DNA of 64,000 nt from Acidobacteriota bacterium (GTDB lineage Bacteria; Acidobacteriota; Blastocatellia; UBA7656), in assembly GCA_040754075.1 (NCBI GenBank), contig JBFMDH010000015.1:1-64000 (forward strand), written 5' to 3'. A program made the position numbers and the translations under genes. Of this stretch, positions 1 to 64,000 are shown one piece after another; positions within the stretch are counted from its first letter, which is position 1, and each line of letters begins with the position of its first letter. The notes beneath the pieces are model-generated. The model saw only the letters and a list, made by a program, of their open reading frames with translations, was not told where the DNA came from and made no database searches.

Positions 1-77
1 CCGCGTCGCACGAGAGCCGCGTTATATTGTTTCCAGTTGCGGAGGCGATAAGTGCGTTTGGTGTTTTTTTTCTTCAC
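1..77 (-). CDS. IS5-family transposase, N-terminal fragment cut by the window edge
   Basis: The minus strand from a GTG at 77-75 reads MKKKNTKRTYRLRNWKQYNA and continues ALVRR before the window ends. The NW-x-x-YN-x-AL-x-x-RG type start is characteristic of the IS903 group of IS5-family DDE transposases. An in-frame TGA lies two codons upstream of the GTG, so the start is fixed within a few codons. The catalytic part is outside the window, so integrity cannot be judged. The start lies 49 bp inside a terminal inverted repeat at 110-126. Confidence 0.6.
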   Translation of the reverse strand, partial: MKKKNTKRTYRLRNWKQYNAALVRR

Positions 78-109
78 AAATCAAGAATACCAGCACTATC
101 GTCTCCCTG

Positions 110-126
110 CTTTATGCAACAAAGCC
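110..126 (-). repeat. Terminal inverted repeat of the IS903-like element
   Basis: Read on the minus strand from 126 the sequence is GGCTTTGTTGCATAAAG. From memory this closely resembles the 18-bp IS903 terminal repeat, which begins GGCTTTGTTGAATAAA. The partner repeat is outside the window. Confidence 0.6.
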
Positions 127-156
127 ACGATGAAGTATGAACGATGAACGATGAAC
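127..156. repeat. Left arm of 30-bp perfect inverted repeat around the four-helix gene
   Basis: Positions 127-156 are the exact reverse complement of 540-569. The arm contains three tandem copies of the heptamer ATGAACG (137-157). It begins at the first base after the insertion sequence. Confidence 0.9.
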
Positions 157-165
157 GGTTAAAAA

Positions 166-552
166 TCACCGTGATTTTTTCACCTTTTTTACTGAGGCGA
201 CGAATATAGAAGTCAATTCTTCTGCCTCTTTTAATAAATTATTCAAGCGAATTTCTTTAACTATCTCGGCTTCGACTAAAAGTTCCATCCAGTAGACTGT
301 CTCTTCCAATTCCTGAAGTCCACCTTCAATTTTACTGATGAATTCTGCTGCTGAACGAGCACGCCTTGCTTCATGATAGTGTGCGCCAACCGATGTCCCG
401 CTTCGCAAAATTTGCTTTCCCAACACTTGTGCCTCAGTAGTTTTAGGAAGAGATGAATATAATCGAACAATGCGAAGCGCAAAGGATTTTGTACGTTTAC
501 GCAAATCACGTTTTTCCAAATCCAGATGATGTTCTTTCAGTTCATCGTTCAT
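166..552 (-). CDS. Four helix bundle protein (S23/IVS-like family)
   Basis: This 128-residue, all-helical, charged protein matches the four-helix-bundle family (TIGR02436) first seen as ORFs inside intervening sequences of 23S rRNA. Typical features are the LGKQILRSGTSVGAHYHEA segment (about residues 44-62), the following ARSAAEFISK and a C-terminal Lys-rich helix. The start at 552 is the only one possible, because an in-frame TGA lies two codons upstream, inside the right repeat arm. The repeat therefore supplies the start codon. Relatives form pentamers, and the Avd protein of diversity-generating retroelements has the same fold; no reverse transcriptase or rRNA is nearby. The biochemical role is unknown. 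The ORF is complete and lies wholly between two inverted repeat arms. Confidence 0.85.
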   Translation of the reverse strand: MNDELKEHHLDLEKRDLRKRTKSFALRIVRLYSSLPKTTEAQVLGKQILRSGTSVGAHYHEARRARSAAEFISKIEGGLQELEETVYWMELLVEAEIVKEIRLNNLLKEAEELTSIFVASVKKVKKSR

Positions 553-569
553 CGTTCATACTTCATCGT
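540..569. repeat. Right arm of 30-bp perfect inverted repeat; also 5' end of the four-helix gene
   Basis: Exact reverse complement of 127-156. It ends 4 bp from the stop codon of the E1 gene at 574 and overlaps the first codons of the four-helix gene. A transcript across 127-569 could fold into a 30-bp stem closing the whole ORF. Confidence 0.9.
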
Positions 570-573
570 TTTC

Positions 574-2691
574 CTAATACCTCGCAAGTTCGATAATGCT
601 CGCGGCGATGTCGTCCACCTGCGGCAGGATTTCATCTTCGAGTTCAGGGCAATAAGCCACAAACGTATCAGTCGCGGCGACCCGGCGCACCGGCGCGTCA
701 AGATAATCAAATAGTTCATCGGCGATGCGCGCGGCAATCTCCGCGCCGTATCCCCAACTCTTCATGTCTTCATGAACCACGATTGCCTTGCTGGTCTTTT
801 TCACCGACTCGGCAATCGCATTCCAGTCGTAAGGACTGAGCGAGCGCAGGTCTATGACTTCGACGTTGATGCCTTGTTCTTCTTCGACTTTTTTCGCTGC
901 GACCATCGAGCGAAAGACCGTCGCTCCGTAAGTGATAATCGTCACGTCCGTGCCTTCGCGCGCGACTTGGGCTTTGCCGAACGGAATCATAAATTCCTTG
1001 CCCGGATATGCGCCTTTGTTATGCGTCTGACGATAGAGATGCTTATGTTCTAAAAACATCACCGGGTCATCGGCGCGAAGCGCGGTTCTCAGTAGCCCGA
1101 TTGCATCGGTCGCGTTCGAGGGCATCACCACGCGAATACCGGGCGTGTGGGTGAATAACACTTCGCCCGATTGGCTGTGATAAATCGCGCCACCGGTCAA
1201 GTATCCGCCGATTGCCACGCGCACCACCGCAGGGCATTTAAAGGTGCCATTCGAGCGCCAGCGCATGGTTGCCATTTCATCGCGCAGTTGCATCATGGCG
1301 GGCCAGATGTAATCGAAAAATTGAATTTCGGCAACCGGCTTCAAGCCGCGCGTCGCCATGCCGATGGCGCGACCGACGATGTTGGCTTCGGCAAGCGGCG
1401 AATTGAAAACCCGCGCGCCACCGAAGCGGCGTTGCAAATTTGCCGTGGCTTTGAAGACGCCACCTTTGCCTTTGACCTGTTCCAGGTATTGTTCGCGGCT
1501 GCAATCGGCAACGTCTTCGCCAAACACCACGATGCGAGGGTCGCGTTCCATCTCGTCGTGCAGACAGGCATTGATTAAATCAATCATGGTGGTCGGCGTG
1601 CCCTGGTTGGCGTTCTGGTCTTCGGTATCGAAAGCCTTCGAGGTCGGGTCAACGGTTTCCGAATAGACATGCAGATAGATGGAATCAATCGTCGGCTTTG
1701 CGGCAGCAACCGCTTCATCGGCTGCGGCATTCACTTCATCATCAACTGCGGCGACGATGCGCGCAATGTCTTCTTCGGTAGCGAAGCCCTCGGCAACGAG
1801 TCGCGCCGGGAAAGTTTTGATGGGGTCGCGTTCGGCTTCCGCCTGACGTTCGCTTTCGGGTCTGTATAAAACCTCATCATCAGAGAGCGAATGCGAATAG
1901 GGACGCACGACGCTGGCGTGAACCAGTGCAGGTCCTTTGCCTTCGCGACAGTAAGCGACGGCGCGTTGCAAGGTTGTGTAACTTGCTACGGGGTCGCAAC
2001 CGTCAACCTCTTCGATGTAGAGGTTGGGAAAACTGCTCACCAGTTTGGCGATGTTGCCGCCTGCGGTTTGCACTTCAACGGGAACCGAAATCGCATAGCC
2101 GTTGTCTTCGATTAAATAGAGCATCGGCAATTTCAGATTGCAGGCAGTGTTCAGGGATTCAAAAAATTCGCCTTCGCTGGTCGTCCCGTCGCCCGATGAA
2201 ACATAGGTGACGGCGTCGGCTTGGAAACTGGTGACCAGTTCAGGCTGGTTCAGCAGTTTGGCGCGGTGGTTGGCTTCGGCGCAGCCCACGGCTTGCAGAA
2301 ATTGCGTGCCGGTACACGACGATTGCGAAACGATATTGAGTTTGGCGCTTGCCCAGTGATTGGGCATCTGACGTCCGCCCGAAGCGATGTCTGCGGCAGC
2401 GCCGGTCGCCTGCATGAACATATCGCGCGGCGTCACGCCAAGCGTTAAACACAGGGCGCGGTCGCGATAGTACGGATAGAACCAGTCGTAGCCGGGTTTG
2501 AGCGCCAGCCCTGCGGCAACCAGTACGGCTTCGTGTCCCGCGCCCGACAGTTGAAAGAAGATGCGGTTTTGACGTTTGAGTTGAATCTCTTTGTCATCAA
2601 TGCGCCGCGCCGTGAGCATAATGCGATAAATCTTGAGCATGGTCTCGCGGTCGAGTTGTTTGGTGGTTTCCAATTGTGGTTGAAATGCCAT
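574..2691 (-). CDS. Fused alpha/beta E1 component of a 2-oxo acid dehydrogenase (branched-chain type)
   Basis: The 705-residue protein joins both E1 subunits in one chain. The alpha half (about 1-350) carries the thiamine diphosphate motif [15 protein letters not shown] from residue 167 and ends its metal loop at EDNGYAIS. The beta half (about 370-705) starts at [17 protein letters not shown] and has FGEDVAD and the transketolase C-terminal domain. It should decarboxylate a 2-oxo acid, probably branched-chain 2-oxoisovalerate, and pass the acyl group to a lipoyl E2; no E2 or E3 gene is in the window. A GGAG ribosome site lies 8 bp before the ATG. It is the last gene of the minus-strand run that begins at 5784. 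Substrate choice cannot be settled by eye. Confidence 0.88.
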
Positions 2692-2706
2692 GTCATCACT
2701 CCGTTT

Positions 2707-3114
2707 TTATGAATCGTTGCGACTTAAATAGAGTTCGCCCTGATAATCGCGAACCCCGATTTGCACACGGTCAAGAAATCCATGTCGCCCCAGTACATCG
2801 CGTTTGAAATCGTCATCTTTGGCGAAATAGATCATTCCATCAAAATCAAAACCAAATACCGATAAGGTCAGGTAGTGTCCATAAACTGCAAAAGAACTGT
2901 TGACGGTATATATCTGTTGCTGATACCCGCTTTCAATATCAAGATTCAAGGCTTCTCCGTGATAGCGTTGAAAGATACAGTAGGTTGAACCCGTATCAAG
3001 TTTGGCGTCCACCTCTGCAATATGCGAACCCAGTTGTAAACTGACAGGTACAGTAATGCCGACTTCACCTGAATTATAAAGCCGCACCACCTCAAACGTC
3101 AGGGCAATCGCCAT
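2707..3114 (-). CDS. Retropepsin-like aspartic protease homologue
   Basis: A small single-domain protein (135 residues from the preferred start) with the aspartic protease signature LDTGST in a segment reading EVDAKLDTGSTYCIF, followed by beta-rich sequence and a late hydrophobic segment. Such short proteins act as dimers like retroviral proteases, with one catalytic Asp per subunit. An upstream ATG at 3123 overlaps the GGAGG ribosome site, so the ATG at 3114, 9 bp after GGAGG, is the better start. That places it 2 bp after the stop of the DUF5678 gene, a translationally coupled arrangement. No signal peptide is seen, so it probably acts in the cytoplasm. The target is unknown. Confidence 0.72.
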   Translation of the reverse strand: MAIALTFEVVRLYNSGEVGITVPVSLQLGSHIAEVDAKLDTGSTYCIFQRYHGEALNLDIESGYQQQIYTVNSSFAVYGHYLTLSVFGFDFDGMIYFAKDDDFKRDVLGRHGFLDRVQIGVRDYQGELYLSRNDS

Positions 3115-3116
3115 CG

Positions 3117-3683
3117 TTACCATCCTCCAAATGGCAATTCGTCGGGTGACTCGACATAGACCATCAACGGATGTTTTGCTCCTAATCGTTTTGCCTCTTC
3201 CAATACGTGACGACCTTCTTTGCCATGCGCGATTAACTTGTCGCCTTCCAGCGCCAGATGCTCGCCGGGGTATTCATGACGATGGGCTTTCAACCATTGG
3301 TATTCGCGCTGTCGGTAGCGCACTTCGTCGGGGATGTCGAGCCATTTGGTTCCTTGTTTGGCATCCACTTTGGTTAAAAACGGATATTTTCCGCTGCTTA
3401 TCTGCATAGCGGCTTCCAGGACTTCGCGGGCGTTTTCGCCGTGCGCGAGCAAGCGGTCACCATCAAGCGCCACCCATTGACCTTGGTATTCGTCAAAGTG
3501 TTCTTTTATCCAATTGTGCGGATTCTTTCGGCGTTGAGATATGGCAGGGGAGTTGGTAGCTGTAGCTTTCTCAGGTGTATCGGCGGCAACTTTTTTCAAC
3601 AACCTTTCTGCCAAAATCTGCTGTTCTTGCGCGGTGAGCGCATTGGCTTCTTCAGTCAATCTATCCAATAAATCCCTCGACAT
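3117..3683 (-). CDS. Protein with two DUF5678-type repeats, coupled to a retropepsin-like gene
   Basis: A 188-residue protein. After an N-terminal helical region (LLDRLTEEANALTAQEQQIL), two similar units follow: one around WIKEHFDEYQGQWVALDGD and one around WLKAHRHEYPGEHLALEGD. Each continues into an (L/R)LLAHG or KLIAHG turn and a helix ending in VLEEA. This unit matches DUF5678, a domain of unknown function often found beside aspartyl-protease-like genes. I chose the ATG at 3683 because GAGGTG lies just upstream; a second ATG at 3695 overlaps that site. Its stop is 2 bp from the protease start, so the two are likely made together and may interact. No enzymatic motif is visible. Confidence 0.7.
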   Translation of the reverse strand: MSRDLLDRLTEEANALTAQEQQILAERLLKKVAADTPEKATATNSPAISQRRKNPHNWIKEHFDEYQGQWVALDGDRLLAHGENAREVLEAAMQISSGKYPFLTKVDAKQGTKWLDIPDEVRYRQREYQWLKAHRHEYPGEHLALEGDKLIAHGKEGRHVLEEAKRLGAKHPLMVYVESPDELPFGGW

Positions 3684-3771
3684 AACACACCTCATTCATT
3701 ATCGAAAAAAAACTTCGAGCGCTTCGCCGCTTGCTTTCATTTTCATACAGCAAACATTATGGTCAGCGATT

Positions 3772-5784
3772 TTATTTCGCGCCCGCTGTTGCAACCGGCG
3801 TGTATTCGACAATATGACCGGCAATCGCCGAAGCGGCGACCGTCAAGGGCGAAGCCAGGTACATCTGCCCTGGACCGCTGCGACCGGGAAAGTTGCGATT
3901 CTGGGCGCTGATAACCACCTGCTCTTTCGCGCGACTGACGCCCGGTCCCGCATTGATACAAGCGCCGCAACTCGGTTCGATCACCGTCGCGCCGACGGCT
4001 GCAAAAATTTCCAGATAGCCGCGCGCTTTGCAATGTTCGCGCACCTCCTGTGAACCGAATTGAATGAAGCACTCGGTTTCGGGATGCACGCGCTTGCCTT
4101 GCGCGAGGGCTTCTTTGAAGACACGCGCGTACATATCCATGTCTTCGATTTTTCCGGCGGTGCACGACCCGCCGTAAGCTATATCAACTTTGACCTCTTC
4201 CTTGAGTTCATCAACGAACCGGCCATTGCCGGGGTCGCCCGGTGTCGCAATCATCGGACGCAAGGCGCTCGCGTCAATATCAATCGTTAAAGCGTATTCG
4301 GCATCGGCGTCGCTTTGCATGCCTTCGCACCTACGCTCTGCCTCCGCTCGCGGGATTCCTCTTGCCACTAAAAATTCAACGGTCTTGGCATCGGGTGCGA
4401 CCAGTCCCGTGAACGCGCCGACTTCGGCTGCCATGTTGGTCATCGTAGCGCGTTCATCGATATTCAAATCTTCAACCGCTTCACCGCAGTATTCGATGAT
4501 TTTGCCAATCGCCTCGCCGTTGCGCACGAAACTGGTTTTGAGAATCGCCAGCATGAAATCTTTGGCGGTGACGTTGTCGGGTTTTTTGCCGCTTACGCGA
4601 ATGCGCACCTGTTCGGGCACGCGCACGCGCACATCTTTGGTAATCCACGAATTGAAAATGTCTGTGGTGCCGACACCAAACGCTACGCATCCGACCGCGC
4701 CCGCGTGCGGCGTATGCGAATCACTGCCGATGATAATCTGTCCCGGCAAGGCGTAGTTTTGCAAAATCAGACTGTGGCAAATGGCTTCCGACCCTTTGCG
4801 GTCTTTGAGTTCGCCATGAAGCCTGATGCCCTGTTTTTCGGCAAACTCGTTCTGCTTTTTCGCCAGCATAAAAGCCAAATCCAGCAAGCCCATCGCGCGG
4901 CGTTCAGGCGGCATCACGTCATCGAGAAAGGTCAGGTGATCGCGGAAAAAGTAAATCGAAGACGGGTCGTTCACCGGTTCTTCGCCAACCAGTTGTTCAT
5001 AAAAAATCGCCGCCATCGGGGTGACGTATTCATGGCTGAAGCGAATGTCGGTACGGACGAACCCCGCGTCGCCGGGTTTGACGGCGGCAACCCCGATTTG
5101 ATTTTTCGAGAGGTCGGTGACGAAATGGCGCGCAAAGATTTTTTCGGCAAGCGTCATCGGACGGCTTGCAGTGGTGATTTGCGGCACTGTGGCTTTGCCT
5201 TGCAGCCTGGCGATGTTGAATGGGAAGAGACCGCCGTATTCGATGATTTGGCGGGTGATTTCATCTTCGCCTACGGTGAAGGCTTCAAGCGGAATTTCTT
5301 CGCCCGCCGCGACCCGTTCCAGCAGTGAGAAATCGGTTGAGGTGAGCAAGCCTAAATTCTGGCAGTTCTGTTTGTAGATGCGCTCGATATTTTCGGCAAC
5401 CACCAGGCGAATGCCTGCGGCAATTTCGGCGTATGGTGACTGTTCGCGGCTTGAGCCTTTGCCGCGCCGTTTGCCGGACACCGCGACCACAAAGCCGCCG
5501 TTTTTTACATCGTTGCGTTTGATGGGAAATTCATCGCCGCATTTGAGTCCCAGATAGACGAATTCGCCAAGCTGTTCGTCGAAGTGATAACAGATATAAG
5601 CGGGGGTGATTTCATCCGTAGAAATATCATTGCGCAAGGGATATGAATTTTTTACTTCGAGATTTTCGCCTTCGAGTTGGCGGCGCATCAAACTGGCGTC
5701 TTCGGTTAAAAAAAGAATTCTGCCGGTAAATTGCACCTGAGCAGGGCGCTTTTCAACCTGGCGAGCAAGTAAACTTTCAATCAT
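3772..5784 (-). CDS. Aconitase-family hydratase with N-terminal swivel domain (isopropylmalate dehydratase/homoaconitase-like)
   Basis: A 670-residue member of the aconitase family with the domains in swapped order. The small swivel domain comes first (about 1-150, with YPLRNDISTDEITPAY and GSSREQSPYAE), then the large iron-sulfur domain (about 200-670). In the large domain SDSHTPHAGAVGC, GSCTAGK and PSCGACINAG supply the substrate and 4Fe-4S cysteine positions. It should add or remove water on a citrate-like or isopropylmalate-like acid; which one is not clear. The reading frame stays open to 5970, but an ATG at 5784 preceded by GAGGTG is the convincing start and matches the family's N-terminus. 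It is the first gene of a minus-strand run reaching the E1 gene, and is divergent from the kinase gene at 5969. Confidence 0.85.
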   Translation of the reverse strand: MIESLLARQVEKRPAQVQFTGRILFLTEDASLMRRQLEGENLEVKNSYPLRNDISTDEITPAYICYHFDEQLGEFVYLGLKCGDEFPIKRNDVKNGGFVVAVSGKRRGKGSSREQSPYAEIAAGIRLVVAENIERIYKQNCQNLGLLTSTDFSLLERVAAGEEIPLEAFTVGEDEITRQIIEYGGLFPFNIARLQGKATVPQITTASRPMTLAEKIFARHFVTDLSKNQIGVAAVKPGDAGFVRTDIRFSHEYVTPMAAIFYEQLVGEEPVNDPSSIYFFRDHLTFLDDVMPPERRAMGLLDLAFMLAKKQNEFAEKQGIRLHGELKDRKGSEAICHSLILQNYALPGQIIIGSDSHTPHAGAVGCVAFGVGTTDIFNSWITKDVRVRVPEQVRIRVSGKKPDNVTAKDFMLAILKTSFVRNGEAIGKIIEYCGEAVEDLNIDERATMTNMAAEVGAFTGLVAPDAKTVEFLVARGIPRAEAERRCEGMQSDADAEYALTIDIDASALRPMIATPGDPGNGRFVDELKEEVKVDIAYGGSCTAGKIEDMDMYARVFKEALAQGKRVHPETECFIQFGSQEVREHCKARGYLEIFAAVGATVIEPSCGACINAGPGVSRAKEQVVISAQNRNFPGRSGPGQMYLASPLTVAASAIAGHIVEYTPVATAGAK

Positions 5785-5968
5785 GTCGGAACACCTCAGA
5801 TAGACTAAAATAGAGCAGCGGTAGATGAAACGAAACCGCTTATTAATTAAGTAACATCTTACCTTGCAAAAAACATTTTTACAAAATCGGCAATCGGTTG
5901 TCGGGTGATTGAAAAATCGGGTGAGTGGGATTAAAGTTGCGGCACCTTTGCGCGCAGGGAAGTAAACC

Positions 5969-8900
5969 ATGATTGGACGGGTGATCTCCCACTATCGCAT
6001 TACCTCACAATTGGGTGTGGGCAGTATGGGCGAGGTCTACCTTGCCGAAGACACACGTTTGCTGCGCAAAGTCGCGCTCAAAATTTTTCGCGCCGAATTT
6101 ATTCATGATGAATTTCGCCTGCATCAATTCCAGCAGGAAGCCCGCACCGCTTCTGCGCTTTCGCATCCCAACATCCTGACGATTTATGACATCGGGCAAG
6201 AACAGGAAAATCTCTTTATTGCCGCCGAGTTGATCGAAGGGCAAACGCTCAGAACCGTGATGGATGCGGGACAGTTATCCCTGACCCGGACGCTTGATGT
6301 AGCGCGACAGATCGGTCGGGCGCTGTCAGCGGCACACGCCGCCGGCATCGTTCATCGTGACCTCAAACCCGATAATGTCATGCTGCGTAGTGACGGGTTG
6401 GTTAAAATTCTCGATTTCGGGTTGGCAGGACTTTTTGAAATGCAGGCGGCAACCGCTGATGCCCGGTTCACCAATTCACCTGAAGGCGAAACGGAAATCC
6501 GAATGCTTGCGGGAACCGCTAATTATATGTCGCCCGAACAGGCGCAAGGGAAACCCCTTGATGCGCGAAGCGATATTTTCAGTTTCGGGGTTGTGCTTTA
6601 TGAAATGCTTTCGGGTCGGAAACCTTTCGAGGGCGCAAATTTTGCCGGTGTCCTCAAAGCGGTTTTGCAACAAGACCCGCCGCCACTTTCAAGTTTGCAA
6701 AAGACGATTCCGCTGCAACTCGAAGCGATTATTCGCCGAGCCTTGGAGAAAAAAGCCGATGACCGTTATCCGGCAATCGCCCGGATGATTGATGACTTGC
6801 AACAGGTTCAAGCTGACCTGCTGCAAGACAACCATGCTCACGGTTTTCAACTCCCGGCAGCAACCAACGAAAGCGATGCGCAGGTCGCCGCTAAAAAATT
6901 AACTAACCTGCAAAATTTTTCGCGGCGCTATCGAAAAATTTTTTTAGCTTCGGGAGTGATCACGGCGTTGCTCTTTCTGTGCCTGATGTTGCTGGCGCGT
7001 CCGCAAAGTTATTCAAGGTTCACGCAAGCTGCGCTGTTGTTGATTTCGCTTGGCTGTTTTGCGATTTATTTTATCGCCCGTGAAAAAGCGCGAACTCGAT
7101 TTACCGCTTTGCCAAAAGGCGCAGCCTTTCGCGGACTGTTGCCATTTCAGGAAGCCGACAGTCAGCGATTTTACGGACGCGAAATCGAAACTCTGGCGCT
7201 GTTTGAGATGGTCGCGCACCGGGATTTTCGCTTCGGCGTGTTGTTTGGCGAATCGGGTTGCGGCAAAACTTCTTTGCTGCAAGCCGGAGTCGTACGCAAA
7301 CTCTGGGACACCGGCTATGTGCCGATTTATTCGCGCGCTTATAAAGAGCCACTTGCGGCAATTCTCGATGAATGTAAAAAACGCAGTCGTCTGGCAATTG
7401 GCGACAGTGAAACGCCCACCGATTATGTCCAGCGGGTTGCCCGTGAAATGAATGGTTGTTTGATTTTAATCTGCGATCAGTTTGAAGAGTTTTTCGTCAA
7501 TTTCAAAACTCCCGAAGAACGTGAACCGTTTATTCGCTTCATCAGCGAATGTCATAACCGCAAGCGGTTGCCGGTCAAAGTTCTGATTTCGATGCGTTCG
7601 GATTTTCTCTACTTCATCAATGCGGAATTTGCCCGGTTTATTGCTGAGCCGCTACTGAGCGCCAAACTCTATCACCTGCGAACCTTCAATGAAGAGCAGG
7701 CGGCAACGGTTATCGAACGCAGCGCGGCAATCGCCAATCTGCCTTTTGAAAAAAGCCTGATCAAACAGGTGGCGCACGATTTAACTGATGCCGGCGCGGT
7801 GTTGCCGTCGGAGTTGCAAATCGTCGGCGAGCAATTGCAAACCAAACGGATTTTTTCGCTCGGCGCTTACCGGCAGGTGGGCGGCAAAGAGACCCTGGTT
7901 TACAGCTTTCTCGAAGATGTGATTCAAGCCTCGGGTGATAAAGAAGCCGCGCAATTATTGCTCAGGTGTTTAATCTCTGATGAGAATACCCGGCTGACGC
8001 TCACGCTTGATGAAATTAGCCATCGCCTGCAACGCAGCAAAGAGACCGTGAGGCAGTTGTTAAATCTATTTGCCGAGTCCCGATTGATTCGTGAATTGCA
8101 AGACGATGTTCCCTGGCGTTATGAACTGATGCATGAGTATCTGATTGAAAAGATCAATCAGGTGACCGGCAAAGTTATGGACGCCACACAGCGCGCCAAT
8201 CGCCTGCTTCGACAATACCTGGCAAGCTACACGGTCGATAAAAGCACCCGCATTCCGCTGCGCAATCTGCTTTTCATTCGCCGCTACGCCGAACAAACCA
8301 CCGGCGGACGGATGAATGAATTGCTCAGCAAAAGTCTCTGGCGCGGGGTGATGCAATTAAGCCTGGTTGTCTTGATAATGGCTACCACAGCCGTTTTCGT
8401 GGCAGCGATGTTTTCCATCAGTGAAGACTGGCAGAGCCGACGCCTCGCCGACGGGCACACGGCGGCGGTGCGACAAGCGACATTTTCGCCGGATGGCAGG
8501 TGGCTGGTATCGTGCAGCGAAGACCAGCAGGTCATCGTCTGGGATTTTGCCAAACGTCAGCGGCTTGCTGCTTTTGCAGACCATCAAAGCTTCATCACGG
8601 CGGTGGCTTTTTCAAGTGATGGAAAATGGATTGCCACCGCAAGCCTTGATAACCGCGTTGTGGTGCGGGATACCAAAAGCTTGAACCGGGCGTTCGTGTT
8701 AAGCGGGCACACGGGAGGCGTCCATAGTCTGGCGTTTTCATCCGATGGCAGATATTTAGTTTCTGCTGGCAATGAAATCATCTCCTGGAAAGTGGGTGAT
8801 TTTGAAAAGGTCGGTGAAATCGCCGCCGGTTTGAGTGGAACCCCGGCATTCTTACCCCATAGCAGCAGATTCAATCTGACAACTGAGAATGGCAAACTGA

Positions 8901-10225
8901 TTTTTGTGGATGCCTCAACCGGCAAAACTACAACCCGGCAAATCGCCGGATTGCGCCAGGGAGTGGCTGCCATTTCTCCTGATGGCAAGCTGAGAATCAT
9001 CATTGATGGAGAGGGGCAGGTGCAGTTTGCCGATATAGAGCAGGGGAAGGCGTTCAACACCTTTGTCGCCCACAAAGACAACGGACGTTCGGTGGCATTT
9101 TCCCCGGATAGCAAACTCGCTGCCAGCGCTTCCGAGAATGTGGTTTTATGGGATGCTCTCAGACAAACGAAAATCGCCACCCTCGAATATGATTCGCTGG
9201 TGTGGAGTGTGACATTTTCCCCCGATGGACGCTTTCTGGTGTCAACTCATGGCGATGGCGCCATCGTGGTTTGGGATGTCGCTGAACGCCAACGCATCGC
9301 CAATCTCAATGAACACAGCGCCACGATTTACAGTGTCGCTTATTCACCGGATGGCGAACGCATCGCGTCTACAGGTGAAGACAGCTCAATCATTATCTGG
9401 AACGCCGAGACCGGGCAAAAAGATGCCGTATTGATGGGCTATCAAAGCAAAATCAACGGCGTCGCTTTTTTACCGGATAACCAACAGGTGATCTCCTGTG
9501 GTTTTCAAGAACCGTGTTTTTTATGGGATATCAAGCAAGGCGCGGTCACGCGCACTTTTGCTTCGCCAGTCCCCATGAGCGGCAGCAACGGTTTTGCGGT
9601 CTCTGCCGACGGACGCTGGTTGGCAAGTTCGCATGGAGTGTTCGATATTCAAGATGGGCAATTGCGATGCGCCTTCGATGAAAAGTTCAACCACGATACC
9701 GACAATCAGTGGTTGGCTCAACCGTCGCAACTCTACGGCTTGGATTTTTCCAAAGATGGTCGCTTGCTGGCATGTAGCGGGGTAATCAATGGCAATTTGG
9801 GATTGCTCGACACCGCCAATTGGCAAGTGATTGAGCATATTCAAGCGCCTGAAACGCCCTTCATCAGTCTGAGTTTTTCGCCGGATGGAAAATTTCTGGC
9901 AAGCGGCGATGATTTCGGCAAAGTCGAATTATGGAGCGTCACCCCGCTCAAACGCCTGGCGGTATTGGGTCGCCACGCGGCGCGCGTCAAATCCGTAGAT
10001 TTTTCCCCTGACGGAAAAGAGATTGTTTCGGCAAGCGATGATAAAACCATCGCGCTCTGGAATGTCGGCAGCCGTAGCCTTGAGAGGCGCATTGGTGCGC
10101 CTGCGGCTCCGATTCGAGCCGTCGCCTTTTCTCCCGATGGCAAACATATCGTCTCCGGTGGACACGATAAATCGGTTCGCGTTTATACGCGCCACAGAAA
10201 ACTTTGGGGATATACGTTAGAGTGA
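5969..10225 (+). CDS. Ser/Thr protein kinase - nSTAND NTPase - WD40 repeat receptor-like protein
   Basis: A 1418-residue signalling protein. Residues 7-280 form a Hanks-type kinase with a GVGSMGEV glycine loop, Lys38, HRDLKPDN (129-136) and DFG (149-151), all intact. Two hydrophobic segments follow (about 324-343 and 352-371). Next is a STAND-type NTPase of the nSTAND1 kind, with P-loop GESGCGKTS (427-435) and Walker B LILICDQFEEF (498-508). A third hydrophobic segment lies near 793-815, then about a dozen WD40 repeats to the C-terminus, many reading FSPDG. The likely design is WD40 sensing, ATP-dependent oligomerisation and kinase output. The next gene, a sigma-54 activator, starts 21 bp downstream and may be a partner or target; that is inference. 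The GAF-containing neighbour has no receiver domain, so phosphorylation, if any, would be Ser/Thr. Confidence 0.93.
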   Translation: MIGRVISHYRITSQLGVGSMGEVYLAEDTRLLRKVALKIFRAEFIHDEFRLHQFQQEARTASALSHPNILTIYDIGQEQENLFIAAELIEGQTLRTVMDAGQLSLTRTLDVARQIGRALSAAHAAGIVHRDLKPDNVMLRSDGLVKILDFGLAGLFEMQAATADARFTNSPEGETEIRMLAGTANYMSPEQAQGKPLDARSDIFSFGVVLYEMLSGRKPFEGANFAGVLKAVLQQDPPPLSSLQKTIPLQLEAIIRRALEKKADDRYPAIARMIDDLQQVQADLLQDNHAHGFQLPAATNESDAQVAAKKLTNLQNFSRRYRKIFLASGVITALLFLCLMLLARPQSYSRFTQAALLLISLGCFAIYFIAREKARTRFTALPKGAAFRGLLPFQEADSQRFYGREIETLALFEMVAHRDFRFGVLFGESGCGKTSLLQAGVVRKLWDTGYVPIYSRAYKEPLAAILDECKKRSRLAIGDSETPTDYVQRVAREMNGCLILICDQFEEFFVNFKTPEEREPFIRFISECHNRKRLPVKVLISMRSDFLYFINAEFARFIAEPLLSAKLYHLRTFNEEQAATVIERSAAIANLPFEKSLIKQVAHDLTDAGAVLPSELQIVGEQLQTKRIFSLGAYRQVGGKETLVYSFLEDVIQASGDKEAAQLLLRCLISDENTRLTLTLDEISHRLQRSKETVRQLLNLFAESRLIRELQDDVPWRYELMHEYLIEKINQVTGKVMDATQRANRLLRQYLASYTVDKSTRIPLRNLLFIRRYAEQTTGGRMNELLSKSLWRGVMQLSLVVLIMATTAVFVAAMFSISEDWQSRRLADGHTAAVRQATFSPDGRWLVSCSEDQQVIVWDFAKRQRLAAFADHQSFITAVAFSSDGKWIATASLDNRVVVRDTKSLNRAFVLSGHTGGVHSLAFSSDGRYLVSAGNEIISWKVGDFEKVGEIAAGLSGTPAFLPHSSRFNLTTENGKLIFVDASTGKTTTRQIAGLRQGVAAISPDGKLRIIIDGEGQVQFADIEQGKAFNTFVAHKDNGRSVAFSPDSKLAASASENVVLWDALRQTKIATLEYDSLVWSVTFSPDGRFLVSTHGDGAIVVWDVAERQRIANLNEHSATIYSVAYSPDGERIASTGEDSSIIIWNAETGQKDAVLMGYQSKINGVAFLPDNQQVISCGFQEPCFLWDIKQGAVTRTFASPVPMSGSNGFAVSADGRWLASSHGVFDIQDGQLRCAFDEKFNHDTDNQWLAQPSQLYGLDFSKDGRLLACSGVINGNLGLLDTANWQVIEHIQAPETPFISLSFSPDGKFLASGDDFGKVELWSVTPLKRLAVLGRHAARVKSVDFSPDGKEIVSASDDKTIALWNVGSRSLERRIGAPAAPIRAVAFSPDGKHIVSGGHDKSVRVYTRHRKLWGYTLE

Positions 10226-10246
10226 CGAGGTGCTAAAAAACGAATC

Positions 10247-12061
10247 ATGAATAAAGTGGGCTTGATTAAAAATCTGGCAGATAATTTTGCCCGGTTGCTT
10301 GAAACCGAGCACCGACTTGGTGATTTGCAAATCCAGGAACTGCTCGAATCCATCAAACTGATTCAGGGAGACACCGCAGACCGCCGCTTTCAACAAATCA
10401 TCAATCAATTGAGAGCCTTGCAAAATCGCTTGAAGGCGCTCGCCGAAATCGGTCGCGACGATTATTTGAAAAAGCTGATGCAGGCAAGCGACGACCTGTC
10501 GCTGGGACTTGCTGACCGCCGCATCGCAAAAATTTTAGAGACCCTGTTTGAGCCGCGCGCCGTCTCCTTGAACGCCTTTTGCGCGCAGTTGCTCGATGCG
10601 TTAATCGATGCGACGCAGGCAGAGCGCGGCTTCCTGCTTTTTTATGTCCCCGAATCCACCGAAGCCGACATTATTGCAGCGCGCAATTACTCGACCATGA
10701 ATCTTTCGGTCGGCGAATATCATTTCAGCCGCACGCTGCTCAGAGAAATCTTTCAATGTCAGTCTTCACTGTTGATTGATGATGCTTCGCAAGACCGCCA
10801 TTATTCGGCGGAAGCCAGCATCATCCGATTCGGCATTAAATCGGTGGTGGCGGCTCCGTTAAAGCATCTGACGAGAACCGTGGGGGCGATTTATCTGGAA
10901 AACAATTCGCGCCCCTGCGCCTTTGACGAGCAGGATTTGCAGGTTTTGGAAAGCGTGACGCGATTGGCGCTCTTTTACCTGGAACAGTGCCGATTGTTGC
11001 CGGAAGCCTTTCACCGAAAGAGCAGCGTATTTTTAGACGCCAGTAAAGCGTCGCGGGAAATCATCGGCGCAGACCCGGCGATGCTCACTTTGCTGGAAAT
11101 CATCGAACGCATTGCCGACTCGCGGGCATCGGTGTTGATTGAAGGCGAATCGGGAACCGGCAAGGAACTGGTGGCGCGCGCCCTGCACTATCAGAGCAAT
11201 CGCCGGGAAAAAGCCTTCATTGCCATCAACTGCGCGGCAATTCCCGATGAGTTGCTGGAATCGGAACTCTTCGGTCATGAAAAGGGCGCGTTTACCGGCG
11301 CTACAGAGCGTCACATCGGGCACATTGAACAGTCCGATGGGGGGACGCTGTTTCTTGATGAAGTGAGTGAACTGGCTTATCCGTTGCAGGCGAAATTGCT
11401 GCGGTTTTTGCAATCTCAGGAATTTCGCAGGTTGGGCGGCAAAGAGATATTGAATGTGGACACTCGCATCATTGCTGCAACCAGCAAGGATTTGAAGGCG
11501 ATGATGGCAGAAAGAAAATTTCAGGAAGCGTTGTATTATCGCCTCAATGTGGTGCCCGTCAAATTGCCCGCCCTGCGCGAAAGACGCGGTGATATTCCTA
11601 TGTTGGCGGATTATTTTTTCGACAAATTTGCAACCATCTACGCAAGAGAAATCTCCGCCTCACGCGAAGTTTATGAAATGCTCGCCGCTTATGATTGGCC
11701 CGGCAATGTGCGCGAATTGGAAAACCTCATTCATCGTCTGGTGTTGCTCAGTAAAGAACCGGCTATCTATCCGGGCGATTTGCCGAAAGAAATTCTCGAC
11801 GTCAAACCGCAACGCATCAACCTTGAAGGCGACCCGCTGTATCAATGCCTGCATACACTGCCCGCCACTCTTGAAGAGTTGCGGCGCAGACGTAAAGAGG
11901 TGCAACGATTATTTGCCGAGCAGAAACACCAGTTGATTGACCAAGCGATTGCCGAGGCAAACGGCAACCTGACCGAAGCGGCAAACCGACTGGGCGTTAA
12001 TCGGGTCACCCTACACAAAATTCTCCGTAATGCTCAAAATGACTCGCCAGTGAAAAAGTGA
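10247..12061 (+). CDS. Sigma-54-dependent transcriptional activator (GAF - AAA+ - Fis HTH)
   Basis: A 604-residue bacterial enhancer-binding protein. Residues 1-100 are a helical region of unknown type, about 105-250 a GAF sensor, about 272-500 the AAA+ sigma-54 interaction domain, and 563-604 a Fis-type helix-turn-helix ([20 protein letters not shown]). The AAA+ domain has Walker A GESGTGKE (300-307), the sigma-54 contact loop GAFTGA (347-352) and Walker B GGTLFLDE (365-372), so it should remodel sigma-54 holoenzyme using ATP. It lies 21 bp after the kinase-STAND-WD40 gene and is probably co-transcribed with it. Right after its stop are two copies of a 19-bp palindrome and a -24/-12 promoter, which are the obvious candidates for its own binding sites. 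Confidence 0.93.
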
Positions 12062-12067
12062 TTCCAA

Positions 12068-12086
12068 TGTAACCTGACAGGCTACA
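12068..12086. promoter_or_regulatory. Palindromic site 1, candidate enhancer (UAS) for the sigma-54 activator
   Basis: TGTAACCTGACAGGCTACA is a 9-1-9 palindrome with one mismatch, starting 7 bp after the activator's stop codon. Its centre is about 236 bp upstream of the start point predicted from the promoter at 12287. It recurs in inverted orientation at 12180-12198. Confidence 0.65.
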
Positions 12087-12179
12087 ACCAGACCGGATGA
12101 TTCAGACCGGTTTGCCAAGGAAAAAACTGAACAACCTTTTTTTATTCAAACCTTGCCTGCAAAACCGCTTTTCAACAAG

Positions 12180-12198
12180 TGTAGCCTGATGGGTTACA
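12180..12198. promoter_or_regulatory. Palindromic site 2, candidate enhancer (UAS)
   Basis: TGTAGCCTGATGGGTTACA matches the reverse complement of site 1 at 16 of 19 positions; only the three central bases differ. Its centre lies about 124 bp upstream of the predicted transcription start, normal for an enhancer-binding protein. A separate perfect 13-bp palindrome, TGACGATTCGTCA, follows at 12201-12213. Confidence 0.65.
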
Positions 12199-12286
12199 GA
12201 TGACGATTCGTCATGCCTCCAATGATTTTTCTCTAACCCGCTTCAATTGAGCAACTAAATCGGCAACCCATCACAAACCCGTCTGG

Positions 12287-12302
12287 TGGCACAATGGTTG
12301 TA
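12287..12302 (+). promoter_or_regulatory. Putative sigma-54 (-24/-12) promoter
   Basis: TGGCACAATGGTTGTA has the full -24 element TGGCAC and correct spacing (10 bp between the GG and G-T doublets) to TTGTA. The consensus is TTGCA, so one base of the -12 GC is changed. Transcription would start near 12313, giving a leader of about 120 nt before the ATG at 12434. Confidence 0.6.
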
Positions 12303-12433
12303 CGGATTCAAACGTGCACCTACGGAAAGCGACTTTCTGAAGGATGCGCACGACACACCATTACCTCTGAAAGAGAGTAGAGACTTCGATTCTGTTTTAT
12401 CAATTTACCAATTTGCATAAAGGAGAAATTTCA

Positions 12434-13084
12434 ATGAATAAATTTTGCCCCCGACTCCTGGTTAAAGGGTTTTTCATTGTTTTCGCCTGGATAAGTTTGA
12501 CCACGGGTTTACAGGCGCAATCGCCCAATGCCGCGCAGATTTTCAAGGCAAAAGGACAATCGGCATTTGCCGTGTTGCAGAACATCGAAATCAATGGAAC
12601 GACCTATCCACGGGTCAATCTCACGGTCACACATGATAGCAATAGCGGGACGACGCGATTGCTACTCCAAGTGTTTGACGGCAATCTGGCAGGCAATGCG
12701 ACCCGACATAATCTCAGCGGCGCGATTGCAAACAGCGATTTTGTCTTGGCTGCGGATTTGTCATCTGCCACCCTAAACACCATCATCAGCACCTCCGGCA
12801 ACAACTTTAATAATCTGGAAGTCGGAGCCGTCAGTAATCTGGCAATCAACCTGGCTTGGAATGCCGATGCCATTGGCACGGTTGTTGATACCTTTGTCTT
12901 TAATGTAAACCCGGTTGGTTCTAATCAAGGGTTCCGCGAAACTTTCCACCAGAATGGACCTCACGCAGAATGCACGGTTACAGGCGCGGTGGATGATGGC
13001 AATGACGGGATGAATGTCAATACGATCAATTCATTTGGGTCGCTCGATTCCAACCGCGCGATTGATATATCGCAAATCAGATAG
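12434..13084 (+). CDS. Secreted protein of unknown function, probable sigma-54 target
   Basis: A 216-residue protein with a Sec signal peptide (MNKFCPRLLVKGFFIVFAWI, cleavage probably after LQAQ). The mature part is beta-rich and Asn/Thr-rich, with no motif I recognise. The ATG at 12434 is preceded by AGGAGA at 7 bp; an in-frame ATG at 12413 lies before that site and is less likely. Two palindromic sites and a -24/-12 element lie upstream, so it is the best candidate target of the activator at 10247-12061. Confidence 0.7.
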   Translation: MNKFCPRLLVKGFFIVFAWISLTTGLQAQSPNAAQIFKAKGQSAFAVLQNIEINGTTYPRVNLTVTHDSNSGTTRLLLQVFDGNLAGNATRHNLSGAIANSDFVLAADLSSATLNTIISTSGNNFNNLEVGAVSNLAINLAWNADAIGTVVDTFVFNVNPVGSNQGFRETFHQNGPHAECTVTGAVDDGNDGMNVNTINSFGSLDSNRAIDISQIR

Positions 13085-13131
13085 AGCTAAAAACGCTGAT
13101 TGATTTGAGAAAAATTACAGAGGAGGAGGCT

Positions 13132-13371
13132 ATGAGCGTTCAACTGGGATTGTGCCTTAGAATCGGCGATGCGTCGCCGGCATCGGGCAATTCGCCAGGC
13201 ATTGCTTCCGCCCTGCCAGGCTTTAATTTATGCAATTTCTCAAACGGTTCACTGCTGCAAACTTCGCAGATTAACGGCAACGTGAACTGCGCTCAGGGAG
13301 TGAATAAATTTTGCGCCAACCCTGCAAAGGTCAGCCGCATATCCAACTGTGGGCTTTGCCCCAAGCCCTGA
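13132..13371 (+). CDS. Possible small Cys-containing protein, uncertain
   Basis: A 79-residue ORF starting MSVQLGLCLRIGDASPASG and ending NCGLCPKP, with six Cys in total, follows a very strong ribosome site (AGAGGAGGAGG, 13119-13129). It lies 47 bp after the secreted protein and may be in the same transcript. Composition is unremarkable and no family is recognised. The following 200 bp look like decayed coding sequence, so this may itself be a remnant. Confidence 0.35.
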   Translation: MSVQLGLCLRIGDASPASGNSPGIASALPGFNLCNFSNGSLLQTSQINGNVNCAQGVNKFCANPAKVSRISNCGLCPKP

Positions 13372-13450
13372 CGCGCCTGCCGAATCGTTGCGCTGATTGC
13401 CGCGCTGAATCGGGCGATGAATTAAGCGAATTATTTCCAAGGAGGGTTTG

Positions 13451-13576
13451 CTGTTGGACAATAGGTTACAAAGCAACGGATTCAACCGATACGGCTTGGT
13501 GGCATTTCATTTTGTCCTGACGCGCTCCAATTTGGACGGTTTGCTCGATACCTCGTTCGCTACAGGCGGCAGGTGA
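13451..13576 (+). pseudogene. Possible decayed delta-60 repeat fragment
   Basis: In one frame this stretch reads ...[18 protein letters not shown] followed by [11 protein letters not shown] and a stop. The motif DG-x-LDTSF-x-TGGR is the signature of delta-60 beta-propeller repeats found in large secreted proteins. There is no start codon with a ribosome site and no complete repeat, so it looks like the tail of a lost gene. The rest of 13372-13697 shows nothing else I can support. Confidence 0.35.
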
Positions 13577-13697
13577 CTACTCTCTTCAGGGTAGGCGTTG
13601 CCCAGGTCATTGGTTGTGGCTGTGCAAATCTATCTGCAACAGCGGCACTGGTCGGAAACCTTCTATGCGACTTGCAGTCTTCTTGGAGAACATAACT

Positions 13698-16600
13698 ATG
13701 CTGAAAGCCCTCATCAACACCTCTTCGACGCTACATAAAATATTCGTTCTAACTAATCGGTGGCGATTTGCAGCAATTTTGGTTCTGATGCTGGGAGTGA
13801 TTGCGCCATTTTCACACCCGGCAGAATCGGAAACCTATACGAACCCTGAACCGCAAAAGAACAAAGCCGACCCGCAGACTGCCGGCTGGAGCCAACAGAC
13901 CAGCAATACCACCAACAATCTGTTTTCAGTCCATTTCACCAGTGCCAGTCAAGGCTGGGCGGTGGGTTTTGCCAACACCATTGTTCACACCACAGACGGC
14001 GGCACAAACTGGACAAGCGTGTCATCTCCGGGCGGCGTCCCGGTGTCGAGCTATCTCGGCGTGCGCTTTATTGATTCAAATACCGGATGGGTTGGCGGCG
14101 GCTCGGTTGTGATGCACACATCCGACGCCGGAGCAAACTGGCAGGCATTGGTTGATGTGACGGCTACCAACTTTCGCAACAATCTCTTTGCGACTTCGGC
14201 GACACAAGCCTGGTCGCCGGTCAATCGCAGCGGCGGCAGGTTTTTCGGGCGTTATACATTCAATGGAACCTCTGTGGTTGAAGAGATTTTCGATGATCTA
14301 AGCGGCTCATCACAATTCTTTGATATGTATTTTACAGACCCGGATAATGGCTGGGCGGTCGGCTTTCCCGGATTCATCCGGCGGATTACTAATGCGAGCA
14401 CCGGCACTGTAACCTTCACGGCGCAGACCAGCGGTACGACCAATACACTCAACGGCATCTTTATGCTCGATGCCAACACCGGCTGGACAGTCGGTAACGG
14501 CGGCGTCATTTTGAAGACCACCAACGGCGGCACGAACTGGAACGCGCAGACCAGCGGCACGACCACCAATTTACGCAGCGTGCATTTTGCGGATGCCAAT
14601 AACGGCTGGGCAGTTGGCGCTTCCGGTCTCATATTGATGAGCACAGATGGCGGCGCGAGTTGGACGCCGGAAGCGAGCGGTGTTACCACCGAATTGCGTC
14701 GCGTCTTTTTCGTTGATGCCAACACCGGGTATGCCGCCGGGGCAACCGGCACGATTTTGAAACGAACCGTTGGACCGACGACTTTGGTAGTGACCAACAC
14801 CAATGACAGCGGCGCGGGTTCGCTCAGACAAGCGATGCTCGACGCCAACGCGGATGTCAATACCGCAGACACCATTATTTTTAATATTCCCAACACCGAC
14901 CCGAATTTTAGCGACGGAGTTTTCACCATCGCGCCGACTTCGGCGTTGCCGGTTTTGCGAAACAACACGACGATTGACGCGACGACGCAGACCGCCTTTA
15001 CCGGCGACACCAATCTGTTTGGACCCGAAGTTGTGCTAAATGGCGGCGCGTCGTCCAGCGGGAATGGCATTCAAATCAGCGGCGATGGCAATATAGTGAA
15101 AGGATTAGTCATCAATGGCTGGACAAACGGATCGGGCGTCGCCATCGTTTATGGCACAGATAACACACCCTCAGACAATCAAATCCTCGACAATTATATT
15201 GGCACCAATGCTTCTGCAACCGCCGCTGTCGCTAATGCCGGCGGAGTCTCGGTTCATGGATTCGGGTCGCCTTCGGTGCAGGCGACCAACAATACGATTC
15301 AAAATAATGTCATCTCCGGCAACACCTCATCCGGCATTTCGCTTTGCGATGCAGCGACCACCCAAATTCTCAATAACAAAATCGGAACTGATAAGGCGGG
15401 CGTCTGCAATCTCGGCAACGGCATGCAGGGCATCAATCTGAGTTGCGCGGGCGCGCCCAATAATCTGTTCGACAGCAATACCATTGCCTTTAACGCATCG
15501 GATGGCATTCGCCTGGAGCCTGATTACAGATTTCTGGCAACCGGCATGACGGGCAATAAATTCACCAGCAATTCAATGTTTGCCAACGGTGGATTGGGCA
15601 TCAATCTGTTGCCGCCGCCATTTGGCACGATTGATGGCGTGACGCCAAACGATGCTTGTGACGCGGACACCGGCGGCAACCTCTTGCAGAATTTCCCGGT
15701 ATTGAACGCCGCCAATTCCAACACCACCAGCACCAGAATCACCGGCTCGCTCAACAGCGCAGCGAATACCACATTCACCATCGAATTTTTCTCGAACACC
15801 GTCTGCGATGCTTCAGGCAACGGCGAAGGCAAAACCTATCTGGGGTCAACGACGGTTTCCACAGATGGCAGTTGCAACGCAACCATTGACATTACTTTTC
15901 CTGTAGTGGTTAGCGTCGGCTCTTTCATCACAGCCACGGCGACTGACCCGGCAAACAACACCTCAGAATTTTCCGCTTGTGTGCTGGTCACTTCGCGCCC
16001 CTTGGTTTTAGTAACCGTCACGCCGGCGAATCCGACGATTGCGGTTGGGCAAAATCGTCACTTTATAGCCACCGGCACGTTTGACGATGGTTCGTTGAGA
16101 GTGCTCAATGCGCAAAATTTGACGAGCGGCAACCAAAACCCGATGGGGGTTGCTGTGGACGCGACCAATATTTACTGGCTTGAACAATCGAGCGGCGAGT
16201 TGAAGAAGATGCCGAAAATGGGCGGCGCAATGACGACCTTGGCAAGCGGGTTAAGCAATCCGCGTCTGCTGGTCGTGAATGGCGATTTTCTCTATTTTAC
16301 GGAAGACACCAGCCCTTATCGCATCGGCAAAATTGCAATTTCCGGCGGCTCCATCACTACGCTTATCAATGTGCCGCCTGATTTACAGGATAGTCTTGGC
16401 GCGAAGGGGTTGGCGGTTGATGGCACTTATGTTTATTGGACGGAAGGTTGTTGCGGCAGCGGCAAAGTGAGAAAAATACCGGTTGGCGGCGGTGCTGCCA
16501 CTTTGCTCGCGCAAGGCGTGCAGGGCGGCAACCCCAAAGGACTGGCATTGGATGAAAGCTTTGTCTATTTCGTCGACTGGGGGTGTTGTTGCAGCGGCGG

Positions 16601-19600
16601 CATTCATCGCGTATCCAAGGCGGGTGGCGCAGTCACTGCATTGGGAACCGGACTGCTTTGCGGTCCGACCAATCTGGCGGTTGACGAGGATTTTGTTTAC
16701 TGGGCGGAAGCCGGCAACGTCCCGGGTAATTCATCGGTCAATAAAATTGCCAAAAGCGGCGGCGCAACCATCGCGCTGGCTGGCGGCGTTGAAAGTCCGG
16801 TGCAGGTAGCCATTGACGCGGCGTATGTTTATGTCACGGCGAGCGGGTCAAGTTTGGTGAAGAAAGTGCCGAAAGCGGGTGGAACAGCAATCAATCTGGC
16901 GACCAATTTGAACGCCCCCTGGGGAATAGCCGAAGATGCCGCATTCATTTATTGCACTGAACGAACCGCCGCGCCCAACGGCACGGTTAAAAAAATTGAT
17001 AAGCTTGGCGCAATCTGGACAAGCGGCACTCCGGCAGTCGCAAGCATCAATGCCAACGGTGTCGCCCAGGCGCTCGCCAACGGCGCGACGACCATCACTG
17101 CGACCTCCGGCAGTATCAGCGGCAATACCACACTAACCGTAAAAACTCTGACCGCCATCAATGTGACTCCCACAACTGCTTGCCTTGGAGCTGGCAATAC
17201 GCAGGCGTTTACGGCTACAGGAACCTTTAGCGACAGTTCCATGCAAACACTTGCGGGTGACAGTTGGCAGTCTTTAGCCGCTTTACCTTCGCCGCGTCGT
17301 TTGCTCTCGGCTGCGGAATTTAATGGGCAGATTTATATTTTTGGCGGAGAATTTAATGGCGCCCGTGCTGAAACGCGCGCCTATAATCCTTCAACCAATA
17401 CCTGGACAGATAAAGCCAATATGCCGAATGCGACTTTCGTTGCGGCAGCAGCAGCGCCGGGCAACGGCAAGCTGTATGTGTTCGGAGGCTTCACCACTAT
17501 CAACCTGGTGCAGGAATACGACCCGGTAAATAACACCTGGGCAATGAAATCACCGATGCCCACCGGTCGTTACGCTCTTGCGGCAGTTGCCCTGAATGGC
17601 AAGGTATATGCTATCGGTGGTCAGGATGGGAGCAATGCAACCAATGTTGTACAGGAGTATGACCCCGCGACCGATACCTGGACGACGAAAGCGCCAATGC
17701 CTACGGCTCGACGCACTCTGGCAGCGGCAGCGGTGAACGGTAAAATCTATGCCATTGGTGGCGCACCCGATTGTTGTGGTGGCAGTCAAGTCAACGTCGT
17801 CGAAGAATACGATCCGATAATGAACAGTTGGACGACGAAAGCACCGTTGCCCACCGCATTGCAGGTCTCAGCAGGCGTGGCTGTAAACGGTAAAATCTAC
17901 GTCTGTGGCGGGTTCACCTGTTGCTTTACCGCCTTCAACACGGTTTATGAGTATGACCCGACGAGCAACAACTGGACGACAAAAGCCCCCATGCCAAGCG
18001 CGCGCTGGCAAACGCAAGCCGTCGTAGCTGATGGCAAAATCTATGTCGTGGGTGGCGGGGACGCTGCCAGCAATGCCCTCTCAGCGAACGAAGCCTACAC
18101 ACCTCTCGAAGTTCTTTGGTCAAGCAGCAACACAACGGCGGCAACCATCAGTCAAACAGGCGTGGCAACCGGCATGGCGCGCGGCGATACTACGATTACG
18201 GCTACGTCAACCTCTGTTGCAGTGAGTGGCAACACCATGCTCCATGTCGCGGCAGTCGGCAACCTCAATGACAGCGGCACAGGCTCGCTCAGGCAAGCCA
18301 TCCTCGATGCCAATAGTAATGCGGGAACCGACACCATTGATTTTTGCATTCCCGGCGCGGCTCCCTACACCATCAATCTGCTGGCGGCGCTGCCGACGAT
18401 TACTGACCCGGTAATCATTGATGGCAAAACCCAATCCGGTTTTGTGAGTTCGCCAATTATCGAATTGAACGGCGCGAGCGCCGGTGCAGGCGCAAACGGA
18501 TTACACATCACCGCCGGCAACAGCACGATGCAGGGGTTGGTCATCAATCGCTTCAGTCTTCATGGCATACTCCTTGAAACCAATGGCAGCAATGTCATTC
18601 AATGTAATTACATCGGCACAGATGTGAATGGCAGCGCCGATTTGGGCAATGCCGATAGCGGCGTGTTTATCAACAACGCGCCCAACAACACCATTGGCGG
18701 CATCACGAACGCCGCCCGCAATGTGATTGCGGGTAATGATTTCCGCAACCTCTACATCAACGGCGCAGCGGCAATCAATAACCTCGTGCAAGGTAACTAT
18801 ATTGGCACGAATGCCGCGGGCGCGGGCGCGCTTGGCGGAAATTATGGGGTTTGGATTAGTGCTGCGTCTATGAATACGGTTGGCGGCGCAGTAGCCGGAG
18901 CGCGCAATCTCATTTCAGGCAATATCGTCGGTGTCGAACTGACAAGCGGCGCAACCAATAATCAGGTTCAGGGCAACTACATCGGTACAGATGTCACAGG
19001 CGCAAGCGCCATTGCCAATACTTTACGGGGCGTTCATATACAAGGCGGCTCATCCAACAACCTCATTGGCGGAACGGTGGCAGGCGCGGGCAACCTCATT
19101 TCGGGCAACACCACACAAGGAATTTTGATTGAAGCCAGCGGCACGAGCGGAAATCTGGTGCAGGGCAATTTCATCGGCACACAGGCAGACGGCAGCAGCG
19201 CGCTTGGCAACGGTTCGCCCGGCGTATGGATTCACGATTCGGCAAGCAACAATACAATAGGTGGAACTGCCGCCGGTGCGGGCAATGTCATCGCCTTTAA
19301 CGGTTGGGACGGCGTCTTTGTCGGTTCCGGCACCGGCAACAGCGTTCGCGGTAATTCAATTCATTCCAATACTCAATTAGGAATTGACCTCGGCGCAGAT
19401 GGCGTGACGGCGAACGACGTGGACGACAGCGATACCGGCGCAAACAATTTGCAAAATTTTCCGGTCATCACTTCGGCAATCAGTGGCGGCAGCAACACCG
19501 TAATTCAAGCAGCGCTCGCGAGCACCCCAAACACTATTTTCACAGTTGATTTTTATCACAACGCGACGGCTGATTCATCGGGCTATGGCGAAGGTCAAAT

Positions 19601-22499
19601 CTATCTCGGCTCGCGCACCGTGATTACCGATGACACCGGCAATACGACATTCAGCGCGACGTTTACGCCCGCTGTGGCTATCGGCAGATTGATTACCGCA
19701 ACCGCAACGGAAAACAATAACACTTCGGAATTTTCGCTTGCGGTCGCCGTCGCCGATTCGAGCGCCTGCGCCACCTTGGAACTGTTGCCGACCAGCGATT
19801 CATTTTTTAATGCCGGAGGTAACGGCGCTTTCGATGTCATTAAAGCGACGGGCTGCGCGTGGACGGCGGTGAGCAACGCCGGTTGGATTACCAATGTCAG
19901 CCCGGCAAGCGGCACCGGCAACACCACCATCACTTACGTAGTTCAAGCCAATCCGAGCGGCGCGCGTTCGGGAACCATTACCGTAGGCGGGCAGACCTTT
20001 ACGGTTTACCAATCGGACAATCCCACGCTGGCGAGTCTGGCGAATGTCACGATCAACGCCTATGACAAAGGCGCATTGATTGAATGGCAAACCGCGAGCG
20101 AAGCCGATAATCTGGGATTCAATATCTATCGCGAAGCAGCAGGCAAACGCGCCTTGGTTAATACACAACTCATCGCCGGTTCGGCGCTCACTGCCTATCA
20201 GGTGTTGAACGCCGGTGACGCTTATGCCTGGTGGGACGCTTCGATTGCGGATTGCGGATCGCGGATTGCGGATTGTCAGAATGCCGCGTATTGGCTGGAA
20301 GACGTAGACCTGGCAGGGCGCAAAACATTGCACGGTCCCTTCTATGCCAAATGGGTTGGCGGCATGCCGCCTGCGCGTTCACAGGCGGCATTGTTGAGCC
20401 AGTTCACACCGTTATCGTCCGAGGCGTCGAAAACCTCTGAAGTGACGGCGACAGTTTCGCGCAGGACTTTACCGCCTTCACCCAATCCGCTGGCTGCACA
20501 AACGGCGGTTAAACTTTCTATTAACCGTGAAGGCTGGTATCGCGTAACGCAGGCGGAACTCATTGCCGCAGGACTCTCAAAGGACGCCAACCCCGCGCGC
20601 TTGCAGATGTTCGTGGATGGGGTGGAGATTCCTATCCAGGTTTCAACCAATAAAGACGGGCTTTTTGATAAACATTCGTTCATTGAATTTTATGGTATCG
20701 GGTTAGACACGCCTTCGACAGCTTCACGCACTTACTGGCTGGTGGAAGGAAAACAGGCGGGTAAGCGCATCACACTGTCAAGAGGTGAAGGCGTGTCTAC
20801 GTTTTTAGATTCCTTCACCTGCACGGTTGAGCGGCGCGAGCGGTTGCTCTATTTTTCGGCGTTACTCAATGGTGAACGCGAAAACTTTTTCGGCGCGGTT
20901 GTCACCACCGAAGGCGTCGATCAGCCGCTTAACCTCAACCACGTTGCGCCATCAAAAGGGCAAACGATTCTTGAAGTCAACCTGCAAGGCGTCACCCTGC
21001 AAGCGCATCGCGTACTGGTGCAACTGAACGGCAATAACCTCGGCTATGTGGATTTCAACGGACAACAATCGGGCGCTACGAACTTTACCTTGCCGCATGC
21101 CTTGCTACGCGAAGGCGCAAATACCGTTCGGTTGCTGGCGCAACAAAACAGCAGCGACGTCAGTCTGGTTGAGGCGCTGCGCCTGACCTATCAACACACC
21201 TTCACCGCAGATAATGATGCGCTGACGTTAATCGCCAAAGGCGAGCAGCCCATCACCATCGACGGTTTTTCAACGAAAGCTATTCGGGTGTTCGATGTGA
21301 CCAATCCCGATTTGATTGTGGAGTTGCTTGGCAATATCGAAGCCCAAAAAGATGGCAGCTATCTGGTGACCGCTGTTCCCCTGGAAAAAGGCGAACGAAG
21401 ATTACTGGCGCTTGCTGATTCGCGAATTCAACACCCTGCATTGATACGCGCCAACCAACCGTCGAAATGGCGTGATAGCGCGCAAACGGCGGATTTGGTC
21501 GTTCTCACCACGCGCGAATTCTTTAATGCCATCGAACCTTTGCGCCTGGCGCGCGAAAAAGCCGGTTACAAGGTCGCGGTTATAGATGTCGAAGACCTCT
21601 ATGACGAATTCAATTTCGGGCATAAATCGTTGCGCGCCGTGAAAGACTTTTTCGCCTTCGCCAAAACCAATTGGAAAATTGCGCCGCGCTTTGTCCTTTT
21701 GGTTGGCGATGCTTCTTACGATGCCAGGAATTATCTGGGCTTCGGTGATTTCGATTTCGTGCCCACGGGACTGGTGGATACGCGATTTATGGAAACCGCC
21801 AGCGATGAATGGCTGGTCGATTTGAATGACGATGGCATTGGCGAAATTGCCATCGGGCGATTGCCGGTTCGCAATGCTGAAGAGGTCGCTGCGGTCATTG
21901 CCAAACTGCTGGTCGCGCCGCAGACCGGCTTAACTCAATCGGCGTTGCTCGTCAGTGACCGCAATGATGGGTTTGCTTTTGAACAGGCGAGCGCCGGTTT
22001 GCGTCCGCTTCTTCCAGCCGGAATTCGCATAGATGAACTTCGCCGCAGTCAATTTGATGACCTGACGGCAAAGAACAAACTTCTCGAAGCGCTCAATCGC
22101 GGGCAGAAACTGGTCAATTACATCGGGCACGGTTCGGCAAATCTCTGGCGCGGCAACTTGCTTTCGGCAACCCAGGCGCGCGCGCTCACGAATCAAAAAT
22201 TACCGGTATTCGTCATCATGAATTGTTTGAATGGTTATTTCCTCCACCCGACAACCGATTCCCTGGGTGAAGCGTTAATGAAAGCCGAGCGTGGCGGCGC
22301 GCTTGCGGTATGGACATCAAGCGGCATGACGCACCCGTCGCCCCAGGCTTCGGTAAATCAAGACCTCTATCGGTTATGGTTTGCCAATCAAACGTTGACG
22401 CTTGGCGAAGTCATTCAAAAAGCCAAAAGCCTGACAACCGATAGCGATATTCGCCGCACCTGGATTTTGCTTGGCGACCCGATGACCAGATGGAAGTAG
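13698..22499 (+). CDS. Giant secreted multi-domain gingipain-type (C25) cysteine peptidase
   Basis: A 2933-residue exported protein. In order (numbered from the ATG at 13698, which has GGAG upstream): N-terminal membrane/signal segment (about 15-38); YCF48/BNR-like propeller with GWAVG...TTDGG repeats (about 62-355); beta-helix region starting [11 protein letters not shown] (about 370-700); Big_2 Ig-like domain split by a YWTD-like propeller (about 770-1150); second Big_2 split by a Kelch propeller (about 1150-1515); a second beta-helix with repeating GNLISGN...VQGNYIGT units (about 1520-1910); a BACON-like domain (about 2020-2110); and a C-terminal C25 peptidase (about 2590-2933). Catalytic His2811 (IGHGS) and Cys2843 (NCLNGYF) are spaced as in gingipain R. 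It probably acts outside the cell on proteins or is processed itself. The strong start is the ATG; the frame also opens upstream at 13614. Confidence 0.9.
20243..20277. repeat. Five tandem heptamers (GATTGCG) inside the giant peptidase gene
   Basis: Units are GATTGCG, GATTGCG, GATCGCG, GATTGCG, GATTGTC. They keep the frame open and encode the segment [12 protein letters not shown] between YAWWDA and AYWLEDVDL, which would normally be adjacent in this type of domain. Confidence 0.85.
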
Positions 22500-22910
22500 T
22501 CAGCCAAGCCGCCTTTGTGGAGTGATGGTTTTCGTATGGGCAAGTCGGTAGAGGTGCTTGTCAACTTACGAGTCCGTCGCTCCACATACCTTTACGCAAG
22601 AAATACAAACAAACGGGTCGCGGATGATGGCTAGGTTTGAGCGATGGTTGGCTTCGTGTTGGAGCAGGCATGCGCGACGCCGGAATTTGGCGTGCTGCGA
22701 CAGTAGCGTCATACTCTGCGATGCAGCTTTAGCGTTGAGATAAAACCCTTTCAGGTTTGATGAGTAATTCCGCCATTTTGCGATTAATGCCAAAGCGGTG
22801 ACCGGTCACTGCGCTCCAAAGAAAGTTTTTGCACCCTCAAAATCCCTTGCCTAAAACCGAAACTGCAAAGAAAATCCAGTTTGAGAAATATTGCAAAGGC
22901 GGGTCTGTTG
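22500..22910. other. Intergenic region without a recognised gene
   Basis: No convincing coding region was found. It holds a perfect 12-bp palindrome GTGACCGGTCAC (22798-22809) and a stretch at 22519-22583 whose ends can pair over 7 bp like an acceptor stem, but it lacks a proper T arm and is not called a tRNA. Confidence 0.4.
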
Positions 22911-23258
22911 ATGATGTCCGTTGCGATTCTTAAAGAAGTCAGTGCCTTGCTTTCACTTGAACAGGTGATGAAGTGGATGCTCACCCGCACCCCGGCGGCG
23001 AAACTGGTGAACCTGATTGCCCAGGACGAATTCACCCACGATGTGATTATCCGCATTGAAGAAAAAACTTTTCTGGTGTTTGATACCACCTGACTTGGCG
23101 CGATTCGGGCAGTTGCCCTGTGGGAACATCAACCGACCGCCGATGAAATTTTAGAACAGCGGTTAGCCAGGGGGTGGACACCTACGCCGACTATGACCAA
23201 TGACGGCGATGTGGTGATGGGACACGCCGCCTGTCTGGTGAAGCAACCCGGTAAATAA
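22911..23258 (+). pseudogene. Conserved-looking ORF interrupted by one in-frame TGA (pseudogene, or recoded/selenocysteine gene)
   Basis: From the ATG at 22911 the frame reads MMSVAILKEVSALLSLEQV and onward to FLVFDTT, then TGA (23091-23093). It continues without further stops as LGAIRAVALWEHQPTADEIL to a TAA at 23258, ending HAACLVKQPGK. Both halves have the composition of one small soluble protein of about 115 residues. The family is not one I can name. A 4-bp hairpin GGGC-AGTT-GCCC (23107-23118) begins 13 nt after the TGA, with its loop 17 nt after it, which falls within the loose rules for a bacterial SECIS. A point mutation to TGA in a decaying gene is the simpler explanation. Confidence 0.5.
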
Positions 23259-23309
23259 GCTTTTCAAATCGCTCAGTGGAAACTCATTCTTCGATTCAGG
23301 ATTTCCTTT

Positions 23310-24734
23310 ATGACAAAAAAAGTCTCTTTAATCGTTGTGGTTTTATCGCTCTTGTTTTCGGTGACGCTGAACGCCCAGCAGAAGCTTTCAGCTAAGAAAG
23401 CATCATCAACGAAACCGGCAAGCGCCAAACTCAACCCGCAGATTCAAAAAATCCTCAGTGAAATTTCTGCCAAAAATATCGAAGCGACGATTCGCAAACT
23501 GGTCAGTTTCGGCACTCGTCATTCGCTTTCGGACACGCAGAGCGAGACGCGCGGCATCGGCGCTGCCCGGCGTTGGATTAAAGCCGAAATGGAAGGCTAC
23601 GCGAAAGACGCGGGCGGCAGGCTTCAGGTCGAATTCGATTCCTTCATTCAACCGGCCGGCGGGCGCGTCAATAAACCGACGGAACTTGTCAATGTGGTCG
23701 CGACCTTGCCCGGCAAACAGCCTGAATCGCAAGACCGCATTTATGTCGTCAGCGGGCATTACGATTCGTGTGTGTGCGCGCAGGATACAATGGATGCGAC
23801 AAGCGACGCGCCGGGCGCAAACGATGATGCGTCGGGAACCGCTGCGGTGATGGAGATGGCGCGCGTCATGTCAAAATATGAATTCGATGCGACGCTGGTG
23901 TTTATGACGGTTGCCGCCGAAGAACAAGGTTTGCTTGGCGCAGGGCACTGGGCGGAGATGGCTAAGCAGAAAGGCTGGAACGTCGCAGGCATGATTACCA
24001 ACGACATCATCGGCAGTTCACGCGCCGAAGACGGACATATTGACGATAAACAGGTGCGCTTGTTTGCCGAAGGGGTGCCGCCGCTTGCGCAACTTACGCC
24101 GGAACTGCGCACCCAGTTGCAAACCGGCGGCGAAAACGATTTGCCGACCCGCCAACTGGCGCGCTACATCAAAGAAACCGGCGAGCGTTATCTGAGAGGT
24201 TTCAAAGTCAATGTGATTTATCGCAAAGACCGTTACCTGCGCGGCGGCGACCATTCGCCGTTTTTAGAGCGCGGCTTTGCGGCAGTGCGGATGACCGAGC
24301 CGAACGAAGATTACAAACACCAGCATCAGAAAATTCGCGAAGACAACGGCGTAAAATATGGCGATTTGCCGGAGTTTGTGGATTTCAATTATGTCGCCCA
24401 GGTCGCCCGCGTCAATGCTGCGGCGCTGGCAAGCCTGGCGCTCGCTCCGGCTGCGCCAAAGAAGGTCGAGATGGAAACCGCGCGGCTTGAAAACGACACG
24501 ACCATTCGCTGGGAAGCTAATCGTGAGCCTGACCTTGCCGGCTACCGAATCGTCTGGCGCGATACCACCGCGCCGTTTTGGACGAATGCGGTGATGGTCG
24601 GCAATGTCACGCGCTATACGGTTAAGAATATGTCAAAGGACAATTACTTTTTCGGCGTGCAGGCGGTTGATAAAGACGGCAATGTGAGCATGGCGGTTTA
24701 CCCGACGCCCTATCGTCCGCAACGAAGACAGTGA
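23310..24734 (+). CDS. Secreted M28-family zinc aminopeptidase with C-terminal fibronectin III-like domain
   Basis: A 474-residue exported metallopeptidase. Residues 1-22 are a Sec signal peptide ending LNAQ. The M28 domain (about 55-385) shows the two-zinc ligand set in order: GHYDS (His150), GANDDASG (bridging Asp172), EEQGLLG (catalytic Glu204 and Glu205), NDIIG, and GGDHSPF near 317. A fibronectin III-like module follows (about 395-474). It should remove N-terminal residues from peptides in the periplasm or outside. It is probably its own transcription unit. Confidence 0.9.
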   Translation: MTKKVSLIVVVLSLLFSVTLNAQQKLSAKKASSTKPASAKLNPQIQKILSEISAKNIEATIRKLVSFGTRHSLSDTQSETRGIGAARRWIKAEMEGYAKDAGGRLQVEFDSFIQPAGGRVNKPTELVNVVATLPGKQPESQDRIYVVSGHYDSCVCAQDTMDATSDAPGANDDASGTAAVMEMARVMSKYEFDATLVFMTVAAEEQGLLGAGHWAEMAKQKGWNVAGMITNDIIGSSRAEDGHIDDKQVRLFAEGVPPLAQLTPELRTQLQTGGENDLPTRQLARYIKETGERYLRGFKVNVIYRKDRYLRGGDHSPFLERGFAAVRMTEPNEDYKHQHQKIREDNGVKYGDLPEFVDFNYVAQVARVNAAALASLALAPAAPKKVEMETARLENDTTIRWEANREPDLAGYRIVWRDTTAPFWTNAVMVGNVTRYTVKNMSKDNYFFGVQAVDKDGNVSMAVYPTPYRPQRRQ

Positions 24735-24873
24735 AAAAGGGGAGAAAGGGAGCAAGCGAGAAGGGGCGATTCAAGCTTGGTTCACTTTTATTGCAGATTA
24801 TAAATACCACAACCCGTTGAGCGCCGGTCTCTGACCGTCGTAAAGTCATGGATTTATCAATATAAGGACAGTA

Positions 24874-25617
24874 ATGCAGGAATACATCAAAGAAGCGCAG
24901 GCGTTTATTCAATCGGAACGTGACGGCATGCTTTGCACCTTGTCACGCCGTTTGGAAGGTTTTCCGTTCGGTTCAATTGCGCCCTTTGCGCTCACTGATG
25001 CGGGCGAGCCGTTGATTTTAATCAGCGACATTGCCGAACATACGCGCAATGTTCGCGCCGATGCCCGCGTCAGTTTTCTCATTCAGGATTCAAAAGCCGT
25101 AGACCAGCAAGCCGCCGCCCGCGCCACGCTTGTCGGTTATGCGTTGCCGGTGTCGGAACCGTTCATCGAAGATGCGCGCAATCGTTATCTGAGCGCCGTG
25201 CCCGGTGCCGCCAGCTATTTTGCGATGCATGATTTTTCACTCTTTCGCATTCACACCTTGCAGGTGCGCTTCATTGGCGGGTTTGGCAACATCTACTGGA
25301 TTGACGGCAAAGAGATGTTTGATCGTTCGGGCGACGCAAAATTCGATGCGATAGCGCCGCACGCCGAAGGCATCTGTAAACACATGAACGAAGACCACGA
25401 AGCCGCAATGATTGCTTACGCCAAAGCTTTTGCCGCAACCCAAGCCGAAAGCGCCAGGATGCTGCGCGTTGATAGTTATGGTTTCGACCTGATTGCCATC
25501 GAAAAAGGCATGCACAAACCCCTTCGTTTGAATTTCCCCGCGCCGGTTACGACTACCGAAGAGTTACGCCAAGCCACGGTGGCAATGGTTCGACAGGCGC
25601 AACAAATCATTGGTTAA
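24874..25617 (+). CDS. HugZ-like flavin/haem-associated protein (PNPOx-type split barrel plus DUF2470)
   Basis: The 247-residue protein has a pyridoxamine-phosphate-oxidase-like FMN barrel (about 5-140; DGMLCTLSRR, FPFGSIAPFALTD, LISDIAEHTRN) followed by a DUF2470 domain (about 165-245; KHMNEDHEAAMIAYAK). This is the arrangement of HugZ-type haem utilisation or degradation proteins. The HMNEDH motif is the usual mark of the second domain. No haem transporter is nearby, so the physiological substrate is unproven. Confidence 0.85.
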   Translation: MQEYIKEAQAFIQSERDGMLCTLSRRLEGFPFGSIAPFALTDAGEPLILISDIAEHTRNVRADARVSFLIQDSKAVDQQAAARATLVGYALPVSEPFIEDARNRYLSAVPGAASYFAMHDFSLFRIHTLQVRFIGGFGNIYWIDGKEMFDRSGDAKFDAIAPHAEGICKHMNEDHEAAMIAYAKAFAATQAESARMLRVDSYGFDLIAIEKGMHKPLRLNFPAPVTTTEELRQATVAMVRQAQQIIG

Positions 25618-25766
25618 TTACAACCTGATAGCTAACCGGCTTATTTATAGAAAATAATCAATAGTCTGTTTCAGAGCTTTTGGCTTGAAGTCTTATCTTG
25701 AAGTTGAATGTAGCGGTTGAATATTAATTATAGATAATCTGTTTCGGATGATTTGAAAAGTATGTT

Positions 25767-26576
25767 ATGATGCTGTTTATGCAGAATAATCTCACGACGA
25801 CTTCTTATCTGGTCTTAGGTTTGGTGGCGCGACTCGGCGCAGCGACGCCTTATGATTTGAAGCGCGCGGTCTATCACACGGTCGAATATTTCTGGGCGTT
25901 TCCGCATTCGCAACTTTATGCCGAACCTGACCGTCTGAAAAAAGCCGGATATCTGAAAGAGTCGCGAGAACGCAGCGGGCGGCGGCGCAGAACCTTTACG
26001 ATTACCGAAAGCGGTCGCGCGGCGCTCGCAAATTGGCTGCGCGAACCGACCGAGGAACCCATCGAAATTCGCGACCTGGCGCTTTTGAAACTCTATTTCG
26101 GCGAACTCGCAACCGCTGCCGATGTTCAAACGCTCGCCGCGCAACAACTCAACTTGCATCAAGCGCGGCTCGCCGAATATGAAGCGCTTCGTCAGACGCG
26201 GCAACTTGACGAAGCCGGGGCGAGATTTCCTTTAGCGGTTCTCGATATGGGAATGCTTTTTGAGCGCGCCGCCCTGGCGTTCTGGCAAACCATTATCAAC
26301 GACCCGCCAGGCGCAGGTAAACGGCTGCAACCGGCAAGTGAGTTTACAAAGGTCGCGAAGAACCGCGCGAGTCAATTACCAAGCGCAAAAGCGCGCAATC
26401 GTGTGCCAATCGGTGAAGCGGACAAATCGGTAGAGGCGCAACCCCACAAGGCGCAAATTTTTGGTGAGCCGGAGGTTGAATCGTTCGTTGAAGACTTTGA
26501 AAAAGCGACAACCGAAAAATTTGCCGAAGAGACAAATTCATCTCTTGAAGAAACCTTACCCGACCATCTTTTATAA
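25767..26576 (+). CDS. PadR-family transcriptional regulator with C-terminal extension
   Basis: Residues 5-95 form the PadR winged helix (SYLVLGLVARLGAATPYDLK, PHSQLYAEPDRLKKAGYLKE, RRTFTITESG), and about 95-180 the dimerising helices. The last 90 residues are a low-complexity, acidic tail not usual for the family. Three in-frame ATGs lie within the first 15 bp-spaced codons, so the exact start is unsure. The AT-rich 150 bp before it probably hold its promoter. It converges with lpxB, with only 4 bp between the stop codons. The ligand is unknown. Confidence 0.88.
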   Translation: MMLFMQNNLTTTSYLVLGLVARLGAATPYDLKRAVYHTVEYFWAFPHSQLYAEPDRLKKAGYLKESRERSGRRRRTFTITESGRAALANWLREPTEEPIEIRDLALLKLYFGELATAADVQTLAAQQLNLHQARLAEYEALRQTRQLDEAGARFPLAVLDMGMLFERAALAFWQTIINDPPGAGKRLQPASEFTKVAKNRASQLPSAKARNRVPIGEADKSVEAQPHKAQIFGEPEVESFVEDFEKATTEKFAEETNSSLEETLPDHLL

Positions 26577-26580
26577 CTTT

Positions 26581-27759
26581 TTATTTATCGATGAGGCGCA
26601 TCACTGCGCGGGCGGCGCGTTCGGGAACCGACCCCTCGCCGGTTTCCAGCTTTCTGCGAACTTCTGCGAGGTCTTCGCGCATCTGCATCAGTCGCCTTGA
26701 ATCGCCTGACACTTCTTGAACAGTTTCGGCAATACGTTCGCCTGTGCAGTCATGTTGTATGAGTTCAGGCATAATGCGACGCCCGGCAATCAAGTTGACC
26801 ATGCCAAAGGTATCGAGTTGAATGAGCGGGCGAATCAGTCGCCAATTGATTTCCGACCCGCGATAGACAATCACCATAGGGGTTCCGGCAAGCGCCGTCT
26901 CGACGGTTGCCGTGCCGCTTGCGACGACCGCAAACGCCGCGTGCCCCAGGGCATTATAGGTGTCGCGTTCGATTATCGTTACTTCAACACCGGAATCTTT
27001 AATCGCTTTTTCAATGGTTTCGCGGGAAACCGTTGACGCCAGCGGCAAAATAAATTGCGGAGCATTCAATTGACGGGCTGCTTTGAGCATTTCCGGCAAA
27101 TGGTAATGAATCTCTTTGTGACGGCTGCCCGGAAGCAGAGCGATAAACGGGCGCGAAGCATCGAGTCCATGTTGGCTGGCAAAGGCTTCGCGTGTAAGGG
27201 TGAGGCGCACGGCTTCAACCAACGGATGACCGATGTATTCAACATCAATGTTTTGATTTTTATAAAACGCCTCTTCAAACGGCAGGATGACGAGCATTTT
27301 ATCGACATCGCGTTTCAAGGCGTTGACGCGATACCGCCGCCATGCCCAGACCTGCGGGCTGATGTAATAAATGATTTTGCAACCTTCGCGATGTAACTTT
27401 TTGGCGACTCGCATATTGAAATCGGGCCAATCAACCAGTACGACGGCATCGGGTTTTCGTATCCTTGCCGCGTGAATCAACTTGCGAAATGCGCCGTAGA
27501 GTTTGCCAAGCGCGCCAATGATTTCAGGAATGCCGATGATGGCGACCTCACGCGCATCGACTAAAGTTTCAACGCCTGCGGCGCGCATCTCTTCGCCGCC
27601 TGACCCGAAAAAAGTGAACTCGGTTTCGGGAAAAAGTTTGACGAGCGCGCGCGCCAAAGCCGCGCCATGTTTATCGCCTGAAGCTTCGCCTGCGACAATC
27701 ATGATAGTTCGTTGATGGGTTTTTATCGGTGGTGTCGAAATCGTTTCAGCCTGAGTCAT
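26581..27759 (-). CDS. lpxB: Lipid-A-disaccharide synthase
   Basis: The 392-residue enzyme joins UDP-diacylglucosamine to lipid X, giving the lipid A disaccharide at the inner membrane. Family motifs are GEASGDKHGAALA near the N-terminus, VLVDWPDFNMRVAKK, YYISPQVWAWRRYR, GHPLVEAV and LLPGSRHKEI. Its presence implies a lipopolysaccharide outer membrane. The gene is divergent from the phosphofructokinase gene at 27895 and is not clustered with other lpx genes here. Confidence 0.95.
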   Translation of the reverse strand: MTQAETISTPPIKTHQRTIMIVAGEASGDKHGAALARALVKLFPETEFTFFGSGGEEMRAAGVETLVDAREVAIIGIPEIIGALGKLYGAFRKLIHAARIRKPDAVVLVDWPDFNMRVAKKLHREGCKIIYYISPQVWAWRRYRVNALKRDVDKMLVILPFEEAFYKNQNIDVEYIGHPLVEAVRLTLTREAFASQHGLDASRPFIALLPGSRHKEIHYHLPEMLKAARQLNAPQFILPLASTVSRETIEKAIKDSGVEVTIIERDTYNALGHAAFAVVASGTATVETALAGTPMVIVYRGSEINWRLIRPLIQLDTFGMVNLIAGRRIMPELIQHDCTGERIAETVQEVSGDSRRLMQMREDLAEVRRKLETGEGSVPERAARAVMRLIDK

Positions 27760-27894
27760 GAGTTGCCTTAACCAGCGTGAGCACGATTATAAATTCATGC
27801 AAGTCGCCCTTCAAAATTAAAACTTATTTCAAAATAAATAAAACGAATCTCGCGGGGTTATGAAGAGTGATGAGTTTGAGGGTACAATGGCGCT

Positions 27895-29142
27895 ATGTCA
27901 GCAAAACCTGTTTTAGCAATTGTCGTAGGCGGCGGTCCCGCGCCCGGTATCAATGCGGTGATTTCGGCTGCCGCCATCGAAGCCATCAACGAAGGCTTTG
28001 AGGTAGTCGGCGTACAGGACGGATTCAAATTTCTGATGCGCGAAGATGCTTCAAAGATTCGTCCGCTTACCATTGATGATGTATCGCGCATTCATCTCGA
28101 TGGCGGCTCGGTGCTCGGCACGGCGCGCGATAACCCGACGAAATCCGCCGCCGCGATTCAAGCGGTCGTCAAAACTTTGCGCTCGAAAAGTGTCACCCAT
28201 CTGGTCACTATTGGCGGCGATGACACGGCGCTCTCTTCAAGGTACGTTTCGGAAAATTCCGACGGGCAGATTCGTGTCGTCCATGTTCCCAAAACCATTG
28301 ATAACGATTTGCCACTACCGGCGCACATCCCGACATTCGGTTATCAAACCGCGCGGCATGTTGGCGTCGAACTGGTTCACAATCTCATGGAAGATGCGCG
28401 CTCGACCAAACGTTGGTACGTTGTCGTGGCGATGGGCAGAAAAGCCGGATACCTCGCACTGGGCATCGGCAAAGCCGCAGGCGCAACGCTTACCTTGATT
28501 GGCGAAGAGTTCCGCCGCGACGTTGTGTCGTTTAAAGAAATCTGCGACATCGTTGAAGGCTCGATTATCAAACGCCGCGCCATGCGTAGACATTTCGGCG
28601 TGGTGATTCTTGCCGAAGGGTTGATTGAAAAACTCGACCCGCAGGAACTTGCAGACTTGCAGGACGTCGAACGCGATGAACACGGGCACATACGCTTTGC
28701 CGAAGTCGATTTGGCGCGCAAGGTCAAAGCCGAAGTGCAGGGAAGGTTATCTATGCGCGGCATTCGCGTCACCATCACCAATAAAAATATCGGTTATGAA
28801 CTGAGATGCGCCGACCCCATTCCATTCGATGCGGCTTACTGTCGCGACCTGGGTTACAGCGCCATTCGCTTTTTGCTCGGCGGCGCAAGCGGCGCGATGG
28901 TGAGCATTCAAGGCGGGCGATTGACGCCGATTTCCTTCGATGAATTGCGCGACCCGGCAACCGGTAAAACCCGTGTGCGTCAGGTCAATGTCGATAGCGA
29001 AGGGTTCCGCGTGGCTCGCGAATACATGATTCGTTTGCAGGCATCCGATTTTGCCGACGCCGATTGGGTGGAAAAAATGGCAAAAGCCGGACATTTAAGT
29101 GTCGAAGAGTTTCACAACAAATTTGATTATTTGGGTAAATAA
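27895..29142 (+). CDS. Phosphofructokinase, probably pyrophosphate-dependent (copy 1)
   Basis: A 415-residue PfkA-superfamily enzyme. GGDD (107-110) replaces the GGDGS of ATP-dependent enzymes, and PKTIDND (132-138) has Lys133 where ATP enzymes have Gly. Both changes mark use of pyrophosphate. MGRKAGYLALGIGKAAGAT contacts the sugar phosphate. It phosphorylates fructose 6-phosphate and can run in reverse. It is followed at 94 bp by a paralogue of the same length. The first conserved motif, GGGPAPGIN, is intact. Confidence 0.9.
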   Translation: MSAKPVLAIVVGGGPAPGINAVISAAAIEAINEGFEVVGVQDGFKFLMREDASKIRPLTIDDVSRIHLDGGSVLGTARDNPTKSAAAIQAVVKTLRSKSVTHLVTIGGDDTALSSRYVSENSDGQIRVVHVPKTIDNDLPLPAHIPTFGYQTARHVGVELVHNLMEDARSTKRWYVVVAMGRKAGYLALGIGKAAGATLTLIGEEFRRDVVSFKEICDIVEGSIIKRRAMRRHFGVVILAEGLIEKLDPQELADLQDVERDEHGHIRFAEVDLARKVKAEVQGRLSMRGIRVTITNKNIGYELRCADPIPFDAAYCRDLGYSAIRFLLGGASGAMVSIQGGRLTPISFDELRDPATGKTRVRQVNVDSEGFRVAREYMIRLQASDFADADWVEKMAKAGHLSVEEFHNKFDYLGK

Positions 29143-29194
29143 TAATTTTGTCATTGGTCATCAGTCATTGATCATTTGCAATTTACTCCTGTAA

Positions 29195-29228
<34 letters not shown>

Positions 29229-29235
29229 AATTCAT

Positions 29236-30480
29236 ATGGCAATAAAAAGAATTGGAGTTTTAGTTGGCGGCGGTCCTGCGCCGGGTACGAATGGCGTCAT
29301 CTCTGCGGTGACTATCGAAGCAATCAACATGCGTTGCACGCCTATCGGTTTTCACGATGGCTTCGAGTGGTTAGTCGAACGCTATACGGATGAGCAGCAT
29401 GAACTTTCAATCAATGAAGTGTCGCGCATACACCTTGATGGCGGTGCCATCCTTGGCGCTTCACGCACAGACATCACACGCGACGCGAGGAGTTTGGAAA
29501 ATGCCATCGCGGCGTTGAAAAAATTGGAGATTGAAGGCTTGGTGACCATCGGCGGGGATGATTTGGTTCGCAGTTCGATGGCGATTGAACGTGAAACCGC
29601 AGGCGCGATTAAAGTCGTGCAGGTGCCGAAAAGTATTGATAACGATTTATGGTTGCCGTTGCCGGTTTCAACGCTCGGTTACGAAACCGCGCGGCACGTC
29701 GGCGTAGGTCTGGTGCATACCTTGATGGAAGATGCCAAGACCACCGGACGCTGGTATTTCGGCGTGACTATGGGAAGACCCACAGGGCATTTGACGCTTG
29801 GCATCGGCAAAGCCGCGGGCGCGACCTGCACCATCATTCCCGAAGAATTTCATAAACAGACCATCTCGCTTGCGGAAATCTGCGACATCGTTGAAGGCAC
29901 GATTATCAAACGGCGGGCGCTTGGTCGCGCGCATGGCGTTGTCCTGCTTGCCGAAGCCCTGGTTGAACATTTCGACCCCGCAGAGGTTGCCGAATTGCAG
30001 GACGTTGACCGCGATGCGCAAGGCAACATTCGCGTCACCGAAATTGACCTCGGTCGCAAAGTGAAAAACGAAGTACAGATACGACTGGAACAGCGCGGCA
30101 TCAAAGCAACGATTGTCGATAAGACGATTGGTTATGAATTGAGATGCGCGCCGCCGATTCCTTACGATGCCGAGTATGCGCGTGAACTCGGTTACGCGGC
30201 GGTCAATTATCTGCTGGGCGGCGGTTCAAACGCCATGATGACCATTCAGGGCGGCGAGTTTGAAGCGGTGCCATTTGATCAGGTGATTGACCCGCAGACC
30301 GGACGTGGGCGTTTGCGTTTCGTGGATGTCGACACCGAAAGTTATCAGGTGGCGAGTGATTACATGGTGCGCATCGGCAAAAAGGATTTTGAGGACGAAG
30401 CCTGGCTTGCGAAACTCGCCGAAGCCGGTGGTCTGTCGAAGGACGATTTTATAGCGCGTTTCGGCAAATTCGCTCATTGA
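29236..30480 (+). CDS. Phosphofructokinase, probably pyrophosphate-dependent (copy 2)
   Basis: A 414-residue tandem paralogue of the preceding enzyme, alignable along its whole length. It has GGDD (106-109) and PKSIDND (131-137) with Lys132, so it is again of the pyrophosphate type. The TIDND motif carries Ser in place of Thr, and MGRPTGHLTLGIGKAAGAT replaces MGRKAGYL; these are the main active-site differences. Either one copy has a different substrate or regulator, or the two form a hetero-oligomer as in plant PFPs. No good ribosome site is seen, because heptamer repeats lie immediately upstream. Confidence 0.9.
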   Translation: MAIKRIGVLVGGGPAPGTNGVISAVTIEAINMRCTPIGFHDGFEWLVERYTDEQHELSINEVSRIHLDGGAILGASRTDITRDARSLENAIAALKKLEIEGLVTIGGDDLVRSSMAIERETAGAIKVVQVPKSIDNDLWLPLPVSTLGYETARHVGVGLVHTLMEDAKTTGRWYFGVTMGRPTGHLTLGIGKAAGATCTIIPEEFHKQTISLAEICDIVEGTIIKRRALGRAHGVVLLAEALVEHFDPAEVAELQDVDRDAQGNIRVTEIDLGRKVKNEVQIRLEQRGIKATIVDKTIGYELRCAPPIPYDAEYARELGYAAVNYLLGGGSNAMMTIQGGEFEAVPFDQVIDPQTGRGRLRFVDVDTESYQVASDYMVRIGKKDFEDEAWLAKLAEAGGLSKDDFIARFGKFAH

Positions 30481-30482
30481 AT

Positions 30483-30545
30483 CAGTAGCCCGACCGTAAG
30501 GGAGGGCGTTTGCGTCTTGCGCCCTCCCTTACGGTCGGGCTACTG
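30483..30545. terminator. Perfect 26-bp hairpin after the second phosphofructokinase gene
   Basis: Arms 30483-30508 and 30520-30545 are perfect reverse complements around an 11-nt loop. The GC-rich stem starts 3 bp after the stop codon. No T run follows, so it is more likely a dispersed palindromic repeat that may stabilise or end the transcript than a classical terminator. Confidence 0.65.
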
Positions 30546-30555
30546 ACACGTTCAA

Positions 30556-30598
30556 TCATTGGTCATTTGCAAAACACTTTCGGACAAATGACCAATGA
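30556..30598. repeat. 14-bp inverted repeat (TCATTGGTCATTTG)
   Basis: TCATTGGTCATTTG at 30556-30569 pairs perfectly with 30585-30598. The same short words (TCATTGGTCAT) occur at 29152, so this is one of the dispersed intergenic repeats of this genome. Confidence 0.8.
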
Positions 30599-30691
30599 CA
30601 AGTGACAACTGCCCAATGACCCTAATCCATTCGCATTCAAAATCAAAAAGCTTTAAACTGTCGCCACACCATTTCGATTTCAGGGGGAGCG

Positions 30692-31990
30692 ATGTTTACT
30701 CGAAGAAATTTTTTAAGAACCTTTGGCACTGCCGCAAGCCTGAGCGTGGTCGCTTCGTTTCGCGATGACAGCCTTGAGCGCATCTTTGCCGCTACTAAAC
30801 ACGTTGATAAAGTTCCGGCAGAAGAACTGGCTTTGGATGAAGATTTCTGGCGCGAAATCCAGAATGCTTTTACGCTCGACCGCACGATTATCAATTTGAA
30901 TAACGGCGGGGTCTGCCCGTCGCCGCGCATCGTTCACGAAACCCTGAAACGTTACCTGGACATTTCCAACGAAGCGCCGAGTTATTCGATGTGGCGCTTA
31001 CTTGAACCCAACATCGAAAGCGTAAGACGCGGGCTGGCGAACGCTTTCGGATGCGATATGGAAGAGATTGCCATCACCCGCAACGCCAGTGAGGCGCTGG
31101 AAATTTGCCAACTCGGTTTAGACCTCAAACGCGGTGATGAAGTGCTCACCACCAATCAGGATTACGGGCGTATGATTAACACCTGGATGCAGCGCGAACG
31201 CCGCGACGGCATTAAACTCAAACAGATTTCCTTTCCGGTGCCGCCGCCTTCGCAGGATTATCTGTTCGAGATTTTTGAAAAAGCCATCACCCCGCAAACC
31301 CGTGTCATACACGTTTGTCACATCACCAATCTAACCGGACAGATTTTTCCGATTAAACGCATTTGCCAGATGGCGCGGGCAAAGGGAATCGAAGTCATCG
31401 TTGACGGCGCGCATGCATTTGCCCATTTCCCCTTCAAACAGGCTGACCTCGATTGCGATTATTACGGCACCAGTTTGCACAAATGGCTGCTTGCGCCGGT
31501 CGGCACCGGGATGCTTTATGTGCGCAAAGCGAAGATTAAAAATCTGTGGCCATTGATGCCTGCCGATAAAAAGCAGGATGATGACATTCGCAAATTTGAA
31601 GAGATTGGCACCCACCCGGCGGCAAATCATAACGCCATTGCCGAGGCATTGAATTTTCATGAAGGCATTGGTTCAGAACGCAAAGCCGCGCGTTTGCGTT
31701 ATTTGAAAAACCGTTGGGCGCGTCGCTTGGAGAAAACCGGACGGGTGAAAATTTTGACACCATATGACCCTGCACAATCCTGCGCGCTGGCGAATTTTTC
31801 GGTTGAAGGTGTTGACCCGGTCAAACTCGGCGGTCATTTGTGGGATAAATACCGGATTAACTGCACGCCGATTGTGCATGCCGAATACAGCGGCATTCGC
31901 ATCACCCCGAATGTCTACACGACGATTCGCGAAATCGATATTTTCTGCGATGCTGTTGAAAAGGTGATTCGTTCGGGACTGCCGACGTAA
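30692..31990 (+). CDS. Class V PLP-dependent aminotransferase/epimerase-like enzyme, Tat-exported
   Basis: A 432-residue fold-type I PLP enzyme of the isopenicillin N epimerase/cysteine desulfurase-like class. The N-terminus MFTRRNFLRTFGTAASLSVV is a twin-arginine signal, so the folded enzyme is probably exported with its cofactor. The PLP lysine is Lys264 in GTSLHKWLLAP, and VDGAHAFAH holds the Asp that contacts the pyridine ring. The start follows GGGGGAG by a few bases. The substrate is unknown. The last 25 codons are duplicated at 32514-32602 beyond the hicAB genes. Confidence 0.85.
   Translation: MFTRRNFLRTFGTAASLSVVASFRDDSLERIFAATKHVDKVPAEELALDEDFWREIQNAFTLDRTIINLNNGGVCPSPRIVHETLKRYLDISNEAPSYSMWRLLEPNIESVRRGLANAFGCDMEEIAITRNASEALEICQLGLDLKRGDEVLTTNQDYGRMINTWMQRERRDGIKLKQISFPVPPPSQDYLFEIFEKAITPQTRVIHVCHITNLTGQIFPIKRICQMARAKGIEVIVDGAHAFAHFPFKQADLDCDYYGTSLHKWLLAPVGTGMLYVRKAKIKNLWPLMPADKKQDDDIRKFEEIGTHPAANHNAIAEALNFHEGIGSERKAARLRYLKNRWARRLEKTGRVKILTPYDPAQSCALANFSVEGVDPVKLGGHLWDKYRINCTPIVHAEYSGIRITPNVYTTIREIDIFCDAVEKVIRSGLPT
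31908..31983 (+). repeat. Direct repeat copy 1 (3' end of the aminotransferase gene)
   Basis: Aligns without gaps to 32514-32589, offset 606 bp, with 8 differences in 76 bp, several of them silent. The two copies bracket hicAB. Confidence 0.85.
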
Positions 31991-32102
31991 AGCTCACAGT
32001 CGCGTTGCGATTTTGCCAATGTAGCGAAAGAGCCAAATGTGAAACCGGATTGAAATTACTATGAGATTGACCGCTTTCGCATAAGCGACCTATGGTTGAG
32101 TG

Positions 32103-32291
32103 ATGAAAGTTCGTGAAGTCGTCAAACTGCTTGAAGCTGATGGCTGGTATTTAGCGCGAACCAAAGGCAGCCACCATCAATTCAAGCATCCGACAAAAGC
32201 CGGCGTGGTCACGATTCCAGGCAATAAAAACGACGACATTGCGCCCGGAACGCTCAACAATATTTTGAAACAAGCGGGATTGAAAGCATGA
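32103..32291 (+). CDS. hicA: HicA-type mRNA interferase toxin
   Basis: A 62-residue double-stranded-RNA-binding-fold protein starting MKVREVVKLLEADGWYLART. Catalytic-type His lies in GSHHQFKHP, and IPGNKNDDIAPGTLNNILKQ is the typical C-terminal half. HicA cleaves mRNA when free and is neutralised by HicB. An in-frame GTG directly before the ATG is an alternative start. Its stop overlaps the hicB start by 4 bp (ATGA), the usual coupled arrangement. Confidence 0.93.
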   Translation: MKVREVVKLLEADGWYLARTKGSHHQFKHPTKAGVVTIPGNKNDDIAPGTLNNILKQAGLKA

Positions 32292-32503
32292 AAAAATATC
32301 TTATCGTCATTGAAAAAACCGCTACCGGCTATTCGGCATATTCGCCTGATGTGCCGGGTTGCGGCTCAACCGGCAAAACCAAAAAAGCGGTCGAAAAAAA
32401 TATTCGCGAAGCCATTGAATTTCATTTGGAGGGATTGCGACTTGAAGGTTGCGAAATTCCCGAGCCGAGCAGTTATTCTTCCTACGTTGAAGTAGCTGCT
32501 TAA
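32288..32503 (+). CDS. hicB: HicB-type antitoxin
   Basis: A 71-residue antitoxin with the HicB partial RNase H-like fold: MKKYLIVIEKTATGYSAYSP, DVPGCGSTG and AIEFHLEGLRLEG are all family hallmarks. The separate DNA-binding C-terminal domain of longer HicB proteins is absent, so repression may need HicA-HicB complexes or another protein. The duplicated aminotransferase tail begins 11 bp after its stop. Confidence 0.93.
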   Translation: MKKYLIVIEKTATGYSAYSPDVPGCGSTGKTKKAVEKNIREAIEFHLEGLRLEGCEIPEPSSYSSYVEVAA

Positions 32504-32513
32504 AATTACCTCG

Positions 32514-32602
32514 CGAATGTCTACACGACGATTGGCGAAATTGATATTTTCTGTGATGCTGTTGAAAAAGTGATGCGTTCGGGCTTACCCGCTTGCAAAT
32601 AG
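32514..32602 (+). pseudogene. Second copy of the aminotransferase C-terminus (gene fragment)
   Basis: Reads NVYTTIGEIDIFCDAVEKVM then RSGLPACK and a stop, against NVYTTIREIDIFCDAVEKVI RSGLPT in the intact gene. There is no start or upstream part. It is either the original gene end left behind by insertion of hicAB or the remnant of a second gene copy. Confidence 0.75.
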
Positions 32603-32621
32603 ATTAAATTTTTCAAGATTC

Positions 32622-32676
32622 AAAAATCTGTTGATTGCTCAGTTACTCCGGTTAGGCAATCAACAGATTTTTTTTT
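32622..32676 (+). terminator. Strong intrinsic terminator
   Basis: A perfect 17-bp stem (32622-32638 with 32656-32672, core ATCTGTTGATTGC) and a 17-nt loop, followed by a run of T to 32676. It ends the aminotransferase/hicAB region; the A-rich left side would let it work in both directions. Confidence 0.88.
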
Positions 32677-32720
32677 ATGATTACCATGTCACCTCACGAA
32701 CTGATTAAAGTATTGGAGGG

Positions 32721-33719
32721 ATGAGATTGATTTTTCAGGAACCTGCACCACCGCTTTCCGGCAAAGCCGTCATTAATAAAATTCAAGACTATTTACAGTA
32801 TCCGTTTATCAACTACAACAATTTTAAAATTTCGATTCTCAGCCTGGTGATTTTTGCAGCGGTTATTTTTATCACCCTGCTGGTTTCGCGCTTCATCAGA
32901 AGCATACTCGATAAACGGGTGTTGCCAAGGTTTTCAAACATCGACCGGGGGCTGCAATACACCATGCTCAGAATGGTGCATTATCTCATCATTTTCTTCG
33001 GCATCATTTACGCTTTGAAAGCGGGCTTTGGCGCAGACCTCACAGGGATTGCCGTGGTCATCGGCTTTTTATCGGTTGGCATCGGCTTTGGATTGCAAGC
33101 CATCACCGGCGATGTGATTGCCGGGTTCATCTTGCTTTTTGAAAGACCCTTGCGGGTCGGCGATTATTTGAAACTCGGTGAAATGGAAGGTCGCGTCGCG
33201 CAAATCAATCTGCGTTCAACGATGCTTATAACCAATGATCAGGTGACGATTATCGTGCCCAATTCCGAACTCGTGAAAAATCGCGTCATCAACTGGTCAT
33301 ATAGTTCAAAAGTGAGAATTAAAGTTCCCGTTGAAACTTCGGAAAAAAGCGACCTTGATGCCGTGACCGAAACCTTAATCAGAGCGGCATCGGACATTGC
33401 TCACGTGCTGACGGAGCCGAAACCGATAGTGCGGTTTATAGGGCATGGTGATTCGTCTTTGAAATTTGAGTTGTTAATCTGGACGGATGCGCCGCACGAC
33501 CATCAACGCATTCGTAGCGACATCAATCGCCATATTCATCAACTATTCAATGAAACGGGCATTGCCATTCCGGTTTTGCAACGCGATTTCCATATTCGCG
33601 GCGGTGTGGTGAAATTGAATAAGCGAAAATCGAAGAATCACAAAGCGGCACAGGGAGGCGAAATCGTCGAAGGCATCAGGTTGTCGAGCCTCGAAGCCAA
33701 AGTCAAAAGCGAAGAATGA
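32721..33719 (+). CDS. Small-conductance mechanosensitive channel (MscS family)
   Basis: A 332-residue inner-membrane channel. Three hydrophobic helices (about 37-60, 86-103 and 109-138) precede the MscS beta domain. The pore helix reads GFLSVGIGFGLQAITGDVIAG, and FERPLRVGDYLKLGEMEGRV follows. It opens under membrane tension to release solutes. GGAGG directly abuts the ATG at 32721, so translation may in fact start at the TTG two codons later, 7 bp from GGAGG. Confidence 0.92.
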   Translation: MRLIFQEPAPPLSGKAVINKIQDYLQYPFINYNNFKISILSLVIFAAVIFITLLVSRFIRSILDKRVLPRFSNIDRGLQYTMLRMVHYLIIFFGIIYALKAGFGADLTGIAVVIGFLSVGIGFGLQAITGDVIAGFILLFERPLRVGDYLKLGEMEGRVAQINLRSTMLITNDQVTIIVPNSELVKNRVINWSYSSKVRIKVPVETSEKSDLDAVTETLIRAASDIAHVLTEPKPIVRFIGHGDSSLKFELLIWTDAPHDHQRIRSDINRHIHQLFNETGIAIPVLQRDFHIRGGVVKLNKRKSKNHKAAQGGEIVEGIRLSSLEAKVKSEE

Positions 33720-34037
33720 AACTTTTTCCCAAGTTAAGCGATAAAAGCTTAGAGAGTGACGGGTAAACTTTCAGGTATTTCCAAATCATTGATTTCTACA
33801 GGCAATGAATTTTTTATTTTTTACAACATCATCACGATTGGTTCGGCAGCGTTAAACGCTGCGCCGCGCTGCAACAAAGCGCACTGTTTGGGCATCCATA
33901 AAACAGCACAGCTTCAAAAGACCGGAATCAACAAAGGTTTTCAGAATTTTGAAGCCGAATCTCCAAAGCGGCGGTATTAACCCGTAGTGGAATAAATCGT
34001 CGCTACAAATTTACAAGCCACTTTAAGAGGTACTGAG
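33720..34037. other. Intergenic region, no convincing gene
   Basis: An ORF of 74 codons (33756-33980) is open but lacks a ribosome site and protein-like composition. The stretch probably carries the promoter of the gene at 34038. Confidence 0.4.
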
Positions 34038-35930
34038 ATGATAAACAAACAATTGCAAGCCCTGACGTTGATTTTCGGATTATTCATTTGCCTCACCTTA
34101 ACCGCGCAGGCACAGGAATCTGCCACCGAAGACGAAAAAGCCGCGCCTGAGAAAAAGGCTGTGGCGTTGCTCGAACAGGTGGTTGTCGAAAGCAGCAGCC
34201 TCAGACTTCCTGAAAACCGCATACGATTGCAGATTCAACTTGGCGATTTGTTGTGGATGCGTAACGAGGGACAGGCGCGGGCGATGTTCGATGCAGCGGG
34301 CGCAGCCTTGCAGGAATTGCAGCGCGTGGCGTCTGCCAATCGCGTCAATAATCGTCGCGGCTTTGATCCGGGCTTCAATATGGTGATGCAACTCAGGCAG
34401 GAATTGGTGATGACCGCCGCCCAACATAACGCCACGCTGGCTTATCAATTGTTGAGTTTGACGCGCCTGCCCGCGACCAGTGATTCGCCATTTAACCGCC
34501 AGCAAGCGAACCTTGAAAGTAATATGGAACAGACGTTGATGGCGCAGATTGCCCGCATCGACCCGCAGATGGCGCTCAAGAACGCCGAAGAATGGTTGGA
34601 CAAAGGCCAGTACCCGTATTCACTGACCCAGGTCATCTATGACCTGCAAAGCAAAGATAAAGACGCTGCCGCGAGGCTCACCGAAAGAGTGGTCAAACAA
34701 CTGCAAGCCGAAAATCTGCTTGCCAAACCCGAAGCCGCCAGAATGGTTTCGATGTTATTGATGTCGGGACCGCGTCCTGTAGAAAATGCCAATGCCGAAA
34801 ATTCGGCTGCGCGCGTACAAATCGTTCAATATAGCAGTCAACCGGTGCTCGATGAAGCTACCTATCGAAGTTTGCTTGAACAACTCATCACTGCCGCGCT
34901 CAAAGATACCTCGGCAACCCAGGGCGGGCAACGCGCTGGCGGGCAATCTCGCGGATTCAATACGGGACAGGGCGCAAGCGAACAGGAGAATGCGCGGATG
35001 CTGCTGATGCAACTCGGCTCACTGATGTCGCAAATCGAAAAATATGCGCCGACACGGGCGGCTGCCGTGCGACAGCGCACCGGTCAGGCGGGCATGGATT
35101 TTAATCGCGGCGCGGAATACCGAGAGATGATGCAAAAGGGGACTTCTGAAAATCTGGTTGCGGCTGCCGCCAGCGCGCCCGAATATATGCAGCGCCAGCT
35201 TTATTATCAAGCGGCATCGAAAGCCATCAATGAAGGCAATTTTGACCGCGCCCGTCAAATCGTCAATGACCATGTAGACCCTGCCATGCGCGGCGAACTG
35301 CTCAAGACCATTGAAAGCAAACAGATGTCTGCGAAAGAGAAAGAACTGACAATGGATAGCGTTCGTCAGGCGTTGTCGCGCTTTAATTCCGATGACGAGC
35401 GCGTCGGTTTTCTCATTGATTTATCCAGGCAACAGCAGAAAAATAATCCGAAACTGGCTAGCCAAATTCTTGAAGAGGCGCAGAAATTAATCGGCATACG
35501 CCTGTCGAGTTATGATCAACTCGAAGACCAGTTGGCGATTGCGCGCGCCTATATCGAACTCGACACCGGGCGAAGTTTTGAAGCCTTAGACCCGGGCATC
35601 AACCAACTCAACCAGTTGTTTCCGGCGGCAAGCCAGTTGAGCGGATTTGAAGTAAATATTTTCAAAGACGGCGAAATGTTGTTGATCCAGGGCGGCAACC
35701 GGCTCGCTTCGATGGTCAATCAATACGCCGAACAGATTGCTCAGCTTGCGCAAAAAGATTTTGACCGCGCCTTGACCACCGCCGATAAATTCCAGATTTC
35801 CGAAGCGCGACTCATGGCGCGACTCACCATCGCCCGTCAGGTGCTTGGCGGCAGATCGCAAAATAACTTTAACCGGTTCGGCGGGCGCGGCGGCATCAGT
35901 ATTGGAGGAGGAAGACCCGGCAGACCTTAA
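34038..35930 (+). CDS. Exported helical-repeat protein of unknown function
   Basis: The 630-residue protein has a signal peptide (MINKQLQALTLIFGLFICLT, cleaved near AQAQ). It is then almost wholly alpha-helical with many Gln, Ala and Leu, including repeated pairs such as ARQIVNDHVDPAMRGELLK that suggest TPR-like helical hairpins. The C-terminus is a Gly/Arg-rich tail (about 610-630). No catalytic motif is visible. A weak GAGG lies 8 bp before the ATG. It may be a periplasmic scaffold; that is only a guess from fold type. Confidence 0.75.
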   Translation: MINKQLQALTLIFGLFICLTLTAQAQESATEDEKAAPEKKAVALLEQVVVESSSLRLPENRIRLQIQLGDLLWMRNEGQARAMFDAAGAALQELQRVASANRVNNRRGFDPGFNMVMQLRQELVMTAAQHNATLAYQLLSLTRLPATSDSPFNRQQANLESNMEQTLMAQIARIDPQMALKNAEEWLDKGQYPYSLTQVIYDLQSKDKDAAARLTERVVKQLQAENLLAKPEAARMVSMLLMSGPRPVENANAENSAARVQIVQYSSQPVLDEATYRSLLEQLITAALKDTSATQGGQRAGGQSRGFNTGQGASEQENARMLLMQLGSLMSQIEKYAPTRAAAVRQRTGQAGMDFNRGAEYREMMQKGTSENLVAAAASAPEYMQRQLYYQAASKAINEGNFDRARQIVNDHVDPAMRGELLKTIESKQMSAKEKELTMDSVRQALSRFNSDDERVGFLIDLSRQQQKNNPKLASQILEEAQKLIGIRLSSYDQLEDQLAIARAYIELDTGRSFEALDPGINQLNQLFPAASQLSGFEVNIFKDGEMLLIQGGNRLASMVNQYAEQIAQLAQKDFDRALTTADKFQISEARLMARLTIARQVLGGRSQNNFNRFGGRGGISIGGGRPGRP

Positions 35931-36000
35931 CCGTTTGTTGAAACGGGCGCAATTGTGATAGAGATTGCGCGCACACATCAATCCAGGAGGGTAGAGAAAA

Positions 36001-37260
36001 ATGCGCGCGCTCTGTTTGTCAATCAATAAACATTTAAACCTCACTGTCAGTTTTTTGCCCTGTTTTTTTCTGCTCTTTGCAGCCTTTGGCGCAAGTCCTG
36101 AGTCACTTCAACAACCGCCTTCGCAGAGCGAACTTTTAGAGCGTTTCAAGCAGATGTCGAAAGCCGCCGAGACCCGTGGGCTTGCTGAGCCTTTCAAAGG
36201 CATCACCACCAACGGCACAGTTATCCCTAACCTCTTTCCGATTCGCTCGACAGGCGTTTCCATAGCGCCGGTGCGTAAAGCCGCCGAAATCTACATCGCA
36301 ACGCTTAGCGACGAACAACGCGGCAAATCCATGTTCGCTATTGATGACGACGAATGGCGCAAATGGATGAATCAGCATTTTTACGTTCGCCAGGGTGTCA
36401 GTTTCAAAGAGATGACCGATGCGCAACGCCAAGCCGCTATCGGTTTGTTGCGGGCATCACTGAGCGCCAGGGGCTTGAAACTTACGCGCGACATCATGCG
36501 ACTCAATCATACTTTGGGTGAACTCAACAACAATGATTTTTTCCAATATGGCGAATGGCTTTACTGGATTACCTTGATGGGCAAGCCATCGGATAAAGAA
36601 CCCTGGGGATGGCAACTCGACGGGCATCACGCCATCATCAACTATTTTGTGATGGGCGACCAAGTGGTAATGAGTCCGGCATTTTTCGGTTCGGAACCGG
36701 TTACGGCTCGTGAAGGAAAATTCAAAGGCACGACGATTTTGCAGGACGAGCAACGCATGGGCTTGGCGATGATCAACGCGCTTACCGATGGGCAACGCCA
36801 GAAAGCCATCATTCAGGTTTCCAAGACCGGCAATAACAACGTCGGCGAAGCCTATAAAGATAATGTGGTGTTGGACTATGCAGGGGTTCGCGCAGCGGAG
36901 TTTTCTGCACAACAAAAAAGACAACTCCTCGACCTCATCAATCAATATGTCTCGAATATGCGCGACGGTCATGCCAAAGTGAAAATGCATGAAGTGCGGG
37001 CGCATTTGGATGAAACCCGGTTTGCGTGGGTAGGCGGGACGGATGCGACAAGCGTTTTCTATTACCGCATTCATAGCCCGGTGGTGCTCATTGAATTCGA
37101 CCATCAATTGCCCGCGAACCTGCGCCACCTCGCCGCTGACCCGCGGGTTCCCAATCGCGAACACATTCATACGGTAATGCGCACGCCGAACGGCAACGAT
37201 TACGGCAAAGATTTACTCCGGCAACATTACCAACAACACCCGCACCCGCATAATCATTGA
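36001..37260 (+). CDS. Exported DUF3500 protein
   Basis: A 419-residue protein with an N-terminal hydrophobic signal (about 12-31) and a DUF3500 domain over nearly the whole length. Landmarks are GEWLYWITLMGKPSDKEPWG, WQLDGHHAIINYFVMGDQ, TILQDEQRMG and a His-rich end. DUF3500 proteins are secreted and of unknown activity; the conserved DGHH suggests metal binding. GGAGGG lies about 9 bp before the ATG. It follows the exported helical protein by 70 bp and may share its transcript. Confidence 0.85.
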   Translation: MRALCLSINKHLNLTVSFLPCFFLLFAAFGASPESLQQPPSQSELLERFKQMSKAAETRGLAEPFKGITTNGTVIPNLFPIRSTGVSIAPVRKAAEIYIATLSDEQRGKSMFAIDDDEWRKWMNQHFYVRQGVSFKEMTDAQRQAAIGLLRASLSARGLKLTRDIMRLNHTLGELNNNDFFQYGEWLYWITLMGKPSDKEPWGWQLDGHHAIINYFVMGDQVVMSPAFFGSEPVTAREGKFKGTTILQDEQRMGLAMINALTDGQRQKAIIQVSKTGNNNVGEAYKDNVVLDYAGVRAAEFSAQQKRQLLDLINQYVSNMRDGHAKVKMHEVRAHLDETRFAWVGGTDATSVFYYRIHSPVVLIEFDHQLPANLRHLAADPRVPNREHIHTVMRTPNGNDYGKDLLRQHYQQHPHPHNH

Positions 37261-37351
37261 GCGTAGTTGATAGTGGTCAGTACCCGTTACGGTAGCGGCG
37301 GGGTCTTGTTGTGATTAAAAAGCAGTAAAGGTGGTCAACAACCTATAAACT

Positions 37352-37642
37352 ATGGAAGCGGTCGCCCAATTTGAAGTCACCGGGCATTATGATTTGCCGA
37401 GGCGCGGTGTTTTGCTGATCGGTCATATTCTCGGTGACGGTATCAAAGTCGGTATGCAAATTCCGACTCATGATGAACCGCCATTCTTGACGATTTCCGG
37501 CATTGAGGCGCTTTGCAACCCGTCCAAACAAATCTATAAGCAGGCTTTAATTTTCCGCGAAAAACCGACGCTTGAATTTTTAGAGCGCGTCTTTCCGGTT
37601 GGCACCATTATCAAAACAAAACAAGGTGAAGCTGGTTTGTGA
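37352..37642 (+). CDS. Small hypothetical protein, possibly EF-Tu domain 2-like beta barrel
   Basis: A 96-residue soluble protein. The segment HYDLPRRGVLLIGHILGDGI followed by KVGMQI resembles the beta-barrel second domain of translational GTPases (hypermodification and G-x-VxxGxIxxG-x-(I/V)xxG pattern), but there is no GTPase. No strong ribosome site is seen. The similarity is faint and the function unknown. Confidence 0.55.
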   Translation: MEAVAQFEVTGHYDLPRRGVLLIGHILGDGIKVGMQIPTHDEPPFLTISGIEALCNPSKQIYKQALIFREKPTLEFLERVFPVGTIIKTKQGEAGL

Positions 37643-37672
37643 ATTGCGTGCTTGTGACAGAAAAAATTAGCT

Positions 37673-38302
37673 ATGATGATTCATAAAAAATACCTTCTGA
37701 TCACTGCATCAATCGTTTTAATCGCGCTGCTTTCGACTTTGTATTTTTTCTACAAACGAAAATCCCCTGAAGTGTTATCTATCCCTGCGGTTGGCGGCAG
37801 AGTGGAAGCGCGATTTCACTTCGCCGAATCGCCGATTTTTCTACAAACCGATTCACGCTGGGCGACACAGGAAATCGGTGGCAGTCGCGAACCGCTTCGC
37901 GCCGTTGGTTGCACCATCTGTTCATTGAGCATGGCGCTGGCGCATTACGATATTGAAATGACGCCCGATGCGCTCAATGAAAAGCTCAAGGCTCAGGAAG
38001 GTTTCACCGAACAGGGGTGGTTGAAATGGAATAAAATCGCCAGCGTCACCGAACAGAAAATCCGCGTCGATATTCCCACACTTTCACATGAAGCCATCGA
38101 CCATGCTTTAAAATCGCAACAACCGGTCATCGCAAAAATTTTATTGAACGGCAGCATTCAACACTGGGTGTTAATCGTCGGCAAATCGGGGCAGGAATAT
38201 TTAATCAAAGACCCGTTGGGCGATGGCCGGTCACTAGAACCCTTATCAAAATTCGGCAGCGATATTTTCGCCATCCGGGTCGTTGCAAAAAACAACGCTT
38301 AA
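37673..38302 (+). CDS. Membrane-anchored C39-like papain-fold peptidase homologue
   Basis: A 209-residue protein with one N-terminal membrane segment (about 7-27) and a Peptidase_C39_2 domain (about 50-205). The probable catalytic Cys80 lies in AVGCTICSLSMALAHY, His in IQHWVLIVG and Asp in IKDPLGDG, so the triad looks complete. It would act in the periplasm, anchored at its N-terminus. Unlike bacteriocin-processing C39 domains it is not fused to an ABC transporter, and no substrate gene is nearby. Confidence 0.8.
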   Translation: MMIHKKYLLITASIVLIALLSTLYFFYKRKSPEVLSIPAVGGRVEARFHFAESPIFLQTDSRWATQEIGGSREPLRAVGCTICSLSMALAHYDIEMTPDALNEKLKAQEGFTEQGWLKWNKIASVTEQKIRVDIPTLSHEAIDHALKSQQPVIAKILLNGSIQHWVLIVGKSGQEYLIKDPLGDGRSLEPLSKFGSDIFAIRVVAKNNA

Positions 38303-38373
38303 ACCGGAACCGGTTGTCCTTAATATGAAATTTCAAATATGCCGCGAACTTGAATCCAAAGGCTCGCTATTTT

Positions 38374-38460
38374 AAACCGCAGAGGACGCCGAGGATGCAC
38401 TGAGAGAGCGCAGAGTTGATTAACAACCCGCTACGTTCTCTGTGCCGACCTCGGCGGTTT
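38374..38460. repeat. Imperfect palindromic repeat (AACCGC...GCGGTT type)
   Basis: The outer arms AAACCGC (38374-38380) and GCGGTTT (38454-38460) pair perfectly. Inside are AGAGGACGCCGAGGATGCAC-like units matching CTCTGTGCCGACCTCGG on the other side. It ends in six T, so it may terminate the C39 gene. It resembles dispersed intergenic repeats common in related genomes. Confidence 0.5.
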
Positions 38461-38655
38461 TTTCGAGCCTATTATGCAATTTGTTGTTTGGGTTTTTCGG
38501 CAATCTCAAGTTGCGAAAATCCTGTAAATTCCTTAGCAAATCAGCCCATAACTTGACCTTCATAACCTCAACCCGTAAACTGGAATTCACTATTCACGCA
38601 GCATCTGCAAAACCCAATAACGGCTCTTTGAGCGCAATTTATAAGGCTAAACGAT

Positions 38656-41600
38656 ATGACACATAATCTCTTCGATACTCTGCAAACCTTCACTTTCGCT
38701 GACAACCAATCGGGCAAATATTACTCATTGCCACAGCTTGAAAAAGCGGGCATTGGGCCAATCTCGAAACTTCCCGTGAGCATTCGCATTGTTCTCGAAT
38801 CGGTGCTTCGCAACTTTGACGGCAAGACCATCACCGAAAACAACGTGCGTGAACTGGCAAACTGGCAAGCCACTGAGGAACGCACCGCCGAAATTCCGTT
38901 CGTGATTGCCCGCGTCCTGTTGCAAGACTTCACAGGCGTGCCGCTACTCGTAGACCTTGCCGCCATGCGTTCAACCGTCGCGCGTTTGGGGCGCGACCCT
39001 AAGCTGATTGAACCTCTGGTTCCGGTTGATCTGGTGATTGACCATTCTGTTCAAGTCGATTATTCGGGAACCGCCGATGCTTTTCGTCTGAACATGGAAA
39101 TGGAATTTCAGCGCAACCGCGAACGCTACCAGTTTTTGAAATGGGGCATGCAAGCCTTCAATAGTTTTGGTGTTGTCCCGCCCGGCATCGGCATCTGTCA
39201 TCAGGTCAATCTCGAATACCTTGCCAAAGGCGTTCAGGAACGCGATGGCGTTTATTACCCCGACACCCTGGTTGGCACAGATTCGCATACCACGATGATT
39301 AACGGACTCGGCATTGTCGGCTGGGGGGTTGGCGGCATTGAAGCAGAAGCCGGGATGCTCGGACAACCGGTCTATTTCCTGACGCCCGATGTTGTCGGTG
39401 TGCATATGAGCGGGAAACTCAAAGAAGGCGTAACCGCAACCGACCTGGTGTTGCATTGCACCGAGATGCTGCGTAAAGCCAAAGTGGTTGGCAAATTTGT
39501 TGAGTATCACGGTGAAGGCGCGGCTTCGCTTTCGGTCACAGACCGGGCGACGATTGCCAACATGTCTCCCGAATACGGCGCAACCATGGGCTTTTTTCCG
39601 GTTGATGAACAGACCTGCCAGTATTTGAAAGCTACCGGCAGAAGCGAGGCGCAGATTGATGCGGTGCGCCGGTATTACACCGCGCAGGGCATGTTCGGCA
39701 TTCCGCGCAGCGGCGAAGTCAACTATACCACTGTGCTTGAACTCAATCTTGAAGAGGTACAGCCGGGCATTGCCGGGCCAAAACGCCCGCAAGACCGCAT
39801 CAATTTAACCGATGTCAAAGACCGCTTCCGCGAGTTGATGCTCAAGAAAGCAAGCGAAGGCGGCTACAATAAAGTTGAGGATGACCTCAATGACCGCTTT
39901 CCGACGACGATGGGCGCGTTCAAACCTGAACTGGTGACGATTGCCGGTGGCGGTAAGCAAAACGAAGATACGGGACCACTGGTTCAGGTCGATGGCGACA
40001 GCGACAAAGAGACCAGCGTGTGGACAGAGACCGAAATGGTCAACAATCGCCCGACGCCCGATGTTCTCGGCGAAGTCCCGGAAAGCGAATTCCCGAAAGC
40101 CAAAGTCGATCTCGGTCACGGCGATGTATTGATTGCCGCGATTACTTCCTGCACCAATACCTCGAATCCGAGCGTGATGCTGGGCGCGGGACTGGTGGCG
40201 AAAAAAGCGGCGGAAAAAGGCTTGAGAGTGAAACCTTATGTGAAGACTTCGCTTGCGCCGGGTTCGCGTGTGGTGACGGAGTATCTGGAAAAAACCAACC
40301 TGATGCCTTACCTCAATCAAATCGGCTTTAATCTCGCGGGTTATGGTTGTACCACATGCATTGCCGAAGGAACGCCGGTTTTGCAAGCCGACGGTACAGC
40401 GCGTCCGATTGAACTTTTTTCCGAAACCGGCGGCGCAGCGATTTTCGCACCGACAACCGAGGGGCAATTAGCCATAGCCAAACAAAATGAACGAATGAAC
40501 CAAGGCGTTCGTGAGTGTATCGCTCTGGTTTTGCAAGACGGGCGCGAATTGGTTTGTACTGCCGACCATAAAATTTTATGCGCGGATGGGTATTGGATTC
40601 GCGCTGACCAACTGATTTTAGGGCAAGACCGCGTCGTTGTCGGGTTGGAGTCCCCGCTTGATGAGCCGAATGCGGATGAGAACAGATATGAACTGCAAGC
40701 CGGTGAGCTGCGCTTCACTATGACCAATGAGCAGGAACGGGCAAAAACTTTGGCGTTTGCCCGTCTTGTTGGCCATCTTTTGAGCGACGGTTCCATCAGC
40801 TCACAGGCGCAAGGTCGAATGCACGTCGGACAGGCGATTGATCGTGAAATCGTGCTAAATGATATTGAGCTTATAACCGGCAAACGCCTGGTCGCCAATC
40901 AATACGACGAGCGCAAATGGACAATTATTCTGCCCAAAGAATTGACTACAGCGATTATCGCTTTATCAGGTGTGCGTTGCGGCAGGCGCATTCATCAGCC
41001 TGCCCAACTTCCGGCATTTGTGTTGGATGAATCCTGCCCGCTGGCGGTGGTGCGCGAATACTTGGGCGGAATGTTTGGCGCAGATGGCTGGTCGCCTGTG
41101 TTGCATCGTCAAGGAAAAAACGAAAATGATGCAGTTTTGAAGCCGCCTGCTTTTTCGCAAAGTACCAAACCGGAATACGTTGCGGATTTGCGCGAAATGC
41201 TGAATCAGATGCTCAAGCTTTTGCATCGTTGCGGCGTGAATACCACCGCCGCGAAAATTTATGAATATCCGACACGCCGTTCCGCCTCTTCTTATCCGGC
41301 AGGAATGGACGGCTCGCCACGCATCGAAGTGCGGCTGCAACTTGCCGACGGACTTTCGTTTATTGAGCACGTCGGTTTTCGTTATTGCGTTGATAAAACG
41401 ATGCGTTCGAGCGCGGCGGCGGTTTATTGGCGCATGATCAATAAAATCAATCAACAACGCCTATGGATGTCAGAGCGTTTACAGGAAAAGCATCTTGCCG
41501 CGCCGTCCTTGTCCTTCGCTGAGGTGCGCAGCATCGCGGCTTCGGAATTATGGCAAACCGAAACCGTGGTGTTTCCGCATTATTCGTTATTGGAAGGGCA

Positions 41601-43086
41601 CGACCGTTTTACGCGATTACCAAAACTGACAAGCCGCAAGTTTCAACCGTTGCATCGCGATTCGCGCGGGTTTCCGTCGCCCGTTGAATTGTTTCGCTGG
41701 CTTGGGGTACGTGATTGGTTTGCGCCTTTGGAAGAACGGGCGAAAAATACCGCGAAACGTTACTGTTTGGAAAAGGAATCGCTGACCTTGCCGACTTTTT
41801 CGCTGACAGTCATTGATCGCCGACCGGCGGGACGGCGAAAGGTTTTTGATTTATCGGTCAATGAAATCCATTCTTTCATCGCCGGAACAGTTGCGGTTCA
41901 TAATTGTATAGGCAATTCCGGGCCACTTGACCCGCGCATCGAAGAGGTCGTCAACCACAATGATGTGATTGCGGCGAGCGTCCTGAGCGGCAATCGCAAT
42001 TTTGAAGCCCGCGTTCATCAAAGCATCAAAGCCAACTTCCTGATGAGTCCGCCGCTGGTCGTCGCCTTTGCGCTCGCGGGAACCGTCAATGTCAATTTGA
42101 CCAAAGACCCGATTGGCCTCAGCGATGAAGGACAGGCGGTTTATTTGAAAGACCTCTGGCCCACGCAGGAAGAGGTCAGCGCCTTGATGTATGCAGCGTT
42201 TGACCCGGAAACCTATCGCAAGCTTTACAGCAATTTCGTTGAACAAAATCCCATGTGGAATGATATTCCTTCGACCGTCGGGGATGTTTATGAATGGGAT
42301 GCGACATCGACTTACATTCAAGACCCGCCGTATTTTGAAAAGTTCGGCATGGAACCTGAGGCGATTTGCGAAATCAAACAGGCGCGGGCGCTGGCGATTT
42401 TCGGCGATTCGGTGACCACAGACCACATCAGCCCTGCGGGGGCGATTAAGGCGACTTCGCCTGCGGGACTTTATTTGCAGGAGCGCGGCGTCGATGTTGC
42501 GGATTTCAACAGCTACGGTTCACGTCGCGGCAATGACCGGGTGATGACGCGCGGCACGTTTGCCAATGTGCGGATTAAAAATCTGATGGCGCCGGGCACA
42601 GAAGGCGGCGTGACCATTCATCAACCGCACGGCGAGCCGATGAGCATTTACGATGCGGCGATTAAGTATCAGGCATCGCATGTGCCGTTGGTGGTGTTTG
42701 CCGGTCAGGAATATGGTACGGGTAGTTCCCGTGACTGGGCTGCGAAAGGCACGCGATTGCTTGGCGTCAAGGCGGTCGTCGCGCAGAGTTTCGAGCGCAT
42801 TCATCGCAGCAATCTTGTGGGAATGGGCGTTTTGCCTTGCCAGTTCAAAGAAGGCGTGAACGCGCAGAGCTTGAATCTTGACGGCACCGAGACCTTCGAT
42901 TTAGTCGGCTTTGAAGGCGACATCAAACCGCAACAGGACGTAACGCTCAGGATTTCGCGCGCCGATGGTTCAACTGAAGAGGTGGCGTTGAAACTGCGCG
43001 TCGATACGCCGATTGAAGTCGAATACTATCGTCACGGCGGCATTCTGCCCTACGTTTTGCGGCAATTGATTGCCAAGAGCAATTAA
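38656..43086 (+). CDS. acnA: Aconitate hydratase A containing an intein
   Basis: The reading frame codes for 1476 residues: 567 of N-extein, 516 of intein and 393 of C-extein, giving a 960-residue aconitase after splicing. Extein motifs include [32 protein letters not shown] (Cys499), GYGCTT (Cys565) and CIGNSGPL (Cys1084); after splicing the three iron-sulfur ligands have the 66 and 3 residue spacing of E. coli AcnA. The C-terminal swivel domain has [11 protein letters not shown]. It converts citrate to isocitrate in the TCA cycle. No strong ribosome site is seen before the ATG. Activity should depend on splicing, because the intein sits between the last two cluster cysteines. Confidence 0.95.
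40357..41904 (+). mobile_element. Intein with LAGLIDADG homing endonuclease, inside acnA
   Basis: This in-frame 516-residue insert begins with Cys (residue 568, [13 protein letters not shown], block A) and ends in VHN before Cys1084. Block B is CTADHKIL (Thr635, His638). The endonuclease motifs are [10 protein letters not shown] (704-713) and [11 protein letters not shown] (802-812), 99 residues apart. Block F/G is [21 protein letters not shown]. All residues needed for class 1 splicing (Cys1, Thr-x-x-His, penultimate His, terminal Asn, Cys+1) are present, and both LAGLIDADG acidic residues are intact, so it looks active for splicing and possibly homing. Confidence 0.95.
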
Positions 43087-43102
43087 ACGTGAAGATGATT
43101 TT

Positions 43103-43175
43103 AACACGAAGAACACAAAGAACACGAAACAGAAAATAATTTATGCTTCGTGTTCTTTGTGTTCTTCGTGTTTTT
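43103..43175 (+). terminator. 26-bp perfect hairpin with T run after acnA
   Basis: Arms 43103-43128 and 43147-43172 are perfect reverse complements around an 18-nt loop. The arm is built of AACACGAAGAACACAAAG-type words. Five T follow (43171-43175). It ends acnA and lies 17 bp before the next start codon; its sequence is of a kind widely dispersed in bacterial intergenic regions. Confidence 0.8.
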
Positions 43176-43192
43176 ATCAATGGGGGATACAG

Positions 43193-44197
43193 ATGATTGA
43201 CGCGACTTTTTATAACACCCTCCTAAAAACCTTTCTTAAATTTCTTGGTTTGGTCTTTGTGATTGTTGCATTAATCACAAATCCGATAGTCAATGCTAAA
43301 CCTTTACAAAAGATTCTTGGAAAACACAACGATGTTGTTTTAACGGTAAAGTTTTCTCCCGATGGTAAGTTGATTGCTACCGGCGGTAATGATGAAGATG
43401 TGATGATTTGGGACGCACGAACTGGAAAATTGATAAAGGTACTGTCAGAACTTAATACCGATTCGACAATGCCAATAGATTCGGTTGCTTTTTCTCTCGA
43501 TAACAAAATGCTGGCGGCTGCTTCTGGAGGTATGCTCATCATTTGGGATTTGCAAACTTTGGCAGTGAAGTTCTCCTTGCAAGCGCAGGTGTATAGAATT
43601 TCTTCCTTGGCTTTTTCCCATGACAGTAAAATTTTGGCGAGCACCTGTTTAAACTTGGAAGCCAGTGATGGTGAAATCAGTCTTTGGGATATGTACACAG
43701 GAACTCTCAGCCAAACTTTGAAAGTTCATACGGATGTTTGGTCAACTGCTTTTTCGCCTGATGATGTGCTACTGGCCAGCGCGAATCATAACCAGACCAT
43801 TACAATATGGGATGTCGAAACAGGAACGCTCCTCAAAACTTTGACCGGACACGAAGAGCAAGTTAATTCAGTTGCGTTTTCGCCAGATGGCAAAACGCTT
43901 TTGAGCGGCAGTAGCGATAAAACAATTAAATTTTGGGATGTGAAAACAGGCAAATTAAAAAATCAAATTAGTGGGTTGAGAGGAGAAGTTTTTTCAACCG
44001 TTATTTCGCCAAATGGCAAAATGATAGCCTCAGCAATTTTGAATCAGGTAATGATCTGGCATAGACAAACGGGTAAATTAGTACGTGTTCTTAAAGGGCA
44101 TAAAAGCTATGTTCAGTCCTGTGCCTTTTCTCCCGATGGTAAATGGTTGGTTAGCGGTGCGTCTGACAGGACTATAAGGTTATGGGCAATTAAATGA
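43193..44197 (+). CDS. Exported WD40 beta-propeller protein
   Basis: A 334-residue protein with a hydrophobic N-terminus (about 14-34, LGLVFVIVALITNP) and seven WD40 repeats filling the rest, e.g. FSPDGKLIATGGNDEDVMIW and GHEEQVNSVAFSPDGKTLLS. One closed propeller is expected, probably a periplasmic binding platform. The ATG at 43193 is preceded by GGGGGA; upstream in-frame codons belong to the hairpin and are not used. The gene is visibly richer in A+T than acnA before it, hinting at a separate origin. Confidence 0.88.
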   Translation: MIDATFYNTLLKTFLKFLGLVFVIVALITNPIVNAKPLQKILGKHNDVVLTVKFSPDGKLIATGGNDEDVMIWDARTGKLIKVLSELNTDSTMPIDSVAFSLDNKMLAAASGGMLIIWDLQTLAVKFSLQAQVYRISSLAFSHDSKILASTCLNLEASDGEISLWDMYTGTLSQTLKVHTDVWSTAFSPDDVLLASANHNQTITIWDVETGTLLKTLTGHEEQVNSVAFSPDGKTLLSGSSDKTIKFWDVKTGKLKNQISGLRGEVFSTVISPNGKMIASAILNQVMIWHRQTGKLVRVLKGHKSYVQSCAFSPDGKWLVSGASDRTIRLWAIK

Positions 44198-44236
44198 TTT
44201 TTTATGAGTTTTATAATTACCTTTACAAATCGTTTC

Positions 44237-45106
44237 ATGAATAATCACAAATCAGTTCGCCTTACTCTGTTGTTCGGTCTAATACTAATAACACTATCTT
44301 CTCAAGCCTGCACCAGAGAAGAAGAAAAACGTTATGAACTGGCGGGTAAGGTCGTAGCGGTTGATCTGCGCGGGAAAACCGTTACCATCTCTCACGAAGA
44401 AATCAAAGGTTATATGGAACCCATGACCATGCCGTTTCGGGTGTTGGGAAAAGATGAATTTTATCTCGACAAGATGAACGCCGGTGACCGGGTGCAGGCG
44501 ACGCTCGTGGTTGCCGGTTCGCGTTCGTGGATTGAAAATCTCATTGTCACTCAGGAAAGCCGCGAAGCCTTGCCGCCAACCGCTCAAGTTACAGAGCCAC
44601 AACCCGGCGAACAGATTCCCGATTTCACCTTGATCAATCAGGACGGCAAAAAAATCTCGATTAACCAGTACAAAGGCAAAGCTTTGCTGTTGACGTTTAT
44701 CTATACCCGTTGCCCGTTGCCGGATTATTGCCCGTTGATGACCAGTAATTTCGCGGAGATTAACAAAGCGATAACCTCGCAACCGGAATTGCAAAAACGC
44801 GCGCATCTGATGAGCATCACGGTTGACCCCGAATATGATAAACCTGCGGTGCTTCGCGCTTATGGGGTGCAGCATAATCCGAATCAAAGTTTTGAAAATT
44901 GGGAATACGCGACCGGTTCAAGCGATGAAATCAAAAAAATCGCCAGCCATTTCGGACTCTATTACTCGACGCAAGAAGACCAGATCGTTCACAATTTGCA
45001 AACCGCGCTCATTGCGCCGGATGGCAAATTTGTTAAGATTTATCGCGGCAACGAATGGAAACCTGCCGATGTCGTGAGTGATTTGCAAAAGCTTGCCAAA
45101 GAGTGA
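44237..45106 (+). CDS. SCO1/SenC-like protein with N-terminal CusF-like copper-binding domain
   Basis: The 289-residue exported protein has a signal segment ending SSQAC, probably lipidated although Ser at -3 is atypical. Residues about 25-95 form a CusF-like small barrel with the copper motif MEPMTMPF. About 125-289 form a thioredoxin-fold SCO domain with TRCPLPDYCPLM (Cys-x5-Cys rather than the usual Cys-x3-Cys) and the distal His in IVHNLQTAL. It probably delivers copper to cytochrome oxidase or keeps it reduced. An ATG at 44204 is a weaker alternative start. The next gene codes for a lone CusF-like protein, so a copper operon is likely. Confidence 0.85.
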   Translation: MNNHKSVRLTLLFGLILITLSSQACTREEEKRYELAGKVVAVDLRGKTVTISHEEIKGYMEPMTMPFRVLGKDEFYLDKMNAGDRVQATLVVAGSRSWIENLIVTQESREALPPTAQVTEPQPGEQIPDFTLINQDGKKISINQYKGKALLLTFIYTRCPLPDYCPLMTSNFAEINKAITSQPELQKRAHLMSITVDPEYDKPAVLRAYGVQHNPNQSFENWEYATGSSDEIKKIASHFGLYYSTQEDQIVHNLQTALIAPDGKFVKIYRGNEWKPADVVSDLQKLAKE

Positions 45107-45243
45107 AAACAGGTGGATGCTCTAAAAACTTATCTACCTGAAATCGGGGGGCAACTGATCAGGCTGATATTTCTTGAAAGCTCAATAAAGCGTGTGCGGC
45201 TAACCTCTGACCTCCGGCATCTTTGATTATTGAGGTATTGAAT

Positions 45244-45624
45244 TTGTTCAAGGAAAGAAAACAATTCGCAATTTTATTATTTATGCTTTTAATGCTAACT
45301 GCCTGTCGCAAACCGACGGTGGTTTATCAAGGTCAGGGCTTGGTCGAAGAGGTTCACCCGGATACCGCTACCGTGCAAATCAATCACGAAGAGATTAAAG
45401 GGTTCATGCCGGCGATGAGTATGCCCTATCACGTTAAAGATAAGACCATGCTCGACGCCTTAAAAGTCGGTGATCGGGTCAATTTTACGGTTGAAGACAG
45501 TACCTCGGGAACCGTTTTAATCGACCTCAAAAAAGCCGACGCAACGGGTGCGGACAAGAAATCTGAGCCTTCGGGTTCATCAACTAATGCCAATAAAAAC
45601 GCCGCACCGCCACCCAAACCATAA
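45244..45624 (+). CDS. CusF-like copper-binding lipoprotein
   Basis: A small lipoprotein: after Lys/Arg residues comes LLFMLLMLTAC, a good lipobox. The CusF-like barrel follows with HEEIKGFMPAMSMPYHV, closely matching HEEIKGYMEPMTMPFRV in the preceding SCO gene, so the two domains probably arose by duplication. The C-terminus is a Ser/Pro/Asn-rich tail. No ATG fits; TTG at 45244, 8 bp after GAGG, is the best start (126 residues), with TTG at 45238 or 45223 as alternatives. It should bind copper in the periplasm. Confidence 0.75.
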   Translation: MFKERKQFAILLFMLLMLTACRKPTVVYQGQGLVEEVHPDTATVQINHEEIKGFMPAMSMPYHVKDKTMLDALKVGDRVNFTVEDSTSGTVLIDLKKADATGADKKSEPSGSSTNANKNAAPPPKP

Positions 45625-45667
45625 ACTTGAAAATCCTACCTGGTTCGCTAGAGCGGCTTGCGATTGA

Positions 45668-45754
45668 ATTTACTCAGTCGCTGTTGAGAAAGCGGTCTTT
45701 GATCGCGTATGACGGGAAACGCGGTCAACGACCGCTTCCTCAACTTGAGTAAAT
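45668..45754. repeat. Long imperfect palindrome between convergent genes
   Basis: TTTACTCA...TGAGTAAA and GTTGAGAAAGCGGTCTTTGA against its near-complement TCAACGACCGCTTCCTCAAC form a hairpin of about 87 nt. The core GCGGTCTTTGA(T/C)CGCG also occurs at 47726 and 49635. It lies between the convergent copper and threonine synthase genes and could end both transcripts. Confidence 0.65.
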
Positions 45755-45911
45755 CGTTTTGCAAACTGCTATAGTCGTGACGCTTGAACGTCCGGCGGTA
45801 CGCCCGTGGGTGAATGCGGTTTTAAAAAAGCAGTGCGTTTTGCTGTCCTGGCTCGCTTTGCGTGAAATTATCCGTGTCCTTATCAGTGTTCATCTTCAAC
45901 GACCTCACCAA

Positions 45912-47237
45912 TCACAAATCAAGCAGATGGCGAATCGCATCTTTATCGGCGGCAATCTGCACCGATTTATTGGCAAACGTTCCTTTGATGGGATGGGAGA
46001 TGCCGTCCGCTTCAATGGTTAATTTATCGGTGTGATAGTTGATGGAATAGGTCGGGTCTTTCATCACGTTGCCGGTGAGTATCGCCACCACCGTTTCAGA
46101 CGGTTTGATGACCGCAGTCGCCACCAGTTTTTTTATTCCCGCCAGTGTCGTCGCCGAAGCCGGTTCGCAACCGATGCCGTCAAAGCCAATCATCGCTTTG
46201 GCGTCGGCAATCTCCTGTTCGCTGACGCGCTCGACAATGCCGTTTGTCCAATTCAAAGCGCGCATGGATTTTTGCCACGACACCGGCTTGCCGATTTTGA
46301 TGGCGGTCGCCAGCGTCACAGGGTATTCAAACGGACGAAAGCGGCTGCGGTCTTCGGCGATAAAATATTCATACAGTGGCGATGCGCCTTCTGCCTGAAT
46401 GATGGCAAGGCGCGGTAAGTCGGCAATCAATCCCGCGTCGAACATCTCTTTTAAGCCTTTGCCGATTGCCGATGAATTGCCGAGATTGCCGCCCGGCACC
46501 ACCAGCCAATCGGGAGCCTTCCAATTCACCTGTTCCATCAGTTCAATGGCGATGGCTTTTTGTCCTTCGAGGCGAAACGGGTTGATGGAATTCAGCAAAT
46601 ACAAATCGCTTTCATTGGCAAGTTCGCGCACCAGTCGCATGGCGTCATCGAAATTGCCTTCGATTTCCACGACCAGCGAACCGTATTCGAGCGATTGCGA
46701 AAGTTTGCCGTAAGCCACCTGACCCGCAGGGATAAACACCACGCCGCGCATCCCGGCGCGCGCCGCATATGCCGCCATCGAAGCCGAGGTGTTGCCGGTC
46801 GAAGCGCAGGCGACGGCGCGCGCCCCCAGAACTTGAGCTTGCGTGACGCCCGTCGTCATGCCGTTATCTTTGAATGAGCCTGTGGGATTTAAGCCCTGAT
46901 GTTTGAAACGGACTTCATTCAGACCTGCATATTCGGCGCATCGCGGCGCGTCGTAAAGCGGCGTGTTGCCTTCGTAAATGGTGACGATGTTCGCTTCATT
47001 TGTGACGAATGGCAGGAGTTCGCGAAAACGCCAGACGCCGCTCAGGTCAATCGCTTGATTTGAAAGTTTGCGCGATTGAAATAAATTTTTCAGTTCGTCT
47101 GCCGCCGGCAGATAGAATTCATAGGCGACATCGAGCAATCCGCCGCAGGCGCTACAGGTATAAAGGCGTTCGGTGATTGCAAATGTAGAATTGCAGGTTG
47201 CGTCAATGCAACGCAGAAAGGCTTTTGACTGATTCAT
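45912..47237 (-). CDS. thrC: Threonine synthase
   Basis: The 441-residue PLP enzyme converts O-phosphohomoserine to threonine. An N-terminal zinc-ribbon-like segment (RCIDATCNSTFAI...YTCSACGGLLDV) is typical of one threonine synthase class. The PLP lysine lies in NPTGSFKDNGMT, the phosphate loop is VPGGNLGNSSAIGKG, and CASTGNTSASMAAYAARAG is the substrate region. It is encoded alone, with a small hypothetical gene 35 bp upstream. Confidence 0.93.
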   Translation of the reverse strand: MNQSKAFLRCIDATCNSTFAITERLYTCSACGGLLDVAYEFYLPAADELKNLFQSRKLSNQAIDLSGVWRFRELLPFVTNEANIVTIYEGNTPLYDAPRCAEYAGLNEVRFKHQGLNPTGSFKDNGMTTGVTQAQVLGARAVACASTGNTSASMAAYAARAGMRGVVFIPAGQVAYGKLSQSLEYGSLVVEIEGNFDDAMRLVRELANESDLYLLNSINPFRLEGQKAIAIELMEQVNWKAPDWLVVPGGNLGNSSAIGKGLKEMFDAGLIADLPRLAIIQAEGASPLYEYFIAEDRSRFRPFEYPVTLATAIKIGKPVSWQKSMRALNWTNGIVERVSEQEIADAKAMIGFDGIGCEPASATTLAGIKKLVATAVIKPSETVVAILTGNVMKDPTYSINYHTDKLTIEADGISHPIKGTFANKSVQIAADKDAIRHLLDL

Positions 47238-47272
47238 AATCGAGGTAGGTTAAATGATTGCGGGCAGAATAA

Positions 47273-47641
47273 TCAATCGGCAATGCGTTTAATCAACTGT
47301 TTGCCCAAGCGTTTTTCAATCGCCTGCCAATCCTGTTCTTCGGCGCTCGCCGGGTGGGCGATAAAAAAATCCAATTCGCTTGAACCTTTATAACCGGCTT
47401 CTTCAATCACCATCGCGTCTTCACCATAAATAGACCACAACCGGCGAAGTTCTGCGGCGGATTGATTCATAGCGCGGAGTTCTTCGACAGATGAACGCAG
47501 GCGACGACGGGCATACTCGATAGCCTCTTCACGCGACGGGAAACCGCTAATCAGCAATTCACTTTCTGTTTCCCGATAATGCGCCATATCGATGATTAAA
47601 ACGGCATAACTCTTTGGTAATGCGGCGATTTCTTGATTCAT
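47273..47641 (-). CDS. Small hypothetical protein upstream of thrC
   Basis: A 122-residue soluble protein beginning MNQEIAALPKSYAVLIIDMA from the ATG at 47641; nine further codons upstream are open but less likely. It has the strand-helix pattern of a small alpha/beta domain (SGFPSREEAIEYARRRLRSS). No family is recognised. It precedes thrC on the same strand and may share its transcript. Confidence 0.55.
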   Translation of the reverse strand: MNQEIAALPKSYAVLIIDMAHYRETESELLISGFPSREEAIEYARRRLRSSVEELRAMNQSAAELRRLWSIYGEDAMVIEEAGYKGSSELDFFIAHPASAEEQDWQAIEKRLGKQLIKRIAD

Positions 47642-47723
47642 CGTGTAGTGAAGGCATGTGCCCGACAACGGTGTTAAGAAACGGTTTGCTTGAAAGCTGG
47701 CTTTTCCGTCGCAATCGAAGACC

Positions 47724-47804
47724 TCGCGGTCAAAGACCGCTCGCTCAACGTCCTCGTATTTTTAGTTTTCGTGGTCAAAGACATCTCGCTCGTTTATTTT
47801 TGCC
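47724..47804 (+). repeat. 81-bp dispersed repeat, copy A
   Basis: Identical to the reverse complement of 49570-49650 except for one base (47750). It contains the palindrome GCGGTCAAAGACCGC at 47726-47740 and ends in GCCTTTT/ACTTTT low-complexity sequence. Open frames through it are an effect of composition, not genes. Confidence 0.9.
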
Positions 47805-47825
47805 TTTTTACTTTTGCCTTTTTAC

Positions 47826-48299
47826 TTATTCGGGCGCGTGCTGGTCATACAAATCTTCCCAGCTATCGCTCGGTTCGACCAGCTTCAATCCGACATGGCG
47901 TTGTCCGCCATCGCGCCAGACCGATTCGGCAATGGCGGTCGCTTCGATGTTGTGCGAATGGACTTTGATTTTGACAATGCTTCCCGGTTCGATGTCACGC
48001 GCGGTTTGCAAACGCAAACCCGATGGGCTGATTTCCTTGACCAGCATCTCTTCGGCGAAAGCTTCGAGTTGCGAAGTGTTGCCTTCGACCAGAGCTTTAA
48101 TGGAAACCGCGATGCGATCTTCTGCGCGGCGGTCTTCATCGTCTTCGCGCACGTCATTGGCTTCGGCAAGCAAATCGTCATAGCAGGCATCGCAAACCAG
48201 ACGATAGCCGAGATGCGCCATTACTGCGAGTTCTTTCGCGCCGGAAATGTTTATGATGTAGCTGGTTCGTTCGTTACAACGTTCGCATACGCCAGACAT
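47826..48299 (-). CDS. PilZ domain protein with N-terminal Cys pairs
   Basis: The 157-residue protein starts MSGVCERCNERTSYIINISG (GAAGGAGC ribosome site upstream). CERC and CDAC (about 5-8 and 36-39) suggest a zinc-binding N-terminal part. The PilZ domain follows with DRRAEDRIAVS (RxxxR region) and EISPSGLRL (D/N-x-S-x-x-G type), so cyclic di-GMP binding is plausible, although the first motif is loosely matched. It is probably a cytoplasmic effector; no partner gene is adjacent. Confidence 0.8.
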   Translation of the reverse strand: MSGVCERCNERTSYIINISGAKELAVMAHLGYRLVCDACYDDLLAEANDVREDDEDRRAEDRIAVSIKALVEGNTSQLEAFAEEMLVKEISPSGLRLQTARDIEPGSIVKIKVHSHNIEATAIAESVWRDGGQRHVGLKLVEPSDSWEDLYDQHAPE

Positions 48300-48666
48300 A
48301 ACAAAATTCGCTCCTTCAAGGCCAGGAGACCTGTCGAAACATTTGGGTGTGTTTTTTATTTGTTGTTGAAGTATAAACCATACTGTTTGTACTGGAGATG
48401 CGCCCAGTATAGACAGATTTTCTTTTTGACTCAACTTAAATTTGATTTTTTTGCGCTTTCCCGATGTTGGCGTAATACAGCCTGAAAACTTCTGCCACGC
48501 GGCACGAAGCACACGAAGGTTCACTAAATCTCCAGGTATTTCCCGGGGTCTCAGTGATAGCAACTCATCAAGTCAATCAATGCCGGCTTTCCCCGATTGA
48601 TTGACAAGCGCGACCCGGCACTTTAGAGTCTTTGCCCATCAGCGATTTTTTTAGAAAGCTTCTGTA
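48300..48666. other. Divergent intergenic region between the PilZ and exonuclease genes
   Basis: No gene is supported here. It carries the upstream regions of two divergently transcribed genes; the part near 48400-48450 is A+T-rich, as expected for promoters, and CACGAAGCACACGAAGG-type words occur near 48504. Confidence 0.45.
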
Positions 48667-49521
48667 ATGCTGAAGAACACGTTCCGCCATTTACCCAATT
48701 GCAGCGCCGCCAAAGAACAGAAACTCTGGGCAGCCGGTATCACTTCCTGGGAAGCGTTGCTGCAAAGCGACCCGCAAAAACTGTCGCGGCAACACGGGAC
48801 GCTCTATGCCCAAAGCATCGAAGAATCGTTCAAACAACTGGAATACAATAATCCGAATTATTTTGCAGACCTCTTGTCATCGAAAGAACACTGGCGGTTT
48901 TTCCCGGATTTTCGCCACTCCATCGCCTATCTCGACATTGAAACTACCGGGTTGAATTACGGCGACACCATCACCACCATTGCGCTCTATGACGGCAGCC
49001 GGATTTTTTACTACATCAAAGGCGAAAACCTCAATGATTTCATGCGCGACATCGAACGCTATTCATTAATCGTTACTTACAACGGTAAATGTTTTGATGT
49101 GCCGTTTATTGAACGTTACTTCAAAATTAAAATCCCCCACGCCCACATTGATTTGATGTATGTGCTCAGAAGCCTCGGCTACCGCGGCGGACTCAAAGGT
49201 TGTGAACGCCAGCTAGGACTCCAGCGCGGCGAACTTGATGGCGTCGATGGATTTTTCGCTGTGCTGTTATGGAAAGATTATCAAAAAAATAAAAACCCGA
49301 AATCGCTTGAAACCTTGCTTGCCTATAACATTCAGGATGTCGTCAATCTCGAAACTTTGCTTACCATCGCCTATAACAAAAAAATCAGTGAAACGCCGTT
49401 TGCCGAGCGCAATCTTTTGCCTCGTCCGCAAGACCCGCAAGTGCCTTTTCACGCCGACGAAGCTACCATCAAACGTCTGCAACATCAAAAAGCTTTCAGT
49501 TGGAGTTACGGCTGGCGGTGA
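48667..49521 (+). CDS. RNase H-fold exonuclease-like protein (YprB type)
   Basis: A 284-residue protein whose central domain (about 85-260) has the DEDD exonuclease pattern: AYLDIETTGL (Asp90, Glu92), IVTYNGKCFDVPFIERYF, and NIQDVVNLETL. This matches the YprB-like ribonuclease H family. The N-terminal 80 residues contain a helix-hairpin-helix-like stretch (AAGITSWEALLQSDPQKLSR). It probably processes nucleic acid ends in the cytoplasm; the substrate is unknown. Confidence 0.85.
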   Translation: MLKNTFRHLPNCSAAKEQKLWAAGITSWEALLQSDPQKLSRQHGTLYAQSIEESFKQLEYNNPNYFADLLSSKEHWRFFPDFRHSIAYLDIETTGLNYGDTITTIALYDGSRIFYYIKGENLNDFMRDIERYSLIVTYNGKCFDVPFIERYFKIKIPHAHIDLMYVLRSLGYRGGLKGCERQLGLQRGELDGVDGFFAVLLWKDYQKNKNPKSLETLLAYNIQDVVNLETLLTIAYNKKISETPFAERNLLPRPQDPQVPFHADEATIKRLQHQKAFSWSYGWR

Positions 49522-49569
49522 GCGGGAAAGCAAAAGTAAAAGGCAAAAGTAAAAAGGCAAAAGGCAAAC

Positions 49570-49650
49570 GGCAAAAATAAACGAGCGAGATGTCTTTGAC
49601 CACGAAAACTAAAAATACGAGGATGTTGAGCGAGCGGTCTTTGACCGCGA
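49570..49650 (-). repeat. 81-bp dispersed repeat, copy B (inverted)
   Basis: Reverse complement of 47724-47804 with a single difference. Here it is part of about three tandem units of 40-45 bp beginning GA(G/A)CGAG at 49582, 49628 and 49669, each with a GGTCTTTGACC or related hairpin. Confidence 0.9.
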
Positions 49651-49725
49651 AGAAAATATACCGGGGTTGAACGAGCGGTTTTTGCCCGCGACCGTTGCCT
49701 GAACCTCTGACCGCGATGCCAATGT

Positions 49726-50484
49726 TCACCTGAACAAATCATTCTCCGCCGCGCGAATCAATTCTTTGCCGCTGACTTCGCGCGACTCATAATTGAGTCC
49801 GCGCACCACGACGACCGGCACACCATCGGTTTTGCCCATCACCAACTCTGCCGCCGCAGCGATTTCATCGGCAATCGCAATCATGGTGACGCGCAACAGT
49901 TGTCCGAATGAATCCGTAGTGCCGCGATAATCAATCAGCGGCGCGATGCCCGCTACGCCGAGCGCCACATTCGTGAGTCCTTCACGCCAGGGTCTTCCGA
50001 AAGTGTCCGAGATAATCACTGCGAGTTTGGCATCGAATGCCTGTTCGAGAGCCGCTTGAATATTTTTTGCCGAGGCGTCCGGGTCAACCGGCAGCAATAC
50101 CACAAAGCCCGGCGCGACGTTGGAATGATCAACCCCGGCATTGGCGCAAATGAAGCCGTGATGGGTTTCCGAAATCATCACTCCGCGCTCTTTGCGCACG
50201 ATGCGCCGCGATTCGCTAAGTACGACCTGAACCATTCGCGCGTCTTTATGGTATTGCGTCGCCCATTCGATAGCTTCGGTGGAAGGCGTGATGGAATCGA
50301 GATTCATGACCTGACCTTCGGCTTTTGAGACCACTTTTTGGGCAATGACAAATACATCGCCTTCTTGAATCTGCAAATTGGCATCGCCCGCCGCTTTGAC
50401 AATCAGCGACGGCAAATCATCGCCCGTTTGAATTTCAGGAATGCCGGTTAAACCGATGACCGTGAATTGAGGAAGCATATTCAA
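49726..50484 (-). CDS. cofE: Coenzyme F420-0:L-glutamate ligase
   Basis: The 252-residue enzyme adds glutamate to F420-0 using GTP. Recognisable parts are GDVFVIAQKVVSKAEGQ, SRRIVRKERGVMISETHHGF, CANAGVDHSN and ISDTFGRPWREG. The nitroreductase-like second domain of mycobacterial FbiB is absent. It is last in a same-strand set with cofC, cofD and npdG, separated from cofC by a hairpin array. Confidence 0.93.
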   Translation of the reverse strand: MNMLPQFTVIGLTGIPEIQTGDDLPSLIVKAAGDANLQIQEGDVFVIAQKVVSKAEGQVMNLDSITPSTEAIEWATQYHKDARMVQVVLSESRRIVRKERGVMISETHHGFICANAGVDHSNVAPGFVVLLPVDPDASAKNIQAALEQAFDAKLAVIISDTFGRPWREGLTNVALGVAGIAPLIDYRGTTDSFGQLLRVTMIAIADEIAAAAELVMGKTDGVPVVVVRGLNYESREVSGKELIRAAENDLFR

Positions 50485-50592
50485 GTGTGTACGGTAGCAG
50501 GTTGCGGCAAGGAGTTGTCAACTGTAAAAAGTATCTACTCAAACCAAATTGCCAACTGTTCAAAATGCGCCGGAGGCGCTTGGGAAATTAGT

Positions 50593-50754
50593 CAGTGGTG
50601 AAGCCACTGGAAGTTGTGCATCAAACAACTATCGCGCCCTGACGGGGCGCAGGAAACGGTTTTTCATCCATCGCTCTTTCAGAGCGAAAAAATTTGCGGT
50701 TGCCAACTTTCCTGTGGCGTTACCACAGGCTAATTTCCTTTGCCCCTTCAGGGC
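50593..50754. repeat. Array of five short hairpins between cofE and cofC
   Basis: Successive small palindromes: CAGTGGTGAAGCCACTG (50593-50609), GCCCTGACGGGGC (50636-50648), CGCTCTTTCAGAGCG (50672-50686), CCTGTGGCGTTACCACAGG (50711-50729) and GCCCCTTCAGGGC (50742-50754). No gene lies within. Such sets occur between genes in many bacteria as dispersed repeats. Confidence 0.8.
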
Positions 50755-50776
50755 ATTTTCAGATTGCCAACTTGGA

Positions 50777-51433
50777 TTATTCGATGAAGCGTTTGGCAAT
50801 CTGCATCGCTTCAAGCAAACGCAAACTTTTGGTCGCTTTGCCTTTGGCTAAAAACATTTTGATGTCGTGCGGTTCATCAATGTCTAAAGCGATACGTTCG
50901 TTTTTAACGATTAAACATTGCGCGTCAATCCGCGCGGCTTCGGCTTGATGAAGCGCCAGCGACCCTGTACCAAAACGCGAAGGGAAGAGATTGGGCGGCG
51001 CGCGCAGGATGGCATTGGTGCCGGTCTCTTCAAATGACGGAACCATTAACACCATAGGTTTAGTGAGTTCGACGGCAAGCAAAGCGTCAATGTCAGCGGC
51101 TTCAACCAGCGGAATATCCGCCGGAAGACGAAGCGCCGCATCGAACCCTCTGTCGCGCAAAATTTGCGAAGCCCAGTCAATCGAAGCGCTCTCGGATTCC
51201 TGCCTCTCTTCACCCAGCACCTCAAAGCCAAGTGACCGGGCGCGCGCCGCAGCTTTTGCAAAACTCGTGACAATGAAAATACGGTCGGCTCCGGTAGTTT
51301 GTGCCACCGCTTCACAGACATCTTCAAACATCGCCCAAACCAACTGCTGCCGCTCTGCGAGCGTGAGTAGATTCGCAAGCCGCGTTTTTACGCGCGCCGG
51401 TTCTTTAATGGGAATTAAAATCGCTTTGGTCAT
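50777..51433 (-). CDS. cofC: 2-phospho-L-lactate (or phosphoenolpyruvate) guanylyltransferase
   Basis: The 218-residue nucleotidyltransferase activates the three-carbon side-chain precursor of F420. It begins MTKAILIPIKEPARVKTRLA, has LPADIPLVEAADID for metal/substrate binding and a GTNAILRAPPNLFPSRFGTGS loop typical of CofC/FbiD. Which three-carbon acid it uses cannot be told from the sequence. It lies 27 bp after cofD on the same strand. Confidence 0.92.
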   Translation of the reverse strand: MTKAILIPIKEPARVKTRLANLLTLAERQQLVWAMFEDVCEAVAQTTGADRIFIVTSFAKAAARARSLGFEVLGEERQESESASIDWASQILRDRGFDAALRLPADIPLVEAADIDALLAVELTKPMVLMVPSFEETGTNAILRAPPNLFPSRFGTGSLALHQAEAARIDAQCLIVKNERIALDIDEPHDIKMFLAKGKATKSLRLLEAMQIAKRFIE

Positions 51434-51460
51434 TAAAAAAATTGAACCGCCAGGACGCTC

Positions 51461-52489
51461 TTATTCTTTATGGCTGTCGCAAGTAAGCATTTTTAGGACT
51501 TCTACAGCCAATCGCTGTTTGTCTGCAAGCGTCTGCATGACAGTGTTCATCGCCACAACCTGCAAACCGAATTGTTCGATTGAGGTTTTTAAATCGGCAT
51601 CAGATTCATCGAGCACAAAGGTATTCACGAAATCTTTGTAAAGCGCCGCAACCCCACGCGCCGAGACTTCGTGTCCTAAATCGCGGAGCATATCGGCGGC
51701 GGGACCTTTCAACGCCTGCCCTGCAATGATCGGTGTAATCGCAATGACTTCGGCTCGCGTCTGTTTCAGCGCCTGGCGCACACCGGGCACCGCCAGAATG
51801 GGACCGATGCTGATAAACGGATTGCTCGGACAAATAATCACCGCATCGCTGGTTTGTATCGCTGCAATGACGCCTTCAGCCGGTTGCGTCGATTCGATAT
51901 TTTGAAAATGCAATTCCTTCACCTGTGGCTGACAACGCCGCCGCACGAAATATTCCTGAAAGTGCATCTCGCCTTCATCGGTCACCACGCGCGTCGGCGT
52001 GTAAGAATCGGTCATCGGTAAAATTTTTGCGCCGACGCCAAGCGACGCGGCAATGCGCGAAGTGATTTCTGTAAGCGTTACGCCCTGGTGGAGCAAATTC
52101 GCGCGATAGATATGCGTGGCTAAATCTTTATCTCCTAGATTGAACCAATCGGCTTCGCCGTAACGCGCCATCCATTTCAATGATTCAAAGGTGTCGTTTG
52201 CGAGTCCCCATCCCATCGTTTCATTGATGACGCCTGCAAGCGTATAGGTCACCGTGTCAATATCGGGACAGACGCGCAATCCGAAAAGTTCTATGTCATC
52301 GCCGGTGTTGGCAATGATGGTGAGATTTTCCGGCGGCAAGAGGTGAATCAAACCTAACAGAAATTTCGCCGCCCCGATGCCGCCCGCAAGCGCAGTGATT
52401 TTCGGTGACCGGTTGTCGGTAGCCGGTCGTTGGTAGCCGGTCGTCGGCAGCCGGTCGTCGGTTGTTGATGCTTGATTGTCAGAAATCAT
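51461..52489 (-). CDS. cofD: LPPG:Fo 2-phospho-L-lactate transferase
   Basis: The 342-residue enzyme joins the activated side chain to Fo, giving F420-0 or its dehydro form. Conserved parts are ITALAGGIGAAKFLLGL, NTGDDIELFGLRVCPDIDT, WMARYGEADWFNLGDKDLA and ICPSNPFISIGPIL. The usual N-terminus begins at about residue 30; the first 29 residues are translated from a tandem heptamer repeat and have no counterpart in the family. No other start codon lies between the repeat and the conserved region. Confidence 0.93.
   Translation of the reverse strand: MISDNQASTTDDRLPTTGYQRPATDNRSPKITALAGGIGAAKFLLGLIHLLPPENLTIIANTGDDIELFGLRVCPDIDTVTYTLAGVINETMGWGLANDTFESLKWMARYGEADWFNLGDKDLATHIYRANLLHQGVTLTEITSRIAASLGVGAKILPMTDSYTPTRVVTDEGEMHFQEYFVRRRCQPQVKELHFQNIESTQPAEGVIAAIQTSDAVIICPSNPFISIGPILAVPGVRQALKQTRAEVIAITPIIAGQALKGPAADMLRDLGHEVSARGVAALYKDFVNTFVLDESDADLKTSIEQFGLQVVAMNTVMQTLADKQRLAVEVLKMLTCDSHKE
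52409..52464. repeat. Eight tandem heptamers inside the 5' end of cofD
   Basis: Four 14-bp units of the form CCGGT(C/T)G-T(C/T)GG(T/C)(A/T)G. On the minus strand they encode residues 9-27 of CofD (around DDRLPTTGYQRPATDNR). Confidence 0.9.
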
Positions 52490-52546
52490 TTTATTTTTGA
52501 GTGATTTTTACCTTCACCTTTTAACTTTTGCCTTTTGCCTTTCCTC

Positions 52547-53224
52547 TCATTCCGCTAGTCCCAACAATCGAAAGCGTCCATTTTTGATTTTATGGCGGCG
52601 ATTGATGCCGATGAGCAGAATCGTCATGCGCTCCAGACAACGCGCGCTGTACAACACTCCGGCATCGACCGGGCGCAACCCTTCGATATATTTGATGGCT
52701 TCAATGACGCGGGCTTTGGCTTCTTTATGGTCGCTGGCGACAAAGGTATCGCAATCAAGCTGGGCGCTCGCATCCGCCAGCATATGCGCGGGTTCGGTTT
52801 TAAATGCGGCAACCAGCGGAATGTTTTCCGGGAGTTTGGTTTTCAGATGTTCGCTTGCTGACCCTTCGGCGGGTTCATGGTAACGCACGCGCCCCTGCTC
52901 GAAAACGACCGGTACGGTGATGTCTATCAAAATCGCATCGGCGCGAAAATGTTCTTTGAGTGATTCGATAGTTGACGCGGCATAATCGAAAGGCACGGTG
53001 AGCAGAATGAAATCGGCTTCTTTGACGGCATCTTGATTGGTGGCGTGATGAATCTTCCGGCTTCCGAGAATTTTATTTAATTCGTCTGTGGCTTCCTGGG
53101 CTTTTTCAATGGCGCGTGACCCGATGGTGACTTGCGCGCCCGCCATTGCCCAGCGTAGCGCCAAGCCGCGACCTTCTTCACCTGTGCCGCCGATGATGCC
53201 GATTTTTAGTTCGTTGATGTCCAT
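52547..53224 (-). CDS. npdG: NADPH-dependent F420 reductase
   Basis: The 225-residue enzyme transfers hydride between NADPH and F420. A Rossmann motif GIIGGTGEEGRGLALRWA starts at about residue 8, followed by VTIGSR, which places Ser-Arg to bind the NADP phosphate. FILLTVPFDYAASTI and VAAFKT are typical of the family. The ATG at 53224 is preferred over one 81 bp upstream because it matches the family's N-terminus. Its place beside cofD, cofC and cofE supports the call. Confidence 0.92.
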   Translation of the reverse strand: MDINELKIGIIGGTGEEGRGLALRWAMAGAQVTIGSRAIEKAQEATDELNKILGSRKIHHATNQDAVKEADFILLTVPFDYAASTIESLKEHFRADAILIDITVPVVFEQGRVRYHEPAEGSASEHLKTKLPENIPLVAAFKTEPAHMLADASAQLDCDTFVASDHKEAKARVIEAIKYIEGLRPVDAGVLYSARCLERMTILLIGINRRHKIKNGRFRLLGLAE

Positions 53225-53358
53225 GATGAGTGGCTGTCCTTTGGTTCGATACGTAGAGTTTGCAAAATGAACCTCAAGGTTGCCATCTGCAAAAGGCAGT
53301 GTCAATGTTCGGGCATTTTATGATTCCAAAGCGCAAGGCGCGATGAAGGTTGAGTTGC

Positions 53359-54570
53359 TTAACTGGCAAAGCGCTCTTCTACGGTAAAAGCAAACACCAG
53401 GACGCCCAGGATGCCAATGACGCATGCCGCAATGAAGGGCGTTTGCGGCGTCAATTTCCAGAGCAACCCGCCGATGGCTGCCGCCGGAGTAATGCTCAGG
53501 CTGCGAACCAGATAATACAAACCGACGGTGCGGGCGCGCAGGTGTGGCGCGGCAAAATCCATAATCATGGCTTTACGCGACGGTTCACCGATTTCTCGCA
53601 GGCCACCGATAATAAATGCCACGACCCGCAACCCTAAATTGTTTGCCAGGATGATTGCCAGTGGAAACAATGCGAAACAACAAAAGGTTGCAATCACGAA
53701 TGGTTTGCGTCCGATGCGGTCAGCGATTTTACCTGCCGGAATGTACACCAACATGGAAGTCGTCATCTGCAAGGCAACCAGTCCACCATATTGTGCCAGA
53801 GTGATTCCCGAAACGTTGGTCACATAAAGCACAATCAGCACATCCGCCAGCCCTTCGCACAGGCGAATGATGATGTCTGAAATGAGCAATCGCTTCAAAG
53901 CGAAATGAAACGATTGCCAGACGCCTTTGATGTTGGTCGATTCGCCTTGATGAATCGGCAGATTGATGCGCATGGCAATCAGTATGGTAATGAATGCCAG
54001 CCCCAGTGTAATGATTAGTCCAAGTCGCACGCCCGCAAGCGTACCCATGCGGGCAATGAAGATGCCGCCGATTAACGGCGCGATAGCCATTGGCACGCGC
54101 TTTAACAGCGATTGAATCGTGAATCCCATCGCGCGCCGATTTTTCGGCAAAGCGTCGCCAATCACAGAAAAAATCGCCGGGCTTGCCATGCTGCTCCAAG
54201 CCATCGCGAAAGCCAGCCCGACGAAAATCCATAACCAGGAAAAGCTGAACAGGTAAATCGCGTAACCGAGACAGGCGAGCGCGATAAACATCAGAAAGGC
54301 TTTGCGTCGTCCGAGATGGTCAGCAAGCCAGCCGCCGGGATATTGATAAATGGCGTCGAAAAAATCTTTGGCGGTGCCAAACATGCCAATGGCAAAAACG
54401 CTTGCGCCAAGCGCCTCAAGATATTTCGGGAGAAATTTTTTCCATAACTCTTCACCCAGCCCCAGCAGAAAAGCCGATGTCGATGCGGCAATGACATTGC
54501 GCTCAAGCGCCAGATAATCGGCGAGTTGCCGACCGTGAGCCGATACCGATGCAGCGGATAATTTGTTCAT
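53359..54570 (-). CDS. MFS transporter
   Basis: A 403-residue membrane protein with 12 predicted helices. The loop 2-3 motif is GGWLADHLGRRKAFL, and its second-half echo is GKIADRIGRKPFV. The family is the drug/metabolite efflux type, but no substrate can be named. It lies 134 bp upstream of npdG on the same strand; a link with F420 metabolism is possible but not shown. Confidence 0.88.
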   Translation of the reverse strand: MNKLSAASVSAHGRQLADYLALERNVIAASTSAFLLGLGEELWKKFLPKYLEALGASVFAIGMFGTAKDFFDAIYQYPGGWLADHLGRRKAFLMFIALACLGYAIYLFSFSWLWIFVGLAFAMAWSSMASPAIFSVIGDALPKNRRAMGFTIQSLLKRVPMAIAPLIGGIFIARMGTLAGVRLGLIITLGLAFITILIAMRINLPIHQGESTNIKGVWQSFHFALKRLLISDIIIRLCEGLADVLIVLYVTNVSGITLAQYGGLVALQMTTSMLVYIPAGKIADRIGRKPFVIATFCCFALFPLAIILANNLGLRVVAFIIGGLREIGEPSRKAMIMDFAAPHLRARTVGLYYLVRSLSITPAAAIGGLLWKLTPQTPFIAACVIGILGVLVFAFTVEERFAS

Positions 54571-54776
54571 GGTTTTTCAGGTTGAAGAGGAAGGCTAACA
54601 CTATATTACGGGCTTCAACAAACAGGGTTGCTGGCTAACTGATTTTTGAGCGAATTCCCCAAACGATTTCGGCATTTTCGACTAAGAATTGACAACCCGC
54701 GCGGATTTGACTTCGGTGCTTTCCCTCTTTAACGTGAACAAAGAGCCATGAAATTTCGGTAAAGGAGAAAAAGTTA

Positions 54777-55718
54777 ATGACCAAGCCAATTCGCTTCGGC
54801 GTGCAGACGCCACCGCAAAATGTAACCTGGCAGGAACTCCTGGACACCTGGAAATTGATTGACGAACTGGGCTATGACACCGCCTGGACGTTCGATCATT
54901 TCTTTCCGATTTTTACAGACCCATCGGGGACTTGTCTGGAAGGCTGGATTGCGCTCACGGCGCTTGCCGCGGCAACCCAAAATCTCGAAGTCGGCACCCT
55001 GGTTACCGGCAATACCTATCGCAATCCCGCTGTGCTTGCGAAAATGGGCGCGACGCTTGACCACATAACCGGCGGGCGTTTGATTATGGGGGTCGGCGCA
55101 GCGTGGTTTGAACTCGAACATAACGCCTATGGCATCCCGTTTTACACGGTCGGTGAACGTATACGACGATTCGATGAAGCCTGCCGGATTATTAAATCGT
55201 TGTGGACAGAAAAACAGACGACTTTCGATGGCAAGTATTATCAAATCAAAGACGCTTATTGCGAACCGAAACCTGTGCGTCGTCCGCATCCGCCGTTGAT
55301 GATTGGTGGCGCGGGTGAAAAACTCATGCTCAAGGTTATCGCCCAACACGCTGATCAATGGAACACCTTCGGTTCGCCTGAACTCTTCAAACACAAGATA
55401 GCTATTCTGCGAGAACACTGCGCCACGATTGGGCGCAACCCGGATGAAATTGAAATTGCCTGGGGCGGGGCAACTTTAGTGACCGATTCGCCGGAAGAAA
55501 AAGCGGCGGTGGCGCAGATGATGACCAAACTCTGGGGCGAGCCATATGCAGAAGCCGAACGGCGGGTGCTCGCGGGTTCGGCTCAAGAGATTGGCGACCG
55601 CATCAATGAATTTATCGAAGTCGGCGTGACCCATTTCATCATGCTATTGATGCCACCGTTTCGCGCAGACAATTTACGACGGTTTGCCGAAGAGGTGATT
55701 CCGCAATTTCGCAAATAA
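54777..55718 (+). CDS. F420-dependent luciferase-like oxidoreductase
   Basis: The 313-residue protein has the LLM-class TIM barrel: MTKPIRFGVQTPPQNVTWQE, the non-prolyl cis-peptide region TLVTGNTYRNPAVLAKMGATLD, GGRLIMGVGAAW, and PPLMIGGAGEKLMLKVIAQHA. This is the F420-binding subgroup, and its place next to F420 synthesis genes fits. An AAGGAG ribosome site is present. The substrate is unknown. It is followed after 15 bp by an SMR transporter gene. Confidence 0.88.
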   Translation: MTKPIRFGVQTPPQNVTWQELLDTWKLIDELGYDTAWTFDHFFPIFTDPSGTCLEGWIALTALAAATQNLEVGTLVTGNTYRNPAVLAKMGATLDHITGGRLIMGVGAAWFELEHNAYGIPFYTVGERIRRFDEACRIIKSLWTEKQTTFDGKYYQIKDAYCEPKPVRRPHPPLMIGGAGEKLMLKVIAQHADQWNTFGSPELFKHKIAILREHCATIGRNPDEIEIAWGGATLVTDSPEEKAAVAQMMTKLWGEPYAEAERRVLAGSAQEIGDRINEFIEVGVTHFIMLLMPPFRADNLRRFAEEVIPQFRK

Positions 55719-55733
55719 ACGATGAGGTAAGCG

Positions 55734-56054
55734 ATGCACTGGCTATTTTTGATTGTCGCGATTGTCCTGGAAGTTTCCGGCACTACCTGTATGAAACTAT
55801 CCCAGGGGTTTACGAAACTGGTGCCTTCGATTTTGATGTTCATCTTTTACGTCACCAGCCTCGGCGCGCTGACGCTGGCATTGAAAAAGATTGATGTGAG
55901 CCTGGCTTATGCGGTGTGGTCGGGGATGGGCACGGCATTGATTGCGACCATCGGCATCCTCTGGTTTGAAGAACCGCTGAACGCTTTGAAACTGGTTTCG
56001 CTGGCGCTCATTATCATCGGCGTCATCGGCATTAATTTAAGCGGCGCGCATTGA
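55734..56054 (+). CDS. Small multidrug resistance (SMR) family transporter
   Basis: A 106-residue four-helix membrane protein with the proton/drug-binding Glu13 in IVLEVSGTTCMKLS, VSLAYAVWSGMGTALI in helix 3, and a C-terminal helix ending INLSGAH. It should act as an antiparallel dimer exporting cationic compounds or guanidinium. It is spaced 15 bp from the oxidoreductase gene and probably co-transcribed with it. Confidence 0.92.
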   Translation: MHWLFLIVAIVLEVSGTTCMKLSQGFTKLVPSILMFIFYVTSLGALTLALKKIDVSLAYAVWSGMGTALIATIGILWFEEPLNALKLVSLALIIIGVIGINLSGAH

Positions 56055-56292
56055 GCGATTCGGGATGAGAATGTGAATCTACAAATATGTTGATTCGTCT
56101 GACGAAGCTGACAAATTTGTCGTTTTTGATTTTGGGCTATCTTTGACGGGCATTGATGGCGAATCTATCGATATTACAATTTTGTATGATAGGGGGAAGC
56201 GAGGCACGAATTTGTAGTAAGCGGCATATGCCCGAACCGGCGACCGATTAAAAAAGCCCCGTAAATCCGCAAGTTTTCTTGAATGGCGCGGC

Positions 56293-56308
56293 TGGCACAG
56301 GGCTTGCC
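56293..56308 (+). promoter_or_regulatory. Sigma-54 (-24/-12) promoter
   Basis: TGGCACAGGGCTTGCC matches the consensus TGGCAC-N5-TTGC exactly, with 10 bp between the GG and GC doublets. It lies 239 bp after the SMR gene. A perfect 12-bp palindrome GACAAATTTGTC (56110-56121), about 200 bp upstream of the expected start point, is a possible activator site. Confidence 0.75.
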
Positions 56309-56318
56309 TTCCATACGG

Positions 56319-56597
56319 GCGACAATTCTTGTAGCGGAATGTCTTCACCTGTGCGGCTGGATTAAGAGGAGGCCAGCCGCACAGGCATCCAAATTCATAA
56401 ATGTTTTAAACTGACGATTCATATGGTTTTTAAAAGGGCTTCAATACATAGGTTCCGAACAAATCAATAACGGTTTGCCACTACTCTCTTGAAGCTGATG
56501 GGTGAATAGGTACCTCCCTTGGTATTCATTGGCTTCTTCACGTCAGAGTTCAGGATGCAGTCGCCGAGTCTCATCCTGGACTCTGATACATTTTTTC
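56319..56597 (+). ncRNA. Candidate small RNA (or long structured leader) from the sigma-54 promoter
   Basis: Downstream of the -24/-12 element is a perfect 13-bp hairpin (56348-56360 with 56373-56385, CCTGTGCGGCTGG arm). Its 12-nt loop ATTAAGAGGAGG exposes a Shine-Dalgarno-like, GGA-containing sequence. A 15-bp hairpin with one G-U pair (56543-56557 with 56572-56586) followed by six T ends the segment. No ORF longer than a few codons with a ribosome site lies between. It could be a free small RNA of about 275 nt, or a leader with an attenuator for the zinc-ribbon/FHA gene at 56721. The 5' end is inferred from the promoter only. Confidence 0.5.
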
Positions 56598-56720
56598 AGT
56601 CAATCGACTGCGCGCCGCTTTACCTGCCAATAAGCCTTTTCTCGCACAACGCTTTCAAACAAATCAGCCTTTTCGTATAATGTCGCGGAAGTCATCAGAG
56701 TAAGGAGCGAGCTTAGAACT

Positions 56721-58007
56721 ATGATAACCTGTCCGAATTGTGGCGCGGAAAATCGCGATGGCGCGCCATTTTGTCGTATGTGTGCGGCATCGCTTGAAGC
56801 GGCAGGCGCTTCGATGCAGATGCCGGCACCGCCTTTGCAAATCACCTGTCCGGTTTGCAAAACCACCAATGATGCCGACTGGGCGTTTTGTCAGGAATGC
56901 GGGTACAAACTGAGCGCCGAAAAACCGAAAACCGAACCGGTTCAACCTCCGCCAACCCCTCCTTCATCGTTTGACCGCGAAACCGTCATCATGCGCGATA
57001 CCGGAACCGCTCCGATTAATAAACCGGTGTTTGACCCGGCGGCGACCGTCGTGGATATGCAAATTCCTCCGGTGGAGGCTGCGGTCAATCCGCCACCGGT
57101 TGAACGCATTCCCACTGCGCCGGTTTCGCAACCGCCAACGCCGCCCAAAACCGAATCGACTTTGCCGCCTGTGCCACCGACGGTTGTGCATCAAGCGCCG
57201 ACGGTTGTGACCAATTCGCCATCAACTGCACCGGTGCCGCCTACGGTTGTGCACACAGCGCCAACTGATGTGCAAGTCGAAAATAAAATGACCGAACCGA
57301 AACCTGCGGTTACGGGTTCGCCGGAACTGACGACCGCGCCAACCTTTTTCAATACCGCATCGGATGAAGCTACGACCATCGTTGAAGAGAGTCAGAACTA
57401 CGCGCCTGTGAAAAGCGGTAATGAAGTGGTGTGCCCGAAATGTGTGCATAAAAGCGCCGCCGGAAGCCTGTTCTGCGCCAATTGCGGCGCGGCGCTGACG
57501 CCATCGGCACTGACGCCATCAGCACTGACGCCATCCATACCGATTCCACCGCCGGTTCCACAAACGGTGCCGACGCCGGTTGCCACGACGCCGACGCCAG
57601 TTGCGCCAACGCCAGTTGCGCCGACGCCGGTTGTGCCGACTGCGCCGACCAATGTGCCGACCGCGCCCGCCAGTTCTGGTGCAGGGCACACTCTGGTGAT
57701 TTCATCCATGCCGGCGCCGCCTGCCGTGCAAGGCAGATTGCATCTGGTGATGGAAGGCGGGCAGACCGGCGAGGTCTATGATTTACAAGAAGAGACCGGC
57801 ATTGGTCGCACCACAGGTCAAATTACCTTCCCGCACGATGGTTATATGTCGGGTCGTCATTCAAAAATTATTCAACGCGGTAGCGATTTCTTTTTGGTTG
57901 ATGAAGGCAGTCGCAATGGCACCTTCGTGCGTATCAAAGGCGAAGTCAAACTTGAGCCGGGCGACATGATTTTAGTTGGCAAACAGCTATTTCGTTTTGA
58001 AAAATAG
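56721..58007 (+). CDS. Zinc-ribbon and FHA domain protein
   Basis: The 428-residue protein has three zinc ribbons (Cys4-type: 4-21, 43-60 and about 238-257, e.g. CPNCGAENRDGAPFCRMCA). A long Pro/Thr/Val-rich linker includes repeated SALTPSALTPSALTPS and PVAPTPVAPTPVV. The C-terminal FHA domain (about 335-428) has GRTTGQITFP, SGRHSKI and RNGTFV for phosphothreonine binding. It is probably a cytoplasmic reader of Ser/Thr kinase signals. The PP2C gene starts 86 bp later. Confidence 0.9.
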   Translation: MITCPNCGAENRDGAPFCRMCAASLEAAGASMQMPAPPLQITCPVCKTTNDADWAFCQECGYKLSAEKPKTEPVQPPPTPPSSFDRETVIMRDTGTAPINKPVFDPAATVVDMQIPPVEAAVNPPPVERIPTAPVSQPPTPPKTESTLPPVPPTVVHQAPTVVTNSPSTAPVPPTVVHTAPTDVQVENKMTEPKPAVTGSPELTTAPTFFNTASDEATTIVEESQNYAPVKSGNEVVCPKCVHKSAAGSLFCANCGAALTPSALTPSALTPSIPIPPPVPQTVPTPVATTPTPVAPTPVAPTPVVPTAPTNVPTAPASSGAGHTLVISSMPAPPAVQGRLHLVMEGGQTGEVYDLQEETGIGRTTGQITFPHDGYMSGRHSKIIQRGSDFFLVDEGSRNGTFVRIKGEVKLEPGDMILVGKQLFRFEK

Positions 58008-58093
58008 TTGCCAGGCGCGACTGCGACAAGCAGCCGAAATCCTTTTGGGCATTTTCGGATGGCTTGCCGGATACTGAGGTTAGAGGCTACCGG

Positions 58094-59326
58094 ATGAGCG
58101 ATGTTTCGATTTCACTGTTTGCTGATACACACGTTGGCATGCGCCGTGCGGCAAATGAAGATTCATTTTTAATCGCCGATTTAACCCGCAGCGAAAATGA
58201 CAACGGCGCTGAACTCATCGCCCATTCGCTTGGCGACAACGGTTATCTGATGGCAGTCTCCGATGGCATGGGGGGAGCCGCCGCCGGTGAAGTCGCCAGC
58301 GAACTCGCCGTCCGTACCCTTTTTGAAGAACTCACCAAACCCCTTGCCTGTGAGTCGCTCGCCGAACATTTGCAAATCGCTACGGAAATCGCCAACGAGC
58401 GCATCTGGAATTATGCCCAACAAAATCCCGAACTTTTAGGTATGGGCGCGACCTTGACCGCCGTGCTGGTCAAAGACAACATCGCGCACATCGCACAGGT
58501 CGGCGATTCGCGCGCCTATCTCATCCGCAATGGCAATGCCGAACAACTCACACGCGACCAGTCCCTGGTGCAAGCCTTGTTGGATTCGGACATGATTCAA
58601 CCCGACCAGGCGCATTTGATTCCGCAAAACGTCATTCTTCAGGCGCTCGGCACGCAACCCGCTGTAAGCGTGGTGATGACCGAAATGGAACTTTGTCAGG
58701 GCGATCTGTTATTGGTTTGCAGCGACGGGCTGTCGAATAAAATCCGCGATGAAGAGATGCCACGGGTGATTGGCGAAACCGATAATCTGAAAGCCGCAGG
58801 CACACGCTTTATCGAAGTCGCCAACGAACGCGGCGGCGAAGACAACATCACGGTGATTGTCGCGGCGTTTAGCGGCGCGGATTTGAAAGCGACGACGCAG
58901 ACCAAACGCATCACCGGAAGTTATAACGCCTTTGAAAAGACCATCTCTTACGAAGAAGCGGCATTCATTGCCAGCCGTTATGTGCCGCCCAACGGTCAGG
59001 ATGACGAGGCAAGCGACGAAGAGCATCGCGCGCCGGTAACCGGTGTTCTCAGGATGCCCGCAAGTCTCGCTGCCGAAGCCGAAAACGCCGATGGACAGGG
59101 CGAATATATTACGGATGCCACGCAGGCGAGAGAATTTTTTGAACGCCAACGCACAGCAAACGAACGCCGCAACCTGACCATGTGGATTATCGCTCTGGTG
59201 TTATTATTGTTGCTTGCCGTCGCCGGTTACTTTTTCGTCAAACCCCGATTTGAAAAACACAACGACAGCGAACGCCCGACCGAAAACCTCAACCGCAGCC
59301 CAAGCCATTCTTTATTGCATAGTTGA
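58094..59326 (+). CDS. PP2C-family Ser/Thr protein phosphatase with C-terminal membrane anchor
   Basis: The 410-residue protein has the metal-dependent phosphatase motifs in order: RRAANEDSFLI, AVSDGMGGAAAGEVAS, GMGATLTAVLV, VGDSRAYLI, LLVCSDGLSNKI and GGEDNITVIV. After about residue 250 comes a linker, and one membrane helix (about 358-380, WIIALVLLLLLAVAGYFFV) leaves the enzyme facing the cytoplasm. The ATG at 58094 with GAGG upstream is preferred to a TTG at 58064. With the FHA protein before it this forms a phospho-signalling pair, presumably opposing a Hanks-type kinase. Confidence 0.92.
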   Translation: MSDVSISLFADTHVGMRRAANEDSFLIADLTRSENDNGAELIAHSLGDNGYLMAVSDGMGGAAAGEVASELAVRTLFEELTKPLACESLAEHLQIATEIANERIWNYAQQNPELLGMGATLTAVLVKDNIAHIAQVGDSRAYLIRNGNAEQLTRDQSLVQALLDSDMIQPDQAHLIPQNVILQALGTQPAVSVVMTEMELCQGDLLLVCSDGLSNKIRDEEMPRVIGETDNLKAAGTRFIEVANERGGEDNITVIVAAFSGADLKATTQTKRITGSYNAFEKTISYEEAAFIASRYVPPNGQDDEASDEEHRAPVTGVLRMPASLAAEAENADGQGEYITDATQAREFFERQRTANERRNLTMWIIALVLLLLLAVAGYFFVKPRFEKHNDSERPTENLNRSPSHSLLHS

Positions 59327-59388
59327 TTCAGTATTTTATGTGAGAGAAACTACTGTCTAACAAACGACAGGCATATGGTGGTACGACA

Positions 59389-59952
59389 ATGAGATTAAAG
59401 ATAATTCTTATGGCATTTTTCTGTGAATTAATTATTGTTTGTCCCATCCCTTGCCAGGAATTTTTTACCCAAAATGAAAACTATAAGGTGAGGAGTCAGT
59501 ATGATAAGGGTAAGGATAAGACGATAATGCAAGTTGGACCAATGATAATTCATGGTCACTTGTGGGAACTGCCAGAGATTAAACTGTCAATGTTTTATAG
59601 TGGGGTTGGAATGCAGCTTTCTCAACCGGCATTTATTACATTGGTTTTGGATACATTCATAAAACCGGATGGAACTTCTGATCTGATTAAGGGAAAAGGT
59701 ATTGGTTTTACTGCTGATGAAAATATCTGGCACTTGGGATCAATGCGGTTACAAACCTCCAGGGTAGGAAAAGAAATAGCTATTGAAATGTGGATTCTTC
59801 CTATACCGTTGAAGACCTTTATACAATTGGCTGAGAGAATGACCACAGCAAAGAAATCAGCAATTCATATAGGTAATTCAAAGATTGAATTAAAGAAGAA
59901 AGCTGTTGAAGCAATAGCTAAACTGGCAGCGAGTATTCCCAAAGGTTCTTAA
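59389..59952 (+). CDS. Small exported protein of unknown function, A+T-rich gene
   Basis: The 187-residue protein has an N-terminal signal (MRLKIILMAFFCELIIVCPI, cleavage near PCQ) and a mature part with beta strands (GPMIIHGHLWELPEIKLSMF) and a basic helical tail. No family is recognised. The gene is clearly richer in A+T than its neighbours (many TTT, AAA and ATA codons), suggesting recent acquisition. Confidence 0.65.
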   Translation: MRLKIILMAFFCELIIVCPIPCQEFFTQNENYKVRSQYDKGKDKTIMQVGPMIIHGHLWELPEIKLSMFYSGVGMQLSQPAFITLVLDTFIKPDGTSDLIKGKGIGFTADENIWHLGSMRLQTSRVGKEIAIEMWILPIPLKTFIQLAERMTTAKKSAIHIGNSKIELKKKAVEAIAKLAASIPKGS

Positions 59953-60023
59953 AGATCAGTTATGTGGTATGTGCATCGCGCTTCTCTTTGTTGCAAGTTA
60001 AGCTAATTCTCGAATGAAAACTC

Positions 60024-60824
60024 ATGCCTCAACCAATCAAATTAGTCATCTCTGATATTGATGGGACGTTGATTACTTCCAATCACGAAATCACCGAGGC
60101 GACGAAAGCCACCGCTAATAAATTGTACGGAGCGGGCATCAGTCTGTCGCTTGCCAGTTCGCGCCCGCCACGCAGCATGTTTCCGCTCGCCAGAGAATTG
60201 AATCTCCATTTGCCGTTTGCGTCATTTAACGGCGCGCTGATTCTAACCATGGATGGCGAAATCAAATTGCGCAGCGCCTTGCCCGCGGAAATCACCGCGC
60301 ACATCAAAGCAATCGCCGATGAAGTGGGCATCGGCGTCTGGCTTTACGATGAAACAGGCTGGTGGGCAAAGAGCCGCGACGCTTTCACGGAACGCGAAAT
60401 TCACACCTCGGGATTTGAACCTGATTTCGCGGGTTATGACGACAAGCTGAAAGACTCTCTGGTAAAGCTCACTGTCGTCGGCAAACCTGAACTCGTAGCC
60501 GTTGCCGAACAGCGCGTGCTTGCAGAACTCGGCAACGAAGTTTCCGCGTCAAAATCCAAGCCGCGATTTTTAGATGTGACGGCGCGCGGCTTTCACAAAG
60601 GTTCGGTGGTCGAACATCTGGCAACGGTCTTTAATGTCCCGAAAACCCAAATCGCGGTCATCGGCGATGGACCCAACGATGTCGTGATGTTCGAGCAAGC
60701 TGGAGTGAGCATCGCGATGGGGCAGGCGGTTGACGAAGTGGTTGACGCCGCGACTTATATCACCAGTTCAAATGACAACGAAGGCTGGGCGCGCGGCATT
60801 GATAAGTATGTGTTGCAAGCATGA
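60024..60824 (+). CDS. Cof-type HAD-IIB phosphatase
   Basis: The 266-residue hydrolase has HAD motif I VISDIDGTLI (nucleophile Asp11, general acid Asp13), motif II LASSRPP, the conserved Lys region in FHKGSVVEHL and motif IV IGDGPNDVVMFEQAG. The C2B-type cap lies between motifs II and III. Such enzymes remove phosphate from sugars or cofactors such as FMN and PLP; the substrate is not predictable. Confidence 0.9.
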   Translation: MPQPIKLVISDIDGTLITSNHEITEATKATANKLYGAGISLSLASSRPPRSMFPLARELNLHLPFASFNGALILTMDGEIKLRSALPAEITAHIKAIADEVGIGVWLYDETGWWAKSRDAFTEREIHTSGFEPDFAGYDDKLKDSLVKLTVVGKPELVAVAEQRVLAELGNEVSASKSKPRFLDVTARGFHKGSVVEHLATVFNVPKTQIAVIGDGPNDVVMFEQAGVSIAMGQAVDEVVDAATYITSSNDNEGWARGIDKYVLQA

Positions 60825-60843
60825 GTAAGAAAAGAAGGGGAGT

Positions 60844-60892
60844 AAGAGAAGAAAGGGAGAAAGGGAGAAGGGGAGAAAGGGAGAAGGGGAGA
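60844..60892. repeat. Purine-only tract of GGGAGAA-like units
   Basis: Forty-nine bases without a pyrimidine, built from about five 8-bp units AAGGGGAG/AAAGGGAG, just after the HAD gene. A complementary pyrimidine tract lies at 60962-61003. Confidence 0.85.
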
Positions 60893-60961
60893 CATTAGAC
60901 CTCTATTTTTTTGGTAAATTTAAATCCTTAACGAATCAGCAAAGAAAGATGCTAAACGTTG

Positions 60962-61003
60962 CTCTCCCTTTCTCCCTCTCTCCCTTTCTCCCCTTCTTCT
61001 TTT
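60962..61003. repeat. Pyrimidine-only tract, inverted partner of 60844-60892
   Basis: Forty-two bases of C and T in CTCCCTTT units. It could pair with the purine tract 70 bp upstream to form a long hairpin before the 6-phosphogluconolactonase gene. Confidence 0.85.
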
Positions 61004-61037
61004 AAAATCTCTATGACGAAACATTATTGGAGGAATT

Positions 61038-61826
61038 ATGGCGTGCAGGATGCTTGAAAAATCGGGTGTGCAGATTCGCATTTATGGTGACAGCGAGGAA
61101 CTCGCATTGAAAGCGGCGCGTCGGTTTGCGCGACTTGCCGATCAATACGTCATCGGCAATGGGCATTTCACGGTGGCGCTTGCGGGCGGGTCTACGCCGA
61201 AAGCCATGTTTGCGTTGCTCGCTGAGTCACCTTTTGTTGAAACCGTGCCGTGGTCTTCCATCTATTTTTTCTGGGGCGATGAACGCTCGGTGCCGCCCGA
61301 CCACGCCGACAGTAATTTCCGCATGACCCGCGAGACTTTGCTTTCAAAAGTGCCGGTTCCCGAACAAAATATTTTTCGCATCCCGGCAGAAATGCCTGAC
61401 CCCCATCAAGCGGCGCGTCAGTACAGTGAAACGCTCAGCGATTTTTTTCTCAAAATGACCAATCCCCATAAAACCACTACGCCGCTCACGAACGTCCCGC
61501 GCTTCGATTTGATTTTTCTCGGCATGGGAGCCGACGGACACACCGCCTCGCTCTTTCCGTATTCCGAGGCTCTAAAAAATGATAGCGACATTGTGGTTGC
61601 CAACTTCGTTGAAAAGTTCAATACCTATCGCATCACCCTCACGGCAAAGACCATCAATCATGCGCGCAACATCACCTTTCTGGTTGCTGGAGCCGATAAA
61701 GCCGAGACTTTGAAAAGCGTTCTCGAAGGCGAACCGCAACCGGCGTTGTATCCGAGCCAACTCATCAAGCCGACGAAAGGCGCGTTGCTCTGGATGGTGG
61801 ACGAAGCGGCGGCTGCGCGGTTGTAA
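61038..61826 (+). CDS. pgl: 6-phosphogluconolactonase
   Basis: The 262-residue enzyme hydrolyses 6-phosphogluconolactone in the oxidative pentose phosphate pathway. Motifs are VALAGGSTPKAMFALL, FFWGDERSVPPDHADSNFRM and LGMGADGHTASLFP. GGAGG lies 5 bp before the ATG. No glucose-6-phosphate dehydrogenase is in the window. Confidence 0.93.
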   Translation: MACRMLEKSGVQIRIYGDSEELALKAARRFARLADQYVIGNGHFTVALAGGSTPKAMFALLAESPFVETVPWSSIYFFWGDERSVPPDHADSNFRMTRETLLSKVPVPEQNIFRIPAEMPDPHQAARQYSETLSDFFLKMTNPHKTTTPLTNVPRFDLIFLGMGADGHTASLFPYSEALKNDSDIVVANFVEKFNTYRITLTAKTINHARNITFLVAGADKAETLKSVLEGEPQPALYPSQLIKPTKGALLWMVDEAAAARL

Positions 61827-61936
61827 AGCCGTTTCACCCATTGCGCATCAAACTTTGCTGGACAATTTTTATCTCAATGATTTAGCTTTAATAGGACAAG
61901 CGCTCAAAACCCTATCTCCCATTCGAGAGAATCAAT

Positions 61937-62425
61937 ATGCGAAAAAGACCCATTTTTACAGTTCTTTTAACCATTTCTTTTTTATTTTTCATCGGTTCAG
62001 TGTTTGTTCCGAAAGCCACCATGCAAACTCAGCCGACGCTTGCCGGCAGGTGGCAGATTCGTTCGACACCGATTAACGACGAAAAAGTTTCCAACAAAGG
62101 CAACACCCTTGGCTTTCCCGACCGCGATATGCATTTCAGCGAAGATGGCGGCATTCGCACAGGATTCGTTGACCGCGAAGATGTCGGCACCAGCGTTCAC
62201 CCGCTTGGTGTCTGGCGTATGGATGGCAATCGCTTCAGCGCCACCTTTCAACTGTGGTGCCCGGATGACAATTTCCCCTGCGGGTCGGTGGTGATGCGCG
62301 GCGAATTCGTCAATGACAATCGCGTCAGAGGAACGATGACGGCTTTTTTTGATGTGACGGATACGACGCGCCCGACCGGTTATGACACCTGGCCCTTCGC
62401 GTTTACCGGCGACCGTATCGAATAA
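61937..62425 (+). CDS. Exported protein of unknown function (pair member 1)
   Basis: The 162-residue protein has a signal peptide (RPIFTVLLTISFLFFIGSVF) and a beta-rich mature domain: LAGRWQIRSTP, MHFSEDGGIRTGFVDREDVG, VWRMDGNRFSATFQLWC, MRGEFVNDNRVRGTMTAFFD. The pattern suggests a small lipocalin-like barrel. It lies 11 bp before a similar exported gene. Confidence 0.7.
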   Translation: MRKRPIFTVLLTISFLFFIGSVFVPKATMQTQPTLAGRWQIRSTPINDEKVSNKGNTLGFPDRDMHFSEDGGIRTGFVDREDVGTSVHPLGVWRMDGNRFSATFQLWCPDDNFPCGSVVMRGEFVNDNRVRGTMTAFFDVTDTTRPTGYDTWPFAFTGDRIE

Positions 62426-62436
62426 GGAGACAAGCG

Positions 62437-62892
62437 ATGATGAACAATAGACGACCCCTGCTTGCTTTAACTACGATTTCACTTTGCCTGCTGTTGGTCT
62501 TTCCGGTTTTGGCGGCTCCGAAATTTCAAGGCAAATGGCGACTCACCGTCAACCTACCCGAGGCGCCGGGCAGCAACGTGACGCGCACAATGGTTTTTAT
62601 GGTTGACGCCAGCCCTCGCATCGAAAGTCTGCATGGGCGTATGACCTTGACCGATGAAGCCAGTCGCACGGTCGGCGGCGTCTGGCGACAGGTTGCCAAG
62701 CGCGTGTCGATTACCACTGAATTGCCGTGTTCGCCCGATGTGCCGTGCGCCTCACTGGTGATGATTGGAAAAATCAAAGGCGAGGTGATTAAAAAAGGCG
62801 ATGTGATTGTGATGTGGGATACGCTTAATCCGAACAATCACGCGCAATATGATACCTCTAACGGAACCTTCTCGGCGGTGCGTTTGCCGTAG
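62437..62892 (+). CDS. Exported protein of unknown function (pair member 2)
   Basis: A 151-residue protein with a signal peptide (LALTTISLCLLLVFPVLAAP) and a mature part following the same plan as the preceding protein: FQGKWRLTVNLP, then GVWRQVAKRVSITTELPCSP, then VMIGKIKGEVIKKGDVIVMW. The two probably derive from one ancestor and are co-transcribed (11-bp gap, GGAG upstream of the ATG). Confidence 0.7.
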   Translation: MMNNRRPLLALTTISLCLLLVFPVLAAPKFQGKWRLTVNLPEAPGSNVTRTMVFMVDASPRIESLHGRMTLTDEASRTVGGVWRQVAKRVSITTELPCSPDVPCASLVMIGKIKGEVIKKGDVIVMWDTLNPNNHAQYDTSNGTFSAVRLP

Positions 62893-63091
62893 GCAGTTCG
62901 CCTATGCGGTTGTTCGTTGAAAAATATTCCAACAGGCAAGTCGATAAATTGGAAAGCGAATTAAACACCAGGATTGCGAAGAGGACACCAGGCTGAGCAA
63001 ACCGATTGGTCTGGTTTAATTTCGTGTTCTTCGCGGCATTGGTGTTCTATCTTGAGAATTTCAAGTTGCTCGACCAGTCTTCTCCTCAGGC

Positions 63092-64000
63092 TCATTTGAC
63101 CTTCACAACCACGAAGGTCAAATCATCGTGTTGCGGCGCGCCTTCGCACCACATCTGCACTTCGCGCACAATCGCTTCGCGGATTTCTTCGACCGGAAGA
63201 TGCGCCACCCGCGACACCGCTTCAATCAAGCGTTCTTCGCTGAACTCTTCGCCTATTGCGCTCAACGCTTCGCTCACGCCATCCGTGAAAGCGATTAAAA
63301 TATCGCCGCTTTGCAACGGGATAGTCTCTTCTTCATAAAGGCAGGAATCGAACATGCCGATTACTGAGCCGCCGGTGGTCATCTTCAAATAGTCTTCGCC
63401 GTCGGGCGCTTTGCGTAAAATGAACGGCGGATTATGTCCGGCGTTGACATAGGTCATCATGCGACTCGCGCCATCAATCTGCGCATAGAAAAACGTCACA
63501 TAGGTCGAAGACCCGGTCGATTGGCAGAGCAGTTTATTGAGGGTTGAAACCATTTCAACGATTGAACTGCGTTTGTGCCCGTTGCTCGGATGCGCCATCG
63601 TCTGACTTCTCAGCGATGCCTGCACATTTGACATGACCAAGGCTGCGGAAATTCCTTTGCCCGAAACATCGGCAATCGCGAAACCGATTTTGTCATTTTC
63701 AAATGGCAGAAAATCATAATAATCGCCGCCAATGCCGCGTGCCGGTTGGCAAAATCCCGTCAGATCAACGACCGATGAAACCGGCGCTTTTTCAGGGAAA
63801 AGGCGTTTCTGCACATCCGCCGCCAGCATAATTTCGCGGCGCAATTTTTCTTCGGCAACGATGCGTTCGATGAGTTTCGAGTTTTCGATAACCAAAGCGA
63901 CCTGACTGGCGATGGACATCAGCATCTCCTGGTCGCGTTCCGAATATTGATGTTCGCCGCGCCGGGGTCCCAGTGAAATCAAGCCGATGATTTGCTCTTT
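63092..64000 (-). CDS. SpoIIE/PP2C-type phosphatase with GAF domain, 5' end outside the window
   Basis: The frame runs to the window edge, so at least 302 residues of a longer protein are seen. The visible N-terminal part (KEQIIGLISLGPRRGEHQYS) is the end of a GAF domain, followed by a helical linker ending AADVQKRLFPEK. The phosphatase domain has GGDYYDFLPF, IADVSGKGISAALVMS, YVNAGHNPPFI, IAFTDGVSEA and HDDLTFVVVKV. It is of the RsbU-like kind that often controls anti-sigma factor systems. Confidence 0.9.
   Translation of the reverse strand, partial: KEQIIGLISLGPRRGEHQYSERDQEMLMSIASQVALVIENSKLIERIVAEEKLRREIMLAADVQKRLFPEKAPVSSVVDLTGFCQPARGIGGDYYDFLPFENDKIGFAIADVSGKGISAALVMSNVQASLRSQTMAHPSNGHKRSSIVEMVSTLNKLLCQSTGSSTYVTFFYAQIDGASRMMTYVNAGHNPPFILRKAPDGEDYLKMTTGGSVIGMFDSCLYEEETIPLQSGDILIAFTDGVSEALSAIGEEFSEERLIEAVSRVAHLPVEEIREAIVREVQMWCEGAPQHDDLTFVVVKVK

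Follow-up and report, generated by a model that had tools for sequence, protein, structure and literature searches.

Several small RNAs (sRNAs) are known to be sigma-54-dependent, including Qrr1-4 of Vibrio, GlmY of enterobacteria and CrcZ of Pseudomonas. The RNA studied here, encoded in a 64,000-nt stretch of DNA (the window, on contig C15) that belongs to an acidobacterial genome of 7.58 Mb, resembles them in being intergenic and located behind a very probable RpoN promoter, but it matches no Rfam family. It also differs from Pxr of Myxococcus xanthus, which is ~108 nt long, adjoins a sigma-54-dependent regulator gene and is conserved across myxobacteria, whereas the window RNA would measure ~280 nt, has no adjoining activator gene and has no homolog in the genomes searched. 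Like the CsrB/RsmZ-type decoys, it has a hairpin presenting GGA in its loop; however, it displays one 12-nt GGA loop instead of repeated ANGGA hexaloops, in a genome without CsrA. A full-text search of the literature turned up almost nothing about acidobacterial small RNAs in connection with sigma-54. Taken alone, the window RNA is probably a sigma-54-dependent sRNA, a kind already known, and if transcribed it would represent a case of such RNAs emerging inside one lineage. A distinct family of twin-hairpin RNAs, which is backed by covariation, absent from Rfam and tied to sigma-54, constitutes a stronger and more valuable result and is presented in the last section.

Probable sigma-54 promoter and predicted transcript

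The features of the locus, all on the + strand, are the following.

56293-56307, +: sigma-54 -24/-12 promoter TGGCAC-N5-TTGC (exact match, intergenic, RpoN in the genome)
56319-56596, +: predicted non-coding transcript of ~278 nt (fold z -5.74, no ORF, single copy; predicted start and end)
56348-56385, +: hairpin 1, perfect 13-bp stem, loop ATTAAGAGGAGG at 56361-56372 (inverted-repeat search, fold)
56491-56536, +: hairpin 2, apical loop with CCUCC at 56513-56517 (fold)
56543-56596, +: hairpin 3 (56543-56586), then TACA and T6 (56591-56596); terminator-like, imperfect
56654-56681, +: sigma-70-type promoter TTCAAA-16-TATAAT of the FHA/PP2C operon, outside the RNA (80% identity over 79 bp with relative G001)
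56721-58007, +: zinc-ribbon/FHA protein gene (context)
58064-59326, +: PP2C-type protein phosphatase gene (context)

The consensus -24/-12 promoter motif announced in a preliminary description of the sequence was confirmed. The box (TGGCACAGGGCTTGC) carries its GG and GC dinucleotides at the correct spacing, as in sigma-54-dependent sRNA genes, and is directly followed by a C where the full consensus has A/T. Within the window, the motif taken at two mismatches showed no excess over chance (35 matches versus 43 expected). Genome-wide, exact TGGCAC-N5-TTGC sites numbered 41, versus 18 for a reversed control motif, and 28 of them were located outside ORFs of at least 100 aa, where ~2 were expected from the control. 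Only 11% of positions count as non-coding by this ORF criterion, a share taken from the window, which gives P ~1e-17 for 28 of 41 sites. RpoN is encoded in the genome (PF04552, E 2.5e-58). Given this genome-wide excess of exact sites outside ORFs and the presence of RpoN, the 56293 box is very probably a promoter and, with 28 sites counted for ~2 expected, about nine in ten of the intergenic exact sites should be real. Approximately half of all exact sites are followed by a ribosome site and an ORF ~47-110 nt downstream; the 56293 site is among the few without a near downstream ORF. A search for an activator site upstream of the box yielded 6-bp palindromes and shared words at chance level only. 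Transcription is predicted to start at ~56319, 12 nt past the -12 GC, and we lean towards a real transcript being produced from this promoter. Elsewhere in the window, a gene at 10247-12061 (+), directly 3' of a WD40-repeat serine/threonine kinase gene, encodes a sigma-54 activator-like protein with a GAFTGA motif (read by eye).

Folding of the 281-nt region gives -94.4 kcal/mol (z -5.74), a value matched by none of 200 shuffled sequences. The arms of hairpin 1, CCTGTGCGGCTGG and CCAGCCGCACAGG (56348-56360 and 56373-56385), form the perfect 13-bp inverted repeat that had been described; perfect repeats with arms of 13 and loops of 3-20 occur in 2 of 20 resampled windows. Hairpin 2 had gone unmentioned in the preliminary description. 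Hairpin 3, presented there as a strong terminator-like hairpin with a T run, is indeed strong (-27.2 when folded alone, z -6.7), but its function as a terminator is in doubt. Termination at this hairpin is less certain because 4 nt separate the stem from the T run, the T6 starting only after TACA in the 3' sequence TACATTTTTT. The terminator scan did not include hairpin 3 among its calls, and its T-tail score was 1.74 versus 3.67 and 4.76 for two sigma-54 RNAs encoded elsewhere in the genome. The imperfect terminator makes the product length uncertain. Two adjacent long perfect inverted repeats, exceeding those usual in resampled sequence, were also noticed at 30493-30540 and 30556-30600 of the window.

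In agreement with the claimed lack of a coding region, no ORF with a ribosome site was found in 56319-56597. A potential leader peptide, MSSPVRLD (56340-56366), was discarded as lacking a ribosome site, and AGGAGG was rejected as a Shine-Dalgarno sequence since no start codon lies within range. The region is single-copy in the genome, and a repeat or mobile element was rejected on this ground. Its G+C content is 46% versus 51%.

Complementary loops and absence of CsrA

It had been proposed that the AGGAGG loop is exposed and could titrate a regulator of the CsrA type. CsrA (PF02599) is absent from this 100%-complete genome, the same search being positive in E. coli, B. subtilis and T. maritima, and CsrA titration is thus ruled out. 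The predicted fold contains a single GGA-bearing hairpin loop, against the several of CsrB/RsmZ-type RNAs. That the loop is exposed is itself doubtful, given the strong complementarity of the hairpin 2 loop, whose CCUCC is the best complement of the hairpin 1 loop within the transcript. The duplex between both loops reaches -11.5 to -13.1 kcal/mol. In controls, 0.36% of doubly shuffled loops attained -11.5, as did 0.02% of the 15-mers sampled from the window; the complementarity itself was observed post hoc. The AGGAGG/CCUCC pair suggests a loop-loop switch, with the two loops presumably meeting in vivo. Hfq is encoded in the genome.

A mechanism may be proposed from these elements. RNA polymerase carrying sigma-54, together with an enhancer-binding activator, would transcribe the gene into an RNA of ~280 nt with three hairpins and ends close to those predicted. 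The CCUCC loop of hairpin 2 would pair with the Shine-Dalgarno sequences of putative target mRNAs, while hairpin 1, whose AAGAGGAGG loop is the complement of the CCUCC loop, would keep the latter in loop-loop contact until a target competes. This base-pairing mechanism is a guess and may well be wrong. Alternatively, the RNA could serve as a protein decoy (sponge), its purine-rich loop binding an RNA-binding protein other than CsrA. A G-rich loop on a rigid perfect stem would suit such a role, and a separate sigma-54 RNA family of the same genome carries one G-rich octaloop twice on covarying stems, a twin-loop architecture typical of decoys. However, the window RNA lies outside that family, displays a single copy of its loop, which moreover has an internal complement, and the genome is devoid of CsrA; a decoy function is therefore quite improbable.

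The FHA/PP2C operon and the search for homologs

The RNA region is preceded by an SMR transporter gene ending at 56054 and followed, as stated in the preliminary description, by a phospho-signalling gene pair encoding a zinc-ribbon/FHA protein and a PP2C phosphatase. Relative G001 keeps the gene order luciferase-like (LUC)-SMR-FHA-PP2C. Alignment of the intergenic regions is significant only over the last 79 bp, which are 80% identical and contain the FHA gene's TATAAT box. Neither the sigma-54 box nor the hairpins are present at the syntenic place in G001, where the corresponding region consists of unrelated sequence carrying its own repeats. The RNA thus appears, from this comparison, to vary independently of the FHA/PP2C operon. 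The stretch could also be read as a long leader of this operon with hairpin 3 acting as an attenuator, being on the same strand, 125 nt upstream of the FHA gene, and ending in an imperfect terminator that could allow readthrough. Nevertheless, the TTCAAA-TATAAT promoter of the operon lies downstream of hairpin 3 and is retained in G001 (80% over 79 bp), which has neither sigma-54 box nor hairpins despite the same LUC-SMR-FHA-PP2C order. A separate operon promoter that persists in a syntenic genome lacking the RNA makes a leader role unlikely, the attenuator version of it very much so, and a functional tie to the gene pair is not upheld. Another PP2C phosphatase gene of the genome has an exact sigma-54 promoter ~80-100 nt upstream (L028, G000:C4:243957).

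Searching 162 genomes of the class with a 282-nt covariance model recovered only the RNA itself and one 14.5-bit fragment, with a first filter coarse enough for a very diverged homolog to escape. DNA similarity searches gave weak short matches and no homolog, the five that were inspected being GC-rich or unrelated sequence without promoter and hairpins. No homolog was recovered by synteny, including a neighbouring-gene search across 85,000 species, nor with a promoter-plus-GAGGAGG pattern, for which the inspected matches differ in being mRNA leaders. No Rfam covariance model scored above its gathering score on the window RNA, excluding identity with a known RNA family, and a viral collection searched with the loop returned one chance match lacking the stem. 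Without a homolog in the 162 class genomes or at the G001 locus, nothing indicates that the structure of the window RNA is under selection.

The lack of conservation in these searches, the unrelated G001 counterpart with its own repeats and the low G+C (46% vs 51%) would fit a chance promoter match in a rapidly changing intergenic region, with hairpins representing a functionless relic such as a decayed element. On the other hand, judging from the excess of exact sites outside genes, chance would account for roughly one in ten, the hairpins are strong (z -5.7 for the whole region) and the second genomic copy that a mobile element would predict is missing, so that a relic seems a rather unlikely explanation. 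The small RNA reading is favoured by the site excess, the presence of RpoN and Hfq, the fold z-score, the loop complementarity, the sibling sigma-54 RNAs and the separate promoter of the operon. Weighing against it are the missing homologs, the offset T run, the lack of a clear activator site upstream and the post hoc nature of the loop complementarity. Taken together, the best reading is a lineage-specific sigma-54-driven small RNA. The complete proposal, namely a stand-alone gene of this type producing ~280 nt with three hairpins and acting most likely by base pairing, is one that we hold as evenly balanced, transcription being predicted from the promoter and fold. Of the preliminary interpretation, the sigma-54 promoter and the structured non-coding stretch were retained, while CsrA titration and the link to the gene pair were not.

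Elsewhere in the class, other genera have an mRNA leader driven by sigma-54 promoters (L153, L156-L159, L161-L163, with L160 similar). The Shine-Dalgarno stretch CAUGAGGAGG of a gene for a small proline-rich protein, which is probably secreted, can pair there with a CCCUCCCAUG-type segment of the leader; such a leader is a possible translation switch.

A twin-hairpin RNA family

Other sigma-54-driven structured non-coding stretches are present in the same genome, one set of which is conserved. Four other intergenic sigma-54 sites each precede two hairpins built on the same design: a stem, a G.G (once U.G) mismatch, 3 bp and the octaloop ANGGGGGC, with differing stem sequences. Many members share the linker GAAGCGACAGACA. 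The loci are as follows.

Own genome: L021, L025 (=L140), L029 (=L119), L035 (=L133)
Relatives: L120-L125, L134, L135, L136, L138, L141-L143

A model built from three of the four own-genome loci retrieved L021, which had been left out. Each of the seven genomes belonging to the bacterial family gave matches, most of them at two or three loci, with the best E value of a genome ranging from 1e-20 to 1e-36, and nothing convincing was found outside this bacterial family. Among 12 members, 96.2% of cells pair, versus 74% in shuffled controls and no more than 61% in slid ones, and 21 of the 24 pairs have changed on both sides; the alignment had been fitted to the model, a procedure that favours pairing. 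Several orthologs have kept their neighbours across genera, for instance a RadA-like or a PP2C gene, as named from sequence read by eye and a PP2C search. No Rfam family matches these RNAs. As judged from sequence comparison, they form a well-conserved sigma-54-driven non-coding family that is new to Rfam and shows strong covariation.

The window RNA shares with the twin-hairpin RNAs a sigma-54 promoter, an intergenic location, a first hairpin ~20-30 nt past the start and a G-rich loop, but it lacks the octaloop and the G.G mismatch. Against the twin-hairpin covariance model R2, its promoter alone matched (7.5 bits), which ruled out membership of the family. One may speculate that this lineage possesses a sigma-54-activated layer of structured G-rich-loop RNAs operating without CsrA, combining twin-loop decoys for an RNA-binding protein with lineage-specific RNAs, a scenario to which we attach little probability.

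Additional sigma-54 sites were noticed. In L126 and L127 (family f3), repeated TTTGGGGGAGGC / TTTCGGGGGAACG segments that lack the ANGGGGGC octaloop come after the promoter; could these be a second type of G-rich-loop RNA? At L101 (G000:C43, near 53488), a CRISPR-like array with the repeat GTTTCAATTCCACGATGGTTCGATTGATGC has a sigma-54 match within or beside it, which is probably due to chance. Finally, L044, L098 and L099 of the own genome are sigma-54 sites without a near ORF that are followed by strong hairpins, with a terminal hairpin and T8 in the case of L099.
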